DNA of 64,000 nucleotides from Chelativorans salis (lineage in GTDB: Bacteria > Pseudomonadota > Alphaproteobacteria > Rhizobiales > Rhizobiaceae), in NCBI RefSeq assembly GCF_025336525.1, contig NZ_JAOCZP010000009.1:62001-126000 (forward strand). The letters are read 5' to 3'. The position numbers and the translations under genes were made by a program. The notes beneath the pieces were generated by a model that did not search any database, was not told the origin of the DNA, and saw only the letters and a program-made list of their open reading frames with translations. Positions 1 through 64,000 of this stretch are shown here, one piece after another. Position 1 is the first letter of the stretch, and each line of letters begins with the position of its first letter.

Positions 1-1254
1 TCAAAACCCCTCTTCGAAAGCCTCTTCCGCGCCGCCATCGCCGCCGCCGACCCGCGGCAGATCATCCCTGCCTTCCTGCCCCCTCGCCCCAGGGGCCGCA
101 CCATCGTCGTCGGTGCCGGCAAGGGGGCGGCGCAGATGGCGCGGGCCTTCGAGGAGGCGTGGGACGGCGCGCTGGAAGGCCTCGTCGTTACCCGCTACGG
201 CTACGGCGCGCCGACGGAGCGTATAGAGGTCGTCGAGGCGGCGCACCCGGTGCCCGATGCGGCGGGACTGAAGGGCGCACGGCGGCTCCTGAAGCTCGTG
301 GAGGGGCTGACGGCGGACGACCTCGTGGTGGCGCTTATCTGCGGCGGCGGTTCCGCGCTTTTGCCCGCCCCACCGTCCGGAATGACGCTCGAGGACGAGA
401 TCGCCATCAACGAAGCGCTGCTTGCCTCCGGGGCGCCCATCTCGGCCATGAACACCGTGCGCAAGCACCTCTCCGCCATCAAAGGCGGCCGGCTGGCGGC
501 GGCAGCGCACCCGGCGCGTGTCGTCTCGCTGATCGTCTCCGACATTCCGGGCGACAACCCGGCGCTCGTCTCCTCCGGCCCCACCGTGCCAGATGCGGCG
601 AGCCGGCAGGACGCGCTCGCCGTGGTGGAGGCGTGGCGATTACGGCTGCCTCCGGCAGCGCTCCGCCATCTGCATTCGTCGCAGGCGGACGCGCCGAAGC
701 CCGAAGACCCGCACTTTGCCGGCAACGAGGTGCGCATCGTCGCCTCCGCCGCGCGCTCGCTCGAGGCCGCAGCGGCGGCCGCCCAAGCACACGGCATCAC
801 ACCGGTGATCCTCTCCGACGCCATCGAGGGCGAGGCGCGCGAGGTGGGACGGGTGCATGCGGCAATCGCCCGCGAGGTGGCGCTGCGCGACCGGCCGTTC
901 AGGAAGCCGGTGTTGATGCTCTCGGGCGGTGAGACGACCGTAACCATCCGCGAAAAGGGCGGGCGCGGCGGGCGCAATACGGAATTCCTGCTGGCGCTGG
1001 CGCTGGGGGTGGAGGGCGTGGCCGACATCGCCGCCTTCGCCGCCGACACGGACGGCATCGACGGATCGGAGGACAATGCCGGCGCCTTCGCCGACCACAC
1101 TACAGCCGTCCGGCTGCGCGCGGCAGGTCAGGATCCGAAGGCACTGCTTGCGAAACATGATGCCTGGGGCGCCTTCGATGCGCTGGGCGACCTTTTCGTG
1201 CCGGGGCCGACGGGGACGAATGTGAACGATTTGCGGGCGGTGCTGGTAAGGTGA
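1..1254 (+). CDS. Glycerate 2-kinase (MOFRL family), 5' end outside window
   Basis: Phosphorylates D-glycerate to 2-phosphoglycerate in the cytoplasm, linking tartronate, glyoxylate or serine breakdown to glycolysis. The frame is open from base 1, so the first ATG at 136 is internal: the codons before it encode a normal family N-terminus (IVVGAGKGAAQMA). The GGGSALL loop, the NTVRKHLS stretch and the C-terminal DTDGIDG and GPTGTNVNDL motifs of the MOFRL domain are all present. About 417 residues lie in the window, so only a few are missing upstream. No partner gene of the same pathway is adjacent. A functional link to the glyoxylate cluster at 41-46 kb is possible but is only inference. Confidence 0.93.
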   Translation, partial: SKPLFESLFRAAIAAADPRQIIPAFLPPRPRGRTIVVGAGKGAAQMARAFEEAWDGALEGLVVTRYGYGAPTERIEVVEAAHPVPDAAGLKGARRLLKLVEGLTADDLVVALICGGGSALLPAPPSGMTLEDEIAINEALLASGAPISAMNTVRKHLSAIKGGRLAAAAHPARVVSLIVSDIPGDNPALVSSGPTVPDAASRQDALAVVEAWRLRLPPAALRHLHSSQADAPKPEDPHFAGNEVRIVASAARSLEAAAAAAQAHGITPVILSDAIEGEAREVGRVHAAIAREVALRDRPFRKPVLMLSGGETTVTIREKGGRGGRNTEFLLALALGVEGVADIAAFAADTDGIDGSEDNAGAFADHTTAVRLRAAGQDPKALLAKHDAWGAFDALGDLFVPGPTGTNVNDLRAVLVR

Positions 1255-1295
1255 GGTATTAAATTCCTCCGTCACTCGCTCGAACGGACGGCGAA

Positions 1296-1814
1296 ATGCT
1301 GGGGTTGAAGCACAACACGAATATCCTCGTGGACTATGATCCGGGTTGGGAAACGGAGTTCGCCGGGGAGCGTGATCGCCTCGCCAGTGCCCTGGGTTCC
1401 GTCGCGCGCGGGATAGAGCACTACGGCTCGACTGCGGTGAGGGGAATGCGGGCCAAGCCTATTCTGGATATCCTCGTAGGGGTTGCGCCACTATCCGACT
1501 GGCGCAAATGCCACGATCCTCTCCTCGACCTGGGCTACGATTATGCCGAGCATGCCGGTGTGCCGGGGCATTACATCTTTGGCAGGGGCCGAGATCGGAC
1601 GGAGCGGACGCATCTCGTGCATGTGGTCGAGTTCGAGGGTGAATCCTGGCGCACGAACCTTGCATTCAGAGACGTCCTTCGCCGCGATGCCGGCTTGCGT
1701 GGGGCCTATATCGAGGAAAAGGAGCGCGCTGCGGCCGCCGCGCCTGACGGCCGCGCTCGCTATAACGAACTCAAGCGGGCCTTTATCGACACTGTCAAAA
1801 CCGGGCTGAGGTGA
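1296..1814 (+). CDS. GrpB family protein (nucleotidyltransferase fold)
   Basis: A 172-residue member of the GrpB/UPF0157 family. The family has a nucleotidyltransferase-like fold and no settled biochemical role. Diagnostic stretches are VDYDPGWETEF near the N-terminus, the HYGSTAVRGMRAKPILDI motif around residues 47-64, which is the nucleotidyltransferase GS-like core, and HLVHVVEF in the middle. Length is normal for the family. It starts 41 bases after the glycerate kinase on the same strand, so it may be read from the same transcript, but nothing suggests a shared function. It ends 18 bases from the convergent udgX stop. Confidence 0.85.
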   Translation: MLGLKHNTNILVDYDPGWETEFAGERDRLASALGSVARGIEHYGSTAVRGMRAKPILDILVGVAPLSDWRKCHDPLLDLGYDYAEHAGVPGHYIFGRGRDRTERTHLVHVVEFEGESWRTNLAFRDVLRRDAGLRGAYIEEKERAAAAAPDGRARYNELKRAFIDTVKTGLR

Positions 1815-1832
1815 ATGCGGGCGAGCGCCTGC

Positions 1833-2453
1833 TCAATCCTTCATCAGCTTCTTCACCTTGCGCATTTCTTCGGCAAAGCGCGCGCGTTCGGCATGCCGGG
1901 CTTCCCGATCAGGGATGCGCAGGAGCGACGACGGGTGCACGGTGATGAAGACCGGCACGCCCTCCGCGCTTTCCACCGTGGTGCCGCGCAGCTTGGTAAC
2001 GGGCACCGGCTTGCCGACGAGCGCGCGGGCGGCGGTCGCGCCGAGCGCCACGGCCACGTCGGGCCGGATCGCCGTCAGCTCCTGGTCGAGCCACCAGCGG
2101 CAGGCGCGGATTTCGCCGGCATTGGGCTTGGAGTGGATGCGGCGCTTGCCACGCGGCTCGAACTTGAAGTGTTTTACGGCGTTGGTGACGTAGGTCTTCT
2201 TGCGGTCGATGCCCGCTTCCTCGAGGATCGTGTCGAAGAGCCGGCCTGCCGGCCCGACGAAGGGCCGCCCTTCGATATCCTCCTTGTCGCCCGGCTGCTC
2301 GCCAACGAACACCACCCGCGCCTCGCTGCCGCCCTCGCCGAAGACCGTCTGCGTGGCGTTCTTGTAGAGGTCGCAGCGCGTGCACCCTTCCGCCTCCTCA
2401 CGGACGTCGTCCAGCGGAGCGGGGTTGGTCCTTTCATCAGTTTCCGCTGCCAT
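1833..2453 (-). CDS. udgX: UdgX-type uracil-DNA glycosylase (family 4-like)
   Basis: A 206-residue uracil-DNA glycosylase. Motif 1 reads GEQPGDKED (residues 51-59), and an R-loop KRRIHSKP holds His107. In mycobacterial UdgX the matching histidine attacks the sugar and leaves the enzyme covalently bound to the abasic site. Ordinary family 4 enzymes lack this KRRIH insertion and have A instead of Q in motif 1. Cys24, Cys27 and Cys118 are candidate iron-sulfur ligands; VHPSSLLR near the C-terminus is the second catalytic motif. It is the last of three same-strand genes after cobW and the WD40 gene (71-base gap). Its Shine-Dalgarno lies inside a hairpin. Assignment to UdgX rather than plain Udg4 rests on the KRRIH loop. 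Confidence 0.88.
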   Translation of the reverse strand: MAAETDERTNPAPLDDVREEAEGCTRCDLYKNATQTVFGEGGSEARVVFVGEQPGDKEDIEGRPFVGPAGRLFDTILEEAGIDRKKTYVTNAVKHFKFEPRGKRRIHSKPNAGEIRACRWWLDQELTAIRPDVAVALGATAARALVGKPVPVTKLRGTTVESAEGVPVFITVHPSSLLRIPDREARHAERARFAEEMRKVKKLMKD

Positions 2454-2459
2454 CGGATT

Positions 2460-2493
2460 CCCCTTTCACCGCCCTTGCCAAAGGCGAAAGGGG
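2460..2493 (-). promoter_or_regulatory. Hairpin covering the udgX Shine-Dalgarno
   Basis: On the minus strand the arms CCCCTTTC and GAAAGGGG pair perfectly over 8 bp, with a second short GCCTT/AAGG pairing inside the loop. The 3' arm contains the only purine-rich Shine-Dalgarno for udgX, AAAGGGG, 6 bases before its ATG at 2453. If the stem forms, ribosome loading on udgX would be reduced. It could instead be a fragment of a dispersed intergenic repeat, since C-rich/G-rich pairs of this kind recur elsewhere in the window. Confidence 0.5.
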
Positions 2494-2524
2494 GAGAAAG
2501 GTTCCCGGCACTGCTGGCGAACCG

Positions 2525-3493
2525 CTACGCCGAGATATCCACCACGCCGCATTCTCCCGTCTCAGAGCCGAAGGCGAGGCGGCGGCCTTCCGCATCCCAG
2601 CTCATCGCGGTGACGGCGCCCTTGCCGGCGCGGCGCAGGAGCACTTCCTTTGAATCGGCGAAGCGGGCGGCGAGCACCATGCCGTCGGCATAGCCGATCG
2701 CTACGATCTCCTCGACGGGGTGGCAGCAGACCTGGGTGACCATCGTGTCGCCGCGCGTGCCGAGTTCCAGCGGCGTCTTGCCCATGGGGCCGTCCTTTGC
2801 CTGGAAGGGCCAGACGATGGCCGCCGGCGCGCCGGATGTGGCGAGCCACCTGCCCTTTGAGCTCCATGAAAAGCTCTTCACCTTGACGGGGTAGCCGGCC
2901 ATGCGCATGTGCTTGCCGTCGGCAAGCTTCCAGCCGTGCAGCGCGTTTTCCTGCATGGTGGTGACGAGGAACCGGCCGTCGGGCGAGAAGGTGATGCCCA
3001 TGTGGGCCCCCGCCCATTCGAGCTCGGCCGGCTTGCTCTCGGTGGCGGGGAAATGCAGAGTGGCGCCGTTGTAGCGCGCGACGGCGAGGCGCATGCCCTT
3101 GGGCGCAAAGGCGAGGCCTTCGACCGAGCGCGGGTGCTGGAATTCGCGCAGGCGCCCATCTGCGAAGCGTACGTAGGCGATACGGCCGCTGGCGAAAGCC
3201 ACCGCGCCCTGCGGCCCGGCGGCGACGCTGGTGATCCACTTGCGGCCGATCTCCGCCAGAAGCTCGATCGAGCCGTCGGGTGAGACGGCGGTGACTTTGC
3301 CGTCCTCGCCGCCCGTGAGGAGCCGGCCGCCGTCGCAGGCCGCGGCGAGAAGGCCGTCATGGGCCTCCACCCGTTTGTGGCCATGGTCGAGCCGGTGGAC
3401 GACACCGTCGGCGAGCGCGAAATGGGGGATGTCCTTCAGCCAGGCAGTGGCGACGCAATGGCCGTCGAGATCAAGTGGGGCGACGGTGGGCAT
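2525..3493 (-). CDS. WD40 repeat protein
   Basis: A 322-residue protein built of WD40-like blades across its whole length. Examples are LLTGGEDGKVTAVSPDG, GLAFAPKGMRLAVARYNG, GITFSPDGRFLVTTMQEN, FSWSSKGRWLATSGAP and AMSWDAEGRRLAFGSETG, roughly six to seven blades, enough for one propeller. No signal peptide or membrane segment is seen, so it is probably a cytoplasmic scaffold. It follows cobW by 49 bases on the same strand. A WD40 protein beside a CobW GTPase is a pairing I remember from other rhizobia, which suggests a role in zinc delivery, but that role is unproven. Confidence 0.85.
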   Translation of the reverse strand: MPTVAPLDLDGHCVATAWLKDIPHFALADGVVHRLDHGHKRVEAHDGLLAAACDGGRLLTGGEDGKVTAVSPDGSIELLAEIGRKWITSVAAGPQGAVAFASGRIAYVRFADGRLREFQHPRSVEGLAFAPKGMRLAVARYNGATLHFPATESKPAELEWAGAHMGITFSPDGRFLVTTMQENALHGWKLADGKHMRMAGYPVKVKSFSWSSKGRWLATSGAPAAIVWPFQAKDGPMGKTPLELGTRGDTMVTQVCCHPVEEIVAIGYADGMVLAARFADSKEVLLRRAGKGAVTAMSWDAEGRRLAFGSETGECGVVDISA

Positions 3494-3542
3494 GGGTCAG
3501 GCCTGCAATTGAAGAGAAGGCATAGAGGACAAAATCCGTGCT

Positions 3543-4607
3543 CTAGACTTGGCACGCCTCAAAGCCGTGCTTCAGCCGCTCCGTGTCGAGTTCCCGCCCG
3601 ATGAAGACGAGCCGGCTTTCGCGCTTCTCGCCTTCCTTCCAGGGGCGCTGGTGATCGCCTTCGACGATCATGTGCACACCCTGCACCACGTAGCGCTCGG
3701 GATCGTCGGAAAAGGCGATGATGCCCTTGAGGCGCAGGATGTTTGGGCCGTCGATCTGGGTGGTCTGCTCGATCCAGGGGAAGAACTTCTTCGGGTCCAT
3801 TTCGCCGCCGCGCAGCGAGATCGAGGTCACGCCGACATCGTGAATGGCGGAGAGTTCGCCATGATGGTGATGATGATGGTCGTGCCCATGATCATGGTCG
3901 TGATGATCGTGGTCGTGATCGCAGTCCGGCCCGCAGACGTGGTCGGGATGGTCGTGGTCGAGGAATTGCGGGTCGTTGTCGAGCGCACGCTGAAGATCAA
4001 AGGCGCCGCGGTCGAGCACGTCCGAAAGCGCCACGCCGGCGCGCTCGGTCTTGTGGATGCGGGCCGACGGGTTGATGGCGCGGATGGCCGCTTCCACCGC
4101 CGCCAACTCCTCCTCGCTAACGAGGTCCGTCTTGTTGAGGACGACCACGTCGGCGAAAGCGATCTGGTCTTGCGCCTCGTTGGAATCGGCAAGCCGGAGC
4201 GGCAGGTGCTTGGCATCGACCAGCGCCACCACGGCGTCGAGCTTGGTCTTGGCGCGCACGTCGTCGTCCATGAAGAAGGTCTGCGCCACGGGCGCGGGGT
4301 CGGCAAGGCCCGTGGTTTCGACGATGATGGCGTCGAAGCGGCCGGGACGGCGCGTCAGCCCCTCCACCACTCGCACGAGGTCGCCACGCACCGTGCAGCA
4401 CACGCAGCCATTGTTCATCTCGTAGATTTCCTCGTCGGACTCGACGATGAGGTCGTTGTCGATGCCGATCTCGCCGAACTCGTTGACGATGACGGCATAG
4501 CGCTTGCCGTGATCTTCCGAGAGAATGCGGTTCAGGAGCGTGGTTTTGCCGGAACCGAGATAGCCGGTGAGCACCGTGACCGGGATTTGCGCAAGCTGTT
4601 CGGACAT
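3543..4607 (-). CDS. CobW/COG0523 GTPase, putative zinc metallochaperone
   Basis: A 354-residue SIMIBI GTPase of the COG0523 group, which loads metals (often zinc) into client proteins. Visible motifs are the P-loop [11 protein letters not shown] near residue 14, GEIGID, the metal-binding GCVCC (the CxCC signature), the switch [10 protein letters not shown] and the base-recognition NKTD. A stretch of about twenty residues made almost only of His and Asp lies before the CobW C-terminal domain, consistent with zinc or nickel buffering. I start at ATG 4607 ([10 protein letters not shown]). The longer open frame up to 5420 runs antisense through the dioxygenase gene and looks non-coding. No Zur-like box was recognised upstream. 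The WD40 gene follows. Confidence 0.9.
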
Positions 4608-4772
4608 AAATTCCCTCGGGGGCGATGAGTGGTCGTTGCCGCCCATATAAGACCATGCGGCGCATTTTGCACGTGCCGGATCGGCCGGCGCACCTAACGA
4701 AGAGTTCATTCGTCTTCGCCGCACCCCGCCGCTATTGTCCATTACGGGAAGCGGGTAGCAAGCAGCAATGGT

Positions 4773-5483
4773 ATGGCGACCATGACGACGATCACCAGGC
4801 GAAGGGCCTTCGCCCTTCTTGCCGTCACAGCCGGCGGCGGCACGTTCCTCTCCGCCGATCTGTTCCTTCGTTCGCGGCCCGGGGCGGCCGCCCAACCGCT
4901 GATCACCGGCGCCGGCGTCTGCTCGATCATGCCGGAGACGACGGAGGGTCCTTTCTATTTCGATCCCGACCTCGAGCGGGCCGATGTCACGGAAGGCCGC
5001 CCCGGCCTGCCGCTCACCGTGCGGCTGCAGGTGGTGGACGCCTCCTGCGCGCCCATTCCCGGCGCGCGCGTCGACATCTGGCATTGCGACGCCGAGGGCG
5101 CCTATTCGGGCTACCCGCGCCAGCCGGGCGGCCGCGATATGACGGGCGAGACCTTTCTGCGCGGCACGCAGTTTGCCGACCAACAGGGCGTCGCCGCCTT
5201 CTCGACCATCTATCCCGGCTGGTATCCGGGGCGCACGCCGCACATCCATTTCAAGGCGTTCCCGGATGAGCGCAGCGTGCTGACGGGACAGATGTTTTTT
5301 CCCGACGATTTCAGCCGCGCCGTCTACACCGAGCTTGCGCCCTACAACGCCCGCCCCCTCGACGGCGCGACCTTCAACGACCGCGATGGCATCGCCCGGC
5401 GCGCCGGCTCTGCCGCACACGCAGAGATGGCGCGATCGGGCGGCGCGGCAGAGGCCGCGCTTGTGGTCGCGGTGGCGGCGTGA
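4773..5483 (+). CDS. Exported intradiol ring-cleavage dioxygenase family protein
   Basis: A 236-residue protein of the protocatechuate/catechol intradiol dioxygenase family. The N-terminus has a twin-arginine leader ([10 protein letters not shown] followed by a hydrophobic stretch and an AAA-type cleavage site), so a folded iron protein is probably exported to the periplasm. Iron ligands can be placed: a Tyr in the AYSGYPRQ region, a Tyr in YPGWYPGRT and the two His of TPHIHFK. The body starts with the family sequence [10 protein letters not shown]. Cytosolic catechol dioxygenases lack the leader, so this belongs to the poorly characterised exported branch. No aromatic-degradation genes are near. 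ATG 4782 is an alternative start that still leaves the twin arginine intact. Confidence 0.82.
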
Positions 5484-5490
5484 GGCTGGG

Positions 5491-6330
5491 CTATTTCAGG
5501 AGCGCCAGGTCGAAGCGGTCGACATCGGCAAGGAGTTCGAGAACGCCGGATACGGCGTGATCGAGGATCTTCTCGCCGGCCTCTGCCGTGGCGGTGGCCG
5601 CGTTGCCGACCGCGCCCTTCGAAGAGAGATCGCGCATCATCCAGCCGAAGGCGTGTGGGCCGTAGGCGCGCAGGTGGGTGAAGTCGCGCTGGAAGCGGGC
5701 CTGCGCGGAAGGGAAGCCCGCCGCCTTCTCCATCGCCACGAGGTCAGGCCTGAGCGCCAGCATGACTGAGGTTTCGATGAAGCCGCCATGGATGCCCAGC
5801 GCCCGCTCCTCCTCCGAAACGAGGCCGGACGGGTAGCCGAAACGCGTCCAGCTTGTGGCGACCGCCAGCATGCGGCGGCGTGAACGAAGCTCGGTGGCCA
5901 CGACCGTCATCAGCGGAGAATTGCCGCCATGGGCGTTGAGCATGACGAATTTGGGTATTCCCGCTTGGGCAAGGTCCTCACCAATACCGATCCAGCGCCG
6001 CACGGCCTCCTCGAAGCCGAGCGAGACGGTGCGCGGATCGTCCGCATGTTCGATGGAGTAGCCGACTTTCTCCACCGGCAGGATGTCTATCGGCAGGCCG
6101 CCCGCCCGCGCCTCGACACGGGCGGCGACCGCCTTGGCGATCATCCAGTCTGTCTCCGGCGGAAGGTGCGGCCCGTGCTGCTCGGTCGCACCCAGCGGCA
6201 GGACGGCTATTCTTTCACGCTTGGGCAGAGCGCATCTCCCTCTGTCATAAGATTGATATGCCAGTTTGGCATTAGCCCGGAAACGATTTGGCGAGTGGAC
6301 CAAAGTACCGCGCCCCGTGCGATGCGACAA
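5491..6330 (-). CDS. Creatininase family protein
   Basis: A metal-dependent amidohydrolase of the creatininase/FAPy-deformylase family. The metal-binding motifs are clear: [27 protein letters not shown] and [10 protein letters not shown]. The predicted length of 279 residues includes about 38 residues before the first motif that do not resemble the usual N-terminus, which has a Trp-containing helix. In another frame just upstream, MPNWHINLM reads with a Trp at the right place and stops within codons of the conserved core, so the start may lie downstream of 6330 or the 5' end may carry a frameshift. Substrate unknown: creatinine, riboflavin precursors, lactams and mycofactocin peptide are all seen in this family. 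Confidence 0.8.
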
Positions 6331-6342
6331 GCCGAGGGCCCG

Positions 6343-6370
6343 TTGTCAAGATCGTTTGCCGGACTATCTT
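6343..6370 (+). promoter_or_regulatory. Probable promoter of the marR gene at 6434
   Basis: TTGTCA and TATCTT are separated by 16 bases and point to the MarR gene that starts 63 bases downstream. This is a good sigma-70-like match for a high-GC genome. The promoter lies between the divergent creatininase and marR genes. Confidence 0.4.
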
Positions 6371-6433
6371 TTCATAAAGGGGACGGAGCCGGTGCGGCGG
6401 AAGCACGCCGGCTAAGGGTATAGGAAAGAGCAG

Positions 6434-6904
6434 ATGTCGAAATCTTCGAAAGGTTCGATCATCGGCCGGCTACAGGCTGCGGCACGCCTTTCGCGCACCG
6501 CCCTCGCCGAACGGCTTCTCGACCAGGGTCTTTACGCCGGGCAGGACAAGATCATGCTTGCGCTCAGCCGCGAGAACGGCCAGACGCCGAGCCAACTCGC
6601 CGAGAAACTGGGTGTTCGCCCGCCGACCGTCACAAAGACCATCAACCGGCTGGCCGCGCAGGGCTTTCTGGAAAAGCGCGCGTCGGATGAAGACGCCCGG
6701 CGCGCCCATGTTTTCCTCACCGCAAATGGCGAGCAGGCGATCCGCGCCATTGAAAAATCGGTACGCAGGACGGAAAAACAGGCCCTGAAGAGCCTCGACA
6801 AGAAGGAGCAGAAGGCGCTCCAGAAACTTCTGGAGCGCATCGAGGCGAACCTGTCGAAAAACGGCCCCCCTCTGGGGGAAGAAGACGTCGAGGAAGAGGC
6901 GTAG
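6434..6904 (+). CDS. MarR family transcriptional regulator
   Basis: A 156-residue winged-helix regulator. The MarR core is visible: LAEKLGVRPPTVTKTINRL is the helix-turn-helix (about residues 56-74), followed by the wing with the diagnostic SDEDARRAHVFLT and a long C-terminal dimerisation helix rich in Lys, Glu and Ala. It ends with an acidic tail. Divergent from the creatininase gene and upstream of a LacI gene on the same strand (98-base gap). The regulated target cannot be read from the sequence; the divergent creatininase gene is the simplest guess. Confidence 0.88.
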   Translation: MSKSSKGSIIGRLQAAARLSRTALAERLLDQGLYAGQDKIMLALSRENGQTPSQLAEKLGVRPPTVTKTINRLAAQGFLEKRASDEDARRAHVFLTANGEQAIRAIEKSVRRTEKQALKSLDKKEQKALQKLLERIEANLSKNGPPLGEEDVEEEA

Positions 6905-6982
6905 CGCACTTCTTCCATGACGTTCCCGGCGAGCGTGGCAAAAAAGCTTTGACCTTGGCGGCGGCGATGGCATAAGCGGTTC

Positions 6983-6995
6983 TTAAACAGTTTAA
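6983..6995. promoter_or_regulatory. Palindrome TTAAAC-A-GTTTAA before the lacI gene at 7002
   Basis: A perfect 6+1+6 inverted repeat only 6 bases before the GTG start of the LacI-family gene. Its size and position fit an autoregulatory operator that would also block ribosome access. No second copy was noticed near another gene. Confidence 0.45.
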
Positions 6996-7001
6996 AGAGC
7001 C

Positions 7002-8057
7002 GTGAGTGGGATATGTCCCAAGGCCGGGAGGCGCGCGCTGGCGCAGAAGATCAAGCTTTCGACGATTGCCGACGCACTTGGGGTTTCGACGGCAACCGTC
7101 TCCCTGGCGTTGCGGGATAGCCCACTTGTGGCGGACGCGACGCGCCAGCGCATCAAGGAGCATGCGCGCACCATCGGCTATATCTACAACCGGCGTGCGG
7201 CAAGCCTGAGAACCTCGCGTTCCGGCATCGTCGGCGTTGTCGTGCACGACATCATGAACCCCTTCTTCGCCGAAATTCTGCGCTCCATCGAGAGTGAGCT
7301 GGACCGCTCGCGCCAGACCTTTCTTCTGTCGAACCATTACGACCAGCTCGAGAAGCAGCGCACTTTCATCGACACGCTGCTGCAGCTCGGCGCCGACGGC
7401 GTCATCATGTCGCCGGCGATCGGCACGCCGCCCGAGGACATCATGCTGGCCGAGGAGAATGGCCTGCCCGCCGTGCTGATCGCCCGCTCTGTAGACGGGG
7501 CGCGGGTGCCGGTCTTCCGTGGCGACGACGCCTATGGCATCGGGCTTGCCACCAACCACCTGATCTCACTCGGCCATACGCGCATCGCCATGGTCGGCGG
7601 CACAGACCACACCTCGACCGGCCGCGACCGCTATCGCGGCTATGTGGTGGCGATGCAGAAGGCGGGGCTGGAGGTAAAACCGGAATGGCGCTTTCCAGGC
7701 CCGCGCACGAAGCAGGCGGGCTTTGAGATGACGGGTGCCTTCCTGGCACTCAAGGACAAGCCGACGGCGGCGGTGTGCTGGAACGATCTCGTGGCCATCG
7801 GCCTGATGAACGGCATCGCCCGCGCCGGCCTCACGCCCGGCGTGGACATCTCGGTGACCGGCTATGATGATCTGGAGGAAGCCGCCATCGCCACGCCGGC
7901 GCTGACCACGGTATGGAACGGCCAACGCGAGGTCGGCCGCCGCGCCGCCCGCGTGCTGCTCGACCGGCTGAACGGCGTCGAGGTTGACCCCACCCAGGTG
8001 CTCATTAAGCCGGAGTTGCACGTGCGCCAGTCTTCAGTGCGGCCGGTGGAGCGGTAA
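7002..8057 (+). CDS. LacI family transcriptional regulator
   Basis: A 351-residue LacI-type repressor. The helix-turn-helix STIADALGVSTATVSLALRDSP lies at about residues 20-41 with the hinge helix RRAASLRTSRSG. The periplasmic-binding-protein-like effector domain follows (VGVVVHDIMNPFFAEI, GDDAYGIGLATNHLISLGHTRIAMVGG, SVTGYDDLEEA). The start is a GTG at 7002, since no in-frame ATG precedes the helix-turn-helix. A palindrome sits directly upstream. No sugar transporter or hydrolase is adjacent, so its target genes are elsewhere or are the nearby marR and creatininase genes. Confidence 0.9.
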   Translation: MSGICPKAGRRALAQKIKLSTIADALGVSTATVSLALRDSPLVADATRQRIKEHARTIGYIYNRRAASLRTSRSGIVGVVVHDIMNPFFAEILRSIESELDRSRQTFLLSNHYDQLEKQRTFIDTLLQLGADGVIMSPAIGTPPEDIMLAEENGLPAVLIARSVDGARVPVFRGDDAYGIGLATNHLISLGHTRIAMVGGTDHTSTGRDRYRGYVVAMQKAGLEVKPEWRFPGPRTKQAGFEMTGAFLALKDKPTAAVCWNDLVAIGLMNGIARAGLTPGVDISVTGYDDLEEAAIATPALTTVWNGQREVGRRAARVLLDRLNGVEVDPTQVLIKPELHVRQSSVRPVER

Positions 8058-8191
8058 GGGGCGGCGCCCTTCACTCCCCCTCGAGGGTGGGGGGACCGAA
8101 GCGGTAGCGACGAGACGAGTGGGGTTCTCGCGGCCGGATGCCGGCGTTTGAGTGCTCTGATATTGGAACGGCGGCGTACGGTATGGACCGA

Positions 8192-8213
8192 GCCCGCCGG
8201 CAAGCCGACGGGC
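8192..8213. terminator. GC-rich hairpin between convergent lacI and lysR genes
   Basis: Arms GCCCGCCGGC and GCCGACGGGC pair with one mismatch around a 2-base loop. There is no T-tract, so it is at best a weak or Rho-assisted terminator between the two convergent genes. The preceding bases 8090-8130 resemble a C-rich/G-rich rhizobial intergenic repeat. Confidence 0.35.
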
Positions 8214-8232
8214 CCAACCTCCCCTCACGCAG

Positions 8233-9141
8233 TTACTGATGCGCGGCCAGGCTTGGCCGGGCGACCTCGAGCAGCGGCGGCACGCGTGCGAGCTCGTCCT
8301 TGAGGAGCTCGAAGATGTCGAGCGCGGCGCGCAGGTTGAAACGGCGCTCGTCGAAGAACATGCCGTAGCGGGCGTCCAGTTGTCCCGGCAGGATCTGCGC
8401 GCAGCCGTTGAGGTTCACAGACGGGCTGTCGCGCACATATGCAGGCAGCGGCGATAGCGCGATGCCGCTGGAGACGAGGCGGATGGCCGTCATGATGTCG
8501 TCGACCTCGCCGACCACGTCGTAGACCACCTCCTGCCGGCGCAGCCACTCGCGCGCCACCCCGCCAGGCGGCGAGTGCGGCGAGGGAAGGACGAGCGGCA
8601 GGCCCTGCCCGTCATGCTTCATGAAATCGAGCAGGTGCTTTTCGCCCACCCATTTCATGGAGAACTCGGTGGTCAGGTCCGGTGCGATCTCCGACGGGTA
8701 GAGGGCGCGGAACACGGCGTCGAGCTCGCCCTGCTCGTACATCTCCTCCAGCCGCCGCGAATCGGCGATGCGCAAGGTCAGGCTCTCCCTCATCTTGCCG
8801 AGCGTGTTCCGGCGCTCCACCAGGAGCGGTGCGCAGTAAGTGCAGATGCCGACCTTGAGCTTGGACATGTTCCTCTCGTAGCCGACGGTTTTCAGCCGTC
8901 TTTCCAGATCGAGCACCTGGCGGATAAGGCGCGAGATCTCCTCCTTGACGATGATCTTGTTGCCGACCTTCTTGATAAGCGAGGTACCGATCGCCCGTTC
9001 GAGCCGTCCCAGATGCATGCTGATGGCAGGCTGGCTGATTCCCAGCTTCAGCGCCGCGCCGGTGAGGCTCTTTGTCTCGATCACCGCCTCGGCGGCGCGC
9101 AGCGTTGCAAACGATAGTCCATCCTGTCTGTGGCCGCTCAT
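8233..9141 (-). CDS. LysR family transcriptional regulator
   Basis: A 302-residue LysR-type regulator. The N-terminal winged helix is typical: SFATLRAAEAVIETKSLTGAA, then the recognition helix ISQPAISMHLGRLE at about residues 35-48 and IGTSLIKK. The effector domain is less conserved and contains IVSSGIALSP-like sequence (LVSSGIALSPLPAYV) near the C-terminus. The neighbours are a convergent LacI gene and, 572 bases upstream, the merR gene, so its regulated genes are not apparent. GTTGT/ACAAC arms at 9485-9500 could form part of a LysR box, but they are far upstream. Confidence 0.88.
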   Translation of the reverse strand: MSGHRQDGLSFATLRAAEAVIETKSLTGAALKLGISQPAISMHLGRLERAIGTSLIKKVGNKIIVKEEISRLIRQVLDLERRLKTVGYERNMSKLKVGICTYCAPLLVERRNTLGKMRESLTLRIADSRRLEEMYEQGELDAVFRALYPSEIAPDLTTEFSMKWVGEKHLLDFMKHDGQGLPLVLPSPHSPPGGVAREWLRRQEVVYDVVGEVDDIMTAIRLVSSGIALSPLPAYVRDSPSVNLNGCAQILPGQLDARYGMFFDERRFNLRAALDIFELLKDELARVPPLLEVARPSLAAHQ

Positions 9142-9713
9142 TTCCCGCCTCTCTTTCCATTGGGAGTGAAGGATTCTTCCCTCGTTGCGCCTGTGCTTTT
9201 GGTTCCCTGTTTCACGCCTTTTCCTCTTGCTTCACGATGCCCGCAGACATGCGGGGTCCCTTCCTGCGGGCGCCGAGCGCCCGAAGGTTGTGAATTTCGA
9301 CTATCGTTGCCGTTTAACTGCACCGCCGATACGAACGCCGGCAGTCCCCTTGTCTCTCCCGTCTAGCAGCGGGAGAACAACTATTGGTAGAATGCGCGGC
9401 TTAGCTTTCCGCCTCACTCAGAACTGTTTCACACCCAAGCGCCCCCTTTGCTCACCCACGGAATTTAGGGAAATTAACGCAAGAGTTGTGTAATTACAAC
9501 CTAAACGGGCATACAGCGCGGCACGCCCTGGCCGAAAGTGGTCGGAACTATGATAAATGTTTGATATGTTTGAAAAAACTTCCTGTGGAAATAAGGTGTA
9601 GAAAGCATCTCCCAAAGGGTAAATGACGCCCAAATGAAGGCCGGGAAATGCAACTTTTACGTTTAGTATACGCGCTCGGGAGGAGTACTCTCAGGGTATG
9701 ATTCGCCCACAAT
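9142..9713. other. Intergenic stretch without a recognised gene
   Basis: About 570 bases between lysR and merR, with lower GC than the surroundings in its second half (9440-9680). No ORF in it has a convincing Shine-Dalgarno or protein pattern. One imperfect palindrome, GTTGT-6-ACAAC at 9485-9500, has the T-N11-A look of a LysR site. The region probably holds the lysR promoter; nothing else was recognised. Confidence 0.4.
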
Positions 9714-10142
9714 TCAATGGGTATCGCTTCGGCATTTGCCGTGGTCGGCCAAGACGTGGATGACCTGGCACTCGCACACCTTCCCGTGGCCGCACTCCTC
9801 CACCATGCGCCGCAACTCGCCGCTGAGTGCCTGCAGCTTGGCAATGCGCATTTCGATCTCACGCAGGTGGCGAATAGCGATGCTGTCGGCTTCGTGGCAG
9901 GAACGCTGCGGCTGTTCCGTCAAGGCAAGGAGCTCGCGGATGTCGTCCATCTCGAAGCCCAGTTCCCGCGCGTGACGGATGAAGCTGAGGCGGCTCAGGT
10001 CCTTCTCGTCGAACTGGCGCCGGTTGCCCTCGCTGCGCGGCGGCGCGGGCATGAGGCCGATCTGCTCGTAGAAACGGATGGTGGGGACCTTCACTCCGCT
10101 CTGCCGGGCGGCTTCACCGATGGAAATGGCTCGCGCTGTCAC
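9714..10142 (-). CDS. MerR family metal-responsive regulator (CadR/ZntR/PbrR type)
   Basis: A 142-residue MerR-family activator. The N-terminal helix-turn-helix (ISIGEAARQSGVKVPTIRFYEQIGL) is followed by the RRQFDEKDLSRLSFIRHARELGF segment and a long dimerisation helix. The metal-binding loop holds RSCHEAD in the helix and a cysteine-rich tail CGHGKVCECQ with a last Cys, as in cadmium, lead or zinc sensors. I choose the GTG at 10142 because AGGAG lies 11 bases upstream; the longer frame to ATG 10196 would place the MerR operator inside the coding region. Divergent from the P-type ATPase it should activate. Confidence 0.88.
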   Translation of the reverse strand: MTARAISIGEAARQSGVKVPTIRFYEQIGLMPAPPRSEGNRRQFDEKDLSRLSFIRHARELGFEMDDIRELLALTEQPQRSCHEADSIAIRHLREIEMRIAKLQALSGELRRMVEECGHGKVCECQVIHVLADHGKCRSDTH

Positions 10143-10150
10143 TTTTTCGC

Positions 10151-10181
10151 TTGCTCCTATAGTCGCTAGAGGAAGTAAGGC
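10151..10181 (+). promoter_or_regulatory. MerR-type promoter/operator for the metal ATPase
   Basis: A -35 element TTGCTC (10151-10156) and a -10-like TAAGGC (10176-10181) are 19 bases apart, the long spacer typical of MerR-activated promoters. Between them lies the near-perfect dyad CCTATAG-TCG-CTAGAGG (10156-10172), a close match to known CadR/PbrR/ZntR operators. It faces the ATPase gene. The same DNA carries the ribosome binding site of the divergent merR gene, so binding should also limit merR expression. Confidence 0.82.
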
Positions 10182-10222
10182 TTTGCTTGGACGCAATCAA
10201 GGATTTCACAGGGACCAGGTGA

Positions 10223-12403
<2,181 letters not shown>

Positions 12404-12846
12404 GCGGGCAGCCTTGTTGTGGGTGGCGAGCAGTCACCCGCTGCAATCAGCACGAACGGTCGCTGTGCGGAACAACGCCACCGTTCATGCGATAAAGGCC
12501 CCACGAGAACATCGAGCGAGAATGCCTGGTCGCGGATCTGCCGGTCCAGCGCCATCACACTCGCTCTTCGGCGTCAGCCGTTGTGACGGCCAACAGCAGT
12601 CGCGTCCTGCCGGATCAGAGCAGGGCGGACCGGCCGGAGGAACGTCCCGTTCGACTTCCCCGACCATAAGACGATGGCGGACGCACCACCAACATTGTCT
12701 TGCAACGCAAATATCCGCGGTACGGCGAGGGCCCGATGACGCGTTGGGACCGGGAAATCCCGTGGCCAAAAGAACAAGGTCGGGTGTCGGGAGACGCGCC
12801 GGCCGTTCGTCCTCTAGATGCGAAACGCAAAAACTGGAGAGGGACT
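12404..12846. other. Stretch without a recognised gene
   Basis: About 440 bases between the ATPase and a dihydrofolate-reductase remnant. Open frames on both strands give compositionally odd peptides (Arg, Pro and Cys rich) without any family pattern or a good ribosome binding site. Because a gene fragment follows directly, the stretch may be the residue of an old insertion or deletion, but I recognise no transposase or inverted repeats. Confidence 0.4.
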
Positions 12847-12918
12847 ATGAGAAAGGTTATCGCCATTACTCAAGTCGCGCTGGACGATATCATGCAACCA
12901 CCAGGAGCATTCCAATGA
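12847..12918 (+). pseudogene. N-terminal remnant of a RibD-C/dihydrofolate-reductase-like protein
   Basis: A 23-codon frame starting MRKVIAITQVALDDIMQPPG, preceded by a good GGAGAGGG Shine-Dalgarno. These residues match the first strand and loop of the RibD C-terminal/dihydrofolate reductase-like family, whose members begin MRKVI...LDG.MQ.PGG and run to about 190 residues. Here the frame ends after a few more residues, so only the N-terminus remains. Its stop codon overlaps the ATG of the glutathione S-transferase (ATGA at 12915-12918), so the remnant could still act as a translated leader for that gene. Confidence 0.6.
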
Positions 12919-13565
12919 TCCCTACCATCACCGCCTTTGAACGGTCGCCCGATCGCGGCAAGGGACTGGCGCGCGACATGCGCGTTCGCTGGGCGCTCGA
13001 AGAAGTGGGCCAGCCTTACGACGTTCGTCTTGTTTCGTTCAAAGCGATGAAGGAACCTGCGCATCTCGCGCTTCATCCTTTCGGGCAGATTCCAACCTAT
13101 GAAGAAGGCGATCTCGCCCTGTTCGAGACAGGGGCGATCGTGTTCCATATCGCCGAGCGCCATGCCGGCCTGCTGCCAGACGATGCGAATGCCCGGGCGC
13201 GCGTGATCACGTGGATGTTTGCCGCGCTCAACACGGTGGAGCCGCCGATCCTTGAACGCGAGACCGCCAAGCTCGTGGAGCATGATAAGACGTGGTACGA
13301 GGAGCGCCTGCCTTTCCTCGAGGATCGCGTCCGTAAACGGCTGGGCGAACTTTCCGGGCGCCTTGGCGATGCCAACTGGCTCGACGGTGGGTTCAGCGCC
13401 GGTGACCTTCTAATGGTGTCGGTGCTGCTCAGGTTGAAATCATCGGGCATTCTGGACGAATATCCGAACCTCTCGGCCTATGTCGCCCGCGGCGAAGCGC
13501 GGCCCGCCTACAAACGTGCTTTCGACGCTCAGTTGGCCGTTTTCACCGCCGCATCGACCGGCTGA
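12915..13565 (+). CDS. Glutathione S-transferase family protein
   Basis: A 216-residue cytosolic GST. The N-terminal thioredoxin-like half has LARDMRVRWALEEVGQPYDVR and the cis-Pro region HPFGQIPTYEEGDLALFETGAIVFHIAER, where Glu-Thr corresponds to the usual Glu-Ser glutathione-binding pair. The helical C-terminal domain has the conserved FSAGDLLMVSVL capping box. The start at ATG 12915 is backed by AGGAG seven bases upstream and by overlap with the 23-codon remnant; a longer in-frame reading back to 12366 would run through the remnant and the non-coding stretch. Substrate unknown. Confidence 0.9.
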   Translation: MIPTITAFERSPDRGKGLARDMRVRWALEEVGQPYDVRLVSFKAMKEPAHLALHPFGQIPTYEEGDLALFETGAIVFHIAERHAGLLPDDANARARVITWMFAALNTVEPPILERETAKLVEHDKTWYEERLPFLEDRVRKRLGELSGRLGDANWLDGGFSAGDLLMVSVLLRLKSSGILDEYPNLSAYVARGEARPAYKRAFDAQLAVFTAASTG

Positions 13566-13670
13566 CAAAGGTCCGCTCTTGGCTCAATAGAGCCCCCATT
13601 GTGTCCGCCGGCTACGGCCGCAAAGGGTCGCAACCGGTAGAGCAGGGCGCCAAACGTCAGTTTTCGATCA

Positions 13671-14600
13671 CTAGCTCCCCTTCGGCGCTCCGACCCGCGC
13701 GCGGTGTGGGGCGAAGAGACAGGCGAGCGCCAGGATGAGGCCGGAGACGGTGGCGATCATGCCGGCGGCGCTGACGGCGTTGTCGGAGCCGAGCCATAGG
13801 GGGCCGTAGCCGGCGAGCACATAGCCGAGGATGGCCGAAAGCGTGGCGAAGGCGACGCTCCATAGCACCTGGACTTCGAGCCGGTTGGTCATCAGCCTGG
13901 CGGCGGCGGGCGGGCAGATGAACATGGCGATGACGATGATGGAGCCGACCGCGTCGAAGGCGGCGACGGCCGCCACGGCGGCGGTGATGACGAGGCCGAG
14001 GCTGAGAACCGCTGTCGGGATGCCCACCGCGCCGGCGAAACCCTCGTCGAAGGTGGAGAGCTTCAAGGGCCGCCAGAAGATGAGGGTGAGAGCCAGGATC
14101 AAGACAGCGGCGGCAGCCATGCGGAAAAGCTCCGGCGGCAGATCGGCAAGCGCGGCCGGATCCGTGAGCGACCCCCAGCCTTCGGCCGAGAACCAGATGA
14201 GGCTCTCCAGATTGCCGTAGAGCGCGTGCTCCACGTCGAGATGGACCCCGCTGGTGTCGCTCTGCTCCAGTAGCAGCACACCGGCGGCGAAGAGCGAGGT
14301 GAAGACGACGCCCATGGCCGCTCCAGGCTCGATGCGTCCGACGCGCCTGATGGCCTCGATGAGGATGACGGCGACCACCGCTGCCCCTGCCGCCCCGAAA
14401 AGCATGGGCCAGGTGGAGATGACGCCGGTGACGAGGAAGGCGACGACGATGCCTGGCAGCACCACGTGGCTGATGGCGTCGCCAATCAGCGCCTGGCGCC
14501 TGAGAATAAGGAAATTGCCCGGCAACGCGCAGGCGATCGCAGCGAGGATGCCGATCAGAAGCGGCGTGAGGCTGAGCTGTACGAATTCCGCGCCCATCAC
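13671..14600 (-). CDS. sitD: Manganese/zinc ABC transporter permease SitD
   Basis: A 309-residue integral membrane protein of the ABC-3 (ZnuB/MntC/SitD) family, with about eight hydrophobic segments. Family signatures are FLILRRQALIGDAISHVVLPG near residue 30, where the transporter couples to its ATPase, and the IVIAMFICPPAAARLMT stretch near 220. It is the last gene of a four-gene operon (binding protein, ATPase, permease, permease) and begins 8 bases after its paralogous permease. Forms the membrane channel together with SitC. Manganese is favoured over zinc because of the binding protein and the upstream Mur-like boxes. Confidence 0.88.
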   Translation of the reverse strand: MMGAEFVQLSLTPLLIGILAAIACALPGNFLILRRQALIGDAISHVVLPGIVVAFLVTGVISTWPMLFGAAGAAVVAVILIEAIRRVGRIEPGAAMGVVFTSLFAAGVLLLEQSDTSGVHLDVEHALYGNLESLIWFSAEGWGSLTDPAALADLPPELFRMAAAAVLILALTLIFWRPLKLSTFDEGFAGAVGIPTAVLSLGLVITAAVAAVAAFDAVGSIIVIAMFICPPAAARLMTNRLEVQVLWSVAFATLSAILGYVLAGYGPLWLGSDNAVSAAGMIATVSGLILALACLFAPHRARVGAPKGS

Positions 14601-14608
14601 AGCACTCC

Positions 14609-15820
14609 TCAGGAAACCGGCGCCGGCGGGCCAAGCCGCCGGTCGAGCTCGGCGATCTCGTCGCGCGTCAAAACGGATTCGATGGGGGTGAGCCCGTCAT
14701 AGCGCCCCGACACCGCCTCGTCCTGGTAGATCTGGCGGACGAGCGCCCAGCGCTTTTCGTCGCGCAGGGTCTTGGCGGCGAGCGCCCTGCCCTCCTCCGT
14801 CGCCACGGCATCCTGGCGGATGAGCTGCTCGCGACGCAGGACGGTGAGCGTCAGCGGATCGAAGATGGCCTCGCCGTGAGCAAGCGCCAGGAGCCCCTGC
14901 CGCCGGTGTACGCGCAACTGGAACCGGCGATGGCGGATGAGCGCCGCCAGCACCCCGCGGCCCGGCGCGAAGAGGAGCGACAGGAGGAAGAGAGTAAAGC
15001 TCACCAGAACGATGATGGGGCCCGTCGGCAGGTTGGGGGCCGATGCCGACAGCGCCGCCCCCAGATAGCCGGAAAATCCGCCGACGGCGCCGGCGATCAG
15101 GAGAACCCTGTCCGTCCGCTCCGTCCACAGGCGGGCGGTGACGGGCGGGATGATGAGCATGGCGACGATGAGGATGAGACCGACGAGCTTCAGCCCGATG
15201 ACGGTGACCGCCATCACAAGCCCCATCATCGCCAGGTCCATGCGCCGCACGTCGATGCCCGAAGCCGTGGCGAACCCGGCGTCGAAGGCAACCAGCGTCA
15301 TCGGCCGCCTCAGGAGCAATACGAAGGCGACGGCGACGGCGCCACCCAGCGCGATGACGACGGCATCCTGGAAGAGCATGCCGGCGGTCGAGCCGAGCAG
15401 GAAGCTTTCCAGCCCTGCTTGATAGCCGCTGGTCATGGTTTGGATGATAGTGAGAAGCACGATGCCGAAGCCGAAGAAGACGGAAAGAATCGCGCCGATG
15501 GCGGCGTCCTCGGCAAGCCGCGTGCGGCTGGCGATCCATTGGACGGCGAGGAGGCCGAGGCTGGCCGAAAGGGCGGAGCCAAGGAGGAGGCCCGGAAGGT
15601 TGCGACCGTCGCCGCCGAAGGCCACCATCACCATGAAGGCGATGCCGACGCCCGGCAGCGTTGCGTGCGCCACCGCATCGCTCACCAGTGCCCGCTTGCG
15701 CAGGAAAAGGAACGTGCCGCCGGAGCCTGCGGCCATGCCAAGGAGCGCCGCGCCGAGCGCCACCAGCGCTGCGTTGTAGCCGGCCTGGAGAAGGAGCGCA
15801 TCTAGGAAGAGGCTGGGCAT
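14609..15820 (-). CDS. sitC: Manganese/zinc ABC transporter permease SitC with C-terminal extension
   Basis: A 403-residue ABC-3 family permease. The first 290 residues form the usual membrane domain (FLFLRKRALVSDAVAHATLPGVG and LILIVAMLIIPPVTARLWT). The remaining roughly 110 residues are hydrophilic and contain helices such as LTVLRREQLIRQDAVATEEGRALA and LTRDEIAELDRRLG, which resemble a degenerate winged-helix domain of the DtxR/MntR kind. Some SitC-type permeases carry such a cytoplasmic tail; its job is not known to me. It follows the ATPase gene after a 138-base gap that holds an imperfect GCGGG/CCCGC hairpin at 15848-15865. Confidence 0.87.
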   Translation of the reverse strand: MPSLFLDALLLQAGYNAALVALGAALLGMAAGSGGTFLFLRKRALVSDAVAHATLPGVGIAFMVMVAFGGDGRNLPGLLLGSALSASLGLLAVQWIASRTRLAEDAAIGAILSVFFGFGIVLLTIIQTMTSGYQAGLESFLLGSTAGMLFQDAVVIALGGAVAVAFVLLLRRPMTLVAFDAGFATASGIDVRRMDLAMMGLVMAVTVIGLKLVGLILIVAMLIIPPVTARLWTERTDRVLLIAGAVGGFSGYLGAALSASAPNLPTGPIIVLVSFTLFLLSLLFAPGRGVLAALIRHRRFQLRVHRRQGLLALAHGEAIFDPLTLTVLRREQLIRQDAVATEEGRALAAKTLRDEKRWALVRQIYQDEAVSGRYDGLTPIESVLTRDEIAELDRRLGPPAPVS

Positions 15821-15958
15821 GGATTAGGGCCGTGGAAGGTGGATACTGCGGGGGAATCCTCCCGCGGAAGGGCTGGCACTCCGTCGCGCCCGGACACTCG
15901 AATCCACCTGGACTGGGCACGCGCTGGTATCGTCAGGGGTGCAAGCATTCCAAACACC

Positions 15959-16771
15959 TTATGCCGCCGGCAGCTTCAACTGGTCGATATGCGCCGTCGC
16001 CAGGCGGCCGCCGTAGGTCTTTTGCAAGTTATCGGCGGTGAAGGTGGTGGCGACGGGGCCTTCGGCGATCTTGCGCACGTTGATGAGGAGCACGTGGTCG
16101 AAATAATCGGTCACGGTCGCCAGATCGTGGTGCACGCAGACCACGGTGCGCTTCTCCGCCTTGAGGGACTTGAGCACGTCGATAATGGCCTTCTCCGTGG
16201 CGGCGTCGACGCCGGCGAAGGGCTCGTCGAGCAGGTAGAGCTCGGCGTTCTGCGCCAGCGCGCGGGCGAGGAAGACGCGCTGCTGCTGGCCGCCGGAGAG
16301 CTGGCCGATCTGGCGGTCGGCGAAATCCGCCATGCCGACACGCTCCAGGCAAGCGATCGCCCGCTCGCGGTGGTGGCGGCGCACGAGGTGCAGCAGGCCG
16401 AGCTCTCGGTAGAGCCCCATCAGGACGACGTCGATAACGCGGGTCGGGAAGTCCCAGTCCACGGAGGCACGCTGGGGCACATAGGCGATGCGGTGCATGA
16501 CCTGCGCCAGCGGCGCGCCGAACACCAGCACGCGTCCGGAAAGGCGCGGCACGATACCGAGCGCGGCCTTCAGGAGCGTCGACTTGCCCGCACCGTTGGG
16601 ACCGATGATCGCGGTCATGGATTCGGCCGGCACCGTGGCATCGATGGAGAAGACCGCCGGCTTCTCGCCGTAAGAGACCGTCAGCTCCTGCATGGCGAGG
16701 GGGCTGTCCGCGGGGGCCGGATGGGTGACGCGTTCTCCCGCCTCGCTGGCCAGTTCGAGCGCCGTGTTCAT
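15959..16771 (-). CDS. sitB: Manganese/zinc ABC transporter ATP-binding protein SitB
   Basis: A 270-residue ATPase. Walker A is [10 protein letters not shown], the Q-loop region reads [13 protein letters not shown] (typical of the ZnuC/MntB group), the signature is LSGGQQQR, Walker B is [12 protein letters not shown], and the switch His lies in VHHDL. I start at ATG 16771, backed by GAGG five bases upstream; a TTG at 16789 would add six residues and overlap the sitA stop. Two copies should drive the SitC/SitD channel. The C-terminus ([13 protein letters not shown]) is usual for the family. Confidence 0.92.
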
Positions 16772-16785
16772 CTTCGCCTCATCCC

Positions 16786-17760
16786 TCAACTGCCCACCGC
16801 CAGACGACCAAGCATGCCGCGCTCCGGAGCCTTTCCACCGAGGGCACGGGTGATCGTCGTCACGTTGTGATCGATCATGCCGATATAGGTGCCCTCGTAG
16901 GAGCCGTCGCGGCCCATGGCATCGGAGAAGAGCTGGCCGCCGACCGCGACCTGCTGGCCTTTGGCCGCAGCACCCTCGATAAGGGCGCGCATGTTGCGGT
17001 CGGAGACGGAGGACTCGACGAAGACGGCGCCTATCTTCCGCTTCACCAGCGTGTCGACCAGCTCGGCGACGCGGTTGAGACCGGCCTCGCTCTGCGTGGA
17101 GATGCCCTGGATGCCGAGAACCTCGAAATCATAGGCGCGGCCAAAATAGTTGAAGGCGTCGTGGGCCGTCACCAGGACGCGGCTTTCCTGCGGCACGGTG
17201 GCGAGCACTTCCTTCGCGTAATCGGAAAGGGCGGCAACGTCCTTAAGGTGGCTTTCGGCATTGGCGCGGAAAAGCGCTTCGCCCTCGGGACGCGCGTCAA
17301 TCAGCGCATCGCGCACCCTAACGACCACCTTCGACCACAGGTCCGGGACCATCCACACATGCGGGTCGTAGCGGTTTTCGTAGTCGTCATGGGCAAGCAG
17401 CACGTCGCGCGGCAGTTCCTCGGCGACGGCGACCACTGGGCGCCGCGCCTCCAGCGAATGCATGAAATCCTCCATCTGGGCTTCCAGATAGAGGCCGTGC
17501 CACAGCACCAGGTCGGCGCGCGTCAGGGCGAGGATGTCGGTGCGGGTCTGGCGGTAGGCGTGCGGGTCGACGCCCGGCCCCATCAGCGCCCGCACCTCGA
17601 CGAGATCGCCGCCCACCTGGCGCGCCGCATCGGCGATCATGCCGGTGGTGGCCACCACCTTGAGCGGGCTTTGCGCCCCGGCCACCGAGACCGGCAACGC
17701 CGCAGCGGCAAAAAGCGCGGCCGCTGCCGCCAGCATGGTACGCCTGATCCAGTCCGCCAT
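16786..17760 (-). CDS. sitA: Manganese-binding periplasmic protein SitA
   Basis: A 324-residue cluster A-I metal-binding protein with a signal peptide ([22 protein letters not shown]). Metal ligands can be placed: His in GVDPHAYR, His in DPHVWM, Glu in VFVESSVSD and Asp in YIGMIDHN. This His-His-Glu-Asp set and the absence of a long His-rich loop favour manganese or iron over zinc, since ZnuA proteins have three His and such a loop. [18 protein letters not shown] is typical of MntC/SitA. First gene of the sit operon, preceded by two Mur-like boxes, so expression should rise when manganese is scarce. Confidence 0.9.
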
Positions 17761-17784
17761 ATCCGTCCTTTCGGGATATTCTTC

Positions 17785-17805
17785 TGCAAGTGCAAGTTAT
17801 TTGCA
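17785..17805. promoter_or_regulatory. Mur/Fur-like box 1 upstream of sitA
   Basis: A 21-base element with TGCAAG at one end and ATTTGCA at the other, 25 bases before the sitA start. It shares TGCAA, TGC and ATTTGCA at the same spacing with the second element at 17840. Paired elements of this kind (MRS1/MRS2) bind the manganese-responsive Fur homologue Mur in front of rhizobial sit operons. Confidence 0.7.
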
Positions 17806-17839
17806 AAACCCGCACAGGCCTCTCATGTTCCGAAAGTAA

Positions 17840-17860
17840 TGCAATTGCGAATGATTTGCA
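17840..17860. promoter_or_regulatory. Mur/Fur-like box 2 upstream of sitA
   Basis: Ends TGCAATT and ATTTGCA around a 7-base centre, on the same pattern as box 1 and 55 bases away from it start to start. Likely second Mur site. The sitA promoter should lie between or within the two boxes. Confidence 0.7.
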
Positions 17861-18185
17861 AGTAGGAAAACCAGCCCCGTCTTGGCGGGGTTAAGGCGGC
17901 GCTTTGGCCAGGGGTTTCCAGCGCGTCGTGCCGTTCGACACGCATACCTTCATAACGAACAGATTACGGTGCCACAAAAATCGTGAGAATCAGACTATCG
18001 ACACGGCGTCGATTTTGCTTCAGGGGAAATCCGTACTCGTAATATTTACTGTAAACATATTATATAACTATCTGATGACGTATACATTTTTAAGGATCGC
18101 CAACCGAAGAGGTCGCCTGACTTTGCCTCCTCCCTCTGGATGGCTACTGACACGGCTGGTGAGAATAAGTAAGCGGGTACGCCGA
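17861..18185. other. AT-rich stretch without a recognised gene
   Basis: Bases 17930-18110 are markedly richer in A and T than the rest of the window (for example TATTATATAAC and AATATTTACTG). No ORF with a good start is seen. CCCCG-6-CGGGG at 17876-17891 could form a small hairpin. The low GC suggests promoter DNA or acquired sequence. Confidence 0.35.
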
Positions 18186-18220
18186 TTGGGCGGTTATTCG
18201 TTTACACAATAAATAGTGAT

Positions 18221-18314
18221 AGTCTGGGAATCGTTTTAAGAACCAGTAGATTGCCAACTGTCTAACTCCCGGAAAGGGGCTGCGGCGGCGCCGATGCTTC
18301 CGCAGCCCTTTTTT
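18221..18314 (+). ncRNA. Candidate trans-acting small RNA
   Basis: A possible promoter (TTGGGC at 18186, 17-base spacer, ATAAAT at 18209) is followed by about 90 bases without an ORF that end in a strong intrinsic terminator. The flanking protein genes are both on the other strand and face away or end here, so this plus-strand terminator has no protein gene to serve. The segment TCTAACTCCCGG before a GGGCTGCGG stem reminds me of the alphaproteobacterial suhB/alpha-r8 (mmgR) sRNA family, but I cannot confirm that without a covariance search. An Hfq-type T-tract follows the stem. Confidence 0.5.
18277..18314 (+). terminator. Intrinsic terminator
   Basis: GGGCTGCGG (18277-18285) pairs perfectly with CCGCAGCCC (18300-18308), and six T follow directly. 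Outer CCGGAAAG/CTTTCCGG arms extend the stem on both sides, so it may also weakly stop transcription from manC on the other strand. It is the clearest intrinsic terminator in the window. Confidence 0.8.
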
Positions 18315-18339
18315 CTTTCCGGTTGTTCTCCGGCAGGCT

Positions 18340-19755
18340 TCATGAACGCCCGTAGACATCGTCGAAGCGCACGATGTCGTCCTCACCCAGGTAATCGCCC
18401 GTCTGCACCTCGATCAGCACAAGCGTCATGATGCCCGGGTTTTCCAGGCGGTGCTGAGCGCCGCACGGGATGTAGGTGGACTGGTCGGTGGAAAGCATCA
18501 TCTCCTTGTCGCCATTGACGATGCGCGCCGTCCCCGACACCACAACCCAGTGCTCGGCGCGGTGGTGGTGCATCTGCAGGCTGAGTCGGGCGCCGGGCTT
18601 CACCTCAATGCGCTTGATCTTGAAGCGCGGCCCCTCCTCCAGCACCGTATAGGCCCCCCACGGGCGGTAGACGGTGCGATGGACGCGATACGTCTCGTCG
18701 CCCTCTTCCTTGAGCCGGTTGTAGAGCAGCTTCACGTCCTGCGCCCGCTCCTTCGTGGTCACCAGGAGGGCGTCCGGCGTATCGGCGATGATCAGGTTTT
18801 CTACGCCGACGACGCCGATCAGCCGGTCGCTGCCATGGATGACGTTGCCGCTGGAACTTATCGCCATGACGGGACCGAGCGTACGGTTGCCGTTTTCGTC
18901 GCCCGCATATTGCGCGCCGAGAGCGGCCCACGAGCCTATGTCGTTCCAGCCGATGTCGCACGGCACCACCGAAGCGTTCGGTGCCTTCTCCAGGACAGCG
19001 TAGTCGATCGAGTTGGAGGGCACCTTGGCGAAAAGCGCGGCGTCGAGCTCGATCCGCTCCACGTTCTTGCCGTCGATGCGCACGGCCGCGTCCAGGCTTT
19101 CCCGGCAGCCTGAGAGGATATCCGGGCACAGCGTCTCCATCAGCCCGATCATGGTTTGTGCCTGGAAACAGAACATGCCGGAATTCCAGGAGAATCGTCC
19201 GCTTTCCAGATATTGCTTCGCCGTCTCCGCATCGGGCTTCTCCACGAAGCGCAGGACATCCGTGCCGTCGGCCTCGATATAGCCGTAGCCGGTCTCCGGC
19301 CTGTCCGACTTTATGCCGAACGTGACGACGCGGCCTTCACGGGCAAGCTTCTCCGCCCGGCCCACCGCCTCGGTAAGCGCCGGCACGTCGGCAATCACGT
19401 GATCGGCCGGCAGCACGCACAGCACCGTCTCGCCGCCCAGCGCGTCCGCGGCCTCGAGACAGGCGGCGGCGATGGCGGCCGCCGTGTTCCGGCCTTCGGG
19501 CTCGAGGAGGAAGCGGCCATGGCCGAATTCGACGCCAAGCTGACGGTACTCGTCCTCGATGGCGAAGAACAGCTCGCGGTTGGTCACGGTAATAAGCTCA
19601 CCGGCAACAGGCAGAGCCAGGGCCCGCAGAAGCGCATGCTGGATGAGCGAGTGCCCGTCGGCCAGCCGGATGAGCGGCTTGGGATGATTCTCCCGTGACA
19701 GCGGCCACAGGCGGGAACCCGCTCCGCCACATATGATAACCGGTACAATACTCAT
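18340..19755 (-). CDS. manC: Mannose-1-phosphate guanylyltransferase / mannose-6-phosphate isomerase
   Basis: A 471-residue bifunctional GMP/PMI enzyme (AlgA/XanB/ManC type) that makes GDP-mannose for polysaccharides. The N-terminal transferase has VIICGGAGSRLWPLSR and the FVEKPD substrate loop. The C-terminal type II isomerase cupin has RPWGAYTVLEEGPRFKIKRI, the metal-binding MHHHRAEHWVVVSG and a second-half QSTYIPCGAQHRLENPG. I start at ATG 19755, which has AGAGGGCGG just upstream, rather than the earlier GTG or ATG codons. It stands apart from any exopolysaccharide cluster in this window. Confidence 0.93.
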   Translation of the reverse strand: MSIVPVIICGGAGSRLWPLSRENHPKPLIRLADGHSLIQHALLRALALPVAGELITVTNRELFFAIEDEYRQLGVEFGHGRFLLEPEGRNTAAAIAAACLEAADALGGETVLCVLPADHVIADVPALTEAVGRAEKLAREGRVVTFGIKSDRPETGYGYIEADGTDVLRFVEKPDAETAKQYLESGRFSWNSGMFCFQAQTMIGLMETLCPDILSGCRESLDAAVRIDGKNVERIELDAALFAKVPSNSIDYAVLEKAPNASVVPCDIGWNDIGSWAALGAQYAGDENGNRTLGPVMAISSSGNVIHGSDRLIGVVGVENLIIADTPDALLVTTKERAQDVKLLYNRLKEEGDETYRVHRTVYRPWGAYTVLEEGPRFKIKRIEVKPGARLSLQMHHHRAEHWVVVSGTARIVNGDKEMMLSTDQSTYIPCGAQHRLENPGIMTLVLIEVQTGDYLGEDDIVRFDDVYGRS

Positions 19756-19897
19756 TCCGCCCTCTGCCTCGCCCTTCTGGTTTAAACGCCCCATCGCATC
19801 ACCAATAACATAAAGAGGCTAGGCTTAGTGCATCGTACTTGCGGAGAGTTCAGCACCTAAAGACTACCTCTTTTACGCAGTACCCGCATTGTTTCGC

Positions 19898-20557
19898 TCA
19901 ATCCAGCTTCAAACGGGCGACCAGATTGCGCGAGGCCGAAAAGAACTCGCGATAGAGGATGACGACGAAGATCAGCACGGTAGCAGCGATGGAGGCGACA
20001 GGTGAGACGAACCAGGCGAGCATGCCGAGCGCGAAGTAATAGGCGCGGATGCCCTGGTTGAAGTTGCGTGCGCCAAGCGTGTTGAGCGCTGCGATCACGA
20101 ACACCTCCTCCGGATCGCTTTCCTCCGCATGGTCGGCCGCACCCAGCATGATGCAGAAATGGTTGAACTGCCTGAGCGACAGCGTGAAGGAGAGAAAAGC
20201 GAGCACGAACATCAGGAGCAGGACAGCCAGGTGCACCTCCACGTCCCGCTTGGTCAGCGCCTGATCCGGCTGGATGGCGGCGACGGCCTCCACCACCGAA
20301 TTGATCTGGCCGAAGACGGCGAACAGCGCCAGGATGATCAGCACCGTCGTCGAGGCGAAGAAGGCGACCGCGCTCATCAGATTGCCGGACAGGATCGCGT
20401 CGAGCGGCGTCTCCCGGCGCACCGCGTTCTCGACCCAGCGGCGGCGCTGCGCGCCCATGATGATCGACAGCGACGGCCGCACCACCTCGATGCGGCTGGC
20501 CAGAAAAGTATAGAGAATCCAGCATAGAAGCGGAAACAGGGAGCCGGCCAGCGTCAC
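19898..20557 (-). CDS. DUF599 family membrane protein
   Basis: A 219-residue integral membrane protein with four strongly hydrophobic segments (near residues 5-20, 65-85, 110-130 and 180-210). Family-typical sequence includes LSLRQFNHFCIMLGA and NTLGARNFNQGIRAYYFALGMLAWFVSP, the conserved core of DUF599. Function unknown in all members I recall. The neighbours, manC and a GH1 glucosidase, do not suggest a role. A longer overlapping reading in another frame up to 20747 looks non-coding. Confidence 0.82.
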   Translation of the reverse strand: MTLAGSLFPLLCWILYTFLASRIEVVRPSLSIIMGAQRRRWVENAVRRETPLDAILSGNLMSAVAFFASTTVLIILALFAVFGQINSVVEAVAAIQPDQALTKRDVEVHLAVLLLMFVLAFLSFTLSLRQFNHFCIMLGAADHAEESDPEEVFVIAALNTLGARNFNQGIRAYYFALGMLAWFVSPVASIAATVLIFVVILYREFFSASRNLVARLKLD

Positions 20558-20632
20558 GTCTCTTCACCCCAGGACAGGTTGCGTTGTCCCTTTCTAAGCG
20601 GACGCGGTGGGAGGCGCAAACGAGAGCCTCTC

Positions 20633-21991
20633 TCAAGCGGCCGCCAGTGCTTTCTTCAACGCGTGCCACGACGCTTTGGGCGTGCGCTCCAGCGTCTCGA
20701 AATCCACATGCACGAGGCCAAAACGCTTTTCGTAACCGAGCGCCCATTCGTAGTTGTCGAGCAGCGACCAGATGAAATAGCCCTTGAGCGGTATGCCGTC
20801 ATCAACGGCGCGGCGAACCTCCGCAAGGTGGCGGTTGAGGAACTCGATCCGGTCCGGATCGTCTGCTTTGCCGCCCGCAAGACGGTCGGGTGAGGCCATG
20901 CCGTTCTCGGTGACGTAGATCGGCAGGCCCTTCGCATAATCTTCATGCACGCGGCGCATGAAGAAGGAGAGGCCTTCGGGATAGATCTCCCAATCCATCA
21001 GCGTCTTCGGCAGCGGGCCTTCCACCTCCTTCAGCGCCGGGAACTGGCTTGAGCCGTCGGGGGCGATCAGCTTGCGGGTGTAGTAGTTGATGCCGACCCA
21101 GTCGACGGGCGTGGCTATGACGTCGAAATCGTCCTCGTAATCCTCCGGCATGTGCGGGCCGAGGCCGGCCAGGACCTCCGGCGGATAGGCCTTCTTGAAA
21201 ACGCCGTCGAGAAACCATCGATTATAGATGCCGTCGTAGAGATTCGCGGCCGCCTTGGCTTCCACGCTGTCGTCGGCGGGCGCGGCATATTCGAAATTGG
21301 TCACAAGGCCGAGATTGGTCATGCCGAGCGCGCGCATGGCCTCGATCGAACGGCCGTGCGCAAGTAGCACATGATGCATGGCGCGCGCGGTGGCGCGGAT
21401 GTCGCGCAGGCCCGGCGCGTGCAGCCCCATGAAATGGCTGAGCCAGGCCACGCACCACGGCTCATTGATGGGCGCGGTCGCCGCCAGCCGGTCGCCGAGG
21501 CGGCGGCCGACCACCTCCGTATAGTCGGCAAACCAGGAGGCGATGTCGCGGTTGCGCCAGCCGCCGAGATCGGCCAGCGGCGCCGGTAGGTCCCAGTGGT
21601 AGAGCGTGGCGAAGGGCTTGATGCCGCGCTCGAGCATGCCGTCCACCAGCCGGTCGTAGAAATCGAGGCCTTCCGGGTTGGGCTGCCCCCTCCCCTCGGG
21701 CAGAACGCGCGCCCAGGACATAGAGAAGCGGTAGCAATCGAGGCCGGCGCCGCTGACAAGGTCGAGATCCTGAGGCCAGCGATGGTAGTGATCGCAGGCG
21801 ACCGAGCCTTCCTCGCCACGCGCGGTGTTGCCCGGCGTCGCGGCGAAGGTGTCCCAATGAGAGGTGCCGCAACTGCCGAAGCTCGATCCTTCGATCTGAT
21901 AACTCGACGCGGCAACGCCGAACTGGAAGTCCGGTGGGAAGTCCGAGCGCGTGTAATCGATTACATCCCTGGCGGCTTGGCGTTCGGCCAT
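20633..21991 (-). CDS. GH1 beta-glucosidase
   Basis: A 452-residue family 1 glycoside hydrolase, probably cytoplasmic because no signal peptide is seen. The acid/base Glu177 sits in PINEPWC and the nucleophile Glu362 in YVTENGMA; the N-terminal FGVAASSYQIEGS and the C-terminal GYFIWSLLDNYEWALGY stretches are signatures. AAGGAA lies 7 bases before the ATG. It follows the LacI regulator by 53 bases on the same strand, divergent from an Agl-like sugar ABC operon. It should hydrolyse the imported disaccharide or aryl-glucoside, making beta-glucosides such as cellobiose likelier substrates than alpha-glucosides. Confidence 0.92.
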   Translation of the reverse strand: MAERQAARDVIDYTRSDFPPDFQFGVAASSYQIEGSSFGSCGTSHWDTFAATPGNTARGEEGSVACDHYHRWPQDLDLVSGAGLDCYRFSMSWARVLPEGRGQPNPEGLDFYDRLVDGMLERGIKPFATLYHWDLPAPLADLGGWRNRDIASWFADYTEVVGRRLGDRLAATAPINEPWCVAWLSHFMGLHAPGLRDIRATARAMHHVLLAHGRSIEAMRALGMTNLGLVTNFEYAAPADDSVEAKAAANLYDGIYNRWFLDGVFKKAYPPEVLAGLGPHMPEDYEDDFDVIATPVDWVGINYYTRKLIAPDGSSQFPALKEVEGPLPKTLMDWEIYPEGLSFFMRRVHEDYAKGLPIYVTENGMASPDRLAGGKADDPDRIEFLNRHLAEVRRAVDDGIPLKGYFIWSLLDNYEWALGYEKRFGLVHVDFETLERTPKASWHALKKALAAA

Positions 21992-22044
21992 GATGTGTTT
22001 CCTTCACAAGTTCGGATTGGGCCTATCGGGTTGCGTGGGCGTTA

Positions 22045-23133
22045 TCAGCTTTTGGCCGCCGCCGGAAGGGGCGTTTGCTCCACCGGACAGCGTGCCGTGG
22101 TCTCGCCGATGACCAACTCGGCCTCCCACAACTCATGCCGCCGGCCGCCGTCGGGCGCGGCGATCTGCTCCAGGAGCATTTCGGCAACCCGCCGTCCGGC
22201 CTCACGGATGGAGGAGCGCATGGCGGTGAGGAAAGGCACGTCCCGCGCCTTGCCGTCGCTCGCCGGCTGCAGAAAGGAAAGACAGTCGTCGAAGGCGATG
22301 ATGGAGACGTCCGCACCGGGCCTGATGCCGAGCTCGGCCAGCGCCCGCACCACGCCCATCGCCGGCAGCACACTGGAGACGAGAATGGCCGTCGGCGGGC
22401 GCGGCGAGGAGAACAGCTGCCGCGCCACACGATGGCCATAGGGCTCCACCATGTCTTCGCTGAAGATGAGGGACGGATCCTGTTCCAGCCCGCGGTCGGC
22501 GAGGACGGATTCGTAGCCCTGGCGGCGCCGGCTGGCGAAGTTCATGGCCTCCAGCCCGTTGATCAGGGCGATGCGGCGATGGCCGAGGTCAGCCAGGAAG
22601 CCCGTCGCCCGGCAGAAGGCGCGCCGGTTATTGACGTCGAGCCAGGAATAGTCGCCGGTGCCGTCGTCGCTGCGCCCGTGCACGACGAAGGGCAGCCCCA
22701 GCGATTTGAGAAGCGGAATGCGCGGGTCATTCGTCAGCGGCCCGTGCACGACGACGCCGTCGACACGGCTGCGGCTGGCGAAATCGCGGTAGACGTCAGC
22801 CTCTTCAGCCTGCGCAACCACGCGCAAGAGCATTTCGTAGCCGAACTGCGCATACACCTCGCCCGCACCGGCCAGAAAGTCGGAAAAATGCGGGTTGATC
22901 ATCATGTGCTCGGCCAGCGGCACCACATGTCCTATGGCGCAGGCCTTGCCCGTGGCGAGGCTCGCGGCACTCGCGCTGGGGCGGTAGTTGAGCCGCTGCG
23001 CCGCCTCTACCACCCGCGCCCGCGTCTTCTCGTTGACTTCGGGAAACCCGTTAAGGGCGCGCGAGACGGTGGTCTGGGAAAGGCCCAGAACCTCCGAAAG
23101 CCTGCGTAGATTGACCGTTTCACGCATACTCAC
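22045..23133 (-). CDS. LacI family regulator of the beta-glucoside locus (AglR-like)
   Basis: A 362-residue LacI-type repressor. The helix-turn-helix RRLSEVLGLSQTTVSRALNGFPEVN is at about residues 10-34, with the hinge RPSASAASLATGK. The effector domain ends with SIIAFDDCLSF and MRSSIREAGRRVAEMLL. Its closest match in my memory is AglR of the rhizobial alpha-glucoside locus. GTG 23133 is taken as the start, with ATG 23127 an alternative. A CAAAGCGCTTTG palindrome lies 20 bases upstream and another lies before the divergent transporter, so it should repress both itself and the transport operon until an inducing sugar binds. Confidence 0.9.
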   Translation of the reverse strand: MSMRETVNLRRLSEVLGLSQTTVSRALNGFPEVNEKTRARVVEAAQRLNYRPSASAASLATGKACAIGHVVPLAEHMMINPHFSDFLAGAGEVYAQFGYEMLLRVVAQAEEADVYRDFASRSRVDGVVVHGPLTNDPRIPLLKSLGLPFVVHGRSDDGTGDYSWLDVNNRRAFCRATGFLADLGHRRIALINGLEAMNFASRRRQGYESVLADRGLEQDPSLIFSEDMVEPYGHRVARQLFSSPRPPTAILVSSVLPAMGVVRALAELGIRPGADVSIIAFDDCLSFLQPASDGKARDVPFLTAMRSSIREAGRRVAEMLLEQIAAPDGGRRHELWEAELVIGETTARCPVEQTPLPAAAKS

Positions 23134-23152
23134 CGCCGCCGCATCTCCTCCT

Positions 23153-23164
23153 CAAAGCGCTTTG
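23153..23164. promoter_or_regulatory. LacI-type operator O1 (CAAAGCGCTTTG)
   Basis: A perfect 12-base palindrome with the central CG typical of LacI-family operators. It lies just before the ribosome binding site of the regulator gene, fitting autorepression. The identical sequence recurs at 23327. Confidence 0.85.
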
Positions 23165-23289
23165 GGAATATTTCCCATACCAGATGCCAAATCAAGCCCG
23201 CGTTGTGCGCCCGCCTGACACGGCGCTCCTGAAAGGTCCAATGGAACCGAAAAGAAACGGTGAGATAGCAGGTCACTTCATCGACCGTC

Positions 23290-23318
23290 TTGACTCGGTT
23301 CCGTCGACGCTCAATGCT
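23290..23318 (+). promoter_or_regulatory. Probable promoter of the sugar ABC operon
   Basis: TTGACT (23290-23295) and AATGCT (23313-23318) are 17 bases apart. The second LacI operator begins 9 bases later, over the expected transcription start, which is a classical position for repression. Confidence 0.55.
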
Positions 23319-23326
23319 AGATGTCC

Positions 23327-23338
23327 CAAAGCGCTTTG
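23327..23338. promoter_or_regulatory. LacI-type operator O2 (CAAAGCGCTTTG)
   Basis: Identical to O1, 174 bases away centre to centre and about 100 bases before the binding-protein gene. It overlaps the likely transcription start of the transport operon. Two equal sites at this distance could allow looping by a LacI tetramer or independent control of both promoters. Confidence 0.85.
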
Positions 23339-23439
23339 AGCTTTGGGAGTAATGCCGCTAGGTGGCGGTGTAAGGGCACCGCCGGGCACTAATGAATTTA
23401 TGGGCCTTTGGAAGACAAGGGCGGCTTGTGGAGGAGACG

Positions 23440-24795
23440 ATGAAGAGATTGACTGTTGTCGGCGCCTGCGCGCTGGCGCTTTCGTGCAGCGCCGCCGCGG
23501 CGCAGGAGCTCAAGTTTGCACCGGGCGAGGACGACCGCCTCAACTGGCAAAGTTTCGAAGATTTCTCCGCCGAATACGATCTCTCGGGTGAGCGGATGAC
23601 CCTTTTCGGGCCGTGGCTCGGCCCTGACAAGGAGCTCATCGAATCTATCACTGCCTACTTCGAAGAAGCGACCGGCGCCGATGTTGCTTACTCGGGCTCC
23701 GACTCCTTTGAGCAGCAGATCGTCATCGACGCCCAGGCGGGCAGCGCGCCGAACGTGGCGGTGTTCCCGCAGCCCGGCCTTGCCGCCAACCTGGCGGCGC
23801 AGGGCCATCTGACATCGCTTGGCGAGGAGACCGCGACCTGGCTGCAGGAAAACTACGCTGCCGGCCAGTCCTGGGTCGATCTCAGCACCTATCCCGGCGA
23901 GGACGGCGAGCCGCAGCTTTTCGCGTTCCCCTATAAGATCGATGTGAAGTCGCTCGTCTGGTACGTGCCGGAGAATTTCGAGGACGCCGGCTACGAGGTG
24001 CCGGAGACCATGGAGGATCTGAAGGCGCTGACGGAGCAGATCGTCGCCGACGGCGGCACGCCCTGGTGCATCGGGCTCGGCTCCGGTGGTGCCACGGGTT
24101 GGCCCGCGACAGACTGGGTCGAGGACATGATGCTGCGCACGCAGCCGCCGGAGGTTTACGACCAGTGGGTGACCAACGAGATGCCTTTCGACGATGAACG
24201 CGTCGTCGCGGCCATCGAGGAATTCGGCTGGTTCGCCAAGAACGGCGACTTCGTGGACGGCGGCACCGAAGCCGTCGCCTCGACCGACTTCCGCGACAGC
24301 CCGAACGGGCTCTTCTCGTTCCCGCCGAAGTGCTACATGCACCATCAGGCTTCCTTCATCCCGAGCTTCTTCCCGGAAGGAACGGAACTCGGCGTCGATG
24401 CCGACTTCTTCTACTTCCCGGCCTATGAGGGGAAGGATCTCGGCACGCCGGTTCTGGGTGCCGGCACCCTCTTCGCCATCACCTCCGATTCGGAGCCGGC
24501 GCGCGCCTTCATCGAATTCCTGAAGACGCCGATCGCCCATGAGCTGTGGATGGCGCAGTCCGGGTTCCTGACGCCTTACACGGAGGCCAATCGCGAGGCT
24601 TACGCCAACGAGCCTCTGAAGAAGCAGGGCGATATCCTGACGAGCGCGACCACCTTCCGCTTCGACGGCTCGGACCTGATGCCCGGCCGCATCGGCGCCG
24701 GCGCGTTCTGGACCGGCATGGTGGACTATGTCGGCGGCGAGTCTGCCGAGAGTGTCGCAGAGGATATCCAGCGGGAGTGGGAAGCGATCAAATAG
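23440..24795 (+). CDS. Sugar ABC transporter substrate-binding protein (AglE-like)
   Basis: A 451-residue periplasmic binding protein with signal peptide MKRLTVVGACALALSCSAAA. It belongs to the family 1 extracellular solute-binding proteins and resembles AglE: FGPWLGPDKELIESITAYFEEATG, GSDSFEQQIVIDAQAG, FPYKIDVKSLVWYVPENFE and PGRIGAGAFWTGMVDYV. The start ATG 23440 has GAGGAG four bases before it. First gene of the operon binding protein, two permeases and (after a gap) the ATPase. A hairpin follows the stop. Substrate inferred from the linked GH1 enzyme to be a beta-glucoside. Confidence 0.9.
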   Translation: MKRLTVVGACALALSCSAAAAQELKFAPGEDDRLNWQSFEDFSAEYDLSGERMTLFGPWLGPDKELIESITAYFEEATGADVAYSGSDSFEQQIVIDAQAGSAPNVAVFPQPGLAANLAAQGHLTSLGEETATWLQENYAAGQSWVDLSTYPGEDGEPQLFAFPYKIDVKSLVWYVPENFEDAGYEVPETMEDLKALTEQIVADGGTPWCIGLGSGGATGWPATDWVEDMMLRTQPPEVYDQWVTNEMPFDDERVVAAIEEFGWFAKNGDFVDGGTEAVASTDFRDSPNGLFSFPPKCYMHHQASFIPSFFPEGTELGVDADFFYFPAYEGKDLGTPVLGAGTLFAITSDSEPARAFIEFLKTPIAHELWMAQSGFLTPYTEANREAYANEPLKKQGDILTSATTFRFDGSDLMPGRIGAGAFWTGMVDYVGGESAESVAEDIQREWEAIK

Positions 24796-24816
24796 CCGCG
24801 CGAGCGGCTGCCGGGA

Positions 24817-24841
24817 CGGGGCGCTTTTGCCGGGCGCCCCG
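24817..24841 (+). promoter_or_regulatory. Hairpin after the binding-protein gene
   Basis: CGGGGCGC and GCGCCCCG pair perfectly over 8 bp around a 9-base loop, 22 bases after the binding-protein stop. There is no T-tract. Such stems commonly protect the upstream message and give more binding protein than permease. Similar stems occur after two other binding-protein genes in this window. Confidence 0.65.
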
Positions 24842-24956
24842 CCCGCAATAAATCCACCGGGGAAGACGGAGCGCCGCACCGGCTTCCTCAATAAAAAAGC
24901 GAGAGCGGACCTCGCGGCAGGGAGACAAAGCGTCCGCTCCAGCCGGAGTGCTGAAA

Positions 24957-26108
24957 GTGGCAGTATCGACGACGACGGCGCCATCTGCAGCCGCATCGGA
25001 TTTGGGATCGCTCCTGACGACGGCGCTCCTTACCCTCTTCATCATGGCGGTGGGCATCATTGTCAGCGTGGTTTTCGCCGTTGGCGCCTACGGTCTCGTC
25101 ATGCTCATCCTGCCGGCATACAAATTGATCGGCGCCGTGGCCGTCATGATCCTCGGCGTGGCCGCCTGCTTCGGCTACTACTGGGGGTCAAACCGTCTTC
25201 TCGACACCATCTACCCCGCCTACGGCGCCAACATCGGCGCCAATATCACCAAGGCGAATGCCATCCGCCCCTGGCTCTTCCTCGGGCCGGCAGTTGTCAT
25301 CCTGACCATCTATCTGGTCTATCCGGTTTTCAACTCCGTCTGGCTGAGCTTCCACGGCCCCGCCGGACGGAACTGGATCGGCGCGTCGAACTATCAATGG
25401 CTGGCTGGCGACGGCGGCTTTCGCGAGAGCATGCGCAACAACATTCTGTGGCTCTTCGTCGTGCCGGCGGCAGCCACTTTCTTCGGCCTGATTGCCGCCG
25501 CACTCACCGATCGTATTGCTTGGGGCAACGTCGCCAAGAGCCTGATCTTCATGCCAATGGCGATCTCCTTCGTCGGCGCCAGCGTGATCTGGAAGTTCAT
25601 CTACGACTATCGTCCGGAGGGCTCCGACCAGATCGGCGTTCTGAACGCCGTCGTCACCTTTTTCGGGGGGGATCCGCAGGCCTGGATCACCGTTCCCTTC
25701 TGGAACAACTTCTTCCTCATGGTGGTGCTCATCTGGATTCAGACGGGCTTTGCCATGGTCATCCTGTCGGCAGCGCTGCGCGGCATACCGGAGGAGACTA
25801 TCGAGGCGGCCATCATCGACGGCGCCTCTCCCTTCCAGATCTTCTATAAGATCAAGGTGCCGCAGATCTGGGGCACCATCGCCGTGGTGTGGACGACCAT
25901 CACCATTCTGGTGCTGAAGATCTTCGACATCGTCCTGGCCATGACCAACGGCCAGTGGGGCACGCAGGTGCTGGCCAACTACATGTTCGACTGGATGTTC
26001 CGCGGGCTCGATTTCGGCCGCGCCTCCACCATCGCCCTGGTCATCATGGTGCTGGTGGTGCCGATCATGATCTGGAACATCCGCGAAGCACGAAAGGATG
26101 TGCGATGA
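24957..26108 (+). CDS. Sugar ABC transporter permease (AglF-like, MalF type)
   Basis: A 383-residue inner-membrane permease. An N-terminal extension of about 100 residues holds three hydrophobic segments before the usual MalF-type core starts at AIRPWLFLGPAVVIL; AglF-type proteins share such an extension. The cytoplasmic coupling EAA loop is EAAIIDGASPFQIFYKIKVPQ. I choose GTG 24957 with CGGAG eight bases upstream; GTG 24948 lacks a Shine-Dalgarno. The stop overlaps the next permease start by 4 bases (ATGA). Confidence 0.88.
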   Translation: MAVSTTTAPSAAASDLGSLLTTALLTLFIMAVGIIVSVVFAVGAYGLVMLILPAYKLIGAVAVMILGVAACFGYYWGSNRLLDTIYPAYGANIGANITKANAIRPWLFLGPAVVILTIYLVYPVFNSVWLSFHGPAGRNWIGASNYQWLAGDGGFRESMRNNILWLFVVPAAATFFGLIAAALTDRIAWGNVAKSLIFMPMAISFVGASVIWKFIYDYRPEGSDQIGVLNAVVTFFGGDPQAWITVPFWNNFFLMVVLIWIQTGFAMVILSAALRGIPEETIEAAIIDGASPFQIFYKIKVPQIWGTIAVVWTTITILVLKIFDIVLAMTNGQWGTQVLANYMFDWMFRGLDFGRASTIALVIMVLVVPIMIWNIREARKDVR

Positions 26109-27241
26109 GCACGGTAGTCGGCCAGCGCCCCGCGCTTACCTGGGCAGTCAACCTCGCCGTCCTCCTGCTTGTCGTGATCTGGACGGTGCCCACATTCGGC
26201 ATCCTCGTTTCCTCCTTGCGCGACAAGGACCAGATTGCCGTCAGCGGCTGGTGGACGGCACTTTTTCCCTCCGAGCAGAACATTGTCGCCCGCACCGCCC
26301 CGCCGGCGGAGGCCGAGCGGGAGGGCGACAACTGGGTGCTGCGCGGCAACGTTTTCGAAAGCGGATCAGGCCGCATAAGCGCCTTCGGCGTCTCCATCCA
26401 GCAGCCATCGGAGTTTGAGCCGGGCGAGGTCGCGGAAATGCGCGGCGGCGGCACGGCCACCGTGGAGGAGAACGGCGACTACGTCGTCACCTACTCGGAA
26501 CAGCCGGAAGACACGCGCGGCGAAAGGATTTTCGTCACCGCGCGCGAAGCTCCGAAATTTACCTTGGCGAACTACAGGACGGTGCTGCTCTCCGAAGGTA
26601 TCGGTCAGAGCTTCATCAACACGCTCACCGTCACCATTCCGGCGACCGTGATCCCCATACTCATCGCGGCTTACGCGGCCTACGCGTTATCCTGGATGCA
26701 GTTCCCCGGGCGCGCGCTTCTTCTGGCGGTCATCGTCGGCCTTCTGGTGGTGCCGCTGCAGATGTCGCTCATCCCACTGCTCAGGCTTTATAATGACGTC
26801 GGCATCGGCAAGTCCTATATCGGCATTTGGCTGGCGCATACGGGCTTCGGCCTGCCGCTCGCCATCTATCTTCTGCGCAACTACATCTCCGGCCTGCCGC
26901 GCGAGATCATCGAAAGCGCGAAGGTGGACGGGGCTTCGGATTTCGAGATCTTCAGGAAGATCGTCCTGCCGCTGTCATTCCCGGCGCTCGCCTCCTTCGC
27001 CATCTTCCAGTTCCTGTGGGTGTGGAACGACCTGCTGGTGGCCACCGTCTTCCTCGGCAACAATGAAGAGCAACTGGTGATGACCGGGAGACTGCGCGAG
27101 CTTCTCGGCTCCCGCGGCGGCAATTGGGAAATCCTCACGGCCTCGGCCTTCGTCGCCATCATCGTGCCTATCGTCGTCTTCTTTACGTTGCAGCGCTATC
27201 TCGTGCGCGGGCTGCTTGCCGGCTCCGTCAAAGGAGGTTGA
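26105..27241 (+). CDS. Sugar ABC transporter permease (AglG-like, MalG type)
   Basis: A 378-residue permease. After the first membrane segment (residues 12-35) it has an unusually long periplasmic insertion of about 110 residues rich in Glu and Gly (for example SGSGRISAFGVS and ENGDYVVTYSEQ), as in AglG, before the MalG-type core (FINTLTVTIPATVIPIL). The EAA loop reads ESAKVDGASDFEIFRKIVLPL. Translationally coupled to the upstream permease by an ATGA overlap. In the rhizobial agl operon an alpha-glucosidase follows this gene; here only 167 non-coding bases do. Confidence 0.88.
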   Translation: MSTVVGQRPALTWAVNLAVLLLVVIWTVPTFGILVSSLRDKDQIAVSGWWTALFPSEQNIVARTAPPAEAEREGDNWVLRGNVFESGSGRISAFGVSIQQPSEFEPGEVAEMRGGGTATVEENGDYVVTYSEQPEDTRGERIFVTAREAPKFTLANYRTVLLSEGIGQSFINTLTVTIPATVIPILIAAYAAYALSWMQFPGRALLLAVIVGLLVVPLQMSLIPLLRLYNDVGIGKSYIGIWLAHTGFGLPLAIYLLRNYISGLPREIIESAKVDGASDFEIFRKIVLPLSFPALASFAIFQFLWVWNDLLVATVFLGNNEEQLVMTGRLRELLGSRGGNWEILTASAFVAIIVPIVVFFTLQRYLVRGLLAGSVKGG

Positions 27242-27408
27242 GGCGCCATGCAAGGGGCGAGCGGCGAAGAACCCGCATTCGGGACTCTTGGAAGCCCCCG
27301 GAGGCGCAAGGATGGATTTGGCAAAGACGGCAGCCACGAGATAAAAGTGCTGAACCGGCGGCTCTTCGGCTGCCGGTTGGCCAGGGCATATGACCGGGGA
27401 GGAGAGTG

Positions 27409-28497
27409 ATGACCGGCGTTCTGATGAAGGACATCAAGAAGAGCTACGGAATGACGGAGGTCATCCACGGCATTGACCTGGAGATCAAGACGGGAGAGTT
27501 CGTCGTCTTCGTCGGGCCGTCCGGCTGCGGTAAGTCCACGCTTCTGCGCATGATCGCCGGCCTCGAGACCATCACCGGCGGCGACATGTATATCGGCGAG
27601 GAGCGGGTGAACGACATCCCGCCTTCCCAGCGCGGCATCGCCATGGTGTTCCAGTCCTACGCGCTCTACCCGCATATGAGCGTCTACGACAACATGGCCT
27701 TCGGCATGAAGATCGCCAAGGCGCCGAAGGCCGAGATCGAGAAGCGCGTGCAGGAGGCGGCCGAGATTCTCCAGCTCACGCCCTATCTCGACCGACTGCC
27801 CAAGGCGCTGTCGGGCGGCCAACGCCAGCGGGTCGCCATCGGCCGCGCCATCGTGCGCGATCCTAAAGTCTTCCTCTTCGACGAGCCTCTGTCGAACCTC
27901 GACGCGGCACTCCGCGTAGCTACCCGTATCGAGATCGCCAAGCTGAAGGAATCGATGCCCGACTCCACTATGATCTACGTCACCCACGATCAGGTGGAGG
28001 CCATGACGCTGGCCGATCGTATCGTCGTCTTGTCGGCCGGCCATATCGAGCAGGTGGGCGCACCGATTGAACTCTACGAGAAACCGGCCAACCTGTTCGT
28101 CGCCCAGTTCATCGGCTCGCCGGCCATGAACATCCAGCCAGCCAAGATCGACAAGGCCGGCGAGAAGACGACCATCAGGCTCGGCAAGACACGGGCCGAC
28201 CTGCCCATCCCCTCACCGGCAAACATGGCCGGCCAGGAAGTGCGCCTGGGCGTGCGGCCGGAGGATCTCACCATCGCCTCCAACGGCGGCGGCCTGTTCG
28301 ACGGGCGGGTGAACATCGTCGAGTCCCTCGGTGAGGTCACCAACGTCTATCTCGACGTGGAGAACGTGCCCGACCCGGTCATCGTGAAGCTGCCCGGCGT
28401 GCAGAGGTTCGGCCGCGGCGAGACGGTGTCGCTTGCAGCCGAGCCTGCCAAGCTCCATCTCTTCAACGAGGCCGGACGGTCGCTGCTTTATCTGTGA
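27409..28497 (+). CDS. Sugar ABC transporter ATP-binding protein (AglK/MalK/UgpC type)
   Basis: A 362-residue ATPase with Walker A VGPSGCGKST, the Q-loop in MVFQSYALYPHM, signature LSGGQRQR, Walker B VFLFDEPLSNLDA and switch His in VTHDQVEAMT. The C-terminal TOBE/OB domain of carbohydrate importers follows (GSPAMNIQPAKI and LGVRPEDLTI). ATG 27409 is preceded by GGAGGAGAG. Last gene of the operon; an 8-bp hairpin follows at 28501. Confidence 0.92.
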   Translation: MTGVLMKDIKKSYGMTEVIHGIDLEIKTGEFVVFVGPSGCGKSTLLRMIAGLETITGGDMYIGEERVNDIPPSQRGIAMVFQSYALYPHMSVYDNMAFGMKIAKAPKAEIEKRVQEAAEILQLTPYLDRLPKALSGGQRQRVAIGRAIVRDPKVFLFDEPLSNLDAALRVATRIEIAKLKESMPDSTMIYVTHDQVEAMTLADRIVVLSAGHIEQVGAPIELYEKPANLFVAQFIGSPAMNIQPAKIDKAGEKTTIRLGKTRADLPIPSPANMAGQEVRLGVRPEDLTIASNGGGLFDGRVNIVESLGEVTNVYLDVENVPDPVIVKLPGVQRFGRGETVSLAAEPAKLHLFNEAGRSLLYL

Positions 28498-28500
28498 AGC

Positions 28501-28525
28501 CCCTCCCCCTTCGTCGTGGGGAGGG
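28501..28525 (+). terminator. Hairpin after the sugar ABC operon
   Basis: CCCTCCCC pairs with GGGGAGGG over 8 bp around a 9-base loop, immediately after the ATPase stop. It has no T-tract, so it may be a Rho-assisted end or an RNA-stabilising stem. Similar C-rich/G-rich elements lie near 8090 and 29850. Confidence 0.4.
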
Positions 28526-28615
28526 AAAGGGTGACGGCGCGGCGAAGCCGTGCTATGAGCGCGCCGAAGTGAACGGGCGGCCCAAGGCGCCGCCCGAAAC
28601 GCATTTGAATGCACC

Positions 28616-29842
28616 ATGACCCTGACAATCGATACATCGACCCCTGAAAGCCGCACGCGGCTGCGTCCCGAGATACAGGCGGAGAAGAAGCCGCTGATCG
28701 GCCTATCGCGCGAAGAGCTGGGCGAAGCCCTTGCCTCCGTCGGCGTGCCCGAGCGGCAGGTGCGCATGCGCGTGCGCCAGCTCTGGCACTGGCTCTACGT
28801 GCGCGGCGTTTCCGACTTCTCGCGCATGTTCAATATCTCAAAGGAGCTGCGCGGCGCCCTTGACGAGACCTTCACCATCGCCCGCCCAGAGATCGTCGAG
28901 GAACAGATTTCACAGGATGGCACGCGCAAGTGGCTCCTGCGTTTCCCGCCGCGCGGCGCCGGCCGCCCGGTCGAGGTGGAAACGGTGTATATCCCCGAGG
29001 AAGGCCGCGGCACCCTGTGCATCTCCTCCCAGGTCGGCTGCACGCTCACCTGCTCCTTCTGCCACACCGGCACGCAGAAGATGGTGCGCAACCTGACGCC
29101 GGGTGAGATCCTCGACCAGCTGCTGGTTGCCCGCGACCGGCTGGGCGACTTTCCCGATGCCGACACGCCCGATGGCGCGATCGTGCCGGCGGAAGGCCGC
29201 AAGGTGACGAATATCGTCATGATGGGCATGGGCGAGCCGCTCTACAATTTCGAGAACGTGAAGCAGGCGCTGCTCATCGCCTCCGACGGCGAGGGCCTGT
29301 CGCTGTCGAAGCGCCGCATCACGCTGTCGACGTCCGGCGTGGTGCCGGAGATCTACCGCACGGGCGAGGAGATCGGCGTCATGCTGGCGATCTCGCTCCA
29401 CGCGGTGCGCGACGAACTGCGCGACGAGTTGGTGCCGATCAACAAGAAGTATCCGCTGAAGGAGCTTCTGGACGCCTGCCGGGCCTACCCCGGCCTGTCG
29501 AACGCGCGGCGCATCACCTTCGAATATGTGATGCTGAAGGGCGTGAACGACACGCTCGCCGACGCGCGCGAGCTGGTGCGGCTCCTGAAGGGCATCCCAG
29601 CCAAGATCAACCTGATCCCGTTCAATTCGTGGCCTGGCAGCGCCTATGAATGCTCGGACTGGGAGCAGATCGAGAAATTCGCCGAGATGGTCAACCGCGC
29701 CGGCTACGCCTCGCCCATCCGCACGCCGCGCGGCCGCGATATCCTGGCGGCCTGCGGCCAGCTCAAGTCGGCTTCGGAGCGCATGAAGAAGGCCGAGCGG
29801 TTGAAGCTGGAAGCGATGATGATCGCCGGGCACGGCGAGTAA
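28616..29842 (+). CDS. rlmN: Dual-specificity 23S rRNA/tRNA methyltransferase RlmN
   Basis: A 408-residue radical-SAM enzyme that methylates C2 of A2503 in 23S rRNA and of A37 in some tRNAs. The radical-SAM cluster motif is Cys142-x3-Cys146-x2-Cys149 (CTLTCSFC). The N-terminal helical domain includes [22 protein letters not shown] is the SAM-binding GGE-type segment. The C-terminal part ends with [14 protein letters not shown], carrying the second catalytic Cys. Housekeeping gene, ordinary length, no unusual features. Confidence 0.96.
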
Positions 29843-29946
29843 CACTTCCCTCCCCCTCGCGAGGCCACGCGACCATGGTGCGCAGGACAGCGCCGACATT
29901 GCGGCCGGCATTCACGACGTGTGATCCCCGCGCGCTGCGGGAAAGG

Positions 29947-30588
29947 TCACCGCGCTTGCGCCGTCAGGATCTTCACTGCAAAAGCTGAGAACACGCCGGC
30001 AAACAGGTAGTCCACTGCCCGCGTCACCTTCGGGCTCTTCCTGAGCAACTTGGAAAAACCGTCCGCCGCAAGCACCATGGGCGTGGTGATCGGCAGGGCG
30101 AGGGGGATGAACAGCAGGCCTAGGAAGAGCAGCTTCGAGGAGGCGTGCGGATCGCTGGAGGAAACGAATTGCGGCAGGAAGGTCATGAAGAACAAGATGA
30201 TCTTAGGGTTGAGCAGGTTTATGCCGAGACCGGTCGCCCAGTTCTTGAACAATGACCGGCCGGCACCCGCCTTCGTTTCCGGCGAGAAGGCGGAGCCGCG
30301 GCGGATGGCCTGCCAGGCGAGCCAGACGAGATAACCGGCGCCGAATATCTTCAGTGCAAGAAAGGCTTGCGGCGAGGCGACGATCAGCGCCGACAGCCCC
30401 AGCGCCACCAGAAGCGTGTGCACCAGGATGCCGGTCATGGCGCCGAACATGCAGGCGAAGCCCGCTGCCCGCCCCTGCGACAGGGCGCGGCCGACGAAGA
30501 GCGTCATGTCCGGACCGGGCGTGATCGCGATCACGAAGGTGGCGGCGGCAAACTGCAGGATGATGGCAAGATCAGGCACGAAGACCAT
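29947..30588 (-). CDS. LysE/RhtB family exporter
   Basis: A 213-residue inner-membrane protein with six hydrophobic segments. The conserved N-terminal ITPGPDM motif (near residue 23) and the G-x3-G-x5-L helix (GAMTGILVHTLLVALGLSAL) are diagnostic of RhtB-type amino-acid exporters; NLLNPKIILFFMTFLPQF is the family's central signature. Divergent from the TRAP operon starting at 30786. Likely exports an amino acid or derivative; the substrate cannot be told. Confidence 0.9.
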   Translation of the reverse strand: MVFVPDLAIILQFAAATFVIAITPGPDMTLFVGRALSQGRAAGFACMFGAMTGILVHTLLVALGLSALIVASPQAFLALKIFGAGYLVWLAWQAIRRGSAFSPETKAGAGRSLFKNWATGLGINLLNPKIILFFMTFLPQFVSSSDPHASSKLLFLGLLFIPLALPITTPMVLAADGFSKLLRKSPKVTRAVDYLFAGVFSAFAVKILTAQAR

Positions 30589-30785
30589 GACGGGTCCCTT
30601 GATTCCGGAGATGCGCGACAGGCTATCGCGCCTTCCGGCGCCGCGCCAGCCTTATACGACTTTAGTATTATAAAGGCCGAAGCCGCTTCCGCTCCGCCCT
30701 ATTTTTCCTGCATGATTGGAAGGATGGCTTGATGAGCTATGCTCGACAACAACAATAATGAGCCACCAATAAAGGGAGGATTATG

Positions 30786-31913
30786 ATGAGTGACAAGACG
30801 CTTTCACGCCGCAAGTTCCTCGGCACCGCAACCACTGCCGCGGGCGCGGCGGCTGCTGGCTCTCTGGCGGCTCCGGCCGTTCTCGCACAGTCTCCGATCA
30901 CGCTCAAGATGCAGTCGTCCTGGCCGTCTTCCGACATTTTCCAGGACATGGCCGCGCAATATGTCGAGCGCGTCGACGTGATGTCCGGCGGCCGCCTGAA
31001 GATCGATCTTCTGCCGGCGGGTGCCGTGGTCGGCGCTTTCCAGGTTCAAGATGCTTGCCATGACGGCGTCATCGACGCCGCCCACACGGTGCCGGTCTAC
31101 TGGTACGGCAAGAACAAGGCGGCATCGCTGTTCGGCACGGGTCCGGTGTTCGGTGCCGATGCCAACCAGATGATCGCCTGGATGTATCACGGCGGCGGCG
31201 ACGAGTTCTACCGCGAGCTCGTCCAGGATGTTCTGGGCCTCAACGTTGTCGGCTTCTTCGCCTTCGGCATGCCGGCGCAGCCGCTCGGCTGGTTCAAGCA
31301 GCCGATCGAGAATGCCGACCAGATCCAGGGCCTGAAATACCGTACGGTGGGCCTGGCCGCCGACCTGTTCCAGGCCATGGGCGCCAGTGTGGCGCAGCTT
31401 CCCGGCGGCGAGATCGTGCCGGCGATGGAGCGTGGCGTCATCGACGCCTTCGAGTTCAACAACCCGACCTCGGACATGCGCTTCGGCTCGCAGGACGTGG
31501 CCAAGAACTACATGCTCTCCTCATACCATCAGGCGAGCGAATCCTTCGAGTTCATCTTCAATCGCGACCGCTTCGAAAGCCTCGATCCCGACTTGCAGGC
31601 GATCCTGAAATACGGCGTCGAGGCGGTGCACCTGGCGAACTTCGCGCTTGCCATGGACCAATATTCGAAGGACCTGGAAGCCCTGCAGACGGAACACGGC
31701 GTCAGCGTGCAGCGCACGCCGGAGGACGTGCTTCAGGTACAGCTCGAGGCCTGGGATCAGATCCTGCCGGACCTGATGGAAGATGAGTTCTTTGCCAAGG
31801 TCGTGGACAGCCAGAAACAATGGTGCGAGCGCGTGGTCTTCTACACGCTCATGAACTCGCCGGACTACAAGCTGGCCTACCAGCATTACTTCCCGGACAA
31901 GATAAACTTCTAA
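30786..31913 (+). CDS. TRAP transporter solute receptor DctP (TakP-like, Tat-exported)
   Basis: A 375-residue periplasmic receptor. The leader has a twin arginine (SRRKFLGT followed by an Ala-rich segment and AVLAQS), so export is by Tat. Body motifs such as GAVVGAFQVQDACHDGVIDAAHT, YWYGKN, GLKYRTVGLAADLFQAMG and PAMERGVIDAFEFNNP place it near the TakP 2-oxoacid and mannitol/chloroaromatic receptors. The start is taken at 30786 with GGAGG six bases upstream; ATG 30783 is the alternative. First gene of a receptor, small permease, large permease and small-protein operon. The receptor type favours a carboxylate ligand such as a 2-oxoacid. Confidence 0.9.
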   Translation: MSDKTLSRRKFLGTATTAAGAAAAGSLAAPAVLAQSPITLKMQSSWPSSDIFQDMAAQYVERVDVMSGGRLKIDLLPAGAVVGAFQVQDACHDGVIDAAHTVPVYWYGKNKAASLFGTGPVFGADANQMIAWMYHGGGDEFYRELVQDVLGLNVVGFFAFGMPAQPLGWFKQPIENADQIQGLKYRTVGLAADLFQAMGASVAQLPGGEIVPAMERGVIDAFEFNNPTSDMRFGSQDVAKNYMLSSYHQASESFEFIFNRDRFESLDPDLQAILKYGVEAVHLANFALAMDQYSKDLEALQTEHGVSVQRTPEDVLQVQLEAWDQILPDLMEDEFFAKVVDSQKQWCERVVFYTLMNSPDYKLAYQHYFPDKINF

Positions 31914-31923
31914 CCGATGTTGA

Positions 31924-31959
31924 ATAGTCACGGGGCGGTGTCGCCCGCCCCGTGACTAT
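31924..31959 (+). promoter_or_regulatory. Long hairpin between TRAP receptor and DctQ genes
   Basis: ATAGTCACGGGGCGG (31924-31938) and its exact complement (31945-31959) form a perfect 15-bp stem with a 6-base loop, starting 11 bases after the receptor stop. It lacks a T-tract. This is the strongest inverted repeat in the window. It probably stabilises the receptor message or limits read-through, giving receptor excess over the membrane subunits. Confidence 0.8.
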
Positions 31960-31984
31960 CGCCTTCCGCGGATAGAGCACTTCC

Positions 31985-32605
31985 ATGCATCGATACATTC
32001 AGTTTGCCGACACGGTGTCCGCGTGGTTCGGCAAAGCCTTTGCCTGGTGCGTCGTGCTGATGACCTTCGCCGTCAGCTACGAGGTTGTCGTGCGCTATTG
32101 GTTTAGAGCGCCCACCGTTTGGGCCTTCGATCTCACCTACATCATGTACGGCACGCTATTTATGATGGCCGGCGCCTACACACTGTCGCGCAACGGCCAT
32201 GTGCGGGGCGATTTCATCTACCGCCTGTGGCATCCCAAGACCCAGGCCAAGGTGGAACTCGTGCTCTACTTCCTCTTCTTCTTCCCCGGCATTCTGGCGC
32301 TGGTCTTTTCCGGCTGGCGATACGCCAGCCGCTCGTGGCGCTATCTCGAAGTCAGCACCATGAGCCCGGCCAACGTGCCGGTCTATCAGTTCAAGTCGAT
32401 AATCATCGCCGCCGGCATTCTCCTCGTCATCCAGGGCATCGCCCAGGTCTTTCGCTGCATCATCACCATTCGCACAGGCGAGTGGCCGCGGCAGAAGGAG
32501 GACGTGGAGGAGCTTGAGACCATACTGCAGAAGGAACGAGCCGAGGCGCTCCGCCACGGCAGTGAAGCCGTGGATGTGATCGACCCGAGGGAGCCGCGGT
32601 CATGA
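31985..32605 (+). CDS. TRAP transporter small permease DctQ
   Basis: A 206-residue membrane protein with four hydrophobic segments (about residues 15-35, 50-68, 88-110 and 137-155), the DctQ layout. YEVVVRYWFRAPTVWAFDLTYIMYGTLFMMAGAYTL is the family core, with the Trp and Asp of the second segment. A hydrophilic C-terminal tail of about 45 residues (VEELETILQKERAEALRHG) may form a coiled coil. Its stop overlaps the DctM start (ATGA at 32602). Couples the receptor to the DctM channel. Confidence 0.9.
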   Translation: MHRYIQFADTVSAWFGKAFAWCVVLMTFAVSYEVVVRYWFRAPTVWAFDLTYIMYGTLFMMAGAYTLSRNGHVRGDFIYRLWHPKTQAKVELVLYFLFFFPGILALVFSGWRYASRSWRYLEVSTMSPANVPVYQFKSIIIAAGILLVIQGIAQVFRCIITIRTGEWPRQKEDVEELETILQKERAEALRHGSEAVDVIDPREPRS

Positions 32606-34017
32606 CCGACCCGCAAGTCGCCGTGGCCATGCTCGGCATCTTCATCTTCATCATCCTGCTCGGCTTTCCTATCGCCTTCACGCTCATGGCGATGGGCATC
32701 GCCTTCGGCTACTACGCCTATTACGACGCCGACCGCATGTGGATCGCCTATACCCGTGCCGTTCAGGAGGACGCGGACACGCTGACGCTGATCCAGCACT
32801 GGATCGGCGGCTTCTTCAACAACCGGGTTTTCGACCTCTTCGTCAACCAGACCTATTCGGTCATGGCCAACGACGTCTTGACCGCCGTGCCGCTGTTTCT
32901 CTTCATGGGCTATCTGGTTGAGCGCGCCAACATCGTCGACCGCCTGTTCCACACGCTGAGTGTGACAACCCGGCGCCTGCCGGGCTCGATGGCGGTTGCC
33001 GCACTTATCACCTGCGCCCTTTTCGCCACCGCCACCGGCATCGTCGGCGCCGTCGTCACGCTGATGGGCCTGCTCGCCTTCCCGGCCATGCTGAAGGCGC
33101 GCTACGACACGCGCTTCGCCGCCGGCGTCATCTGCGCCGGCGGCACGTTGGGCATCCTCATCCCGCCCTCCATCATGCTGATCGTCTATGCGGCGACGTC
33201 TGGCGTCTCCATCGTCCGGCTTTATGCCGGGGCGCTGCTGCCAGGCTTCCTGCTGGCGGGTATGTATCTGATCTATATCGTCGGCCGCGCTCTGTTGCAG
33301 CCGAAGCTCGCGCCGCAGCCCGAGAAGATGGAGGATATTGGCCTCCTGAAGGTCCTCTGGATGCTGCTTACCTCCTTCCTCCCGCTCGCCACACTCATCA
33401 CGGTGGTTCTGGGCGCCATCCTGCTCGGCTTCGCTACGCCGTCGGAAGCCGCCGCCGTGGGCGCGCTGGGCGGGCTTTTGCTGGCAATCGCCTACCGCGC
33501 GCTCACCTGGCAGCGCCTGCAGGAATCGGTGTATCTGACGGTGCGTACCACGGCGATGGTCTGCTGGCTGTTCGTCGGCTCCTGGGTCTTCGCTTCGGTT
33601 TTCTCCTATCTCGGCGGCGAGCAGCTCGTGCGCGAATTCGTCGAGGGGCTGAGCCTGACGCCGCTGCAGTTCCTGCTTCTGGCACAGCTCATCATCTTCC
33701 TGCTTGGCTGGCCGCTGGAATGGTCGGAGATCATCATCATCTTCGTGCCGATCTTCCTGCCGCTCCTGCCGCTGTTCGATATCGACCCACTGTTCTTCGG
33801 TATTCTGATCGCGCTTAACCTGCAGACCTCGTTCCTGACGCCGCCCATGGCGATGTCGGCCTACTATCTGAAGGGGATTGCGCCGCGCAACGTGCAGCTC
33901 ACCCAGATCTTCGCCGGATCGCTGCCCTACCTGGCAATGGTATTCCTCACCATGGTGGTGCTCTACAACGTGCCGGCGATCATCTACTACCTGCCGCAGC
34001 TGATATACGGGCGATAG
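32602..34017 (+). CDS. TRAP transporter large permease DctM
   Basis: A 471-residue, roughly 12-segment integral membrane protein that carries the sodium-coupled transport step. Family motifs include VPLFLFMGYLVERAN, FATATGIVGAVVTLMGLLAFP, AGVICAGGTLGILIPPSIMLIVYA and LQTSFLTPPMAMSAYYLKG. It is about 40 residues longer than common DctM proteins because of an extra segment after the first helix (DADRMWIAYTRAVQEDADTL), a feature of the TakM/mannitol-chloroaromatic group. A strong GGGAGGAAGG after its stop leads into the next small gene. Confidence 0.92.
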   Translation: MTDPQVAVAMLGIFIFIILLGFPIAFTLMAMGIAFGYYAYYDADRMWIAYTRAVQEDADTLTLIQHWIGGFFNNRVFDLFVNQTYSVMANDVLTAVPLFLFMGYLVERANIVDRLFHTLSVTTRRLPGSMAVAALITCALFATATGIVGAVVTLMGLLAFPAMLKARYDTRFAAGVICAGGTLGILIPPSIMLIVYAATSGVSIVRLYAGALLPGFLLAGMYLIYIVGRALLQPKLAPQPEKMEDIGLLKVLWMLLTSFLPLATLITVVLGAILLGFATPSEAAAVGALGGLLLAIAYRALTWQRLQESVYLTVRTTAMVCWLFVGSWVFASVFSYLGGEQLVREFVEGLSLTPLQFLLLAQLIIFLLGWPLEWSEIIIIFVPIFLPLLPLFDIDPLFFGILIALNLQTSFLTPPMAMSAYYLKGIAPRNVQLTQIFAGSLPYLAMVFLTMVVLYNVPAIIYYLPQLIYGR

Positions 34018-34029
34018 GGAGGAAGGCCG

Positions 34030-34200
34030 ATGTTGCTCGACCGGATCGTGGCCCTTGTCGCCCTGGCGACACTGGCAGGCTATCTCGGCATATTCGTCTT
34101 CTCAGTGCCGCGCGCGGCGCTCTTCGTGGTGACGGGGGTCGTGCTCTGCCTTGCCTTCTACGACTTCTGGAACCAGATCTTCCGCCAGGGGCGGAAGTAG
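34030..34200 (+). CDS. Small two-segment membrane protein, TRAP operon
   Basis: A 56-residue frame starting MLLDRIVALVALATLAGYLG and ending in a basic tail (QIFRQGRK). Two hydrophobic segments are visible, about residues 6-26 and 29-47, and the second ends in FYDFWNQIF. GGGAGGAAGG lies seven bases upstream, and only 12 bases separate it from dctM, so it should be translated from the TRAP operon. I do not recognise a named family. It could be an accessory subunit of the transporter. Its stop lies 3 bases from the convergent nagA stop. Confidence 0.7.
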   Translation: MLLDRIVALVALATLAGYLGIFVFSVPRAALFVVTGVVLCLAFYDFWNQIFRQGRK

Positions 34201-34203
34201 ACG

Positions 34204-35361
34204 CTATTGCAGCCGTCCGGCGATCCAGACCCGCTGCGCATTGAGGCCGTCATCCAGATGCACGAGATCGCCGCGCGCGCCAGGCATCAGCAACCCGTGC
34301 TCGCTTTCGATGCCAAGGAAGGTCGCCGGATAGACGCTCGCCATCTTAAGTGATTCCTCCACCGGCAAACCCAACACCTCGACGCCGAAACGCACGGCCG
34401 AAGCCATGTCAAGATCGGAGCCGGCGAGCGTTCCGTCCTCGAGGACAAGCTTCGAGCACACAGCCCCGGGCTCGCGCCGCACCGTGCGCCCGTTGAGCTG
34501 AAAGCTCTCCGCCTCGCTGCCCACCAGCGCCATTGCGTCGGTGACGTGGTAGAGGCGCCTCGGCCCTCGCTTGGCGCGAAGGGCCACGCCGAGTGCTACC
34601 GGGTCGACATGATGGCCGTCAGCGATGATGCCACACCACACATGGCCGGCGTCGAGCGCGGCGCCCACCAGCCCCGGCGTGCGATGGGAAAGCCCGCTCA
34701 TGGCATTGAAGAGGTGGGTGACACCGCGCACGCCGGCATCAAACAGCCGTTGCGCCGCTTCGGCCGTGCAGTCGGTATGGCCGAGGCTCACGATAACGCC
34801 GCCCTTTGCCAGCCGCTCCACCTGCGCCGCCGTCACCTGCTCCGCCGCCACCGTCACATGCAGAACCGGCAGCGCTTCGGCCGCGCGGCAGAGGGCTTCG
34901 ACATCGGCCTCCTCCATCGGCCGCATCAATTCGGCCATGTGCGCACCACGCCGCGCCGGCGCCAGATGCGGCCCTTCCAGATGCAGGCCGACGACGCCTT
35001 CCGCTGTGCGACAGGCTTCTATGGCACTGGCGATCGCCGCCTCTGTCACCGCGTGCGTGTCGGTGATCAGCGTCGGCAACAGGGCCGTGGTCCCATAGCG
35101 GCGATGGGCAGCGGCGATGGCGGTCATTGTCTCAGGCGAGGGATCGTCGTTGAGCATGCGCCCGCCGCCGCCGTTGACCTGCACATCGACGAAACCCGGT
35201 GCCAGGATGCCGCCGTCAACCCGCGTGATGTCGTCGAGGCCGGAGATTTCGGCCTCCGGCACGACCGCCTTCACGCGCCCTGCTTCGACGATAACGGCAT
35301 GACCTTCCAAGAAGCGCTCGCCGTCGAACAGCCGCGCGCCGGCGAGGATGGCGTTGCCCAT
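34204..35361 (-). CDS. nagA: N-acetylglucosamine-6-phosphate deacetylase
   Basis: A 385-residue amidohydrolase-superfamily enzyme that converts GlcNAc-6-phosphate to glucosamine-6-phosphate and acetate. Visible motifs: APGFVDVQVNGGGG, the metal Glu in HLEGPHLAP, LGHTDCTA, THLFNAMSGLSHR with a metal His, the catalytic Asp in VTDAMALVGS, and a C-terminal NPA-like YPATFLGIES. Its start overlaps the stop of the SIS-domain gene (ATGA at 35361), so the two are translated together. The pair handles amino-sugar recycling or cell-wall turnover. Confidence 0.93.
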   Translation of the reverse strand: MGNAILAGARLFDGERFLEGHAVIVEAGRVKAVVPEAEISGLDDITRVDGGILAPGFVDVQVNGGGGRMLNDDPSPETMTAIAAAHRRYGTTALLPTLITDTHAVTEAAIASAIEACRTAEGVVGLHLEGPHLAPARRGAHMAELMRPMEEADVEALCRAAEALPVLHVTVAAEQVTAAQVERLAKGGVIVSLGHTDCTAEAAQRLFDAGVRGVTHLFNAMSGLSHRTPGLVGAALDAGHVWCGIIADGHHVDPVALGVALRAKRGPRRLYHVTDAMALVGSEAESFQLNGRTVRREPGAVCSKLVLEDGTLAGSDLDMASAVRFGVEVLGLPVEESLKMASVYPATFLGIESEHGLLMPGARGDLVHLDDGLNAQRVWIAGRLQ

Positions 35362-36392
35362 CAGATGGTCTCCGTCACCTTCTTGAGCTTGTCGGGCGAG
35401 TCCGGGTCGAGCCCGCGCTCCCGCGCCAGGCGCTCGACCAGGCGATAATAGGCAACGAGGGCCACCAGCGGATCGAGACGGCCGTGGCCGGTGGAGGGCA
35501 CAGCGATGGTGCGTGGCCCAAGCGCCCGCGAGGAGAAGGCGACGACGGCGGCGCCTAGCCTGCTGAGCTTGTCCACGGCCTCGATACTGGAGGCAAGCGC
35601 TTCGTCCTCCGGCAGAAAGGCGAGGATGGGAAAGCCTTCGCCGACGAGTTGCATCGGGCCATGCATCAACTCAGCCAGCGAAAAGGCCTCGGCGTGCAGC
35701 TTCGCCGTTTCTTTGGCCTTGAGTGCGGCCTCGAGCGCGATGGCAAAGCCCGGCCCCCGCCCCGCCGTATAGAGGGACCCGGCCCCGGCAAGCAAAGGCA
35801 AGACGGGTGCATGGTCGGCCTCGCATGCCGCCTCCAGCGCCTCCGGCAGGCGCGCGAGGCCGGCGGCCAGGCCGGCGTCGCCGGTGGCGGCCTGTGTGAC
35901 GGCGGCCAGTGCAGCGGCCGAGGCGATGAAGCTCTTGGTGGCGGCCACGCTCCGTTCCTCGCCCGCGTGGATGGGCAGGACAACGTCGGCGCCATGCGCC
36001 AGTGGACTGTCGGCGACATTGACCACCGCCACCGTCAGCGCCCCGCCGCGCTTGGCCTCGTCCTGCACGGCGATGATGTCCGGGCTTGCGCCGGACTGGG
36101 AAACGGTGATGTGCAATCCGCCGGTGAGATGCAGCGAAGCGCGGTAGACGGAGGCGACGGAAGGCCCGATGGAGGCGACCGGGATGCCGGCCGCGATCTC
36201 AAACAAATATTTGAAGAAGCTCACCGCGTGATCGGACGAGCCGCGCGCCGCCACGGTGACGACCGGAGGGCGGCGCTCGCCGATCAGCCGGCCGAGCTCC
36301 TTGAACGTGTTGTCTTCCCGCGAGAGGAGCCTGGCGACCGCCTGCGCCGCTTCCCCCGTCTCGCTGAACATCAGCGAGGGTTCCCCGTTCAT
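35361..36392 (-). CDS. SIS-domain glucosamine-6-phosphate deaminase/isomerase (NagB-II/AgaS-like)
   Basis: A 343-residue protein with two SIS domains and no glutaminase domain, so it cannot be a complete GlmS. The first domain has VTVAARGSSDHAV and ISVSQSG-type HITVSQSGASPDI; GEERSVAATKSF is the sugar-phosphate loop; YTAGRGPGFAIALEAALKAKETAKLHAEAF is the second SIS core. With nagA it most likely deaminates glucosamine-6-phosphate to fructose-6-phosphate, replacing classical NagB. ATG 36392 is chosen because AGGAGG lies eight bases upstream. No GntR regulator or sugar transporter is adjacent. Confidence 0.87.
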   Translation of the reverse strand: MNGEPSLMFSETGEAAQAVARLLSREDNTFKELGRLIGERRPPVVTVAARGSSDHAVSFFKYLFEIAAGIPVASIGPSVASVYRASLHLTGGLHITVSQSGASPDIIAVQDEAKRGGALTVAVVNVADSPLAHGADVVLPIHAGEERSVAATKSFIASAAALAAVTQAATGDAGLAAGLARLPEALEAACEADHAPVLPLLAGAGSLYTAGRGPGFAIALEAALKAKETAKLHAEAFSLAELMHGPMQLVGEGFPILAFLPEDEALASSIEAVDKLSRLGAAVVAFSSRALGPRTIAVPSTGHGRLDPLVALVAYYRLVERLARERGLDPDSPDKLKKVTETI

Positions 36393-36570
36393 CGGATTCG
36401 CCTCCTGCTGGCATGCCGGGATGTTGCCGCCGCGCCATCCCGAAATGGTGACAATCGGGTACATAGCGGCTTCGCAGTTGAGTTTCACGTCCTAAAGCCC
36501 CTCTCCGGGTGCAAAAAGAAGATGAGCCTGTTATGAGGACGGAATAGCCCTCTTATACATCCTTATCCGA

Positions 36571-38369
<1,799 letters not shown>

Positions 38370-38373
<4 letters not shown>

Positions 38374-39482
38374 CGCTGCATAAGCTTGAACGGCAGGCCG
38401 GAGATGAGCGCTTTGACGTGGCGCTTTGCCTGGAAACGGCCGTTCAGCGAGACGCGCGGCAGTGCCGTCGGCCGTTCGAGGCTGGCGGGGCCTAGAACGC
38501 CGGGCTGGGTCGTCACGGCGACGGGGAACCCCGCCTCCGCCACCGCCCGCACCTCGCGTTCGCCAAGTGACCAGGGCTGGCCATAGGGATAGGCAAAGGA
38601 GCGCGTAGGGCGGCCGACATATCGTTCGACGGCGCGCGCCGATCCCTCGATCTCCTTGCGCAGCCGCTCTGGGCTGACGCGCCGGAGGTTGACGTGTGTG
38701 AGCGTGTGGGCGCCGAAATGGGCAAGGGGATCCTCGCCGAGCGCGCGAAGATCGGCCCCGTCCATGACGAGTTCGTCAACGATGGCAGCGGGTTCGATGC
38801 CCGCGGCGCGGGCCGCGCGGTCGATCCGCTCCACCGCTTCGTCCTCGTCGGCAGTTGCCACGAAAGCCTCGAGCCGCGCGAAGGCGGCCCGCTTCTGCGC
38901 GGCGGTGGTGGTCGCAACGTCTTCGGAGCCGTTGCCGAAATCGAATGTCAGCGCCGCATGCTTCTCCACGAGCGCGGCCGCTGTCTCCCACCAGATGGTG
39001 CGCGTGCGCTCGATGAAGCCTGCGGTGAGGAAAATCGTGTAGGGAACGTCGAACTTGCGGAAGACGGGCGCGGCGTATGTGGCATTGTTGCGGTATCCGT
39101 CGTCGAGCGTGAAGGCAGCGAATTTCCGCTTGTCCGCCGGATCGGACAAGAGCGCCGGCAGGTCGTGGAGGTGGACCGGCACGAGACCGCACTCGCGTGC
39201 CGCGACGATGGCCTGCGCCAGGAAATCGGGGGTGACGGAGAGATGGGCGTTGGGAGCAAAACGCGGACCCGCAACGGGCCTTACGTGATGCAGCGTGAAG
39301 ATGACGCCGCGCCCGCCTAGAGCGGGAAACAGGGCCTGTGCGCGGGAGTGGGCAACGGTTTCGAGACCGGTTCGAATGGCCGCGTATTTGAGGAATTCCC
39401 GGGCTGAATGGAGAAGCACGGGGCGGCGCGCCCTACCGATCCGGCGAAAAGCGGGATAATCCGCGTGACCGTTTCCAGACAT
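38370..39482 (-). CDS. Polysaccharide deacetylase family protein (CE4/NodB-like)
   Basis: A 370-residue protein. The NodB-homology domain has the first motif as AFTLDDGYRNN (catalytic and metal Asp), the metal-binding histidines in FGAHTLTHVNL and the YPYGQPWSL motif. About 110 residues precede the domain (ALGGRGVIFTLHHVRPVAG), as in the CE4 proteins of exopolysaccharide loci. No signal peptide is evident. ATG 39482 is taken as the start because GGAAGGG lies just upstream; the frame continues to 39614. May deacetylate a surface polysaccharide precursor. The stop overlaps that of recQ (TTAG). Confidence 0.85.
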
Positions 39483-39756
39483 AGCCCTTCCAGTCCGCCC
39501 TGGCCTAACACGCCGTTCGAATCCGGCATCACCGATAGACCAAAAACCTTTAGGGGCAGTTTCGGACATCCGGTTGTTTGTGGAGCCTCCTTTCTTGCTT
39601 CCTACACACGCCAAATCCCCCTGCCGCTACGGGGGATCTAGGAGAAAAACTAAGAATATGGGAAGAACGGCATCAGGAGGCAGCATGGCGTTGCACCCGC
39701 ATCAGCCGGATCGGGCGGCCGCTGTTGCGGCCGCCCGTAGAGCGTTCTGCACTACC

Positions 39757-40421
39757 TTACGCCACCGGCAATACCGTGACGTCGTCCTCCACCCAAACCT
39801 TGGCGGACCCGATCGTGTAGATATCATAGGTGACATCCGGCCAGCGCTGAGCGCGTGCTCTTGCTTGGCCGTGTTATGGAAGCCATCAAGCTCGATCACG
39901 TCATCCCTGTCGCCTTCGATGCGCAGGGCTTCGGTGCCGATATTGCTGCTCAGCTTGTTCACATCGTCGAAGGTCAGCGTCAGCGTGTTTTTGCCAGAAC
40001 CACGCAGGTCAAGTACCTCGATGTCGGTAATATTCTTGTCGCCGAGTTTCGACAGCTCCTTCTCACCCGTCACCAGAAGCCTGTCGACGCCATCCCCGCC
40101 GTCGATGCTCTCGAAGTTGAGATCGGGCACGAAGATCATATCGTCACCGCTGAGCGCCCGGATCTCGTCGGCCCCGCCCTTGCCGATGATACGGTCAGCG
40201 CCGTCGGCGCCATCGAGCCTTTCGCCCCCAGCCGTACCCTCTTGCGTCTTGAAGGCAAAATGCTTATCGATCAGGGCCGCGTAGTTTTCAAAGGTGTGAC
40301 CGTCGGTGCCCCATTCGACCTTCGTTCCGACCGCGTCCTTCGGCAACTTGAACTCCATCACGTCGTCGTCGTGGAACTGGCCGTGCGCGAGGAGGGCGGT
40401 GCGCTCTTTCTCAACCGACAC
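39757..40421 (-). pseudogene. RTX-like calcium-binding C-terminal fragment with frameshift
   Basis: The first 180 codons encode an RTX/cadherin-like tail: GGERLDGADGADRIIGKGGADEI, GDDMIFVPDL, IDGGDGVDRLLV and the widespread IEVLDLRGSGKNTLTLTFDDV. Around 39845-39870 the expected C-terminus leaves this frame: the proper end, VTYDIYTIGSAKVWVEDDVTV, is read in the next frame and stops at 39757, whereas the uninterrupted frame runs on into unrelated Arg-rich sequence. So a one-base indel or a sequencing error separates the two parts. The N-terminus (GTG 40421) is abrupt, which suggests the remnant of a much larger secreted protein. No type I secretion genes are near. Confidence 0.6.
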
Positions 40422-40435
40422 CGCTGGGCCGAGCG

Positions 40436-40687
40436 TCAGTCAGGCTGCCTGCCGAGGCGACGCTCGTATCCAGATCGATGCCGGACCAGCTCATTGGAGT
40501 CGGCTTGCCGAACAAGGCGAAGCTGGCAGTGCGGACAGAGCTGACAGCTTCGGGAAAACAGAATTTCCCCAGGCCCTGATGTGATGACGATGGCCACGTT
40601 CCGATGCTCGTCGATCTTGCGAAGCGTTCGTTCGTCGCCGCATCCATCGCAGCGCCAAACCTGTTTCGCCTTGTTTTCCCCCGCCAT
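40436..40687 (-). CDS. Small zinc-ribbon-like protein
   Basis: An 83-residue frame with two cysteine knuckles, WRCDGCGDE near residue 13 and SCQLCPHCQL near residue 49, about 30 residues apart, the pattern of a zinc ribbon. AGGAA lies 5-6 bases before the ATG. It sits 14 bases upstream of the RTX-like remnant on the same strand. I do not recognise a family. The C-terminal 30 residues look compositionally random, so the frame may be partly decayed. Confidence 0.4.
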   Translation of the reverse strand: MAGENKAKQVWRCDGCGDERTLRKIDEHRNVAIVITSGPGEILFSRSCQLCPHCQLRLVRQADSNELVRHRSGYERRLGRQPD

Positions 40688-40887
40688 TGCTTTCCTACGT
40701 GTCGATCAGTCGCTTCCGGCATTTCGCCGCCTGCGAACTCGGGCACATAGGCTGCAAAGCGCCTCCGGGTTCATGGGCTCGCCCATGCGTGCACTCCGGA
40801 AGCGGATGTAGCCCCCTATCCCTGAATGTAGGGCAGAAACCTTGCGCCCGGCTTACGTCAGGCTGCTCAACGGAAAGCGCGCTTCGT

Positions 40888-41853
40888 CTACAGATGCAGC
40901 TCGATGGCAAGGCCCTTGTCACGGGCGCTGGATGCGGCGACGGAGGCAAGTGCCAGATCCTGCAGGCCGACACCGGTGCCATCGAACAGGGTGATCTCGT
41001 CCGGTGACGAGCGGCCGGGGTGTGCGCCGTTGACGACGGCGCCGAGAGGTGTGATCCGCGCTTCCTCGATCAGGCCGGCCTCCGCCGCGTGCTGGCATTC
41101 GCCAATGCTGACCGCCTGGGTGACTTCATCGGTGAACAGCGTTGCGGCGGCAACGAGTTCGGCGGCAACCTCTTGCTTACCCTTGGTGTCGGTCCCCATG
41201 CAGGCCAAATGCACGCCCGGCCGCACGTGATCACGCGTCAGGATCGGTGCGAAGCTCGAGGTGATGGTGATGACGACGTCGGCCTCCGCCCCCAGCCGCT
41301 CGAGCGTGACCGCCTCGAAGGGCAGGCCGAGCTCCGCCGCGGTTTCCTCCAGCCGCGAGAGCATTTCGGGATGCGGGTTCCAGCCGATCACCTTCTCGAA
41401 CTCCCGCTGCGCCGCCGCCGCCCGCATCTGAAAGGTAGACTGAAAGCCGGCGCCTACCATGCCGAGCACCCTGGCGTCCGGGCGCGCAAGATAGCGGATG
41501 GAGACGGCCGAAGCCGCCGCGGTGCGCATGGCTGTCAGATAGTTGCCGCCGACCATCGCCTGCGGCCGTCCGGTATCGGGATCGAAGAGGAAGACGGTCG
41601 ACTGGTGGTTGGTCAGACCCCGCTTCTCATTGCCCGGCCAATAGCCGCCCGATTTCAGCCCCAGCACACCATGTGCCCGGTCGAAGCCCGACTTGAAACC
41701 GTAGAGCGCGTCGGCATGGCCGATCGCCTCGCGGATAACCGGGAAGTTATATGCCTCGCCGCTGGCCATGGCGGCGAAGACGCCCTCCACGGCCGTAAAG
41801 GCATCCTCGCGCGTGATGAGATTGCGGCAGGTTTCTTCCGTCACGACCAGCAT
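40888..41853 (-). CDS. bhcD: Iminosuccinate reductase BhcD
   Basis: A 321-residue member of the ornithine cyclodeaminase/mu-crystallin family. In the beta-hydroxyaspartate cycle BhcD reduces iminosuccinate to L-aspartate with NAD(P)H, regenerating the amino donor used by BhcA. The Rossmann motif is VLGMVGAGFQSTFQM; VGGNYLTAMRTAAASA is the family's substrate segment. I start at ATG 41853 with GAGG nine bases upstream; the longer frame overlaps bhcC. Last gene of bhcABCD, 10 bases after bhcC. Alone it would be annotated as an ornithine cyclodeaminase; the four-gene context fixes the function. Confidence 0.93.
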   Translation of the reverse strand: MLVVTEETCRNLITREDAFTAVEGVFAAMASGEAYNFPVIREAIGHADALYGFKSGFDRAHGVLGLKSGGYWPGNEKRGLTNHQSTVFLFDPDTGRPQAMVGGNYLTAMRTAAASAVSIRYLARPDARVLGMVGAGFQSTFQMRAAAAQREFEKVIGWNPHPEMLSRLEETAAELGLPFEAVTLERLGAEADVVITITSSFAPILTRDHVRPGVHLACMGTDTKGKQEVAAELVAAATLFTDEVTQAVSIGECQHAAEAGLIEEARITPLGAVVNGAHPGRSSPDEITLFDGTGVGLQDLALASVAASSARDKGLAIELHL

Positions 41854-41863
41854 GGACGGCGCC

Positions 41864-43018
41864 TCAGTAGGCCATGCCGCGCGCGGTGACCGGCCATAGG
41901 CATTCCACCTTGCTGTCGCGGATACCGACATACCAGTCGTAGACGTTGCAGGTGGGGTCGCAATGTCCGGGCACGAGCTTCAGCTTGTTGTTGAGCTTCA
42001 GCACGTTGCCGGGATCGGCGATGACGCCATGCTCGTCGGAGCATTTGATGTATTCGACATCGTCGCGCCCGTAGATGACCGGTAGGCCGGAATCCACGCT
42101 CTGCGCCTTGAGGCCAGCGTCGCAGATCGCCTTGCCGGCCTTGGTCTTGGACATGATTGATGTCCAGATGAACAAGCTATTCTCAAACGCATGAATGAAA
42201 TCGCCGTCCTCGTCCCGCACCCGCTGGTAGTCGGCATCCATGAAGATGTAGGAGCCGCATTGCAGCTCGTTATAGACACCGGACGTGCCCTCGAAATAGT
42301 AGGAGCCGGTGCCGGCGCCGCCGACGATCTTGCACTCCAGGCCTTCCATGTTCAGCATTGCGACGGTGGCAGCGACCTGGGAGATGGCCGCTTCGATCTT
42401 CGCCTTGCGCTCTCCATAGTCATGAACGTGCTGGGCCGCGCCCTGGTAGGCCTGCAGGCCGGAGAATTCCAGCCCCGGGGCCGCAGTGATCTTCCTTGCC
42501 AGATCGATCACCGGCTCGCCCCACTGCACGCCGCAGCGCCCTGCCCCGCAGTCGATCTCGACGAGGCACTCGATCGTCGTGCCGTGCCTTTGGACGGCCT
42601 TGGAGAGGTCGTCGACATTGCCAAGGTCGTCGACGCAAACGAGTGTGCGCGCCCGGCCCGCGAGCTGCGCGAGGCGATCGATCTTGACTGGGTCGACCAC
42701 CTGGTTCGACACCAGCACATCCCGCACGCCACCGGCGACGATCGCCTCTGCTTCCGACACCTTCTGGCAGCACACGCCGACTGCCCCGCCGAGCTCCATC
42801 TGGATAAGCGCGATGTCGGCGGACTTGTGGGTCTTGGCATGCGCCCGATGGCGCACGCCCATCTCTTCGGCAAAGCGGCGCATGCGCTTCACATTGCGCT
42901 CGAAGGCGTCGAGGTCGATGATCAGCGCCGGCGTCTGCACCTCCTCCAGGCTCATGCCGACGGCGGCCGGAACATTCAGGCCGACGACGGGCGTGGCGGT
43001 CTTGTTGAGGGCGTTCAT
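41864..43018 (-). CDS. bhcC: beta-Hydroxyaspartate aldolase BhcC
   Basis: A 384-residue PLP enzyme of the D-threonine aldolase/alanine racemase fold III group. In the cycle it condenses glycine and glyoxylate to (2R,3S)-beta-hydroxyaspartate. The PLP lysine is in RAHAKTHKSADIA; VLVSNQVVDP, LVEIDCGAGRCGV and LQAYQGAAQHVHD are family motifs; the C-terminal metal site includes GHCDPTCN with His and Cys. ATG 43018 is preceded by AAGGAGGAA. It is 31 bases from bhcB and should be co-transcribed from the bhcA promoter. Confidence 0.94.
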   Translation of the reverse strand: MNALNKTATPVVGLNVPAAVGMSLEEVQTPALIIDLDAFERNVKRMRRFAEEMGVRHRAHAKTHKSADIALIQMELGGAVGVCCQKVSEAEAIVAGGVRDVLVSNQVVDPVKIDRLAQLAGRARTLVCVDDLGNVDDLSKAVQRHGTTIECLVEIDCGAGRCGVQWGEPVIDLARKITAAPGLEFSGLQAYQGAAQHVHDYGERKAKIEAAISQVAATVAMLNMEGLECKIVGGAGTGSYYFEGTSGVYNELQCGSYIFMDADYQRVRDEDGDFIHAFENSLFIWTSIMSKTKAGKAICDAGLKAQSVDSGLPVIYGRDDVEYIKCSDEHGVIADPGNVLKLNNKLKLVPGHCDPTCNVYDWYVGIRDSKVECLWPVTARGMAY

Positions 43019-43049
43019 GGTGTTCCTCCTTGTCCTTCAGGCACCACTT

Positions 43050-44003
43050 TCAGGCCGCCATCCAGGGCAGCTTAACCAAGTCGACATTGCCGCCGGTGAG
43101 AATGACACCGACGCGCTTGCCGGCAAAATTGTGCTTGTTCTTCAGGATCGCCGCCAGAGGGACGGCGCTCGATGGTTCCACAACGATCTTCATGCGCTGC
43201 CAGATAAGCCGCATCGCCTCGACGATCTCGTCCTCGGTGGAGAGGAGGATGTCTTCCACGTGGCCGGAGACGAAGTGCCAGGTTAGCTCCTTGAGCGGCA
43301 CCTTCAGCCCGTCCGCCACCGTCTGCGGTGCGTCATCGGCAATGATGTGCCCTGCCTTGAGGGAACGATGGGCATCGTTGGCGTTCTTCGGCTCGGCCGC
43401 ATAGATCTTCGTTTGCGGGGCAATGGCCGACAGGGTCAGGCAGCAGCCCGATATCATCCCGCCACCGCCGATGGGGACAATGACGGCATCGAGCGGCCCC
43501 AGTTCCTCGACGATTTCCTTCGCGCAAGTGGCCTGGCCGGCAATCACGCGGGGGTCGTTATACGGGTGCACGAATTCAGCGCCGGTCTCAGCCACCACTT
43601 CGGCGAACACGGCCTCGCGCGAGGATGTGCTTGGCTCGCATTCGATGATCCTGCCGCCATAACCTTGCACGGCTGCCTTCTTGGGCTCCGGTGCCGTTTT
43701 CGGCATGACCACGGTGACCGGAATTCCACGCTTGCCGGCGGCGTAGCTGAGCGACAGCGCGTGGTTTCCCGATGAATGGGTGGCAACGCCCACCGCGGCC
43801 TTCTCCTCATCCAGGCCAAAGACCGCGTTGGAGGCGCCGCGCGCCTTGAAGGCGCCGGCCTTCTGGAAGTTCTCGCACTTGAAGAACAGGCTGGCTCCGG
43901 TGAGGCTGTCGAGGAAGCTGCTGGTGAGGATCGGCGTGCGGTGGACATGCGGCGCGATGCGCGCATGCGCGGATATGACATCGTCGTAGGTGGGAATTTC
44001 CAT
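43050..44003 (-). CDS. bhcB: beta-Hydroxyaspartate dehydratase BhcB
   Basis: A 317-residue fold-type II PLP enzyme resembling threonine dehydratase and serine racemase. In the cycle it removes water from beta-hydroxyaspartate to give iminosuccinate. The PLP lysine lies in KAGAFKARGA, the phosphate loop is IGGGGMISG and SSGNHALSLSYA binds the substrate carboxylate. There is no regulatory ACT domain, unlike biosynthetic IlvA. Located between bhcA (15 bases) and bhcC. Confidence 0.93.
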   Translation of the reverse strand: MEIPTYDDVISAHARIAPHVHRTPILTSSFLDSLTGASLFFKCENFQKAGAFKARGASNAVFGLDEEKAAVGVATHSSGNHALSLSYAAGKRGIPVTVVMPKTAPEPKKAAVQGYGGRIIECEPSTSSREAVFAEVVAETGAEFVHPYNDPRVIAGQATCAKEIVEELGPLDAVIVPIGGGGMISGCCLTLSAIAPQTKIYAAEPKNANDAHRSLKAGHIIADDAPQTVADGLKVPLKELTWHFVSGHVEDILLSTEDEIVEAMRLIWQRMKIVVEPSSAVPLAAILKNKHNFAGKRVGVILTGGNVDLVKLPWMAA

Positions 44004-44018
44004 CCGCTTCGGCTCCCT

Positions 44019-45221
44019 TCAAGCTGCGGCGGAGACGGCCGAGGCGTCGTCCTCAGTCTGGCCGGCCCGATAGAACTCCTGCGCGGCGCGTACGCCGGAG
44101 CCGAGTGCGATCGGCAGGCCCAGATCGGCCATGACCATTTCGGCGGTTGCTATACCGGAGAGCGCCATGACATCCGTCATGCTGCCCAGATGGCCGATGC
44201 GAAATACCTTGCCCGCCACCTCGCCGAGGCCGACGCCGAAGGCGACCCCGTATTTTTCGGCGGCGTGGGTGACGATCCTGGTGGCGTCGAAGCCCGCAGG
44301 CACGGTGACGGCGCTCACCGTGTCGGAGTAAAGGGAGGGCTCCCTTGCGCACAGGGAGAGGCCCCACGTGTCGACCGCTTTGCGGACGCCTTCGGCGATC
44401 CTGTGGTGGCGGCTGAAGACGCGGGGCAGCCCCTCCTCCTCCAGCATTGCAATCGACTGGCTCAGACCGCGAATGAGATTGACGGGCGGTGTGTAGGGAA
44501 AGCCGCCGGCGGAAGCGCTTTCCAACATATCACGGAAATCGAAGAAGCAGCGAGGGCATCGTGCCGAGGCCATTGCCTCCATTGCCTTCGGGCTGGCGCC
44601 GAGGATGGCGAGGCCCGCCGGCAGCATGAAGCCCTTTTGCGAGCCGGTGATGGCGATATCAATGCCCCACTCGTCCATGCGGAAATCCATGGATGCGATG
44701 GAGCTGACACCGTCGACATAGAGAAGGGCGGGATGCTTCGCGGTATCGATGGCGCGTCGGACGGCGGCTATGTCGCTCACGACGCCGGTGGCTGTCTCGT
44801 TGTGGCAGACGAGCACCGCCTTGATCCGGTGCTCTTTATCAGCCTTCAGCGCACGGTTGAATTCCGCGGCTGGCGCACCGGCGCCCCACGGCGTCTCGAT
44901 AACCTGGACATCGAGGCCGTGCCGCTTGCACAGGTCGATCCAGCGGTGCGAGAACATGCCGTAGCGCGCCGCGAGAACCTTGTCGCCTGGAGAGAGCGTG
45001 TTTGTGATCGCCGCCTCCCAGGCGCCTGTGCCGGTGGCGGGGAAGAGAATGATCTCCGCGTCCTTCGACTGAAGGATGCGCCGTACACCCTCAAGCGCCG
45101 GCTTGTACATCTCGGCGAAAGCGGGCGAGCGGTGGTCTATCGAGGGATAGTCCACAGCGCGGCGGAGCCTCTCGGGGATGTTTGTGGGCCCCGGAACGAA
45201 GATCGGATTTTGGGTGGACAT
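44019..45221 (-). CDS. bhcA: Aspartate-glyoxylate aminotransferase BhcA
   Basis: A 400-residue class V aminotransferase. In the cycle it transfers the amino group of L-aspartate to glyoxylate, giving glycine and oxaloacetate. FVPGPTNIPERLRRAV and IDHRSPAFAEM mark the N-terminus, FPATGTGAWEAAITNTLSPGD is the PLP phosphate region, and the PLP lysine is in GSQKGFMLPAG. The C-terminal GKVFRIGHLGSMTDVMALSG is shared with Paracoccus BhcA and serine-glyoxylate aminotransferases. First gene of the operon, divergent from bhcR across a 229-base AT-rich gap with palindromes. Confidence 0.95.
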   Translation of the reverse strand: MSTQNPIFVPGPTNIPERLRRAVDYPSIDHRSPAFAEMYKPALEGVRRILQSKDAEIILFPATGTGAWEAAITNTLSPGDKVLAARYGMFSHRWIDLCKRHGLDVQVIETPWGAGAPAAEFNRALKADKEHRIKAVLVCHNETATGVVSDIAAVRRAIDTAKHPALLYVDGVSSIASMDFRMDEWGIDIAITGSQKGFMLPAGLAILGASPKAMEAMASARCPRCFFDFRDMLESASAGGFPYTPPVNLIRGLSQSIAMLEEEGLPRVFSRHHRIAEGVRKAVDTWGLSLCAREPSLYSDTVSAVTVPAGFDATRIVTHAAEKYGVAFGVGLGEVAGKVFRIGHLGSMTDVMALSGIATAEMVMADLGLPIALGSGVRAAQEFYRAGQTEDDASAVSAAA

Positions 45222-45306
45222 CGGCTTTATCTCCGAAACCTGGCCGCGAGCGGCGGTGTTTTCAGCAGACAGATTAAGGCTGGCACTGACGCGAAGGCAA
45301 TTTTTT

Positions 45307-45321
45307 TGAAAAATATTTTCA
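45307..45321. promoter_or_regulatory. Palindrome between bhcA and bhcR (likely BhcR operator)
   Basis: TGAAAA-ATA-TTTTCA is a perfect 15-base palindrome. It is nested with a wider pair, TTGAAAAA (45306-45313) and TTTTTCAA (45323-45330). IclR-family sites are often AT-rich palindromes of this size. It lies 85 bases before the bhcA start and about 130 before bhcR. BhcR is known to bind this intergenic region in Paracoccus and to be released by glyoxylate. Confidence 0.7.
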
Positions 45322-45450
45322 CTTTTTCAATATCTCGATTAATGGATTGTTTTGTTTGCCTCTTATCTTTTTTCATCCTGCGAAAATCATTTCTGAAATC
45401 TTGACGCCGCGGCGCGGGCGCGTACTCTGCGCGGCAACTGGGAGAAAACC

Positions 45451-46275
45451 ATGCCGCCCCATATCAGCCGCGCCCGTGGAAGGCCGCGCTCGTTCAACGA
45501 CACGTCGAAAAATACGCTCATCCAATCGCTGGAGCGCGCCATGGACGTGCTCAAGGTGGTGGCGAAGGGCCGTGGGATGTCGCTGACGGAGATCGCCGAG
45601 GCGGCCGACCAGTCGGCGTCGACGGCATACAGAATCCTGATCACGCTGGAGAAACATGGCATCGTCCAGTTCGATGAACCGGCGCAGCTCTGGCAGGTGG
45701 GACTGGAGGCCTTCCGCATCGGCAGCAGCTTCCTCGGCCGCACGCACGTTGTCGAGCAAAGCCGGCCGGTGATGCAGCGGATCATGACGGCAACGGGGGA
45801 GACCGCCAATCTGGCCATCGTCGACCAAGGCGAGGTGATTTTCGTCAGCCAGGTCGAAACGCATGAGCCGATCCGCGCCTTCTTCCGGCCCGGCACGCGC
45901 GGCCCGATCCATGCCTCAGGCATCGGCAAGGCGCTGCTCGCCTTCTTTCCCGAGGCGCAGATTGAAGCCGTTCTCAAGAAGCGGGCGCTCACCGCCTTCA
46001 CGGAAAAGACGATCACCTCGAAAGAGGCGCTCCTTGCGGAACTGGAGCGCATCCGCGCCCGTGGCTGGTCGATCGACGACGAAGAGCGCACACCCGGCAT
46101 GCGCTGCATCGCTGCGCCGATCTTCAACCAGTTCGGCGAGGCGACGGCCGGCGTCTCGCTGTCCGGCCCATCGGTGCGTGTCACGCCTGAGCGCGACGCC
46201 GAATACGGTACCCTCGTGCGCAAGGCGGCGGACGAGATCACCCGGGCCATCGGTGGGAGCGGACCGAAGCCCTAG
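45451..46275 (+). CDS. bhcR: IclR family regulator BhcR
   Basis: A 274-residue IclR-type regulator. The N-terminal winged helix has SLTEIAEAADQSASTAYRILITLEKHGIVQ (about residues 43-72). The effector domain has the FFRPGTRGPIHASGIGKALLAFF and GMRCIAAPIFNQFGEATAGVSLSGP motifs that line the ligand pocket. Divergent from bhcA, the arrangement seen in known beta-hydroxyaspartate cycle clusters, where BhcR responds to glyoxylate. Ends 17 bases from the convergent purine permease gene. Confidence 0.93.
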   Translation: MPPHISRARGRPRSFNDTSKNTLIQSLERAMDVLKVVAKGRGMSLTEIAEAADQSASTAYRILITLEKHGIVQFDEPAQLWQVGLEAFRIGSSFLGRTHVVEQSRPVMQRIMTATGETANLAIVDQGEVIFVSQVETHEPIRAFFRPGTRGPIHASGIGKALLAFFPEAQIEAVLKKRALTAFTEKTITSKEALLAELERIRARGWSIDDEERTPGMRCIAAPIFNQFGEATAGVSLSGPSVRVTPERDAEYGTLVRKAADEITRAIGGSGPKP

Positions 46276-46292
46276 CATATCCGGCCTCCACT

Positions 46293-47585
46293 CTATTCGG
46301 AGAGGAAAGTGAACCGCAGGACGAACAGCGCAGCGACGCTCCAGGTTGCCGGGTGCACGGCGCGCGGGCGCCCAGCGAGGGTGTTGATCACTGCATAGCT
46401 GACAAAGCCGAAGGCCAGACCGTTGGCAATCGAATAAGTGAACGGCATCATCATCGCCGTCAGCGCGGCCGGCACCGCCTCGGCCGTCTCTTCCCACTCG
46501 ATCTCGACCAGTTCACGCATCATCAGGGCGGCGACGTAAAGAAGCGCCGGCGCCGTCGCATAGGCGGGCACCGAGCCGGCAAGCGGCGAAAACATCAGGG
46601 CGGCAAGGAACAGAACCGCGATAACCAGCGCCGTGAGCCCAGTACGGCCACCCGCCTGGACACCTGAAGCGCTTTCGGCATAGGCCGTCGTGCTGCTCGT
46701 TCCAAGGAGCGAACCGGCGACGATTGCCGTGCTGTCGGCCATCAGGGCGCGGCCCAGGCGGTTGGGCCGGTCGGGCTTCATGAGCCCGGCGCGCTTGGCC
46801 ACGCCGATCAGCGTGCCCGTGGCGTCGAAAACCTCGACCAGGACGAACACGAGAATGACATGCAGGAGCCCGGCGGAGAGCGCACCCCAGATGTCGAGTT
46901 GCATGAAGGTGGGCAGGATGCTTGGCGGAGCCGACACCACGCCCTGGAACTCGTTGAGGCCCAGCAGCATCGACAGGACGGTGACCGCCAGAATGCCGAT
47001 GAGGATGGCGCCGCGAACGTTGAGAGCGTCCAGCCCGGCGATGATGAAGAAGCCGAGAATGGCAAGCATCGGGCCGGTCTGGGAGAGATCGCCGAGGGTG
47101 ACGAAGGTGGCCTCGGAGGCGACGACAATGCCGGAACTCTTGAGCGCGATGATGGCCAGGAACAGCCCGATGCCGGCGACAATGGCACAGCGCATGGAGT
47201 GTGGAATACCCGAGATAAGCCACCGTCGCACGCCCGTCACCGTCAGGATCAGGAAGATGATGCCGGAAACGAAAACCGCCCCCAGCGCCTGCTGCCAGGT
47301 GAACCCCATGGCGCCGACCACGGTGAAGGCGAAGAAGGCGTTGAGTCCCATCCCCGGCGCCATGCCGATCGGCCATTTTGCAAACAGCGCCATGACGAGG
47401 GTGCCGAGCGCCGCGGCGAGGCAGGTCGCCACGAAGACGGCGCCGCGATCCATCCCCGTCGTGGAAAGGATCGCCGGATTGACGAAGATGATGTAGGCCA
47501 TCGTCAGGAACGTGGTGACGCCGGCGATCACCTCGGTGCGTACCGACGTGCCGTGGGCCCGCAGATCAAAGAGCTTTTCGAACAT
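46293..47585 (-). CDS. NCS2/AzgA-type purine permease
   Basis: A 430-residue membrane protein with 12-14 hydrophobic segments, of the AzgA/PbuG/GhxP branch that carries hypoxanthine, guanine or adenine. Signatures: TFLTMAYIIFVNPAIL, IGMAPGMGLNAFFAFTVV with the conserved Asn, VFVLVEVFDATGTLIG and GTSSTTAYAESASGVQAGGRTGLTAL, the substrate-site helix. ATG 47585 has GGGAGGAG in front; an earlier GTG at 47597 would place the Shine-Dalgarno inside the gene. No purine riboswitch was recognised upstream. Confidence 0.92.
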   Translation of the reverse strand: MFEKLFDLRAHGTSVRTEVIAGVTTFLTMAYIIFVNPAILSTTGMDRGAVFVATCLAAALGTLVMALFAKWPIGMAPGMGLNAFFAFTVVGAMGFTWQQALGAVFVSGIIFLILTVTGVRRWLISGIPHSMRCAIVAGIGLFLAIIALKSSGIVVASEATFVTLGDLSQTGPMLAILGFFIIAGLDALNVRGAILIGILAVTVLSMLLGLNEFQGVVSAPPSILPTFMQLDIWGALSAGLLHVILVFVLVEVFDATGTLIGVAKRAGLMKPDRPNRLGRALMADSTAIVAGSLLGTSSTTAYAESASGVQAGGRTGLTALVIAVLFLAALMFSPLAGSVPAYATAPALLYVAALMMRELVEIEWEETAEAVPAALTAMMMPFTYSIANGLAFGFVSYAVINTLAGRPRAVHPATWSVAALFVLRFTFLSE

Positions 47586-47927
47586 TTCTCCTCCCACCTG
47601 CGTTCGGCGAACCGGCTGCAGCGTTTGCGTTGGTGAATAGGCCTGCCTGTCAACCGCAGAGCGGAACGCCGCTCCTTAGGCGCCTCACCTTTCCAACGGC
47701 GTCGGTATCCTCATCTCCCGAAGCCGTATGAGCGACACCACGGACGGCCTCCGGGCATCGACGCGCCGGACAGACCATCCAAGGTTGCCAGCAGCAGGAG
47801 GCTAAAGCCGTCCGCGCAAACGACAAGAACGTGGAGGTGGAAGGAGTTTCAAAAAAAGATGGTGAGAGGCGGAGAGGAAGCCTTTGTGGCTGCACGGAGA
47901 TGCCCCGCCCCTTCGCTTTCGCGAAGA
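47586..47927. other. Intergenic stretch without a recognised gene
   Basis: About 340 bases between the purine permease and the epimerase gene, both on the minus strand. Weak overlapping frames have no family features or good starts. No riboswitch-like conserved core or clear terminator is seen. It should contain the permease promoter. Confidence 0.4.
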
Positions 47928-48782
47928 TCAGCCGAGCGTCAGCCCCGCCTGCCGTGCCACATCCCGTAGAAACGGCAGCCCAACGTCGATAACATCCTGC
48001 GGGTTTTCCGACACCGGCCGCCATACGGCGAGGCCGCCGGCGATGTCGGCGTCGACGTGGTTCATACTTTCAAGCGCGATCGGTCCCTTATAGCCGATCG
48101 CAGCCATGGCCTCGAAGGCGGCCGGCCAGTTGACCATCCCGCGGCCGGGGACGCCGCGATTGGCCTCCGAGACGTGGACATATCCCAGATAGGGGGCGGC
48201 GGCGCGGAAGCCTGCTTCGAAACTCTCCTCCTCGATGTGCATGTGGTAGGTGTCGAGATGGATGAACATGTTCTCCGCGCCCACGCGCTCGATGATCCTT
48301 GCCGCGTCGACGCCCCTGTTGATCAGATGCGTTTCGTAGCGGTTGCACGGCTCGATGCCGAGCCGCAGGCCGTGGCCGGCAGCCTGTGCTGCCGCCCTTT
48401 CGAGGAAGCGGCAGATGCCATCGATCTCGGCCTGCGTGGGAGCGCGGCCCGTCGTCTTGCCGATCGTGCCGTAGGTAACGCCGCAAAGCGCGCCGCCGCC
48501 CACGGCCTGCGTGGCACGGAACGCGGCTTCCAGGAAATTCAGCGCCTCGTCTGGCCGCTCCACCACGTCCAGGCTTGCCGGCAGGCCCAGGGAGCAGATG
48601 AGCTCGACATCGTGCCGTGTCGCGAAGGCGGTCGTGGCCTCCACGTCGAGTTCCTCCGGTCTGAGCAAGGGGATCTCGAACAGGCTGACGCCGTGCGCCT
48701 TGAGTATCTCCATCTGCGGCTCGATGCGCGCGACCTCCCACATGGGCGAAATCGCGAAGGTATGCAGTCCGAACGTGTTCAT
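47928..48782 (-). CDS. Sugar phosphate isomerase/epimerase (xylose-isomerase-like TIM barrel)
   Basis: A 284-residue TIM barrel of the D-tagatose/D-psicose 3-epimerase group. Likely metal ligands are Glu in LGIEPCNRYE, Asp in FIHLDTYHMH, His in GYVHVSEANRG and Glu in IALESM; RGVPGRGMVNW fits the substrate loop. It is the last gene of a LacI-controlled ribose-type ABC operon, 2 bases after the ATPase gene, so it probably interconverts the imported ketose or polyol-derived sugar. The precise substrate is not visible. Confidence 0.85.
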   Translation of the reverse strand: MNTFGLHTFAISPMWEVARIEPQMEILKAHGVSLFEIPLLRPEELDVEATTAFATRHDVELICSLGLPASLDVVERPDEALNFLEAAFRATQAVGGGALCGVTYGTIGKTTGRAPTQAEIDGICRFLERAAAQAAGHGLRLGIEPCNRYETHLINRGVDAARIIERVGAENMFIHLDTYHMHIEEESFEAGFRAAAPYLGYVHVSEANRGVPGRGMVNWPAAFEAMAAIGYKGPIALESMNHVDADIAGGLAVWRPVSENPQDVIDVGLPFLRDVARQAGLTLG

Positions 48783-48784
48783 TA

Positions 48785-49558
48785 CTATCCTCTTGCTTCG
48801 TGGGAGGCGGCCGCGGCCATATCTCCGCCGCCGACGATGCGGCTCACGACCTCGCTCATGTTGGTATTGCCGGTGACGAGATCGGCCTCGGCCCGCCCAT
48901 GACGCAGCACCACGATCCGGTCCGTCACCGAAAGAACGTCGTTGAGCCGGTGCGATATCAGGATGACCGCGATGCCTTCCGATTTCAGCCGGCGGATCAG
49001 GTCGAGCACACTCTGTACTTCGCGCACGGCGAGCGCGGCCGTCGGCTCGTCCATGATGACGAGCTTAGGATTGAAGGTGAGCGCCCGGGCGATGGCAACC
49101 GTCTGCTGCTGCCCTCCCGAGAAGGAGCCGACGGAGCGGTTGATCGACGGCAGATGTGCGTTGAGCCGCTCGATCATCTGCGCCGCCTGGCGGTCCATCG
49201 CCGCCTTGTCGACGAATGGGAAGAGACCGAAGAGCTTCCTCGTCGGCTCGCGGCCGAGGAAGATGTTGCTGGAAACGTCCTGCTGCCTGGCGAGCGACAG
49301 GTCCTGATAGATCATCTCGATGCCCAGGCGCCGGCGCTCGCCGGGATCGAGATCGAGGATGCCCCGGCCGTCGAAGGTGATCGAGCCGGCATCCGCCTGG
49401 TAGATGCCGGTAATCGTCTTCATCAGCGTGGATTTGCCGGCGCCGTTGTCGCCGACCAGGCCGACGACCTCGCCGGCCTCCACAGAAAGATCGACCCCGT
49501 GCAGCACGTCGATCGCGCCGAAGCTCTTGCGGATACCCTCAAGCTTGAGAAGCGTCAT
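48785..49558 (-). CDS. Ribose-type sugar ABC transporter ATP-binding protein
   Basis: A 257-residue ATPase with one nucleotide-binding domain, unlike the double-domain RbsA. Walker A is VGDNGAGKST, the signature is FSGGQQQTVAIARAL, Walker B is LVIMDEPTAAL, and the switch His is in ISHRLNDV, all as in the FrcA/XylG single-domain branch. Its start overlaps the permease stop (ATGA at 49555). Powers the importer formed with the genes at 49555 and 50605. Confidence 0.9.
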   Translation of the reverse strand: MTLLKLEGIRKSFGAIDVLHGVDLSVEAGEVVGLVGDNGAGKSTLMKTITGIYQADAGSITFDGRGILDLDPGERRRLGIEMIYQDLSLARQQDVSSNIFLGREPTRKLFGLFPFVDKAAMDRQAAQMIERLNAHLPSINRSVGSFSGGQQQTVAIARALTFNPKLVIMDEPTAALAVREVQSVLDLIRRLKSEGIAVILISHRLNDVLSVTDRIVVLRHGRAEADLVTGNTNMSEVVSRIVGGGDMAAAASHEARG

Positions 49559-50547
49559 ACCCGGCTCTCCTTCCTGACCTGGTACTGGTCGATGAAGACG
49601 GCGAGGATCAGCACCGCGCCGATGGCCATCTGCTGGTAGTAGGACTGCACGGCGAGCAAGTTGAGGCCATTCTGCAAGACGCCCATGATGAGGGCGCCGA
49701 TCATGGTGCCGAGGATGGAGCCGCGCCCGCCGAAGAGGTTCGTGCCGCCGATGATGGCCGCCGTGATGGCAGTCAGCTCATAGTTGAGACCGGCGGTGGG
49801 ATCGCCCGAATTGATGCGCGCGGAAAAAAGCAGGCCGGCGAGGCCGGCCAACGCGCCGGAGAGCGTGTAGAGGATGCGCCGCTGCCGCTCGACGCGGATG
49901 CCGGCTGCCCGCGCCGCGGATTCGGAATCGCCCAGCGCCAGCGTGTGCCGGCCGAAGCGCGTATAGGCCAGGACGCAGTGGGCGATGAAAGCCGTGGCGA
50001 TGAAAATGATGACCGGCATGGGGATGCCGAAGGGCCGGCCCTGGCCCAGATAGAGCATGAATTCCGGCAAGCCGTAGATGACGCGGCCGCCCGAGATGAC
50101 GAGCGCCAGCCCACGCGCCAACCCCAGCATGCCGAGCGTGACGATGAAGGCAGGCACGAAGGCGCGCGTGACGAGCTGGCCGTTGATATAGCCGGCAATG
50201 CCGCCCGCCAAGATGCAGGCGAAAACGCCCAGCACCGATGGCGCACCTAGATTGACGGCAACGAAGGCGCCGACCACGCCCGAAAGCCCCATCACCGAGC
50301 CGAGCGACAGGTCGAGCCCGCCCGAGCCGATGACGAAGGTCGCAGCGATGGCCAGGATGCCGATCGTCGAAGTGGCGAGCAGGATGTTGAGGAGATTGCT
50401 GAAGGACAGGAAGTACGGCGACAGGACCGCCATAAGGGCGCTGAGCGCCACCAGCACCAGGAGCGATTCGAGCCTGATGTGCAGGCGTTCGACCGAGGCA
50501 CGCTGGGCCCGCGTCCACACGCCCGGTGTTGCAAGATCAGAAGACAT
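49555..50547 (-). CDS. Ribose-type sugar ABC transporter permease
   Basis: A 330-residue RbsC-family permease with about nine hydrophobic segments. Typical sequence includes ATFVIGSGGLDLSLGSVMGLSG near residue 75, FIVTLGMLGLARGLALVISGG, and the GGTNLFGGRGSILGTMIGALIMGVLQNGLNLL coupling region. It lies 57 bases after the binding-protein gene, with a hairpin in the gap, and is coupled to the ATPase gene by a 4-base overlap. Confidence 0.9.
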   Translation of the reverse strand: MSSDLATPGVWTRAQRASVERLHIRLESLLVLVALSALMAVLSPYFLSFSNLLNILLATSTIGILAIAATFVIGSGGLDLSLGSVMGLSGVVGAFVAVNLGAPSVLGVFACILAGGIAGYINGQLVTRAFVPAFIVTLGMLGLARGLALVISGGRVIYGLPEFMLYLGQGRPFGIPMPVIIFIATAFIAHCVLAYTRFGRHTLALGDSESAARAAGIRVERQRRILYTLSGALAGLAGLLFSARINSGDPTAGLNYELTAITAAIIGGTNLFGGRGSILGTMIGALIMGVLQNGLNLLAVQSYYQQMAIGAVLILAVFIDQYQVRKESRV

Positions 50548-50567
50548 TGTGCCTCGACCGGAAAAGG

Positions 50568-50590
50568 GGCTGGCGCTTTTTGCGCCAGCC
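50568..50590 (-). promoter_or_regulatory. Hairpin after the sugar binding-protein gene
   Basis: GGCTGGCGC and GCGCCAGCC pair perfectly over 9 bp around five T (five A in the message), 14 bases after the binding-protein stop. There is no U-tract in the reading direction. Its position matches the stems after the binding-protein genes at 24817 and 31924, suggesting message protection and binding-protein excess. Confidence 0.7.
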
Positions 50591-50604
50591 AGGTTTCGGG
50601 AGGA

Positions 50605-51582
50605 TTATTTGACGTACTCGAGCAGCGGCTCACTGCCGTCATCAAGCACCTCTTGCGTAAGCACGAGAGTCGGCACGGCAATGTCCGACGGCACCTCTTC
50701 GCCGGCCAGCGCCTTTTTGACGTTTTCGACCGCCTGCTTGCCCACGAGGTAGGGAAGCTGAGCGACGGAGGCGTTGAGCCGCCCATCCTTGATCGACTTC
50801 ACCGCGTCGGAGTTGCCGTCGACGCCGATGATGACGATCTGGTCGCCCTTGCCTGCAGCGTAGGCCGCTTCCACTGCGCCCAGCGCCATGCCGTCATTGG
50901 CGGCGAAGATGGCGACGAGATCCGGATTGCGGGTCATGATGTCGTTGGTGATGGACGCCGCCTTGCCGCGGTCCCAGTCGCCGGGCAGGGAGGCCACGAT
51001 TTCCAGCCCCGGCGCCAACTCGGCAAGCTTCTCGGCGAAGCCTTCGGCACGCTTCTGGCCGGTGATGTTGCCCGACAGGCCCTCGATGACCAGTACTGCC
51101 CCCGTGGCATCGGCGCCGAGCTGGGAGACGAGATACTCCGCCCCTTGCGCGCCGGCCGCCACATTATCGGAGCCGATGCGGAAGGTGATCTCGATCCCCT
51201 CCTTGTCGAGGATCGCCTGATCGAGATTGCCGTCCAGGTCGACCACCTTGATGCCCTGTTCCTGCGCGGCCTTCAGGCACGGAAGCAGGTTGGTGGAATT
51301 GATGGCGGCGGTGATCATCGCCACCGGTTGCCGCTCGAGCATCGTATTGCATACGTTGAGCTGCGGCTCCGCGGCCTGGTCGCTCTCGACCGCCTGCACG
51401 AAATAATCGACGCCTGCTTCCTTGGCGCCATCCTCGACGCCCTGCCCCATCGCGCCCCAGAAGGGGTTTGAGAGCGTCTTCATCAGAACGCCGTACTGGC
51501 CGTCCTGTGCCTGGGCGCCCAGCACGGAGAGCGACAGCGCCGCCACCGAAACCAGGCTCATTCTCAACATCTTGCCTATCAT
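50605..51582 (-). CDS. Ribose-type sugar ABC transporter substrate-binding protein
   Basis: A 325-residue periplasmic binding protein of the RbsB/AlsB group, with signal peptide LVSVAALSLSVLGAQAQ. The sugar-contact region near the start reads LMKTLSNPFWGAMGQG; CNTMLERQPVAMITAAINS, LPGDWDRGKAASITND and IFAANDGMALGAVEA are family motifs. ATG 51582 has GGAGGAG upstream. First transport gene after the lacI regulator on the same strand (75 bases). The sugar cannot be named; the linked epimerase and 2-hydroxyacid dehydrogenase suggest a rare ketose or polyol. Confidence 0.9.
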   Translation of the reverse strand: MIGKMLRMSLVSVAALSLSVLGAQAQDGQYGVLMKTLSNPFWGAMGQGVEDGAKEAGVDYFVQAVESDQAAEPQLNVCNTMLERQPVAMITAAINSTNLLPCLKAAQEQGIKVVDLDGNLDQAILDKEGIEITFRIGSDNVAAGAQGAEYLVSQLGADATGAVLVIEGLSGNITGQKRAEGFAEKLAELAPGLEIVASLPGDWDRGKAASITNDIMTRNPDLVAIFAANDGMALGAVEAAYAAGKGDQIVIIGVDGNSDAVKSIKDGRLNASVAQLPYLVGKQAVENVKKALAGEEVPSDIAVPTLVLTQEVLDDGSEPLLEYVK

Positions 51583-51657
51583 TGACTCCTCCACAGACTT
51601 GCGACGCCGCCTTTTCAGGCCGAGTGCGACGTCATTTTCGAGTTCCGACAATCGGGG

Positions 51658-52716
51658 TTATTGTCCTGCTCCTCCCCCGGGATGCGGACCGCTGCTCGGC
51701 GCTCCAACGGATTCCCGCACCAATAGCTGGCATCGTTCGAGCCGCGCCGTCGGCGGCCCGGTCTCGCCGTCTATGCGACGAAAAAGCATATCCATAGCCT
51801 GGGCGGCGATCTGGTCCACCGGCTGCACGACGGCAGCGATGGTCGGCCACGTGACCGACATCCATTCCGCATCGTCGAAGCCGACCAGCGAGATGTCATC
51901 CGGGCAGTGCCAGCCGCGGCGGCGGAATTCGCTGAGGGCGACGAGGGTCCCCTTGAGAAAGAGGGAAAAAACCGCAGTCGGCCGCTCGCCGCGCGAGAAG
52001 TAATCACGGATGGAGGCGCGCAGCGGCTCCACGTCGCTCTCGCACAGGATCACGTCGATCTGCACCTTCGGGTCGAGCGCCTCTGCCGTCCTGCGGAACC
52101 CTTCGAGGCGCGCCCGCACGCACGCCCCCTGCTCTCCGAGACCCACCACCAGCACATGGCGGTGGCCGCGCCCGATGAGCTCGCGCGCAACTTCCGCGCT
52201 CGCCGACATGCTGTCGGCCGAAACCGTGTCGAAGGATTCGTCGGAGAGGACCCGGTCGATCATCACGCCGGTCATCCCGTGCGCCTGCATCAATTCGCCG
52301 CCCCGGCCATGCTCGTCGCGCACGGGGGCCAGCACGACACCGGCCACGCGCCAATCCTGCATGCGCCTCAGGATTTCCGCTTCGCGCTCTTCCGACTCGC
52401 CGCTCGACGCCGCCACCAGCGTATAGCCGCGCAGTTCCGCAAGACGCTCCAGATGCGTCACCATGGAGCCGAAGAACTCGCTTTCGAATTCCGGCAGGAT
52501 CGCCCCGATGATGCGGCGCTTGGCACGCCTGAGGTCGGAGGCAAGCGGGTCCGCCCGGTAGCCGAGCCGCTCCACCGCCTCGAAAACGCGCTGTACGTTC
52601 TCCGGCTTCACTGTCGAGACGCCGTGCATGACCTTAGAGACGGTCGCCGCCGACACGCCCGCATGGTTCGCCACGTCGTGGATCGACGGCCGCTTGTGCA
52701 CGGCACCGCTGGACAA
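51658..52716 (-). CDS. LacI family regulator of the ribose-type sugar operon
   Basis: A 352-residue LacI-type repressor. The helix-turn-helix SIHDVANHAGVSAATVSKVMHG is followed by a hinge around DPLASDLRRAKRR. The effector domain contains VGFDDAEWMSVTWPTIAAV, the usual C-terminal signature. I choose a TTG start at 52716, with GGAGG five bases upstream; no ATG fits before the helix-turn-helix, and the frame itself runs to 52890. It is upstream of the binding-protein gene on the same strand and divergent from the 2-hydroxyacid dehydrogenase gene, with palindromes in the gap. Confidence 0.87.
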   Translation of the reverse strand: MSSGAVHKRPSIHDVANHAGVSAATVSKVMHGVSTVKPENVQRVFEAVERLGYRADPLASDLRRAKRRIIGAILPEFESEFFGSMVTHLERLAELRGYTLVAASSGESEEREAEILRRMQDWRVAGVVLAPVRDEHGRGGELMQAHGMTGVMIDRVLSDESFDTVSADSMSASAEVARELIGRGHRHVLVVGLGEQGACVRARLEGFRRTAEALDPKVQIDVILCESDVEPLRASIRDYFSRGERPTAVFSLFLKGTLVALSEFRRRGWHCPDDISLVGFDDAEWMSVTWPTIAAVVQPVDQIAAQAMDMLFRRIDGETGPPTARLERCQLLVRESVGAPSSGPHPGGGAGQ

Positions 52717-52758
52717 ACGCTCCTCCCAAAGCTTGCTTCCAAGCCAAAAACTATTGAT

Positions 52759-52790
52759 AAATCGATTTTTCAATGCTGTAAATCGTTTCA
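52759..52790. promoter_or_regulatory. LacI-type operator pair between lacI and dehydrogenase genes
   Basis: AAATCGATTT (52759-52768) is a perfect palindrome, and TGTAAATCGTTTCA (52777-52790) is a near-palindrome with the same AAATCG half and a central CG. Both lie in the AT-rich gap between the divergent genes. They are likely sites for the adjacent LacI regulator, controlling both directions. Confidence 0.55.
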
Positions 52791-52840
52791 TCGCGGAAAG
52801 AACGCCTGATATGGCTCGCGGATCGCGCAGGGAGGAAATT

Positions 52841-53872
52841 ATGGGCGAAGCACCACGGCCGCTGGTCATCAGCGCGCCGGAACCGCGCACGCTGGACCTG
52901 ATCTTTACACCTGAGGCCCGACGCCGGCTGCATGAGGACTATGATATCCGGGAGATCGAGGCCGCGCAGCTGCACCGCCTCGATGAGGAGGTGCTTGGCG
53001 CCGCACGCTACATCATCGGGCAACCGCCGATCCCGCCGGAAACGCTCGACCGGATGACAAGCCTGCGTTGTGTCTTCAATGTCGAGACGAATCTCATCAA
53101 CAACATGCCATACGAGACGCTCTTCGAGCGCGGCATCCACGTGGTGACCACCGGGGCTGTGTTTGCCGAGCCGGTGGCAGAGATGGGGCTGGCGCTGGCG
53201 CTCAATCTCGCCCGCGGCGTCGTCGACGCGGATATCGCCTTCCGCCAGGGCCGCGAATTGTGGGGCGGCGACGGCAACGCGTCGGCACGCCTCGTCTCGG
53301 GCTCCGAGATCGGCATCGTCGGCTTCGGCGATCTCGGCCGCGCGCTCAACCGCGTGCTTGCCGGCTTTCGCGCCAGGGTCCGTGTTTTCGACCCGTGGCT
53401 GCCGCCCTCCAGCCTGCGCGAAGCGGGCGTGGAGCCGGCCTCGCTCGACACCGTTCTTTCTGAAAGCGACTTCGTCTTCGTCGTCGCGGCCGTGACGAGC
53501 GAGAACCGCGGCTTCCTCGGCGCCGAGGCCTTTCAGAAGATGCGGCCCGGTGCCGCGTTCATCCTACTGAGCCGGGCCGACGTGGTGGACTTCGACGTCT
53601 TGATGGAGGCGGTGCGGCGCGGCCATATCGTGGCGGCAAGCGATGTCTTCCCCGAAGAGCCCCTGCCCACCGATCATTCCGTACGCTCCCTCGACGGCTT
53701 CCTGCGCTCCGCGCACCGCGCCGGCGCCCTCGACATCGTCTTCAAGCGCATGGGCGACATGGTGCTTGAAGACATGACGCTGATGGACCGCGGACTGCCG
53801 CCGATGCGCTGCAAGCGCGCCGAGCGCGAGACGGTTTCGCGCATGCGCTCCAAGCCCGTCGAGAGGAACTGA
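52841..53872 (+). CDS. D-isomer-specific 2-hydroxyacid dehydrogenase family protein
   Basis: A 343-residue NAD(P)-dependent dehydrogenase. The dinucleotide motif is IGIVGFGDLGRAL; TTGAVFAEPVAEMGLALALNLAR is the conserved stretch before it. The catalytic Arg is in LLSRADVVD, the Glu in VFPEEPLP, and the His in RSAHRAGA. ATG 52841 is backed by GGGAGGAAA. An earlier in-frame extension would overlap the divergent lacI gene and is rejected. It probably oxidises or reduces a sugar-derived acid in the pathway fed by the neighbouring sugar transporter. Confidence 0.88.
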   Translation: MGEAPRPLVISAPEPRTLDLIFTPEARRRLHEDYDIREIEAAQLHRLDEEVLGAARYIIGQPPIPPETLDRMTSLRCVFNVETNLINNMPYETLFERGIHVVTTGAVFAEPVAEMGLALALNLARGVVDADIAFRQGRELWGGDGNASARLVSGSEIGIVGFGDLGRALNRVLAGFRARVRVFDPWLPPSSLREAGVEPASLDTVLSESDFVFVVAAVTSENRGFLGAEAFQKMRPGAAFILLSRADVVDFDVLMEAVRRGHIVAASDVFPEEPLPTDHSVRSLDGFLRSAHRAGALDIVFKRMGDMVLEDMTLMDRGLPPMRCKRAERETVSRMRSKPVERN

Positions 53873-53967
53873 ACGGCGAGCCGGCCAGCATCAGTGGCAT
53901 TCCGACACGCAACGCCGGCACGACGGTGGCTTACGTTCGGCTTCGGGCGCGTGATAAGACGAGTTTC

Positions 53968-55077
53968 ATGAGCGAAGCGTATTCAACTGATATCGTCGTT
54001 ATCGGAGCGGGGATCGCCGGGGCGGGCATCGCCGCCGCGCTCACGTCAGAGCATGAGGTCCTCCTTCTCGAGCAGGAAGACCAACCGGGCTACCACTCGA
54101 CCGGACGCTCGGCGGCAATCTTCGTTCAGAACTACGGCAACGATGTCATACGGGTGCTGAGCCGCGCCAGCGCACCGCTCTTTGCCGACGCGGACGCAGC
54201 GCTTTTTCCGGCGCCGCTTCTGAAGCGGCGCGGCATCCTCTTCGTGACCGACGGGGCGGGACGCGCCGAGCACGAGCACCTCCTGGGAACGGCGGCCGGG
54301 CTAGAGGAGATAACGGCGGATGAGGCAGTTGCCCGCGTGCCGCTCCTGAAGCGCGAATGGATCGCCGCGGCGGCCTATGAGGCCGATGCCATGGATATCG
54401 ATGTCGCAGCCCTGCACCAGGGCTGGCTGAAGGGCGCGAAACGGGCCGGTGCAAGGCTCCTCACCGGTGCCGCGCTGCGCAAAGGCACGCATTCGCGCGG
54501 CGGATGGACGCTCGAAACTGCCGTCGGAGAGGTCACTGCACGTGTCGTCGTCAACGCGGCTGGCGCCTGGGCCGACCATGTGGCGGCCGCCTGCGGCGTC
54601 GCCCCGTTGGGACTGGTGCCCATGCGGCGCTCGATGGCCGTACTGCCGGCGCCCGAGGGGTTCGACATCCGCGACTGGCCATTGGTCGCCGAGACGGCCG
54701 ACAACTGGTACTTCAAGCCTGACGGAGGGCGCCTGCTGGTGTCACCTTCCGACGAGGATCCGGTCGAGCCGCACGATGCGTTCGTCGACGACATGGTGCT
54801 GGCGGAGGGGCTTTATCGCTACGAACAGGCGGTGAGGAGCCCGGTTACGCGGATTGAATCGAGCTGGGCCGGGTTGCGCACCTTCGCACCGGACCGCACA
54901 CCGGTGGTCGGCTTCGACGCCGGGGCCGAAGGCTTCTTCTGGCTTGCCGGGCAAGGCGGCTATGGCATGCAGACCGCGCCGGCGCTTTCGCGGCTCGCCG
55001 CCGGCCTCGTCAGCGGTGACACACCACACGACCTTGCCGCGGTCGCCGCGGCCATGTCGCCATCCCGCCTGCGCTAA
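53968..55077 (+). CDS. FAD-dependent oxidoreductase, D-arginine dehydrogenase-like
   Basis: A 369-residue DAO-family flavoprotein. The FAD motif is VVIGAGIAGAGIA, and the sequence tracks the Pseudomonas D-arginine dehydrogenase DauA along its length: DQPGYHSTGRSAA, DIDVAALHQGWLKGA, VVNAAGAWADHVA, WYFKPDGGRLLVSPSDEDPVEPHD, SSWAGLRTFAPDRTPVVGF and LAGQGGYGMQTAPAL. The product would oxidise a D-amino acid (or related amine) to the 2-oxoacid. ATG 53968 is the start nearest the FAD motif. The next operon encodes a ThDP enzyme that could use a 2-oxoacid, but the link is inference. Confidence 0.87.
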   Translation: MSEAYSTDIVVIGAGIAGAGIAAALTSEHEVLLLEQEDQPGYHSTGRSAAIFVQNYGNDVIRVLSRASAPLFADADAALFPAPLLKRRGILFVTDGAGRAEHEHLLGTAAGLEEITADEAVARVPLLKREWIAAAAYEADAMDIDVAALHQGWLKGAKRAGARLLTGAALRKGTHSRGGWTLETAVGEVTARVVVNAAGAWADHVAAACGVAPLGLVPMRRSMAVLPAPEGFDIRDWPLVAETADNWYFKPDGGRLLVSPSDEDPVEPHDAFVDDMVLAEGLYRYEQAVRSPVTRIESSWAGLRTFAPDRTPVVGFDAGAEGFFWLAGQGGYGMQTAPALSRLAAGLVSGDTPHDLAAVAAAMSPSRLR

Positions 55078-55222
55078 CCCGTCGCCCCAGCCCTTCCAGG
55101 AAGACGGGTGCCAACGGCGTCCCAGTTCAGCCACTGTCGTGAAGGCTGGCGCGTTCGCCAGCACCTTGGCAACCAGCGACGGAACTCCACCGGACTTACC
55201 GATCTGCATCGCATCCAGAGCG

Positions 55223-55238
55223 ATCAAACTGGTTTGAT
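55223..55238. promoter_or_regulatory. Palindrome ATCAAAC-TG-GTTTGAT upstream of marR
   Basis: Perfect 7-base arms with a 2-base centre, 11 bases before the -35 of the marR promoter. This is the usual size and position for a MarR operator. It probably gives autoregulated control of the MarR-ThDP-TRAP transcript. Confidence 0.7.
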
Positions 55239-55249
55239 ACAAAACTACA

Positions 55250-55278
55250 TTGATGAATCTCGGCCTTTGCCATATAGT
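55250..55278 (+). promoter_or_regulatory. Promoter of the marR-ThDP-TRAP operon
   Basis: TTGATG (55250-55255) and TATAGT (55273-55278) are exactly 17 bases apart, one of the best sigma-70-type matches in the window. The marR ATG lies 71 bases after the -10. Confidence 0.7.
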
Positions 55279-55349
55279 TCTCGTCGAGGCGCGGTTAGCC
55301 GTGAGGAGGCGCGCGGTGGAGACCTTCCCCGCGCGAAGTATCGGGAGCG

Positions 55350-55832
55350 ATGGACAAGACGGACATTTCCAAAGCCCAGACCCGGGTGAAGGATGACGCC
55401 GAGCCGGTGCTGCTGGGCGAGCTGGAAAACTATGTCGGCTTTCATCTGCGGTTGGCGCAGAGCGCTTCCTTCAAGGCCTTCCGGCGGCTTACGGGCGAGA
55501 GCAGCCTGCGGCCCGGCTGGTTCGCGGTACTCGCCATCATTCACCACAATCCGGGTATCACACCAATGGCGCTCAGCCGCGCCAGCGGTCGTGACAAATC
55601 AACGATCACGCCGGTGCTGAGAGAGCTGCTGCACGAAGAACTCGTCCGGCGCAGCACGAACCCTGCGGACAAGCGCAGCTATGCGCTGTTTCTAACGCCG
55701 GCCGGCGAGGAGAAGCTGGCGCATCTAGCGGCCTGTGCGGCTGAGCACGACCGGGAACTGGACGAGATCGTCGGCGACAAGAAACAGGAGATGATCCGGC
55801 TTCTGCGCCGGATCGTCGCCGTACTGGATTGA
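55350..55832 (+). CDS. MarR family regulator of the ThDP/TRAP operon
   Basis: A 160-residue winged-helix regulator: ALSRASGRDKSTITPVLRELLHEELVRR is the recognition region (about residues 74-100) and NPADKRSYALFLTPAGEEKL is the wing. First gene of the operon, 10 bases before the ThDP enzyme gene. A palindromic operator and a strong promoter lie upstream. The ligand is likely the transported substrate or a product of the ThDP enzyme. Confidence 0.88.
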   Translation: MDKTDISKAQTRVKDDAEPVLLGELENYVGFHLRLAQSASFKAFRRLTGESSLRPGWFAVLAIIHHNPGITPMALSRASGRDKSTITPVLRELLHEELVRRSTNPADKRSYALFLTPAGEEKLAHLAACAAEHDRELDEIVGDKKQEMIRLLRRIVAVLD

Positions 55833-55842
55833 GGATGGCAAG

Positions 55843-57555
55843 ATGTACACGGCCAGCACAGCATTTCTCGAAGCGCTGAGTGAAGCAGGCGTCAGCCACA
55901 TCTTTGCGAATTTCGGCAGCGACCACCCTGCCCTCATCGAGGCAATCGCCGAGGCACGTGCAGAGGGACGGAAGGTGCCGATGATCATCACCTGCCCGAA
56001 CGAGATGGTCGGCATGAGCGCCGCACACGGCTTTGCGCAGGTCTCCGGTCAGGCGCAGGCAGTGCTCGTGCACGTGGAGTGCGGCACCCAGGCGCTGGCC
56101 GGCGCTGTCCACAACGCGGCCAAGGGGCGGGTGCCCATGCTCGTCTTCGCCGGCGCCTCGCCCTTCACCCAGGAAGGCGAATTGAAGGGTAGCCGCAACG
56201 AGTTCATCCAGTGGATCCAGGACGTACACGACCAGCGCGGCATCGTGCGCGGCTACATGAAATACGACAACGAGATCAGGACCGGCAGGAACGTCAAGCA
56301 GCTCGTGCACAGGGCCCTACAGATCGCCAGCTCTGACCCCCGGGGCCCGGCCTATCTCATGGGTGCGCGCGAGGTGATGGAGGAGACGCTTTCCTCGCCC
56401 GTCGAAATCGATCCCGATGCGTGGCGTCCACTCGCCCCTTCCCCGCTCCCCGACGAGGCTGTGGAGACGCTGCTGACGGCATTGGAGGGGGCAGAACGTC
56501 CGCTCGTCGTCACCTCCTATCTGGGACGCAATCCGAAGGCGGCGGAGCAACTTGTCCTGTTGTGCGAGGCGTTGGGCGTCGGCGTGCTGGAATCGGTACC
56601 GAACGCGATGAACTTCCCGCACGACAATCCCCTTTACCAGGGCAACCAGTGGAACGAACCGCACCAGAACGCTACCCTCGCCGAAGCCGACTGCGTCCTG
56701 GTGATCGACAGCGACGTGCCGTGGATCCCGACCGTCAGCCGCCCGCGCGAAGGGGTGCCGATCTTCCACATCGATGTCGACCCGCTGAAGGAGAACATGC
56801 CTTTGTGGTACATCGGTGCGCGGGCGAGCTTTCGCGCCCACGCCGAGACGGCGCTGCGTCAACTCAATACCGCCCTGGCACGCCGCAAGCCGGACCAGGC
56901 GCGGGTGCATGCCCGTTCCGAGCACTACCGGCGCACCAGCCGCGAGCGCGTAAAGGCGCTGGATGCGCTTGAGAAGGCCGACGGCGCCATCACACCGGAA
57001 TTCCTGACCGCTTGTGTGCGCCGCCATATCGATGACGACACCATCGTGCTCAACGAGGGCATCACCAACTATCCGACGATCTTCAATCACCTGGCCATGC
57101 GCCGGCCCGGCTCGATCTTCACGGCCGGAGGCGGCTCGCTCGGCTGGAGCGGCGGGGCGGCGATCGGCGCCAAGCTCGCCGCGCCCAACAAGACGGTGGT
57201 CTCGCTGACGGGCGACGGCTCCTATATGTTTTCGGTACCGTCCAGCGTTCACTGGATCGCCGCAAATTACAAAACGCCGTTCCTGCAGATCGTTTACAAC
57301 AACCGCGGCTGGAAGGCGCCGCGCTTTTCCACGCTCGCCGTCCATCCGGACGGTTACGCGAGCCGCGCCAACGACATCGACGTCGCCTTCGATCCGCCGC
57401 CGGATTACGCCGGCATCGCCGCCGCCGCCGGGGCAGGCTATGCGCGCAAGGTGGAAGGGCCAGAAGAGGTGGAGGAGGCGGTGGGGGAAGCTTTCGAGAC
57501 TGTGCGCAAGGGGGAGAGCGCGGCGGTGCTCGACGTCTGGCTTCCACATTTGTGA
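55843..57555 (+). CDS. Thiamine-diphosphate-dependent enzyme (acetolactate synthase-like)
   Basis: A 570-residue ThDP enzyme with the three domains of the acetolactate synthase/2-oxoacid decarboxylase family. The N-terminal Pyr domain has the activating Glu in CPNEMVGMSAAHGFA; the middle domain has VIDSDVPWIP and FHIDVDPLKENMP; the C-terminal PP domain has the cofactor motif GDGSYMFSVPSS through YNNRGW. It is not a housekeeping IlvB, since no small subunit and no other valine-pathway gene is near. It sits between a MarR regulator and a TRAP transporter, so it probably decarboxylates or carboligates an imported acid. The substrate is unknown. Confidence 0.88.
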   Translation: MYTASTAFLEALSEAGVSHIFANFGSDHPALIEAIAEARAEGRKVPMIITCPNEMVGMSAAHGFAQVSGQAQAVLVHVECGTQALAGAVHNAAKGRVPMLVFAGASPFTQEGELKGSRNEFIQWIQDVHDQRGIVRGYMKYDNEIRTGRNVKQLVHRALQIASSDPRGPAYLMGAREVMEETLSSPVEIDPDAWRPLAPSPLPDEAVETLLTALEGAERPLVVTSYLGRNPKAAEQLVLLCEALGVGVLESVPNAMNFPHDNPLYQGNQWNEPHQNATLAEADCVLVIDSDVPWIPTVSRPREGVPIFHIDVDPLKENMPLWYIGARASFRAHAETALRQLNTALARRKPDQARVHARSEHYRRTSRERVKALDALEKADGAITPEFLTACVRRHIDDDTIVLNEGITNYPTIFNHLAMRRPGSIFTAGGGSLGWSGGAAIGAKLAAPNKTVVSLTGDGSYMFSVPSSVHWIAANYKTPFLQIVYNNRGWKAPRFSTLAVHPDGYASRANDIDVAFDPPPDYAGIAAAAGAGYARKVEGPEEVEEAVGEAFETVRKGESAAVLDVWLPHL

Positions 57556-57736
57556 GTTTGAGAAAAAGGAGGAACGGCAGAAGAGGCACGACGTACGACA
57601 GGATGGAAAACCTTTGCGTCCTGTGGCAGCATAGTTTGTCCTAAAACAATTGCGGCCCGCGCGGTCGTCAGCGAGAACTAGGCGCCAAGCCTGGCGGGAG
57701 GGGCGCCACTCGGCGCTGGAAAAGAGGAGGAGACAT

Positions 57737-58774
57737 ATGAAAAGGCGCGAATTCCTGATTACCACCGCCGGGGCTCTGGCAACGCCGGCGCTGTTGCGTC
57801 CCGGCTTCGCCCAGGAGGCGGAGGTGACGCTGAAACTGCATCACCTGCTCGGTCCGCAGGCGCCCGCCCACACGCAGATGCTGGAACCCTGGGCTCGCTC
57901 TATCGAGGAAGATTCCGGCGGGCGCGTGAAGATCGAGATCTATCCCTCGATGTCGCTCGGCGGCGCACCGCCGCAGCTCGTCCGGCAGGTGGCCGACGGC
58001 GTGGTGGACATCGTGTGGACGGTCAACGGCTATACGCCGGGCCTCTTCCCGCGCTCGGAAATCTTCGAACTGCCGACCATCTTCACCAACGACATCGCGG
58101 CGACCAATCTGGCCATGCGCGAGCTGTTCGACGAATTCCTGGCGCCCGAATACGAGGCCATGCACGTGCTCTTCAACCACGTGCACGCCGGGCAGGCGCT
58201 GCACATGGCGCGGGAGCCGGTGCGCACCGTCGCCGACACACGCGGTAAGAAACTGCGCGTGCCGGGGCCGACCGGCAACGAGGTCGTGAAGGCCATGGGC
58301 GCCACTCCGGTCACCATGCCGGTGCCCGATCTGCCGCAGGCGCTTTCCACCAACGCGGTGGACGGGGCGCTGATCCCGTGGGAGATCATTCCCGCCCTGC
58401 AGCTTCAGGACGTGACGGAATACCAGATCGAAGGGCCGAACATGACACGCTTCGGCACCACCACTTTCCAGGTGTCGATGAACAAGGCCCGCTGGGAATC
58501 GCTCCCCGACGATCTAAAAGAGGTCTTCGCGAAGAACTCCGACGAGGAGTGGCTGCGGCAGGTGGCGCAGATCTGGCGCGATGGGGACGACAAAGGCATT
58601 CAGATCGCCGTCGACGCGGGCAACGAGTACATCGTGCTCACCGATGAGGAGATGGAGACCTTCAACGAGGCGCTCGCACCCGTGGTCGACAAGTGGATCG
58701 CCGAGCACACGGACTTCGACGCCGCCGCGCTCGCTGAGGCCGCCAAGGCGGCGATAGCGAACAACGCCTCTTGA
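57737..58774 (+). CDS. TRAP transporter solute receptor DctP
   Basis: A 345-residue periplasmic receptor with a leader MKRREFLITTAGALATPALL that has the arginine pair of a Tat or Tat-like signal. Body motifs include LEPWARSIEEDSGGRVKIEIYPSMSLGG, the ligand carboxylate Arg in GKKLRVPGPTGNEVVKAMG, and ALSTNAVDGALIPWEI. ATG 57737 has GAGGAGG six bases before it. It follows the ThDP enzyme by 181 bases without a recognised gene between. No hairpin follows, unlike the other binding-protein genes. The ligand is probably a carboxylate, as for most DctP receptors. Confidence 0.9.
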   Translation: MKRREFLITTAGALATPALLRPGFAQEAEVTLKLHHLLGPQAPAHTQMLEPWARSIEEDSGGRVKIEIYPSMSLGGAPPQLVRQVADGVVDIVWTVNGYTPGLFPRSEIFELPTIFTNDIAATNLAMRELFDEFLAPEYEAMHVLFNHVHAGQALHMAREPVRTVADTRGKKLRVPGPTGNEVVKAMGATPVTMPVPDLPQALSTNAVDGALIPWEIIPALQLQDVTEYQIEGPNMTRFGTTTFQVSMNKARWESLPDDLKEVFAKNSDEEWLRQVAQIWRDGDDKGIQIAVDAGNEYIVLTDEEMETFNEALAPVVDKWIAEHTDFDAAALAEAAKAAIANNAS

Positions 58775-58818
58775 GTGGCGAACGCCAAGACCGGGACCCC
58801 GGCGGCCAAGGGGCGAGG

Positions 58819-59322
58819 ATGATATCCTTCCTCGCCTCCCTCATCCGCTATTGGGCATTGCTCGGCGGGCTGATCACCGCCGGGCTTGCCGTGATGACCG
58901 CCGCGAGCGCGGCGTCGAACCTGCTCTTTGCGGCGCCCTTTCCGGCCGACTACGAGCTGGTGAAGCATTTCGTGGCGGTCGTCATCTTCATGTTCCTGCC
59001 CTATTGCCAGCTCACCGGCGCAAACGTGACCGTCGATATTTTCACCGAAAACATGAGCGAGGGGAAAAAAGCGGCGATGGCTATGCTCTCGGCGCTCTTT
59101 GCCGCAGCCTTCGCGCTCCTCCTCCTCAGGCAGATGTGGCTCGGTTTTCTCGGCTATCTGCAATATCCGGAGATAACGCCAGTGCTTCGGCTGCCGCTAT
59201 GGACTGCCTTCCCACCGATCCTCGTTTCACTCGTGCTCCTCCTGGTGGCCGCGCTCATCACTGCGTTCAACAGCTGGCGCGTGATGCGCAGCAGACCGGC
59301 CTTGCCGCTCGGCGAGCGTTGA
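58819..59322 (+). CDS. TRAP transporter small permease DctQ
   Basis: A 167-residue protein with four hydrophobic segments, short for a DctQ but complete. HFVAVVIFMFLPYCQLTGANVTVDIFTENM is the family core, with the Gly/Asn region before the third segment. ATG 58819 is chosen (AAGGGGCGAGG upstream); the TTG at 58771 would overlap the receptor stop and add 16 unlikely residues. Pairs with the DctM at 59342. Confidence 0.85.
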   Translation: MISFLASLIRYWALLGGLITAGLAVMTAASAASNLLFAAPFPADYELVKHFVAVVIFMFLPYCQLTGANVTVDIFTENMSEGKKAAMAMLSALFAAAFALLLLRQMWLGFLGYLQYPEITPVLRLPLWTAFPPILVSLVLLLVAALITAFNSWRVMRSRPALPLGER

Positions 59323-59341
59323 AGGATGACCGCATAACGCC

Positions 59342-60664
59342 ATGATGGACAGCTTTGCCCTCGGACTTGCCGGCCTCCTTGCCCTTCTGGCCCTGATCGC
59401 CATCCGCGTCCCGGTTGCCTATACGATGGTCCTTGTCGGCATCATCGGCACAATGCTGCAGACAGGGCCGGCAATCGTGCTCAACCAGCTCAAGGATCTG
59501 GCCTACGCCCAGTTCTCCAATTACGACCTGACCGTGCTTCCCATGTTCATCCTGATGGGCGGGCTTGCGGCGCGGATTGGCCTTTCGAGCGATCTTTTCC
59601 GCGGGGCGAACGCCTGGCTTGGGCGCTTTCCGGGCGGCGTAGCGATGGCGGCGGTCGCCGCCTGCGCCGGCTTCGGCGCGCTTTCCGGCTCCTCCACGGC
59701 CACCGCATCGACTATGGGCCAGGTGGCGCTGCCCGAGCTCAGGCGCTACAAGTTTTCGCCGGCGCTCGCCACTGGTACGGTCGCCGCTGGCGGCACATTA
59801 GGCATCCTCATCCCGCCGTCGGTGGTGCTGATCGTCTATGCCATCATCGTCGAGGCGAACATCGTCACCATGTTCGCCGCAGCCCTGCTGCCGGGCATCC
59901 TGGCGATGGTGCTGTTCATTGCCACCATCGCAATCTACGTCTGGGCCATACCGGGCGCCGGGCCCACCGGCCACAAAGTGCCGCGTGACGAACTCCTGCA
60001 GGCGACTTTGGCCATTGTTCCGGTGATCGTCATTTTCGGCATCGTCATCGGCGGCATCTATGCCGGGATATATAATCCGACGCCCGCCGCCGCCATCGGC
60101 GTCTTCCTGGTCGGCGTCTACGGCATTGTGCGCGGGCGGCTCGACTGGCTGGGGTTCCGCGGCGCGCTCCTGGAGACGGCACGCACCAGCGGCATGATCT
60201 TCCTCATCCTGCTGGGCGCCGAACTGCTGAAGATCTTCATGGCACGCGCCGGCGTTCCGCAAGCAGCGGCGGCGGCCTTGCACGACAGCGCGCTGCCGGC
60301 GCTCGCCATTCTCGTGATGATCATCGTCGCCTTCCTGATCCTCGGCTGCCTGATGGACAGCCTGTCGATGGTCATCCTGGCGATCCCTTTCTTCTGGCCC
60401 ATCGTCTCGGGCCTCGAGTTCGGTCTCGGACCGCAAGAGCTGAAAATATGGTTCGGAATCATCATCCTCGTCGTGGTGGAGCTGGGGCTGATCACGCCGC
60501 CCGTCGGTCTCAATGTCTTCATCATAAACTCCCTGTCGCCGGACGTGCCTATGCGCGAGACATTCAAGGGGGTCATGCCCTTCTTCGCGTCCGAGATCGT
60601 CCGCGTTACGCTGCTCATCGCCTTCCCGGGGATCACGCTGCTGCTGCCGAGGCTCCTCCAATAG
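59342..60664 (+). CDS. TRAP transporter large permease DctM
   Basis: A 440-residue membrane protein with about 12 segments. Family motifs: VLPMFILMGGLAARIG, ACAGFGALSGSSTATASTMGQVALPELRRY, AAGGTLGILIPPSVVLIVYAI and LGLITPPVGLNVFIINS. ATG 59342 or 59345 may be used. Ends the MarR-ThDP-TRAP operon; its stop lies 7 bases from the stop of the convergent LysR gene. Confidence 0.92.
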   Translation: MMDSFALGLAGLLALLALIAIRVPVAYTMVLVGIIGTMLQTGPAIVLNQLKDLAYAQFSNYDLTVLPMFILMGGLAARIGLSSDLFRGANAWLGRFPGGVAMAAVAACAGFGALSGSSTATASTMGQVALPELRRYKFSPALATGTVAAGGTLGILIPPSVVLIVYAIIVEANIVTMFAAALLPGILAMVLFIATIAIYVWAIPGAGPTGHKVPRDELLQATLAIVPVIVIFGIVIGGIYAGIYNPTPAAAIGVFLVGVYGIVRGRLDWLGFRGALLETARTSGMIFLILLGAELLKIFMARAGVPQAAAAALHDSALPALAILVMIIVAFLILGCLMDSLSMVILAIPFFWPIVSGLEFGLGPQELKIWFGIIILVVVELGLITPPVGLNVFIINSLSPDVPMRETFKGVMPFFASEIVRVTLLIAFPGITLLLPRLLQ

Positions 60665-60671
60665 GCGGCGG

Positions 60672-61571
60672 CTAAAGGTTTACCCCCTCGCCCAATTCCT
60701 CGACGAGGAAGTCGAGAAAGGCGCGCACCTTGGGGACGACGTGGCGTCGCGACGGATAGACGGCGTAGACGGAAAGCGCGACCGCCGACCACTCGTCGAG
60801 AACAGTGCGCAGGCGCCCCTGCTCGACGTCTTCACGAACGTAGGACCAGGGGATCAGGCTGAGACCGAAGCCCGCGCGCAGGGCATCGCGGACGGCCAGG
60901 CTCGATGTCACCTTATAGCGGCCGGTTATGGGGACGCGGATTTGGCGGCCGGCCTTCTCGAACGTCCATTCATTGGCATGGCCCGACAAGGTGAATTGGA
61001 TGCAGCTATGGTGCGTGAGGTCTTCGGGTCTCGCAGGTGTGCCGGAGCGTTCGAGATAGGACGGCGCGCCGCAGACGACATGCGGAATGGTGGTGAGCCT
61101 TCGCGCGATCAGGCTTGAGTCCTCAAGGCTGCTGCTGGCGCGGATGGCAATGTCGAAACCTTCCTCAACGATGTTGACCCTGCGGTCATCGAGCCTCAGG
61201 TCGAGGGTAAGGTTCAGGTAGCGGTCGAGGAAGCCCGGCAGCGCCTTTGAGAGACAGACCAACGTCAGCGTCACCGGCGCGCTGACCCGCAAAAGACCGC
61301 TCGGGCTCTCCTGTAATGGCCCGAGCGAACTGTCCGCCTCCTCCAGCTCGTCCAGGATGCGCGCGACCTGATCGTAATAAAGAGAGCCCGCCTCGGTGAG
61401 GCTCATGCGCCTGGTGGTGCGGTTGAGGAGCCGCACGGCGAGATTAGCCTCCAGCTCGCCAACGTTCTTGCTGATGGCGGCGGGCGAGAGACGGAGCTGT
61501 CGCGCCGCTTCCGCAAAGCTGCCAAGCTCCACCACGTGGCGAAAGACCTTCAATGCGGTCAGGCGATCCAT
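60672..61571 (-). CDS. LysR family transcriptional regulator (CrgA-like)
   Basis: A 299-residue LysR-type regulator: VFRHVVELGSFAEAARQLRLSPAAISKNVGELEA is the helix-turn-helix at about residues 9-42, followed by LLNRTTRRMSLTEAGSLYYD. The effector domain belongs to the CrgA/AaeR-like branch (LRVSAPVTLTLVCLSKALPGFL and RDALRAGFGLSLIPWSYV). Divergent from the EamA exporter and the NAD(P)-binding protein genes, which are its probable targets. Confidence 0.9.
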   Translation of the reverse strand: MDRLTALKVFRHVVELGSFAEAARQLRLSPAAISKNVGELEANLAVRLLNRTTRRMSLTEAGSLYYDQVARILDELEEADSSLGPLQESPSGLLRVSAPVTLTLVCLSKALPGFLDRYLNLTLDLRLDDRRVNIVEEGFDIAIRASSSLEDSSLIARRLTTIPHVVCGAPSYLERSGTPARPEDLTHHSCIQFTLSGHANEWTFEKAGRQIRVPITGRYKVTSSLAVRDALRAGFGLSLIPWSYVREDVEQGRLRTVLDEWSAVALSVYAVYPSRRHVVPKVRAFLDFLVEELGEGVNL

Positions 61572-61775
61572 CTTTCTTCACCTCAGGTGAGCCGGCTAGT
61601 AGCAACCATTGCGCCATACCAGACGGTGTCGGCAGACTCTTCACTGGCAGTGAATAGTCTCTGAATGCAACAACGTATTATCCCGTTGCAGAGGATCAAT
61701 TAGCTTTGGAGTTGCGTTGGTTGGGAAACGCCCACCTTGCGGTGCACGAGAGCCAGGAATGAGAGGCGGATGACG

Positions 61776-62714
61776 ATGTCCGAGTTAACACAAGGCGCAC
61801 GCGGCACGCACGCTGGAATGCTCCTGTGGGCGCTGATCGTGGGGTTGTCGTTCCCGGCCGTCGGCCTGATGAGCGAGGGGCTCCCGCCGCTGCTTCTAAC
61901 GGCGATCCGCTTTGCCATCGCTGCTCTCGCCATAGGAGCACTCATCTGGCGGGCGCCCGATCGTTGGCCGAACGTTCCTGGGCTCGCGCTCTATGCCGTC
62001 ATGGGACTGTGCCTTGCCGGCTTCTTCGGTGCCATGTTCTGGGCCGCGCATCGCACCACTGCGCTGTCGATGGCAACTCTCTATGTCAGCGTCCCGCTGC
62101 TCGCCTATTGCCTCGGTCGCGGGTTTGGCGTGGAAAGCCCTGCGTGGCGCCTGCTTGCCATCCTGGCTCTCGGCGCGATCGGCGCGATGGGGCTTGCCCT
62201 GGCGGAAAGTGGCGCTGCGCTCGACGGGCTGCAGTTCGGCATCGCCGAAGCAGCATTCTTCCTCGGCTGCGTGGCTTCCGCACTGTACCCGGTCTTGAGC
62301 AAGTGGGGGCTGGCGCGGGGCTGGCTTTCCGATCGGGCCGCACTGCGCACCTTCTGGAGCCTGGTTACCGGCGGCGTGCTGATCGGCTTGGTGGGGCTGG
62401 TCGTGGAGGCGCCGAGGGCCCTCGCCTCCATGACGCTTTTCGATTTCCTGCTGGTGGCCTATCTGGGCGTATTCTCCAGCGGCGTCACCTTCTGGCTGAT
62501 GCAGCGGGCGACCGCCGTGCTGACCCCCGGCGCGGTCACGGCTTACACCTATCTCGTTCCGTTCGTCTCCATGCTGCTCCTGTTTGCCGGCGAGCCCGAG
62601 CGCATAGGCTGGCAGTGGCTGCCGGGCAGCCTGATGGTGGTACTGGCGATCGTGCTTCTGCTGCGCCGCACGCCATCCAAATCGTCCCGATGGCGGCCGG
62701 CGCCGTCTTCCTGA
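61776..62714 (+). CDS. EamA/DMT family transporter
   Basis: A 312-residue membrane protein with ten hydrophobic segments and two EamA repeats (residues about 12-140 and 160-300). LLTAIRFAIAALAIGALIW in the first repeat and TAYTYLVPFVSMLLLFAGEP in the second are typical of the family. Likely a metabolite exporter of the RhaT/YdcZ kind; the substrate is unknown. The start ATG 61776 has AGG nine bases upstream; ATG 61770 is too close to it. Divergent from the LysR gene. Confidence 0.87.
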   Translation: MSELTQGARGTHAGMLLWALIVGLSFPAVGLMSEGLPPLLLTAIRFAIAALAIGALIWRAPDRWPNVPGLALYAVMGLCLAGFFGAMFWAAHRTTALSMATLYVSVPLLAYCLGRGFGVESPAWRLLAILALGAIGAMGLALAESGAALDGLQFGIAEAAFFLGCVASALYPVLSKWGLARGWLSDRAALRTFWSLVTGGVLIGLVGLVVEAPRALASMTLFDFLLVAYLGVFSSGVTFWLMQRATAVLTPGAVTAYTYLVPFVSMLLLFAGEPERIGWQWLPGSLMVVLAIVLLLRRTPSKSSRWRPAPSS

Positions 62715-62764
62715 CGGCCTCCCGCCCACCTCCATCACCAACCAATCCGAGAGGAATTAGACCG

Positions 62765-63403
62765 ATGCGTATCACCGTCTTCGGAGCAACCGGCAACGTT
62801 GGGCGCCACGTCGTGGCCGAGGCACTCGAGCGCGGCCACGATGTCACGGCGGTCACGCGGGACCCTGCACGGTCCGCCGACCTGCCCGCAGCGGCCACCG
62901 CCCGTTCCGGCAATGCCGCAAATGCCGATCATGTCGCCACTCTGAGCGCCGGCCAGGATCTGGTGATCAGCGCCACCCGCCCGGCATCTGGCAGCGAGCC
63001 CGAGCTGGTTGCCACTGCCGAGGCGCTTCTGGACGGGCTCGCTCGCACCGGCGTGCGGCTGCTGCTCGTCGGCGGTGCCGGCAGCCTGATCGTTCCCGAT
63101 ACGGGCGGCTGCCTCGTGGACGATCCGCGATACATCTCCGCAGGCTTTCGGGATATCGCGCTGGCGTGCTGCGACCAGCTTGAGGTCTGCCGCGTCGACA
63201 CCGCAGTAGACTGGGCCTATCTAAGCCCGCCGGCACTGCTAGAGCCGGGGGACCGCACCGGCCGCTTTCGGCTGGGCGGCGACGAGTTGCTTGTCGACGC
63301 CGCCGGCCGTTCGGGAATTTCCGTGGCGGACTTGGCGGTGGCGCTGCTCGACGAAGCGGAGCGGCCGAGACACCGCAGGGCCAGGTTTACCGTTGCCTAC
63401 TGA
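62765..63403 (+). CDS. NAD(P)H-binding protein (NmrA/SDR-like)
   Basis: A 212-residue atypical short-chain dehydrogenase. The N-terminal ITVFGATGNVGRHVVAEALERGHDVTAVTRDP is the classical GxxGxxG nucleotide site; LLLVGGAGSL and WAYLSPPALLEPG are the NmrA/YwnB-like core motifs. Common functions are flavin or NAD(P)H-dependent redox sensing or reductase activity. 50 bases after the EamA gene, probably the same transcript under LysR control. Confidence 0.88.
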   Translation: MRITVFGATGNVGRHVVAEALERGHDVTAVTRDPARSADLPAAATARSGNAANADHVATLSAGQDLVISATRPASGSEPELVATAEALLDGLARTGVRLLLVGGAGSLIVPDTGGCLVDDPRYISAGFRDIALACCDQLEVCRVDTAVDWAYLSPPALLEPGDRTGRFRLGGDELLVDAAGRSGISVADLAVALLDEAERPRHRRARFTVAY

Positions 63404-63538
63404 GCGTGCTGAAGCCGCGAGTTGGCCGGGATGGCTCCGCCCACCGCACGACACAACTGCGGGAGGAGAACATCCATCTTGACGCCTCCTATGGCCGTGC
63501 GATCCTCTACAGGAACACTCGGTCTGGGGAGAAAGCAC

Positions 63539-64000
63539 ATGTGGCCCGACGCGCGAATTCTCGACCTCTTTTCGATAAAGCTACCCATCATCCAGGCGCC
63601 AATGGCGGGATCGTCGGGCGCGGAGCTCGCCATAGCCGTTTGCGAGGCGGGCGGGCTGGGATCGCTGCCATGCGCGATGCTGAGTGCGGACCAGATCCGC
63701 ACCGAGATGGACATCATACGCCAGAACACGCGCGGGCCGGTCAATCTGAACTTCTTCTGCCACATACCTGCCGCCGACACGGAGCGCGAGGCGGCATGGC
63801 GGCGGCGTCTGGCGCCATATTATCATGAGCTCGATCTCGACCCCGACGCCGCACCCACCGGATCGGGGCGCACGCCCTTCGACGAGGCTGCCTGTCAAAT
63901 CGTGGAGGAGTTCAGACCGGAGGTCGTGAGCTTCCATTTCGGACTACCGGAAGAGCCCCTCCTCGGCCGCGTAAAATCGAGCGGAGCGACCGTCCTCGCC
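63539..64000 (+). CDS. Nitronate monooxygenase family protein, 3' end outside window
   Basis: The frame is open from ATG 63539 to the window end, giving 154 codons. GGGGAG lies 7 bases upstream. LPIIQAPMAGSSGAELAIAVCEAGGLGSLPCAMLS and GPVNLNFFCHIP are the FMN-binding start of class I/II nitronate monooxygenases (2-nitropropane dioxygenase family), and VVSFHFGLP is the catalytic-domain strand with His. The rest of the TIM barrel is beyond the window. The usual role is flavin-dependent oxidation of nitronates such as propionate-3-nitronate. Same strand as the preceding NmrA-like gene, gap 135 bases. Confidence 0.88.
   Translation, partial: MWPDARILDLFSIKLPIIQAPMAGSSGAELAIAVCEAGGLGSLPCAMLSADQIRTEMDIIRQNTRGPVNLNFFCHIPAADTEREAAWRRRLAPYYHELDLDPDAAPTGSGRTPFDEAACQIVEEFRPEVVSFHFGLPEEPLLGRVKSSGATVLA

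Follow-up and report, generated by a model that had tools for sequence, protein, structure and literature searches.

The DNA analysed here, a stretch of 64,000 nucleotides from Chelativorans salis (contig NZ_JAOCZP010000009.1; hereafter the window), carries four adjacent minus-strand enzyme genes and a divergent IclR-family gene at 40888..46275, and all five open reading frames have the coordinates and strands given in the initial annotation. The features of the locus, with identities to Paracoccus denitrificans where compared, are as follows:

40888..41853, minus strand: bhcD, iminosuccinate reductase (NCBIfam NF045643, 588.7 against a cut-off of 500; PDB 6rqa, 463 bits; 67.8% identity)
41864..43018, minus strand: bhcC, 3-hydroxy-D-aspartate aldolase, form II, in a group separate from the Paracoccus-type BhcC (NCBIfam NF045642, 674.1 against a cut-off of 690; PDB 6qkb, 521 bits; 60.4% identity)
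43050..44003, minus strand: bhcB, beta-hydroxyaspartate dehydratase (NCBIfam NF045641, 596.5 against a cut-off of 550; 71.0% identity)
44019..45221, minus strand: bhcA, L-aspartate--glyoxylate aminotransferase (NCBIfam NF045640, 728.5 against a cut-off of 650; 71.9% identity)
45298..45320, minus strand: candidate BhcR operator of 23 bp, GAAA-N5-TTTC-AAAAAAATTG, 76 bases upstream of the bhcA start
45451..46275, plus strand: bhcR, IclR-family regulator, divergent from bhcA (NCBIfam NF045644, 411.1 against a cut-off of 350)
46293..47597, minus strand: permease of the xanthine/uracil permease family (Pfam PF00860, 191.9 bits), tail to tail with bhcR

The open reading frame listed for bhcD spans 40888-41931 and in this longer form shares 68 bases with bhcC; the gene probably begins at Met27 of this frame (41853), ten bases past the bhcC stop codon. 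A sigma-70 scan of 40500-47800 returned three weak plus-strand sites, none of them at the bhcA promoter, and no structured RNA was found downstream of bhcD (fold z-score 0.77).

The broad families of the four enzymes are those listed in the initial annotation, and they would also suit a gene set for biosynthesis or amino-acid breakdown (threonine dehydratase, D-threonine aldolase, ornithine cyclodeaminase and serine aminotransferase) without any link to glyoxylate, as would the BhcC score under its cut-off. However, BhcA, BhcB and BhcD score much higher with the Bhc models than with generic ones (728.5/183.8, 596.5/370.3 and 588.7/197.6, respectively), the regulator exceeds the BhcR cut-off, and the gene order is kept across the clusters compared; we regard such a set as highly improbable. 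The cut-offs of the NCBIfam equivalogs are exceeded by four of the five proteins (BhcA, BhcB, BhcD and BhcR). Among PDB structures, BhcD is closest to iminosuccinate reductase, the next relative reaching 151 bits, and BhcC to D-3-hydroxyaspartate aldolase, followed by D-threonine aldolase with 385.

The cluster of P. denitrificans (L142, NZ_CP141053) has the same four enzymes in the same order with a divergent bhcR, and identities to it are 72% for BhcA, 71% for BhcB, 60% for BhcC, 68% for BhcD and 49% (48.8%) for BhcR. The order bhcABCD with divergent bhcR, characteristic of beta-hydroxyaspartate cycle clusters, is thus present, and the 27 complete clusters compared share the P. denitrificans gene order, bhcR being found alongside in 25 of them. 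Because many other genomes have the same gene set in the same order, a chance origin is excluded. The proposal of a complete bhcDCBA set with bhcR in the Paracoccus order is therefore borne out by the NCBIfam matches, the shared order and the 60-72% identity of the four enzymes. The accompanying view that the cluster lies hidden behind four generic names does not stand, since dedicated NCBIfam models exist and only BhcC falls slightly under its cut-off. The cluster is an ordinary further example of an already known type. The bhc clusters of Chelativorans alearense (L006 = G002) and C. xinjiangense (L007 = G015) encode Bhc proteins 91-96% identical to those of C. salis and are arranged alike, down to the neighbouring permease, ABC transporter and LacI genes, with no notable difference seen.

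The one protein under its cut-off, BhcC, scores 16 bits below the curated value; its match to NF045642, the sole NCBIfam family matched, extends over the full length (1-387 of 387), and its gene lies between bhcB and bhcD, as expected of a BhcC orthologue. BhcC homologues encoded apart from bhc clusters match it as well as the Paracoccus protein does (60%) or better (L020, 76%), so that the function of BhcC rests on its operon context. In form II, the putative PLP lysine is flanked by Ala61 and Thr63, with Ala195 and Gln265 further along; form I, the form found in P. denitrificans, has Gly and Met at the first two of these positions and Met and Gly at the other two. These substitutions, and the similar letters AKS around the putative PLP lysine of the D-threonine aldolase 7dib, might suggest that form II is a D-threonine-aldolase-like enzyme of other specificity, so that the cycle would be weaker than that of Paracoccus or accept a wider range of substrates. 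On the other hand, form II predominates in the complete clusters compared (17 of 27), and the near relatives L008 and L009 share it, from which it appears ancestral here; a divergent specificity seems improbable to us. We read the cut-off of NF045642 as favouring form I, in which case the lower score would mark a variant and not a loss of function.

Three congeners (G005, G009 and G014; loci L136, L135 and L137) have bhcA, B, D and R 75-88% identical to those of C. salis and in the same order. Their BhcC proteins, however, are only 66-68% identical to the one described here but 80-84% identical to that of P. denitrificans, and thus of the Paracoccus type, which indicates that bhcC was exchanged inside the operon. 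The AU test agrees with this (p = 2.4e-5).

BhcR not only exceeds its model cut-off but also has the same amino acids as P. denitrificans BhcR at all five positions listed as binding the glyoxylate or pyruvate oxygens. P. denitrificans BhcR is an activator (PMC11323563). A BhcR of this type would be expected to bind the bhcA promoter, more loosely with glyoxylate present, and to activate bhc. The 23-bp element occurs upstream of bhcA in 60 of the 62 clusters whose bhcA-bhcR intergenic regions were scanned, with scores exceeding the maximum among 1240 base-shuffled sequences, and P. denitrificans has it 52 bases upstream of bhcA. Up to three mismatches allowed, the window contains one site (45298-45320), against none in 100 shuffles. 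A degenerate form of the pattern is found in seven of the 16 genomes of the genus, always at bhcA, with one additional off-target site, while the C. salis genome has a single site, at bhcA. This distribution makes it very likely that the candidate element is the BhcR operator. A wider regulon was not apparent, as no element was found in the stretches with glcDEF or purine genes in a search that allowed no mismatch and that weaker sites escape. Literature searches for a BhcR operator or palindrome gave unrelated papers only. Within the genus the element is nearly specific to bhc, and its sequence may serve to tag genes under BhcR control.

The beta-hydroxyaspartate cycle was reportedly defined in a 2019 Nature paper, and the step-by-step roles of its enzymes agree with the NCBIfam names. 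In C. salis, BhcA would convert glyoxylate to glycine with aspartate as amino donor; BhcC would condense glycine with a second glyoxylate to beta-hydroxyaspartate; BhcB would remove water to give iminosuccinate; and BhcD would reduce iminosuccinate to aspartate, which returns to BhcA and releases oxaloacetate. Two glyoxylate would thereby yield one oxaloacetate, the net reaction given for P. denitrificans in PMC11323563. BhcR would sense glyoxylate and act at the candidate operator. The glyoxylate would come from glycolate via GlcDEF and, in our view, also from purine breakdown via ureidoglycolate. We infer from the sequence that the enzymes act by this cycle in C. salis, that BhcR binds the element and that these substrates feed the cycle, and we are highly confident that these genes form a functional operon of the beta-hydroxyaspartate cycle, controlled by a local regulator.

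Homologues of glcD, glcE and glcF are encoded elsewhere in the genome (GlcE and GlcF over their cut-offs, GlcD at 546 against 567.9), which completes the glycolate route on paper, and growth on glycolate or glyoxylate by the cycle, as initially proposed, would be expected. Malate synthase is also encoded. Glyoxylate carboligase is over its cut-off in none of the 16 genomes of the genus (best 369.3 against 711.2; 363.5 in C. salis), so that there is no sign of a competing glycerate pathway. The genus name suggested EDTA as a glyoxylate source; this idea was dropped for this strain, since its genome contains nothing that matches the EDTA/NTA monooxygenase family TIGR03860. The family is over its cut-off in six of the 16 genomes.

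Glycolate oxidase lies near five of 70 bhc clusters, and the commonest recognisable neighbours across relatives are purine genes, found near 26 of the 70 clusters as against one of 39 random controls and none of 44 stand-alone BhcC loci. In C. salis, the PF00860 permease next to bhcR, which has no NCBIfam match and which we take to be AzgA-like, is possibly a supplier of a glyoxylate precursor; it also adjoins bhcR in C. alearense, C. xinjiangense, L178 and the gammaproteobacterium L033. A purine pathway lies on the same contig, 42-53 kb from the cluster. The purine-related gene near the P. denitrificans cluster is an 8-oxoguanine deaminase homologue instead, and no purine-related gene was found in the 18-kb stretches of G005, G009 and G014. 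A plasmid island of Leisingera sp. NJS204 (L147) carries, as here, a complete bhcRABCD, set among modABC, allantoicase, NCS2, ureidoglycolate lyase, puuE, uraH, puuD and xdhABC, so that this single island covers the conversion of xanthine to oxaloacetate. No paper joining hydroxyaspartate, xanthine dehydrogenase and glyoxylate in Rhodobacteraceae was found. This comparison with relatives suggests that purine breakdown, besides glycolate, often feeds the cycle.

The neighbourhood counts, the permease, the purine pathway on the contig and the Leisingera island could be taken further, to mean that purine (ureide) breakdown is the main glyoxylate source in C. salis and glycolate a secondary one. 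Against this, the only adjacent candidate in the window is the permease, whose substrate is putative, GlcDEF homologues are also present, and the BhcR element is at bhc only, absent from the purine-gene stretches. Ureidoglycolate lyase and PuuE are each over their cut-offs in 15 of the 16 genomes of the genus, whereas bhcA is found in eight, one of them without bhcBCD nearby; of the eight genomes without bhcA, seven have both purine markers over their cut-offs. Since the purine pathway is near universal in the genus and bhcA is not, its use does not need bhc. A predominance of purines is a genuine contender that we nevertheless consider rather doubtful, and the reading we prefer keeps glycolate and purines side by side.

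In some Gammaproteobacteria, bhcBC stand without a neighbouring bhcA or bhcD. A class V aminotransferase is encoded beside bhcBC in this variant. In the BhcA tree, three sequences (L029, L155 and L158) formed very long branches, probably owing to a wrong frame, and the rebuilt tree gave the same change counts. Tentatively, and leaning slightly against it, we consider a broader proposal: that the cycle is widely the carbon-saving end of purine/ureide catabolism and not mainly a glycolate pathway, repeatedly moved beside purine genes; that the operon is modular, with bhcC singly exchanged between two forms; and that a gammaproteobacterial variant operates without BhcA and BhcD, while retaining bhcBC and a regulator resembling BhcR. 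The catabolic line of such a purine end would lead from purine through urate, allantoin, ureidoglycolate and glyoxylate to oxaloacetate.

The cycle assimilates glyoxylate without carbon loss and has reportedly been transferred into Pseudomonas putida and plants. The two natural forms of BhcC in otherwise similar operons can readily be compared with each other and used in engineering. Should purines often supply the glyoxylate, the ecological role of the cycle would widen from algal glycolate to purine recycling.

All five genes of the initial annotation, the minus-strand bhcD, bhcC, bhcB and bhcA and the divergent plus-strand bhcR, are present at 40888-46275 of the window, and their recognition as a beta-hydroxyaspartate cycle cluster is correct; the system is a known one, for which NCBIfam has dedicated Bhc names. 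The scores are as follows:

BhcA (minus strand): 728.5 bits, cut-off 650
BhcB (minus strand): 596.5 bits, cut-off 550
BhcC (minus strand): 674.1 bits, cut-off 690, slightly below
BhcD (minus strand): 588.7 bits, cut-off 500
BhcR (plus strand): 411.1 bits, cut-off 350

The identities of BhcC and BhcD are backed by solved structures (6qkb and 6rqa, respectively), and the closest structures to BhcA, BhcB and BhcR are other members of broad families. For bhcD, the best start position is 41853, which lies ten bases past bhcC. The pairwise comparison with the Paracoccus denitrificans cluster, proposed as a check, gave identities of 71.9% (A), 71.0% (B), 60.4% (C), 67.8% (D) and 48.8% (R). The pathway and BhcR as its activator have already been published, and the window is one more member; the cluster itself is a known system, and the comparative results around it are moderately interesting. 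The host genome is 5.66 Mb in size, and the closest named BhcC proteins are those of Chelativorans alearense and C. xinjiangense (94%). Above the cut-off, bhcA was found in 8 of 16 genus genomes, 36 of 297 family genomes, and 15 of 385 genomes in the class sample, the window's genome included.

Trees and an AU test were based on 27 complete bhcABCD clusters. The BhcA, BhcB and BhcD trees unite the window with C. alearense, C. xinjiangense and the congeners G005, G009 and G014 (support 86, 94 and 98, only the last being starred), and the BhcC tree splits these six. Forcing them together costs 222 log-likelihood units, a large gap even for trees of the quick kind; the AU p of 2.4e-5 does not come from a blind test, since the group was chosen after the identities were known. 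BhcC of the three congeners is of the Paracoccus type (form I), 80-84% identical to P. denitrificans and 66.5-67.6% to the window, which has form II; unlike BhcC, their A, B, D and R proteins are 75-88% identical to those of the window. At the DNA level (150-base bins), identity to the window is 57-79% in bhcC, 79-88% in most of bhcB, and 73-86% in most of bhcD. Because the near relatives L008 and L009 carry the window's form, acquisition of form I bhcC by the three congeners, with form II retained in the window, would be the simplest account. Six positions split form I (10 sequences) from form II (17) with zero exceptions, and two of them flank Lys62, the putative PLP lysine of this fold. The residue differences of form II fit the BhcC score under the cut-off.

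The bhcA-bhcR intergenic region could be excised in 62 of the 70 loci of the filtered set. The motif GAAA-N5-TTTC has 47 occurrences, spread over 39 of these regions (0.24 expected by base shuffling); with N4 as the spacing there are 19, in 17 regions (0.42 expected), and spacings of 1-3 and 6-8 give at most three. In 60 of the 62 regions, a 23-bp element, the candidate BhcR operator (45298-45320 in the window), scores higher than any of 1240 shuffled sequences; L172 and L051 lack it. The usual position of the element is 50-60 bases upstream of bhcA, and 76 in the window. As the weight matrix was trained on those same 62 regions, the genus-wide search is the better test. There, the degenerate element turned up in seven of the eight bhcA carriers among the 16 genomes, in each case at the bhcA promoter; G009 has one additional site, and the eighth carrier, G014, has the element with one mismatch. 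No site was found in the eight genus genomes without bhcA, in 780 kb of control DNA, or in the gammaproteobacterial variant loci. For P. denitrificans, PMC11323563 describes a palindromic candidate site that lies upstream of the -35 region of bhcA and may be the same element. That paper also lists five residues as binding glyoxylate/pyruvate oxygens, and all five are the same in the window's BhcR; of the four hydrophobic patch residues, 146 and 220 agree and 143 and 154 differ.

In eight gammaproteobacterial MAGs (L032, L036, L038-L041, L043 and L047), bhcB and bhcC share 61-69% identity with those of the window and are convergent with a gene for a class V aminotransferase, whose identity to BhcA, determined in L041, is only 24%; a BhcR-like regulator lies behind this gene in seven of the eight loci (348 bits in L041, cut-off 350). 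Neither bhcA (searched in the loci only) nor bhcD was found there, and BhcD was above the cut-off in none of ten MAG genomes of unstated completeness (best 210, cut-off 500; positive control 571), namely those eight plus L035 and L037, whose contigs end early. These loci may represent a variant of the cycle, or possibly a linear route to oxaloacetate. Other partial sets were also observed. In genus genome G008 (L140, 8892-10088 and beyond), a bhcA-bhcR pair stands alone with its promoter element intact; bhcB, bhcC and bhcD were not found within the 18 kb examined, and the neighbors resemble hydantoinase subunits, judged by eye. Seven class-sample genomes (L154, L161-L166) have BhcA homologues near or above the cut-off (635-713 bits), with no bhcB or bhcC in the stretches examined. 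Homologues of BhcC that share 61-76% identity with the window's protein, mostly from rhizobia (L020, L044-L046, L048-L050), have no further bhc gene within up to 10 kb per side.

A GlcD homologue is present in all 16 genus genomes (536-552 bits, every one under the cut-off of 567.9), followed in the window's genome by GlcE (290, cut-off 284) and GlcF (483.5, cut-off 333). Malate synthase G is above its cut-off in all 16 and glyoxylate carboligase in none. Judging from these genes, glycolate oxidation is probably possible in the window's organism, and malate synthase is the only glyoxylate route left beside the bhc cycle among those searched for. The EDTA/NTA monooxygenase family is above the cut-off in six genus genomes, with no match in the window's. 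The window also encodes a glycerate 2-kinase-like protein (136-1254) and a creatininase-family protein (5491-6330), both under NCBIfam cut-offs, and, one after another at 52628-57555, a D-2-hydroxyacid dehydrogenase, an FAD oxidoreductase and a TPP enzyme, of which only the last is above a cut-off, that of a generic model. PuuE and ureidoglycolate lyase are each above the cut-off in 15 of 16 genus genomes, and the purine genes share contig C19 with the bhc cluster:

C19:49.5-57.8 kb, ureidoglycolate lyase, allantoicase, puuE, uraH and xdhABC, just left of the window
C19:59.3-60.5 kb, puuD, just left of the window
C19:102.9-108.3 kb, bhc cluster

The distance from the bhc cluster is ~42 kb to puuD and ~53 kb to ureidoglycolate lyase. 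The window's own purine case is weak; the sole adjacent candidate is a PF00860 permease with no NCBIfam match, and PF00860 also includes uracil permeases.

This permease and two annotated plasmids provided the purine lead. The starting list comprised 88 loci carrying either bhcA or part of the cluster. Nine without A, B and C together and nine duplicates were removed, and 5-22 kb of neighboring sequence was examined in each of the remaining 70; loci in this set that are related to one another do not count as independent. Of the 70, 26 have one or more purine-related genes, 20 a purine catabolic enzyme and 15 at least two purine genes; glycolate oxidase glcE/F was found in five, no locus has both kinds and 39 have neither. 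Random 20-kb stretches from the same genome set gave 1/39 (one permease), and BhcC-homologue loci without bhcA or bhcB, three with a bhcD-like gene and several of them short, gave 0/44. Against control, any purine gene gave Fisher p = 2.0e-5, and glycolate oxidase was not significant (p = 0.16). With the five discovery loci removed, the counts are 21/65 (any; p = 1.5e-4), 18 (enzyme) and 14 (two or more; p = 8.8e-4).

Clustering of neighbor proteins without a purine reference (families in at least five loci, named by eye; bhc genes and by-eye antisense frames excluded) gave the same answer. The top families (loci, control) are allantoicase (12, 0), PuuE (12, 0), ABC ATPase (11, 5), ureidoglycolate lyase (10, 0), LysR (9, 1) and NCS2 (8, 1), with the window's permease family (6, 0), PuuD (6, 0) and glcD, E, F (5, 0) further down. 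In the mostly non-subscription literature searched, no report connected the cycle with clusters of purine genes, purines being named only as a glyoxylate source. On the BhcA tree, the purine-enzyme label needs 14 changes, at least seven forced by starred branches, versus one for glycolate oxidase, so the purine link was gained or lost several times; the enzyme label is partly clustered (16/500 shuffles equally low). The link is a genomic association, which by itself does not prove flux. L147, a Leisingera sp. NJS204 plasmid, has bhcRABCD next to genes for purine breakdown and for a molybdate transporter (6928-30163), and this stretch would constitute a route from xanthine to oxaloacetate.
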